A stretch of DNA of 11,451 bases, from the NCBI GenBank assembly GCA_016209865.1, contig JACQVL010000170.1, forward strand, positions 1-11,451, read 5' to 3'. Below the pieces are notes generated by a model. The model had not been told where the DNA came from. It ran no database searches and saw only the letters and a list, made by a program, of their open reading frames with translations. Shown here piece by piece: positions 1 to 11,451 of this stretch. A program made the position numbers and the translations under genes. Source of the stretch: Candidatus Latescibacterota bacterium. Lineage in GTDB: Bacteria; JAAXHH01; JACQVL01. The stretch's first letter is position 1, and every line of letters starts with the position of its first letter.

Positions 1-25
1 CAATTCTTTTTCTGAACGTCTATAG

Positions 26-252
26 CTCGACAATGTTAGATTTAGAACGTTGTAAATCCTTAAGTTAGCTGTCATGAGCGCCATAATTGAACAGGAGCCG
101 AATGCCCAATTGAGCTTGTGGGGGGCAGATGAATTCCTGCGAATCATGTACGAGAGAGGTGATCGAGCTTCTCACGGTGTAATCTAAGAGTAAAGCCCTG
201 TTTTAAGCGTAAGCTGTTGATAGCAAATGGTTTGAAATTTAACATTGTCGAG
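26..252. mobile_element. MITE-like element or decayed insertion sequence with 18-bp terminal inverted repeats
   Basis: The left end (26-43, ctcgacaatgttagattt) and right end (235-252, aaatttaacattgtcgag) are inverted copies matching at 17 of 18 bases. The tetranucleotide ATAG lies directly outside both ends (22-25 and 253-256), as expected of a target-site duplication. The enclosed segment is visibly AT-richer than the rest of the window. It holds no transposase: the longest open frame I find on the plus strand is the 37-codon one at 74-187. Terminal inverted repeats plus a short flanking duplication and no coding capacity are the hallmarks of a MITE, so that is the inference. The alternative is a chance long-range inverted repeat, which 17/18 matches plus flanking ATAG make less likely. 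The family cannot be named from sequence alone. Confidence 0.5.
74..187 (+). CDS. Unrecognised 37-aa small open frame inside the repeat-bounded element
   Basis: An ATG at 74 opens a 37-codon frame ending at TAA 185-187. The product begins MSAIIEQEPNAQLSLWG and is acidic and mixed in composition, not low-complexity. I do not recognise it. No clear Shine-Dalgarno sequence precedes the ATG (upstream is taagttagctgtc), and the frame is short enough to occur by chance. It lies wholly between the inverted repeats at 26-43 and 235-252, so it could be the remnant of a cargo or transposase gene, or meaningless. It is listed only because this stretch otherwise has no gene. Confidence 0.15.
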   Translation: MSAIIEQEPNAQLSLWGADEFLRIMYERGDRASHGVI

Positions 253-377
253 ATAGTTACGAAACTTCTCGTTATTATTCTCCTGGACTACCTGAAAGAA
301 GGTTTTTGATTTTTCCCCTCTTTGGCCGTTTCTTTCATCTTTTCCCGAACCCCAAACCCCTAATCCCGAACCCCGAA
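253..377. other. Non-coding stretch left of the deacylase gene
   Basis: Together with 1-25 this is the part of the left 377 bases outside the putative mobile element. Positions 253-335 are AT-rich with pyrimidine runs on the plus strand. I see no tRNA, no promoter of quality and no convincing terminator for the gene that ends at 378. From 345 onward it becomes the heptamer repeat listed separately. A 65-codon minus-strand frame (381-184) crosses it, but its start is made of repeat sequence and I do not support it as a gene. Confidence 0.4.
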
Positions 378-379
378 TC
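345..379 (-). repeat. Five tandem degenerate heptamers, consensus G(G/A)TTnGG
   Basis: Read on the minus strand, the units are GATTCGG, GGTTCGG, GATTAGG, GGTTTGG and GGTTCGG, an exact 7-bp period over 35 bases. The first unit begins inside the TGA stop codon (378-380) of the deacylase gene, so the repeat starts where coding ends. Several other gaps in this window hold short-period repeats with different cores. Function is unknown. Comparison with the heptameric STRR sequences of cyanobacteria is by form only. Confidence 0.7.
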
Positions 380-2069
380 ACGCCCGCCTCAACGCCTTCC
401 CCGGTAACGCGCCCGTGTGTTTTCCCTGCTTGATGACGACTGTGCCGTTGACCAGGACGTACTCGATGCCGACCGGGTACTGGTGCGGGTCGAGAAAATC
501 GGCCTGGTCGGCGATTGTCTGCGGGTTGAACACGACCACATCGGCGGCGCAGCCCACGTCGATCCGGCCGCGGTCTTTCAGACCTAACCGCTGTGCAGGC
601 ATCCCGCTCATCTTGTGGATGGCGGTCGGCAGGTCGAGGAGCTTCTCCTCCCGGACGTACTTTCCTAACACGCGCGGGAACGTCCCGTAGAACCGGGGAT
701 GTGGCGTGGATTTGCTCAACACACCGTACGGGGCGACCGCCGTCCCATCGGAGGCAATCATGACGAGGGGGTGGGAGATGACCCGCTTGAGTTCGTCCTC
801 GCTCATCCCGAACCCGACCATCTCGACACTCGCCCGCTCTTCGATCAGGAGGTTCGTGACGAACTCGAACGGGTCCTGCTGTGTCGCCTCGACGATCTGC
901 GAGACCCGCTTCCCCTGAAATGGCCGGTTTTTATTCAGGGTGACAGAGGTGATCATGACCGCGTCCCACGCCCCTAACATGTCCACTTTGGCGAGCACCG
1001 CCTCTTTGATCGTCGGGAGTTGCTGCGCATCCTGAAGGCGTTCGATGAACGAGTCCGTCCCCCCATCACGCGACCACAAGGGGAACAGGTTCGTCAGGCC
1101 GGTCGCGTAAGCGATGTACGGGTACCGGTCGCACGCGATGTCCAGGCCGTCTGCGTTGGCCTGCTCGATCTTTTTCAACACCTCGAAGATCTTGCCCCAG
1201 TTCCGGCGGCCCGATGCCTTGACGTGAGAAATCTGCAGCCCGATCTCCGCGGCCCGCGCGGTCGCGATCGCCTCGTCGATCGCTTCCAGCAGAGTGTCGT
1301 CCTCGTTCCGGATGTGGGTGGCATAGAGGACGCCGTAAGATTTCGCCGTCCGGCACAGCTCAGAGATTTCGTCGAGCGTCGCAAAGCCGCCGGGGGGGTA
1401 CTCCAGGCCGGAGGACAGACCCCAGGCGCCCGTGGCGATCGCTTTATCGACCAGCGTCTTCATCTCGCCGACCTGCGGGAGGGTTGCCGGGACGTTCTCC
1501 TGGCCGACGACGAGTTCCCGGATCGTCCCCTGGCCGACGAAGGAGATGAAATTCACACCGATGCCTTGCTGTTCAAGTCGGTTGAACAGCCCGCGAAAAT
1601 CCTGCCAGTCGATCTCGATCCCGTATCTTTTACCCGGCCCGTCCTGCAGCCGTTTCCGCATGTCGGGCGAGAGCGGGGCGAGGGAACTGCCGTCCTGCCC
1701 GGCCACCTCGGTCGTCACTCCCTGGCGCGCTTTGCTCTCCGCTTTCGGGTTGGCGAGCAGGGTCAGGTCGGTATGGGAGTGGATGTCGATGAACCCGGGC
1801 GCAACCACCAGCCCTCGCGCGTCGATCACCGTCTTCCCGCCCTTCTGAGCGAGGTGGCCGATCTCGACGATCTGCTGCCCGATGATGCCGATATCCGCCC
1901 GGTACGACGCGGCTCCGGTCCCGTCGATCACCGTCCCGTTCTGGATGAGAACGTCGAACGCGGGCGGTTTCTGACAGCCGGCGTTAAGGGACGTGGAGAG
2001 GCTGCCGAACGTCGCGCCCGCGCTGGCCGTGCCCAGCGTCTTGAGAAACATCCGCCGTGTCCAGGCCAT
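378..2069 (-). CDS. Tat-exported N-acyl-D-amino-acid deacylase-like amidohydrolase
   Basis: A 563-aa member of the amidohydrolase superfamily in the D-aminoacylase/dihydroorotase-like branch. Such enzymes hydrolyse N-acyl-D-amino acids or related amides at a metal centre. Visible motifs are a twin-arginine signal TRRMFLK near residues 4-10, a possible lipobox-like LNAGC ending at Cys32 (imperfect, with Asn at -3), the metal-binding HSHTD at 97-101, GQDG at 124-127, His252 in ATHIRNE, His282 in QISHVKASG and Asp441 in IASDGTA. In characterised D-aminoacylases the position of Asp126 is a metal-bridging Cys in a GNCG motif, so the substrate may differ. I chose ATG 2067-2069 because GGAG sits six bases upstream; a TTG twelve bases earlier has no such site. 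It is the last gene of the four-gene minus-strand cluster, 158 bp behind the aminotransferase gene. The family assignment is firm, the exact substrate unknown. Confidence 0.9.
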   Translation of the reverse strand: MAWTRRMFLKTLGTASAGATFGSLSTSLNAGCQKPPAFDVLIQNGTVIDGTGAASYRADIGIIGQQIVEIGHLAQKGGKTVIDARGLVVAPGFIDIHSHTDLTLLANPKAESKARQGVTTEVAGQDGSSLAPLSPDMRKRLQDGPGKRYGIEIDWQDFRGLFNRLEQQGIGVNFISFVGQGTIRELVVGQENVPATLPQVGEMKTLVDKAIATGAWGLSSGLEYPPGGFATLDEISELCRTAKSYGVLYATHIRNEDDTLLEAIDEAIATARAAEIGLQISHVKASGRRNWGKIFEVLKKIEQANADGLDIACDRYPYIAYATGLTNLFPLWSRDGGTDSFIERLQDAQQLPTIKEAVLAKVDMLGAWDAVMITSVTLNKNRPFQGKRVSQIVEATQQDPFEFVTNLLIEERASVEMVGFGMSEDELKRVISHPLVMIASDGTAVAPYGVLSKSTPHPRFYGTFPRVLGKYVREEKLLDLPTAIHKMSGMPAQRLGLKDRGRIDVGCAADVVVFNPQTIADQADFLDPHQYPVGIEYVLVNGTVVIKQGKHTGALPGKALRRA

Positions 2070-2088
2070 GCGATACTCCAAAACACGA

Positions 2089-2116
2089 CCGCCGGAGTCA
2101 TGCTTCGCTCCGGCGG
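2089..2116 (-). terminator. Perfect 9-bp GC-rich hairpin upstream of the deacylase gene (terminator or attenuator candidate)
   Basis: The arms ccgccggag (2089-2097) and ctccggcgg (2108-2116) pair perfectly around a 10-base loop. On the minus strand the stem is followed by TCGTGTTTT and then by the GGAG ribosome site of the deacylase gene. The short T-run makes it terminator-like but weak. Its position, in the leader between aminotransferase and deacylase, would let it reduce or condition read-through into the last gene. It could equally be a stabilising 5' stem or a dispersed palindromic repeat. Confidence 0.45.
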
Positions 2117-2171
2117 CTGGCGATCGATACTGTTGAGCAGATGGGCAGCAGGCAGGGAGACAGTGGTCTTA

Positions 2172-2200
2172 ACTGCCCACTGCCCATTGCCCACCTGCCC
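2172..2200. repeat. Tandem heptamer repeat, unit (A)(C/T)TGCCC
   Basis: Plus-strand units are actgccc, actgccc, attgccc and acctgccc, with a 7-bp period except for the last, 8-base unit. The repeat lies in the 158-bp gap between the deacylase and aminotransferase genes. A nearby gcaggcaggg (2149-2158) and the ggtggg that follows at 2201 have similar composition and could pair with the repeat. It belongs to the general pattern of short-period repeats in the gaps of this window. No function is visible. Confidence 0.65.
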
Positions 2201-2227
2201 GGTGGGACGGGGGAGTCGGGGGGTACG

Positions 2228-3499
2228 TTACCCCACCGTCTTCTGACCCAGGACGTCTTTCAGCGTCGAGATGAACACCTCTAATTCCTCTTGCGTCCCG
2301 ATCGAGACACGGATGAAGTTCGGCATGTTCCACTGTCCCATACCACTCCGGATCATCACCCGGCGCTTCCTCAGCTCCCGGACGACCTCCTGAGAGTTGC
2401 GCTTGAGGTCGACCATCATGAAGTTGGTGTGGCTGGGAATGTACTCCAGTCCCATCGCCTTAAATTCACTGTACAGGTAATTCTTCCCGTCGGCGACGAC
2501 CTTCTTCGAGCGCCCCACGAAGTCGTCGTCCTCGATCGCCGCGGTTGCGGCCGCGTCACTCAAGACGGAGAGGCCGCCGCCGAACCCGGAGTACAGCATC
2601 AACTTCCCGAGCATCTTCGGCCCGGCGATCGCGTACCCGATCCGCATCCCGGCCAGCCCGTAGATCTTCGAGAAGGTTCGGGCGACGATCACGTTCTCCC
2701 GGCTGAGCGCCAGGTCGATCCCATCCTTGTAATTCGGCTCCTGGGCGAAATGGATGTACGCCTCGTCGATGAAGACCATGACGGTGGGCGGGACGGCGTC
2801 GATAAATTTAGTCAGGTCGTCGTGGGAGATGAGCGTCCCGGTCGGGTTGTTCGGGTTGGTAATCGTCACGCAGGTCGTCTTCGGGGTAATCGCCTTCAGC
2901 ATGGCGTTCAGGTCATGCTTGTAATCAGTCGTCAGTGGCACCCGGATGACGTTCGTCTTCGCGCCCGTCATCTTGAACGACTCGGTCACCATGGCGACCT
3001 GACCGTACCCGGGCTGCGCCTCGATCACCTCACCCGTGCCATCCCCGACGGTCATCAGTCCGATCGTCTGGAGGATCGGCCCGGACCCGGCGCTGATCAT
3101 GATGCGGAGTTTCTCGCGGAGGGCCCGGAAGGAGGCCGGGTTGTCGAAGTCGAGGTTTGCCAGGTTGAAATCCCCCAGCGCGATGCCGTGCAGTTTGTGG
3201 AGCATGAACGGCAGCCGCGTCCCGAAGGAATACCGGTTCATCTCGAACATGTGCTGAGCGACCGCTTCGATCGCGCGCGGGGATGCGCCCAGCGGGTTCT
3301 CGTTCGCGCTGATCTGAACGATCCCCTTCATGACGCCGTTGCCCTGGATGTCATCCATGGTCAACGGCCGCTTACCGGTGACGAGCGCCTCGGCCAGCGC
3401 CAGGCGGGAGCTGAGCGAGAGCGCTCCTGCGCCCACTAACGCCCCTTTCAGAAAACCCCGACGCGAGACCGCATGGCCGAGTTCTTTCGAGAATTCCAT
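2228..3499 (-). CDS. Tat-exported histidinol-phosphate-aminotransferase-like PLP enzyme
   Basis: A 423-aa fold-type I aminotransferase closest in motifs to the HisC family, which transfers an amino group using pyridoxal phosphate. It shows SANENPLGASP at 64-74, NPNNPTG at 215-221, DEAY at 245-248, TFSK at 275-278 with the predicted Schiff-base Lys278, MRIGY at 285-289 and IRVSIG with Arg397. Unlike biosynthetic HisC it begins with a twin-arginine signal (SRRGFLKG, 12-19), a hydrophobic stretch and a plausible ALA cleavage site at 34-36. Tat export of a folded, cofactor-loaded enzyme is sensible for a PLP protein. A near-perfect ribosome site AAGGAGGG lies just upstream of ATG 3499. It sits 61 bp after the GMC oxidoreductase gene and before the deacylase gene, so a periplasmic role on an amino compound is more likely than histidine biosynthesis. 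Its substrate is unknown. Confidence 0.88.
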   Translation of the reverse strand: MEFSKELGHAVSRRGFLKGALVGAGALSLSSRLALAEALVTGKRPLTMDDIQGNGVMKGIVQISANENPLGASPRAIEAVAQHMFEMNRYSFGTRLPFMLHKLHGIALGDFNLANLDFDNPASFRALREKLRIMISAGSGPILQTIGLMTVGDGTGEVIEAQPGYGQVAMVTESFKMTGAKTNVIRVPLTTDYKHDLNAMLKAITPKTTCVTITNPNNPTGTLISHDDLTKFIDAVPPTVMVFIDEAYIHFAQEPNYKDGIDLALSRENVIVARTFSKIYGLAGMRIGYAIAGPKMLGKLMLYSGFGGGLSVLSDAAATAAIEDDDFVGRSKKVVADGKNYLYSEFKAMGLEYIPSHTNFMMVDLKRNSQEVVRELRKRRVMIRSGMGQWNMPNFIRVSIGTQEELEVFISTLKDVLGQKTVG

Positions 3500-3517
3500 A
3501 GAGACCCTCCTTCAAGT

Positions 3518-3556
3518 GAACGTTGAAACGTGAGAACGTTAGAACGTTCAAACGTT
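3518..3556. repeat. Short repeat cluster with core GAACGTT
   Basis: The gap between the GMC and aminotransferase genes contains gaacgtt (3518), gaaacgt (3525), gaacgtt (3534), gaacgtt (3542) and caaacgtt (3549). The core AACGTT is itself palindromic and the spacing is 7 to 9 bases. A similar gaacgttg occurs at 45-52 inside the element at the left edge. It could be a regulator-binding array, but the irregular spacing and the presence of different repeats in the other gaps favour a non-regulatory intergenic repeat. Confidence 0.6.
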
Positions 3557-3560
3557 GTGA

Positions 3561-5222
3561 TTACCCGATATTCCCCTTCTTCATCTGATCGACGATGTAC
3601 TCGGCCGCACGGAACGACAGCGCCTGGATGGTGAGCGTCGGGTTGCTCTTCCCGGACGTGACAAAGCTGCTGCCGTCGACGAGAAAGAGGTTTTTCACGT
3701 CATGCGACTGGTTAAATTTATTGACGACGGATGTCCTGGGATCGTTCCCCATCCGGCAGGTGCCTAACAGATGGGCATCTCCCTTCGGGACCGCGTTCGG
3801 CGTGGCGACGATCCGCGTCGCCCCGGCGGCGGCGAGCAGTTCTTTCGCCCGCTCCCGGAAGAAATCCCCGACCGTGAACTCGTTCGGGTGAGACTTGTAT
3901 GTGATGCAGGGGACCGGTAGTCCCCACTTGTCTTTCACCTTCGCATCGAGGCTGACGGTGTTCGTCTCCTGCGAAAGCGACTCCATGCTCGCTAAGGCGA
4001 CCATCTGCCGGTTGAAGTTCTGGATAATCCATTGCTTTCGTTCCGGCCCCCAGCGCGGCAGCCGGGGGATGTTGAGCTGCGAGAACGCTAAGAGTTCCCC
4101 ATCCCCGCGCGGCTCGAGCACCCCCCCGCCGAAGAACCCGTGTTTGCCGGGGTTCGGCTCGTAGAAGTCCTGGATCACCCGGGTGTCCATCACTCCCTTG
4201 TATTCGTTCAACTCCTTCTCGAAAAACCCGCGGGCGCTCTGATAATAATTGAACATCAGGTGCTTGCCCACATACCCGCTGCTGTTGGCCAGCCCGTTCG
4301 GGAAACGGGTCGAAGGAGACATCAGCAGCAACCGGGGGGTAAAGACGCCGTTGCAGCACACGACGACGACACGGGCTTCCAGCCGGTGTTCGTTGAGGTT
4401 TTTATCCAGGTACACCACTCCGGTCGCCAGTCCCTGTTCGTCGACCGTGATCTCCCGGACGCAGCAATCCGCCCGGATCTCGCACTTGCCGGTGCGCAGC
4501 GCCTTGGGGATGACCGTGACGAGGGTGCTCGACTTGGCCTCCATCGTGCATCCGTACCCCTCGCAGAACCCGCAGTTCATGCACGCCCCTCGGCTGTCGT
4601 AGTCCTGCGTGATGATGGCCATCGGGGTCGGGTACGAGTGCCAGCCGAGCTTCTGCGCCGCTAAGTCGGCGAGCGCGCCGGAACTCTTGCGCGCCACCGG
4701 GGGCAGCGGGTACGGCTTGCGGCGCGGCGGGTCGAACGGGTTCGCGCTCGCCAGACCGGACACTCCGATCTCGTACTCCGCTTTCTCGTAATACGGTTCC
4801 AGGTCCCAGTAGTCGACCGGCCAGTCCTGGACGTCCGCCCCGGCGACCGGCCCGAACAGGCTGCGCTCTTTGAAGTCCGATTCGTGCAGCCGCCAGGAAA
4901 TCCCGGTGTAGTGGACGGTGCCGCCCCCGACGTTGCTCTGCATGTTGACCGAGTACACGACGGCCGGCTCGGTGTTAGCGTCCGGACGGTAAGTGTTGGG
5001 CTGATCGTACTTGATCAGTCCGCGCAGCTTCATGCACTTGAGCTCATCCTGGACGTAATCCCGCGTCTTCAAGAACGGCCCCATCTCGAACGCGACGACC
5101 TTCAGGCCCCGGGTGCTCAGTTCCTTCATCATCACCCCACCGGCCGCCCCCGTCCCGATGACGATCACGTCCGGGCGGTCGATCTTGATTGTGGGCAAGG
5201 CCATCGCCATGTCTGACGTCAT
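3561..5222 (-). CDS. GMC family FAD oxidoreductase, gluconate-2-dehydrogenase flavoprotein-like
   Basis: A 553-aa flavoprotein of the glucose-methanol-choline family, which oxidises alcohol groups of sugars, polyols or similar substrates with FAD. The N-terminal dinucleotide fold is VIVIGTGAAGG (GxGxxG at 23-29). NVGGGTVHYTG near 98-108 is a family FAD-region motif. The C-terminal region has HLLGTCRMG with the predicted catalytic His483, then LVDGSSF and SNPTLT with Asn527, the usual His/Asn pair. Four cysteines in CMNCGFCEGYGC (214, 217, 220, 225) suggest an Fe-S cluster of the kind reported in bacterial FAD-dependent glucose dehydrogenases. There is no signal peptide of its own, so it probably crosses the membrane by hitchhiking on the Tat-bearing small subunit encoded directly upstream. 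ATG 5220-5222 is preferred over TTG 5223-5225 because AAGGAG (5230-5235) is seven bases away. No cytochrome c electron acceptor is encoded nearby. Confidence 0.92.
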   Translation of the reverse strand: MTSDMAMALPTIKIDRPDVIVIGTGAAGGVMMKELSTRGLKVVAFEMGPFLKTRDYVQDELKCMKLRGLIKYDQPNTYRPDANTEPAVVYSVNMQSNVGGGTVHYTGISWRLHESDFKERSLFGPVAGADVQDWPVDYWDLEPYYEKAEYEIGVSGLASANPFDPPRRKPYPLPPVARKSSGALADLAAQKLGWHSYPTPMAIITQDYDSRGACMNCGFCEGYGCTMEAKSSTLVTVIPKALRTGKCEIRADCCVREITVDEQGLATGVVYLDKNLNEHRLEARVVVVCCNGVFTPRLLLMSPSTRFPNGLANSSGYVGKHLMFNYYQSARGFFEKELNEYKGVMDTRVIQDFYEPNPGKHGFFGGGVLEPRGDGELLAFSQLNIPRLPRWGPERKQWIIQNFNRQMVALASMESLSQETNTVSLDAKVKDKWGLPVPCITYKSHPNEFTVGDFFRERAKELLAAAGATRIVATPNAVPKGDAHLLGTCRMGNDPRTSVVNKFNQSHDVKNLFLVDGSSFVTSGKSNPTLTIQALSFRAAEYIVDQMKKGNIG

Positions 5223-5238
5223 CAAGGAACTCCTTTTT

Positions 5239-5311
5239 ACAGGGATGAACAGGATAGTCAGGATAGTCTTGACTGCTCATTCTGAATCCTGTCTATCCTG
5301 TTCATCCCTGT
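5239..5311. repeat. Long palindrome (19-bp perfect arms, about 26-bp stem) between dehydrogenase subunit genes
   Basis: The arm acagggatgaacaggatag (5239-5257) is exactly complementary to ctatcctgttcatccctgt (5293-5311). After one mismatch the stem continues with caggat (5259-5264) against atcctg (5286-5291), leaving a 21-base loop. The left arm also contains a 9-bp period (gatgaacag, gataGTCag, gatagtctt). The outer base of the right arm is part of the small-subunit TAA stop codon (5311-5313), and the left arm ends four bases from the ribosome site of the GMC gene. It could be a dispersed palindromic element, an mRNA-stabilising stem or a weak terminator controlling subunit ratio. No U-tract follows on the minus strand close enough to call a clear terminator, although TAAAAAGG comes next. 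Confidence 0.75.
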
Positions 5312-5994
5312 TATTTCCTCTTCTTGGACGGTTGTTCTTGCTTCCCCGGCCCCTTGTACGGGACGAACGGGGGGTATTCGATCTCAGGAAGGTTCGCGTC
5401 ATAAGCCCCGAACGGCGGGTCGTACCCGAACGCTTTCGGGCCGGGGAAGTTGACCATCTTCCAGCCGATCTCATTGTGGTTCCCCCCGTACTGCGGGTCG
5501 GCGAACAGCCCCTCCATCGTGTGTTCGATCACCAGCCGCAGGAAGGTTTGACTGGGGAGGGCGGTGTCCGTCCAGCCTGGCGGGGGTTCGCGCTTATCTA
5601 TCGCGGTCATCAGCTCGACCTGCTGATCGACTGTCAGGTCGATGAACTTTTTGCCGTACGCCGTCTCGCTCGCCTTGTCCATCAGGTCGATGCCTGTGAG
5701 GTAATTCGGCCTGTCTTCGGCGTTGTGGGTGGTGAGGGAGCGGTCGATGTAGTCGATCACATGGGCATCTGTCGCCCCCGGAGACTGGTCGTCGGCGGGC
5801 ATGATGCGCTCGGCCATCGCTTCGATCGTCAACCCCTGCTGTTCGGTGAACGACACAAACTCTCGAGAGGGCTTGCTCGCCTGTCGGGTGAGGGCCTTCC
5901 CGGCGGTGCCGAGCACGCCCAGAGAGATGACCCCGCCTGTGACTTGTCCTGTGCGGGATAGGAACGCTCTGCGTGAGAGACGACGGTCATCCAT
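5311..5994 (-). CDS. Tat-exported gluconate 2-dehydrogenase subunit 3 family protein
   Basis: A 227-aa small subunit of the gluconate 2-dehydrogenase subunit 3 family, partner of GMC-type dehydrogenases at the outer face of the inner membrane. Residues 7-13 are SRRAFLS followed by a hydrophobic stretch rich in Gly, Val and Leu, a clear twin-arginine signal. The motif ADPQYGGNHNEIGWKMVNFPGP near 165-186 is the family signature. The C-terminus is lysine-rich (SKKRK). In characterised FAD-dependent dehydrogenases this subunit carries the Tat signal for the flavoprotein, which matches the GMC gene lying 88 bp downstream without a signal. ATG 5994 is the only start that keeps the full signal; its ribosome site (GGAG, ten bases away) is weak. 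It is the first gene of the minus-strand cluster. Its substrate cannot be read from the sequence. Confidence 0.9.
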   Translation of the reverse strand: MDDRRLSRRAFLSRTGQVTGGVISLGVLGTAGKALTRQASKPSREFVSFTEQQGLTIEAMAERIMPADDQSPGATDAHVIDYIDRSLTTHNAEDRPNYLTGIDLMDKASETAYGKKFIDLTVDQQVELMTAIDKREPPPGWTDTALPSQTFLRLVIEHTMEGLFADPQYGGNHNEIGWKMVNFPGPKAFGYDPPFGAYDANLPEIEYPPFVPYKGPGKQEQPSKKRK

Positions 5995-6276
5995 GACGTG
6001 TGGTCTCCAGAGTGGGCCGGAACCCTTCCCCTTCCTGTCTCCGGTCTCGACCAGGACTTGCCGAATGAACGACGGAGGATATAACAGTCATCCACACATA
6101 CAGTTGAACGGGAGAATCCTTCATTTTTTCTCGATCATTCCTGCTCCTCGTAAGATAGGGCTCGGTCGTGTCAAGCGCAAGTATTTTCCGACCTCTCTGC
6201 ACTCCGACGACCGGACGAACCGATTGCTCGCCCGCGAAGGCATTCACGATACAGAGTCTCCGTAGATCCCTCCTCT
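5995..6276. other. 282-bp intergenic region expected to hold the promoter of the four-gene cluster
   Basis: This gap separates the DUF4173 gene from the dehydrogenase cluster, both on the minus strand. I see no RNA gene and no clear terminator after the DUF4173 stop. An 86-codon minus-strand frame runs through it into the small-subunit gene in another frame, but has no family signature or ribosome site that I can see. The best promoter candidate is listed separately. A cluster start here is implied because the gap is the longest between coding genes in this part of the window. Confidence 0.4.
6152..6180 (-). promoter_or_regulatory. Weak candidate sigma-70 promoter for the four-gene cluster
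   Basis: On the minus strand TTGCGC (6175-6180) and TATCTT (6152-6157) are separated by exactly 17 bases. The -35 matches three and the -10 four of six consensus positions. It would leave a leader of about 150 bases before the small-subunit ATG. An overlapping perfect TTGACA (6169-6174) is only 11 bases from the same -10, too close for the standard arrangement. No better pair was found in the gap. Confidence 0.3.
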
Positions 6277-7845
6277 CTATGGCTTCGTCTGTCCGGCTGC
6301 TATCTCTCGTAGCACTTCCTCGTTCTCACGTACCACCCGCCGTGCTACAGCGCGTCCCCAGTCCCATGTGCGCCAGTCGGGGCGCTTGGTGGGGGACCAG
6401 CGTTTGAGGAGATGGGACGCTACAACGCTCCGGTCGGGTGGGCTCAAGGAAGGCAGTCCGGCGACGAGCGCGGGCACAGCGTCTCCGCTGAGCAAGAGGG
6501 TGTATTTCGCGTCGAAGGCATGTCCCGCGTCTGCGTGGGCAATGTTGGTGCGGATGATCACGTCATCAGGGTTGAGGACGTGAAGCCCAGCGAGGACCAG
6601 AAAACCTGCCATCAGCGCTCCATAGGCAAACCGCTTCCGTTGACCACGCAGCACCGTGATCACGAACCAGAGAAAGACCACCGCTAGCCAGGTCATAAAG
6701 GCGGTCGCGTACAGGCGTTGTTGGGTCAGGCCGTACGCACTCTGGTACAGGCGCATCCGCTGGGCTGCGGAGGCCATGATCACGAAGAGCATGAGCACCT
6801 GCGCTCCCGCCAGCACGCGGAAGAGAAGCTCGTGTTCGGGTTTCTCCTTCCGTTGCAACCAATCCACGACAAGCAGCAAGGGCAGGACGAGCGCCGCCAC
6901 CGCGACCAGTTCGAAGAACCCACGCCGCGCATACGTCGCATACGTCAGCCCTTTCGTCACTTCGACCAGCGCCACGCCGCCGAATAAATACCGCACCTGA
7001 ATGATGACAAAAGCCAGAAAGAGCACGTCGAGCAAACCCAGCACGATGCCCGTCTCGACGATACCCAGGGACAACAACTTTGAGCTATGGTCGGGGTCAT
7101 CCTCGCGCCGGAGAGTCGGAAGCGCAATCTCAAAGAATCCCAGCGAGAGGGCGGTAGGAGGCCCGCTTCCTGTTCCCTCCATCTCATGGCCCAGCAGCAG
7201 GCCGCGCAAGAATCCACCGACGATCCAGGTCCAGAAGGCGATGAGGAAGGTGTGCGTAAACAGTTCCTCGAAATCGAGCTGGAAGGTCCGATTGATGATT
7301 CCCTCAAAGACCGCATCCGCCGCCATGAACAGGCCCCCAAACAGCAGCATCAACGGAAACGCGATGGCCAGGCCGCGTCCCACAGCCATCGCATGCCGGG
7401 ACCATCCATCGCGTGGAACGTCTTTCCAGTGAATATCACGGAAGAGCAGAGAGACCATCCCCAATAACGCATGACATCCCGTCGTGATGAGGCCCAGCCC
7501 GTACTCGATGAGGCCAGCGATCTGAAGCCGACCGGAGTGTGTCCGGAGTGTCGCCAGCGAGAGCGCGACGAGTAGTGCCAGGAGGTTCAGCAGTTTCAGC
7601 GGCACCGAGTCGTGCCATGCGCAAGCGGCCGCAAACACAATCACGGGCAGGAGCAGCCAGCGTCCATCTCCCGGCAGCGGAATGCGCCGCCAGCGTGTCA
7701 GCAGGATCATCACGACGAGTAACCCGACCATCCAGGACAACAGGTTCACACCCCACGGTCCTACCCGCAGGAGGGCATCTCCTAACACTCCCACGATCAG
7801 GGCTGCCCCCAACACTCTCAACCCCCAGGTTGTGCGCTCATTCAT
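6277..7845 (-). CDS. DUF4173-type polytopic membrane protein of unknown function
   Basis: A 522-aa integral membrane protein with roughly 12 hydrophobic segments (about 10-28, 31-50, 62-78, 83-100, 108-132, 156-176, 195-215, 258-285, 308-328, 340-360, 376-398 and 405-424) and a C-terminal soluble tail of about 95 residues. MAADAVFEGIINRTF, TYARRGFFELVAVAALVLPL and the tail motif NPDDVIIRTNI followed by LSGDAVPALV resemble the DUF4153/DUF4173 group, whose biochemical role is not established. ATG 7845 follows AGGAGG (7851-7856) with a five-base spacer. It is transcribed separately from the regulator operon upstream, from which a terminator (7908-7933) isolates it. An inverted repeat TACTTT-N7-AAAGTA lies in its leader, a possible binding site for the neighbouring regulator. 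Family assignment is from remembered motifs. Confidence 0.75.
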   Translation of the reverse strand: MNERTTWGLRVLGAALIVGVLGDALLRVGPWGVNLLSWMVGLLVVMILLTRWRRIPLPGDGRWLLLPVIVFAAACAWHDSVPLKLLNLLALLVALSLATLRTHSGRLQIAGLIEYGLGLITTGCHALLGMVSLLFRDIHWKDVPRDGWSRHAMAVGRGLAIAFPLMLLFGGLFMAADAVFEGIINRTFQLDFEELFTHTFLIAFWTWIVGGFLRGLLLGHEMEGTGSGPPTALSLGFFEIALPTLRREDDPDHSSKLLSLGIVETGIVLGLLDVLFLAFVIIQVRYLFGGVALVEVTKGLTYATYARRGFFELVAVAALVLPLLLVVDWLQRKEKPEHELLFRVLAGAQVLMLFVIMASAAQRMRLYQSAYGLTQQRLYATAFMTWLAVVFLWFVITVLRGQRKRFAYGALMAGFLVLAGLHVLNPDDVIIRTNIAHADAGHAFDAKYTLLLSGDAVPALVAGLPSLSPPDRSVVASHLLKRWSPTKRPDWRTWDWGRAVARRVVRENEEVLREIAAGQTKP

Positions 7846-7879
7846 ACAGGCCTCCTGTTTCCCCCGTTCTGTTCAATAG

Positions 7880-7900
7880 AGTACTTTTCAATGTAAAGTA
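7880..7900. promoter_or_regulatory. Inverted repeat TACTTT-N7-AAAGTA upstream of the DUF4173 gene, candidate operator
   Basis: tacttt (7882-7887) and aaagta (7895-7900) form a 6-bp dyad with a 7-base centre, spanning the only space available for a promoter between the terminator and the ribosome site. The adjoining AGTACTTT (7880-7887) reads AAAGTACT on the minus strand and also occurs at 8961-8968 in the promoter of the regulator operon. A symmetric site near a winged-helix regulator gene suggests an operator, but binding is an inference. Confidence 0.4.
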
Positions 7901-7907
7901 GACGCGC

Positions 7908-7933
7908 AAAAAAAAGAGCACCGGCTTACCGGT
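7908..7933 (-). terminator. Rho-independent terminator after the winged-helix regulator gene
   Basis: On the minus strand ACCGG pairs with CCGGT around the loop TAAG (7920-7933). After GCTC comes a run of eight T residues (plus-strand A run 7908-7915). The loop contains the TAA stop codon of the regulator gene (7926-7928), so termination is directly coupled to gene end. The stem is only five pairs, but the T-run is strong. It separates the regulator operon from the DUF4173 gene. Confidence 0.75.
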
Positions 7934-8324
7934 CGCGCATCGCCCGGATCAATGCTTCCATGTGAGTCAAGTACCGCTCGAGCGCGCGGCGGCCCTGCGC
8001 AGCCAGGCGATACTCGGTCTTGGGGACCCGTCCCTTGAAGGACTTCGTACACGTGATGTACTCGGCCTCCTCTAACTTGCGGGCGTGCACGCTCAGGTTG
8101 CCGTCCGTCGTGTCCAGGAGCTTCTTCAGGTCGCTGAAGCTCATCGCGTCGTTGACCGCTAAGGCGCTGACGATCCCTAAGCGGATTCGCTCGTGGATGA
8201 GGGCGTCCAGGGGGGACGGCTCCGCCTTCGCCGCAAGCCCGCGGACTGTGCGTAAGACCCGTTTCGCCGAAGCAGGACGGACCTCCTGATTCTTCTCTCT
8301 GGGCAGGGCGCTGTGTTTAGCCAC
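7926..8324 (-). CDS. Winged-helix transcriptional regulator (HTH_34-like)
   Basis: A 132-aa small DNA-binding protein. After a basic, poorly conserved tail of about 40 residues, residues near 42-125 form a MarR/ArsR-like winged helix: [15 protein letters not shown], then [28 protein letters not shown] as the helix-turn-helix, then a wing [24 protein letters not shown]. No ligand or metal-binding residues stand out. The start is GTG 8324, eight bases inside the end of the upstream membrane-protein gene, with GGAGG (8329-8333) four bases away, a slightly short spacing. The overlap implies translational coupling. Regulators of this kind often sit beside a small membrane protein, as here. It is followed by a terminator. 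The target is unknown, but a motif shared by its own operon promoter and the DUF4173 leader is a candidate. Confidence 0.82.
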
Positions 8325-8931
8325 CGTACCTCCGGGCGATGAGGAGACCGAAGATGATCTGCAGCCCGCCGAACCCGGCTGCCATGAACCCGTTGCCCCA
8401 GGCGGGAGGCGCGAACAGCGCCGCCGTGCCGAGACTCATGAAGCAGAGTCCCATGAGGGGGATAATCCTGACCGAGAACGCGCCGCCGGTGACGACTCCG
8501 GTCCCGTAGAGCAGCAACCAGAGTCCGGGGAGGGTTTGCGCCAACCCCTGGCGGTAGAGGATGACCGTGAGCAACGCGCCCGCGAACAGCGGTGCGCCCA
8601 GGCCGAAAGCAAATCGCTTGCCCGGTCCCGACAGGAACACCGTGTTGGCGGCGTAAGCTTTCCGGCGCATCGCCCAGAGGCCGAGAACACACGCCACGAC
8701 CGCCGCGGCCAGCCAGGTGAGAAGCCAGGCGTCCGGACTCGTCCACTGCGAGGCCACGACCGCCGCAAGCAAGCCCATCACGCCCATGCCGCATCCGCCC
8801 CATCCGGGCACGGCGGTGAAGGACGATGCCCGTTCCATCGCATCCCGGATGAACCGGAGTTGCGCCTCGGCGTGTGCCTGGATGTCGGGCGTCTCTGCGG
8901 ACTGCGGACGCGGGGGACGGTCAGACGCCAT
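8317..8931 (-). CDS. Small multispanning membrane protein paired with the winged-helix regulator
   Basis: A 204-aa protein of unknown function. A soluble N-terminus of about 40 residues contains [26 protein letters not shown], which I remember as a conserved feature of hypothetical proteins next to winged-helix regulators. About six hydrophobic segments follow (from [13 protein letters not shown] to [11 protein letters not shown]). The last eight bases overlap the regulator gene, so the two form an operon. The product might relay a membrane signal to the regulator or be its target; neither is shown. ATG 8931 lies only two bases from the -10 hexamer TATATT (8934-8939) and has no ribosome site. 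Translation may therefore start further in (the in-frame ATG at codon 32 is a candidate), or the gene may be read from upstream transcripts. Confidence 0.7.
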
Positions 8932-8933
8932 AC

Positions 8934-8961
8934 AATATACTCACTGGTTTGTTTTTGTCAA
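8934..8961 (-). promoter_or_regulatory. Sigma-70-like promoter of the membrane-protein/regulator operon
   Basis: On the minus strand a perfect TTGACA (8956-8961) is followed after 16 bases by TATATT (8934-8939). The -35 hexamer overlaps the TGA stop codon of uvrC (8958-8960), so the operon has its own promoter at the end of uvrC. The predicted transcription start falls at about 8926-8928, within the first codons of the annotated membrane-protein gene. The palindrome AAGTACTT (8960-8967) overlaps the -35 and would be well placed for repression. Confidence 0.65.
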
Positions 8962-10802
8962 GTACTTTGTGATATAGAATTATCGGGATGGAAGTGCGCG
9001 TAGAGGGTCATCGCCGCCGCGCGGCCCACGCCCGGCACGACCGCCAACTCCTCAAAAGAGCACTGCCTGATTCGCTCGACCGACCCGAATTGCCGGAGCA
9101 GGGTCTGCCGGCGTTTGGCCCCGACGCCCGGGATGGTATCCAGTTCCGACAGCACCATCCGCCTCCCGCGCCGCTCCTGATGGAACGTCACCGCGAACCG
9201 GTGCGCCTCGTCCCGGACCTGCATCAACAGCTTGAGGGATGGGGAGGATTTGGGGATGAGAATCGGTTCTGATTGATCTGGCACATAGATCTCTTCGAGG
9301 CGCTTGGCCAGTCCGATGACCGGCAGGTCGATCAGGCCGAGCTCGTCGAGCACTTTCTTCGTGCTGGAGAGTTGTCCCTTCCCGCCGTCGATGAGGATGA
9401 GGTCGGGCAGTGGCTGCTTCTCGTCCAGCACCCGGCGGTACCGCCGGCCGACCACCTCCCGCATCATGGCGAAATCGTTTGGCCCGATCACTTCTTTGAT
9501 GAGGAATTTCCGGTACTCGCTCTTGCGAAGCCGCCCGTCCACGCAGCAGACCATCGACGCGACCGGGTCGGCGCCCTGGATGTTCGAGATATCGAACGCC
9601 TCGATCCGGCGGGGCCGGGTGTTCAGCCGGAGGTCGCGCTGCAACGAGAGTACCGCCGCCGGCACCCGCTCCCGCGACGCCGCCTTGCGGAGGAGATGCT
9701 CACGAAGCTGCAACTCGGCGTTCCGGGCGGCCAGCCCTACCAGGCTCACCTTGTCCCCCCGCTGGGGCACGGTGAACGTCACCCGTCCCGCCCGCCGCTC
9801 GGCGAGCCAGTCGCGGGTCGCGTCCGCATCATCCGGCTCACCCGGCAGGAGGACCTCGCCGGGGATGAGCTGGGCGGTCAGGTAATACTGGGTGAGAAAC
9901 GACCCGACGACTTCGCTCTCAGGCGTCTCCTCCGTCGCGCTCAGGAAGAAGTGCTCCTTGCCGAGCAGTTTGCCTTCCCGGACCTGGAGGACAACGATGC
10001 AGACGTCCGTCCCCTCCCGCGCACACCCGATGATGTCACGGTCGACGTCCTCATACGTGACCACCCGCTGCTTGATGACCGCCCCTTCGATCGCTCGAAT
10101 CTGGTCGCGGAGCCGAGCCGCCGCCTCGAACTGGAGTGTCTGCGCGGCCTGGGCCATCCGGTCCTGCAACTGGCGGACGAGGTCGGCCGTCTTCCCGGAA
10201 AGGAACTGGCAGACCTGGTTGACGAGCTCCCGGTACGCCTCTGGGGTGACATACCCTTTACACGGGCCGGGACAGCGATGGATGTAATAGTCCAGACAGG
10301 GACGGTCGAGGGACGGCCACAGCTTCGCGTTCGTGCACGTGCGCAGCGGAAAGACCTTGCGGATGAGGTCGAGCGTCCGGCGCATCGCGCGGGTATCGGT
10401 GTACGGGCCGAAGTACCGGGCGCCATCCTTCAGAATCTGACGGGTGACGACGACTTGCGGGAACGGTTCATTCGTGAGCTTGATGAACGGGAACGCCTTG
10501 TCGTCTTTGAGCAGGACGTTGTACCGCGGCTTGTGTTCCTTGATCAGGTTGCCTTCGAGGATGAGCGCCTCCACCTCGGAGTCGGTGATCACGTAGTCGA
10601 AATCCGCGATGTGCGCGACGAGTGCGGCGACTTTGGGCTGAACTCGTGGGTCGATACTCTGAAAATACGAGCGGACGCGGTTCCGCAGGACTTTGGCTTT
10701 TCCGACGTACAGGATGCGGCCGTCCGTGTCTTTCATCAGGTACACCCCGGGCCGGTCGGGGAGGGCGGCCAGTTTCTGGGCGAAGCGTTCTGCGCGGCGC
10801 AT
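8958..10802 (-). CDS. uvrC: UvrABC excinuclease subunit C
   Basis: The 614-aa nuclease of nucleotide excision repair, which UvrB recruits to cut DNA on both sides of a lesion. The N-terminal GIY-YIG domain shows GVYLM (19-23), YVGKA (32-36), Arg42 and Glu83 in LEGNLIK. Four cysteines (156, 169, 177, 181) match the Fe-S cluster positions described for UvrC. A UVR motif lies near 207-240 (DLVRQLQDRMAQAAQTLQFEAAARLRDQI). The RNase H-like 5' nuclease has Asp404 in FDISN, Asp472 in LIDGGKGQ and His534 in DEAHRFA. Two helix-hairpin-helix motifs close the protein (PGVGAKRRQTLL and PGVGRAAAMTLY). Length and all catalytic residues are normal. ATG 10802 is required for the GIY-YIG domain but has no ribosome site: a GATTTTG repeat lies directly upstream. 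The gene is divergent from rpsT, and its stop overlaps the promoter of the next operon. Confidence 0.97.
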   Translation of the reverse strand: MRRAERFAQKLAALPDRPGVYLMKDTDGRILYVGKAKVLRNRVRSYFQSIDPRVQPKVAALVAHIADFDYVITDSEVEALILEGNLIKEHKPRYNVLLKDDKAFPFIKLTNEPFPQVVVTRQILKDGARYFGPYTDTRAMRRTLDLIRKVFPLRTCTNAKLWPSLDRPCLDYYIHRCPGPCKGYVTPEAYRELVNQVCQFLSGKTADLVRQLQDRMAQAAQTLQFEAAARLRDQIRAIEGAVIKQRVVTYEDVDRDIIGCAREGTDVCIVVLQVREGKLLGKEHFFLSATEETPESEVVGSFLTQYYLTAQLIPGEVLLPGEPDDADATRDWLAERRAGRVTFTVPQRGDKVSLVGLAARNAELQLREHLLRKAASRERVPAAVLSLQRDLRLNTRPRRIEAFDISNIQGADPVASMVCCVDGRLRKSEYRKFLIKEVIGPNDFAMMREVVGRRYRRVLDEKQPLPDLILIDGGKGQLSSTKKVLDELGLIDLPVIGLAKRLEEIYVPDQSEPILIPKSSPSLKLLMQVRDEAHRFAVTFHQERRGRRMVLSELDTIPGVGAKRRQTLLRQFGSVERIRQCSFEELAVVPGVGRAAAMTLYAHFHPDNSISQST

Positions 10803-10806
10803 GGTC

Positions 10807-10839
10807 GATTTTGGATTTTAGATTTTGGATTGCGGATTG
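10807..10839. repeat. Heptamer tandem repeat GATTTTG directly upstream of uvrC
   Basis: Plus-strand units are GATTTTG, GATTTTA, GATTTTG, GATTGCG and a partial GATTG, an exact 7-bp period beginning five bases from the uvrC start codon. The GATTnnG form resembles the minus-strand heptamers at 345-379. The repeat replaces the ribosome-binding region of uvrC and supplies the best -10 hexamer. Confidence 0.75.
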
Positions 10840-10843
10840 GTAA
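10815..10843 (-). promoter_or_regulatory. Candidate uvrC promoter formed within the heptamer repeat
   Basis: On the minus strand TTACCA (10838-10843) and TAAAAT (10815-10820) are 17 bases apart, matching the sigma-70 consensus at four and five of six positions. The predicted start near 10808 would leave a leader of about six bases before ATG 10802, so uvrC mRNA would be practically leaderless. The AT-rich repeat makes chance matches easy, hence the modest confidence. Confidence 0.4.
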
Positions 10844-10845
10844 GG

Positions 10846-10872
10846 AAAAGACAGCCCTCTCCGAGGTCTGTC
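10846..10872 (-). terminator. Hairpin with T-run between rpsT and uvrC, candidate terminator on the minus strand
   Basis: Read on the minus strand, GACAGACCTC (10872-10863), loop GGA and GAGGGCTGTC (10859-10850) pair at nine of ten positions and are followed by TTTTCC (10849-10844). This is a good intrinsic-terminator shape. The only gene upstream on that strand is pyrG, whose transcript would run antisense through rpsT, so the hairpin could stop that read-through before uvrC. It could instead be an attenuator if uvrC has an upstream promoter. Confidence 0.5.
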
Positions 10873-10905
10873 GAATCTTAATCCACGATGGGGTTGCCTT
10901 TTTCC

Positions 10906-10934
10906 TTGACAGAGCGACGAATGCGTTCTATTTT
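10906..10934 (+). promoter_or_regulatory. Sigma-70-like promoter of rpsT
   Basis: A perfect TTGACA (10906-10911) and TATTTT (10929-10934, five of six matches) are separated by the ideal 17 bases. Transcription would begin near 10941, leaving an untranslated leader of about 67 bases before the S20 start. This is the best promoter in the window, as expected for a ribosomal protein gene. Confidence 0.8.
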
Positions 10935-11007
10935 GATAGCCTTGTAGTGATTCGTCAGAGGGATCCAGGTTATTCGACCGTAGACAACTCGAACAGGAGG
11001 TTTGGTC

Positions 11008-11265
11008 GTGCCCGACCTGAAGTCGTCACAGAAGCGGATGAGACAGGAGCGCGTGGCCCGGAAACGGAACGCGGGGATTAAATCGACAGTGCGCACGGCC
11101 GTCAAGAAAGTCCGGCAAGCCACTCAGCCGGACACGCTGACGGCGTCGCTCAACGCGGCGTGTTCAGCCCTCGATAAGGCGGCCAAGCGGGGCGTCATCC
11201 ACTGGAAGAACGCGGGGCGTCAGAAGTCGCGTCTGGCGAAACACGTCAACGCGAAGAAAGCGTAG
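11008..11265 (+). CDS. rpsT: Small ribosomal subunit protein bS20
   Basis: An 85-aa basic, helical protein that binds 16S rRNA early in 30S assembly. It begins MPDLKSSQKRMRQERVARKRN, matching the usual S20 start NIKSAKKR, and ends with GRQKSRLAKHVNAKKA. The usual length is 85-90 residues. The core KAAKRGVIHWKNAGRQKSRLAK is typical except for Trp where Lys or His is common. GTG 11008 is chosen because AGGAGG (10995-11000) is seven bases upstream; the in-frame TTG at 11002 lies one base from that site and would be too close. A non-ATG start recalls E. coli rpsT, whose UUG start takes part in autogenous control. The gene is transcribed from its own strong promoter and converges on pyrG with a four-base gap. 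Confidence 0.95.
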   Translation: MPDLKSSQKRMRQERVARKRNAGIKSTVRTAVKKVRQATQPDTLTASLNAACSALDKAAKRGVIHWKNAGRQKSRLAKHVNAKKA

Positions 11266-11269
11266 CAAG

Positions 11270-11451
11270 TCACCCCACCTGCACCGGGTTGGCTTGCCGG
11301 AACGCCACGGCTTCTGTGTCCAGGCGCTGGGATTTGGCCGCGCGGATGAACGAAAGGAACAGCGGGTTTGGCGTCAACGGCCGGCTGGTGAACTCCGGGT
11401 GGAACTGGGTGGCCATGAAGAACGGGTGGTCGGGCAGTTCCAGGATCTGCA
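11270..11451 (-). CDS. pyrG: CTP synthase, C-terminal end (partial)
   Basis: The last 59 codons of a gene that runs off the right edge, ending at TGA (11272-11270). The product includes [24 protein letters not shown], the end of the class I glutamine amidotransferase domain of CTP synthase. His and Glu of the QFHPEF motif are the second and third members of the Cys-His-Glu triad that releases ammonia from glutamine for conversion of UTP to CTP. The tail [26 protein letters not shown] is ordinary for the family. No frameshift is visible. The stop lies four bases from the rpsT stop on the opposite strand, and I see no terminator between them. Confidence 0.95.

Follow-up and report, generated by a model that had tools for sequence, protein, structure and literature searches.

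A conserved gene trio pairing a GMC dehydrogenase and its small subunit with a Tat-signalled aminotransferase in Candidatus Latescibacterota and related genomes

PtaA, which takes part in pyoverdine tailoring in Pseudomonas, is a PLP aminotransferase (AT) exported with its cofactor by the Tat system (PMC6206403), and it is the closest characterised precedent for the Tat-signalled AT considered here. Tat export of the PLP-loaded protein is documented for both PtaA and PvdN, and PLP regeneration outside the cytoplasm has been left open for PtaA (PMC6206403). A full-text literature search for exported aminotransferases retrieved essentially only these two proteins. Among flavoprotein dehydrogenases, the catalytic subunits of the FAD-glucose and fructose dehydrogenases (FAD-GDH and FDH) are exported by hitch-hiking on a small subunit, and a 3Fe-4S cluster and a cytochrome c subunit are documented for the enzyme class (PMC9727119). 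The pairing of a flavin dehydrogenase, which generates a carbonyl, with a PLP aminotransferase, which converts it into an amine, has been demonstrated for GenQ/GenB1 of gentamicin biosynthesis, one of the aminoglycoside pairs to which Neo11/Neo18 also belongs; their aminotransferases are class III and part of an antibiotic cluster for which the consulted portion of the source describes no Tat export, and they serve as a working analogy rather than as relatives (PMC4039129).

The locus compared with these systems lies in a window of 11,451 nucleotides (the whole stretch of DNA that was analysed) from a Candidatus Latescibacterota genome of 3.75 Mb in 356 contigs, 83% complete. It holds four co-directional genes and one repeat, as follows.

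5311 to 5994, minus strand: Gluconate_2-dh3 (PF13618) small subunit (Pfam 4.8e-32), with the Tat signal SRRAFL
5239 to 5311, between the small-subunit and GMC genes: 26-nt inverted repeat, arms 96% complementary, spacer 21 nt
3561 to 5225, minus strand: GMC flavoprotein dehydrogenase, catalytic subunit (PF00732/PF05199, GMC_oxred_N/C, 1.1e-12 / 1.2e-22)
2228 to 3499, minus strand: HisC-like class-I PLP aminotransferase, AT (Aminotran_1_2, 2.8e-43), with the Tat signal SRRGFL
378 to 2069, minus strand: D-aminoacylase-like amidohydrolase (Amidohydro_3, 1.4e-28), with a Tat lipoprotein-type signal, TRRMFL...NAGC

The positions and gene identities of a preliminary description of this DNA are confirmed, the identities by the Pfam assignments (Gluconate_2-dh3, GMC_oxred_N/C, Aminotran_1_2 and Amidohydro_3). 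The likely start of the GMC gene is an ATG at 5222 or 5210, while the reading frame of the D-aminoacylase-like gene spans 2081-378, with the ATG at 2069 as the better start. The genes are separated by 85 nt (small subunit/GMC), 61 nt (GMC/AT) and 158 nt (AT/amidohydrolase, from ATG 2069), and GGAG-type putative ribosome-binding sequences precede the starts that take in the signals. Upstream of the cluster lie genes for a DUF4153 protein, an HTH_34 regulator, an unassigned membrane-like protein and uvrC. The inverted repeat may form a hairpin in the mRNA; one more, weaker copy is found elsewhere in the genome, and the repeat does not belong to a common family. No Rfam or tRNA match was returned for the window, and scans for promoters and terminators yielded no more hits than expected from shuffled sequence.

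The order was sampled through 16 genomes, including that of the window; the 15 relatives are designated by G numbers. Relatives in public databases are MAGs labelled Ca. Latescibacterota, Gemmatimonadetes or Zixiibacteriota, together with one uncultured-bacterium bin. The small-subunit, GMC and AT genes are linked in 13 of the 13 testable genomes (window included), G001 and G015 being left out of the count on account of contig ends. Specifically, the order small subunit-GMC-AT is found in the window and in G002, G003, G005, G006, G007, G008, G010, G011, G012 and G014, while in G009 the AT gene lies next to the final part of the GMC gene at a contig end. In G013 the cluster is rearranged: besides the AT it holds a monoheme and a NapC/NirT-like multiheme cytochrome c gene, one for a small membrane protein, those of the small subunit and the GMC, and another multiheme cytochrome gene, so that the AT-GMC linkage outlasts the rearrangement. 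Conversely, the 95% complete G004 lacks both the GMC and the AT orthologue. The DUF4153, regulator, membrane-like and uvrC genes of the window have no match in the relatives' trio loci, which indicates that the trio is kept while its surroundings vary, and the vicinity of the trio is free of cytochrome genes in the window and in most relatives. Outside the order, MAGs of Acidobacteria, Verrucomicrobia and Bacteroidales carry related pairs of GMC and small subunit with no accompanying AT. The three Tat-linked genes can with high confidence be regarded as a conserved unit that does not include the fourth gene. The four-gene cluster of the preliminary description is thus real in the window's genome but is confined to it, and the gene-neighbourhood search that was proposed as its check upholds the link among the small-subunit, GMC and AT genes and finds the deacylase unlinked.

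The amidohydrolase has an orthologue in 15 of 15 relatives (58-64% identity), near the trio in none of the 15; where both lie on one contig (G002, G007, G008 and G012), about 480-496 kb separate them, and in the two relatives seen (G007 and G013) the orthologue adjoins hisF, with a hisH-like gene also present in G007. The D-aminoacylase-like gene is therefore a neighbour of the trio in this genome only. As in D-aminoacylase and the OngB subtype V amidohydrolases, its family, the protein keeps HxH, both metal His and the catalytic Asp, as well as the Lys/Tyr/Arg positions that contact a substrate-site ligand in OngB (PMC12017989). Unlike them, it has a Tat lipoprotein-type signal and Asp126 (numbering from ATG 2069) in place of the Cys that is their zinc ligand, an Asp shared by 16 of 16 members of the order, relatives outside the order having Cys or Asp at this position. 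Since the Cys mutant of OngB has very low or no activity (PMC12017989), the replacement makes "D-aminoacylase" a family name and not a function. The signals of the orthologues end in lipobox-like sequences (LDGC, LGGC), of which the LNAGC of the window is a weaker match. PpOngB is among the solved relatives of the amidohydrolase, which is how an analogy with OngB/OngC came up; the deacetylation of GlcNAc1A in the use of oxidised chitin was rejected as a model, OngB being cytoplasmic and Cys-dependent and scoring no better than D-aminoacylase.

These results bear on the four-gene extracytoplasmic pathway first suggested for the locus, in which N-acyl deacylation would be followed by transamination and alcohol oxidation. 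The co-directional genes of the window and the Tat signal of the deacylase-like protein are in keeping with it, but none of the relatives tested has the deacylase orthologue linked to the trio, a 158-nt gap follows the AT in the window, the metal site has Asp for Cys and the D-aminoacylase activity is itself putative. Moreover, if the product were a D-amino acid, a fold-I HisC-like aminotransferase would not be expected to use it. A four-gene operon serving one pathway is largely refuted by the gene neighbourhood, and the proposal as a whole is very improbable.

The RR-x-F-L signals that had been noticed on three of the four products are borne out, as SRRAFL (small subunit), SRRGFL (AT) and TRRMFL (D-aminoacylase-like protein), and each is present again in the orthologues of the respective protein; that of the small subunit is kept across the order and in the Acidobacteria, Verrucomicrobia and Bacteroidales relatives. 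A background sample drawn from the cluster loci and neighbouring loci comprised 211 proteins (150 aa or longer); 19 of them have such a motif together with a hydrophobic stretch, and just about three of the 19 fall outside these gene families; with so few signal-bearing outsiders, a chance occurrence of three signals among four neighbours would be very unlikely. The amidohydrolase of the window falls under the hydrophobicity threshold of the script, whereas its G007 orthologue lies above it. TatC was found in five of the five genomes checked, the window's genome among them. Motif and conservation together point to Tat export of the small subunit, the AT and the D-aminoacylase-like protein. That the signals might be non-functional and the enzymes cytoplasmic is hardly probable at all: the motif, its position and the hydrophobic stretch are kept across genera and paralogues, the N-terminal extension is missing from most non-exported HisC relatives, and the genome has TatC.

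The GMC protein has no export signal of its own, which agrees with its leaving the cytoplasm on the small subunit. The small subunit is presumed to be this export carrier, and the view already advanced for the locus, that the flavoprotein is carried by the small subunit, is made probable by the signal-less GMC and by the FAD-glucose and fructose dehydrogenases, for which such carriage is documented (PMC9727119). Across the order the GMC is 71-75% identical, and its nearest solved structures are the large subunits of these two enzymes. The catalytic His485 and Asn528 are invariant; the window's GMC has Ala where FDH has an Asn ahead of the His. Cys218, Cys221 and Cys226 are likewise invariant in an alignment of six sequences; their spacing, CxxCxxxxC, differs from that of FAD-GDH: two of the three fall in known Cys columns and the third lies a few residues off. 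The GMC thus likely holds an Fe-S cluster. Two hallmarks of a gluconate 2-dehydrogenase-type complex, a GMC catalytic subunit and a Tat-signalled PF13618 small subunit, are present at the locus, and sequence and comparison support a gluconate/fructose-dehydrogenase-like complex that the two proteins would form. The trio resembles gluconate 2-dehydrogenase, FAD-GDH and FDH in the conserved Cys triad and the Tat-signalled small subunit, and in one relative (G013) cytochrome c genes adjoin it; unlike these complexes, the window has no gene for a triheme cytochrome subunit. The PF13618 protein has no sequence or fold match in the PDB, its model (pLDDT 75) being confident in the core only, and a relationship to the FAD-GDH gamma subunit was rejected for lack of a match of either kind.

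The AT of the window combines the PLP-fold residues and the Tat signal of the broad group of Tat-exported HisC-like transaminases, with Lys278 (Schiff base), Asp245, Tyr248 and Arg397 conserved; one paralogue (L141 of G013) has Arg in the Lys column. Its best-scoring curated model is PRK09105 (NF006580; 245.5 bits, below the cut-off of 444), which in proteins of the order extends over part of the Tat-signal region and describes a subfamily of undescribed function. The HisC model TIGR01141 follows (229.8 bits, below the cut-off of 276.55; the AT also differs from the cytoplasmic HisC in its Tat signal), and then the PtaA model NF051461, which matches over most of the length of the AT (195 bits, below the cut-off of 500). 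Among solved structures, HisC (3ffh) is the best match to the fold predicted for the AT (pLDDT 71), with a TM-score of 0.85 by target length. It is improbable that this PLP protein is a non-transaminase, namely a CobD-like decarboxylase, a GntC-like cyclodehydratase or a PvdN-like enzyme, any of which would dispense with an external amino acceptor. CobD structures are indeed among the close fold matches, the CobD and GntC models match, and PvdN, an exported fold-I PLP enzyme, performs an oxidative decarboxylation (PMC6206403; PMC7497351), but the PRK09105 and HisC scores (245 and 230 bits) are clearly higher than those of CobD (133 bits) and GntC (95 bits), and histidinol-phosphate aminotransferases head the fold matches. 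A plasmid search returned HisC-type matches only, all below 60% identity.

By its sequence, the AT is one member of a lineage-wide expansion of Tat-signalled aminotransferases. Nine signalled copies are present in each of G002, G007 and G011, at least 13 in G013, whose counts are lower bounds because gene calls are poor at its lower GC, and five in the incomplete genome of the window, which also has a separate HisC-like gene (L038) with no signal. A tree of 76 rows unites all signalled sequences in a single clade, separate from unsignalled HisC (support 99/93), and divides the order's copies (order group 98/74) into about ten old subfamilies, most of them spanning several genera; the L085/L133 subfamily lies within this radiation and has no signal. 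Outside the order, none of 272 sampled genomes has more than one match at E <= 1e-60, and a Tat-type signal is present in only a handful of these matches. About ten export-tagged AT copies per genome is unusual, and the place of the AT in so large a signalled family is beyond what the preliminary description could see. Its extracytoplasmic aminotransferase is supported by the conserved Tat signal and by the precedent of PtaA (PMC6206403), and the AT would be exported folded, with PLP bound. Unlike PtaA, the AT is paired with a GMC, has many paralogues per genome and is accompanied by no pyoverdine genes in the window. None of the other exported AT paralogues examined adjoins a GMC gene.

The conserved trio may then function as a coupled extracytoplasmic module that oxidises and then aminates, a reading with a probability of roughly 0.4. 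The small subunit would carry the GMC flavoprotein out of the cytoplasm, where the FAD of the GMC would oxidise an alcohol group of a sugar, a polyol or a similar compound to a ketone or aldehyde, the electrons would reach cytochrome c from FAD by way of a putative Fe-S cluster with Cys ligands, and the exported AT would turn the carbonyl into an amine with an amino acid as donor. The reading draws on the linkage of the trio in 13 of 13 genomes amid unconserved flanks and its survival of the rearrangement in G013, on the joint absence of both orthologues from G004, on the homology of the GMC to the FAD-GDH/FDH large subunits with the catalytic His/Asn kept, two of the three Cys columns aligned and a third Cys nearby, on an AT with the PLP residue set and the HisC fold in genomes with TatC, and on the precedents of the FAD-GDH/FDH class, of PtaA and PvdN and of GenQ/GenB1. 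Against it stand the GMC pairs found in other phyla with no AT, which show that the dehydrogenase does not need one, the exported paralogues away from any GMC gene, and the scarcity of cytochrome genes near the trio. Oxidation followed by amination fits better than the sequence of deacylation, transamination and oxidation first suggested, which is not favoured, the deacylase being unlinked in relatives.

The main rival is the deaminating direction. The enzymes may work in parallel within one scavenging or tailoring function, a PtaA-like periplasmic AT turning an amine or amino acid into a carbonyl and the GMC separately oxidising alcohol or sugar groups, the genes staying adjacent for co-expression and no product passing from oxidation to amination. 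PtaA deaminates a Glu residue of pyoverdine (PMC6206403), the PtaA model gives the AT 195 bits, and each partner occurs without the other, as exported AT paralogues away from GMC genes and as GMC and small subunit without AT in other phyla. The tight linkage of AT and GMC, which withstands rearrangement, and their joint absence from G004 suggest instead a shared substrate or intermediate, and parallel action is somewhat unlikely.

The kinds of enzyme involved are already known, whereas the fixed GMC-AT pairing and the size of the exported AT family are undescribed as far as the literature searched shows, and that literature yielded nothing on aminotransferases or Tat in this lineage. A broader proposal, which is unlikely as it stands, is that the order runs much of its amino-group chemistry outside the cytoplasm, with about ten Tat-exported transaminases per genome derived from an ancient radiation and one of them coupled to a respiratory GMC, so that alcohols would be converted to amines in the periplasm and electrons delivered to cytochrome c. 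An order with some nine or more Tat-signalled AT copies per genome offers a system for studying how extracytoplasmic transamination is supplied and drained, and the AT fixed beside a GMC allows one to ask whether bacteria aminate alcohols outside the cytoplasm.

Tat-signalled HisC-like aminotransferases number 9 to 13 or more per genome where well sampled and fall into about 10 old subfamilies in the order, a lineage-wide expansion traced in the window's genome (G000) and the relatives G002, G007, G011 and G013 (loci L034, L044-L061, L127-L146 and L219-L226). In both G000 and G007, a RelA/SpoT-family gene precedes one exported subfamily (L059:3-1945, L129:7185-10681). One Tat-signalled paralogue (L141:5064-6311) carries Arg in the column of the Schiff-base Lys, possibly denoting a pseudo-enzyme or a slip in the alignment.

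In G013, three cytochrome c genes, one monoheme, one NapC/NirT-like and one multiheme, are interspersed with those of the small subunit, GMC flavoprotein and aminotransferase (L045:2160-6727). In the window, the small-subunit and GMC genes are separated by an inverted repeat of 26 nt whose arms are 96% complementary (5239-5311) and which does not belong to the repeats that are common in the genome; low-complexity short repeats, such as TTCGGGATTAGGGGTTTGGGGTTCGGG, occur in the intergenic stretches 343-377, 2100-2227 and 3500-3560.

The D-aminoacylase-like amidohydrolase looks like a Tat lipoprotein, and Asp replaces the metal-ligand Cys of D-aminoacylase in all 16 members of the order (window 378-2069 and L178-L193). 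Its gene adjoins hisF in two relatives (L207:9432-12536, L211:121-6131), and a hisH-like gene also lies beside amidohydrolase/hisF in G007.

Lastly, an aminotransferase subfamily devoid of the Tat signal (L085 and L133:9387-10466) is nested in the exported clade and has apparently returned to the cytoplasm.
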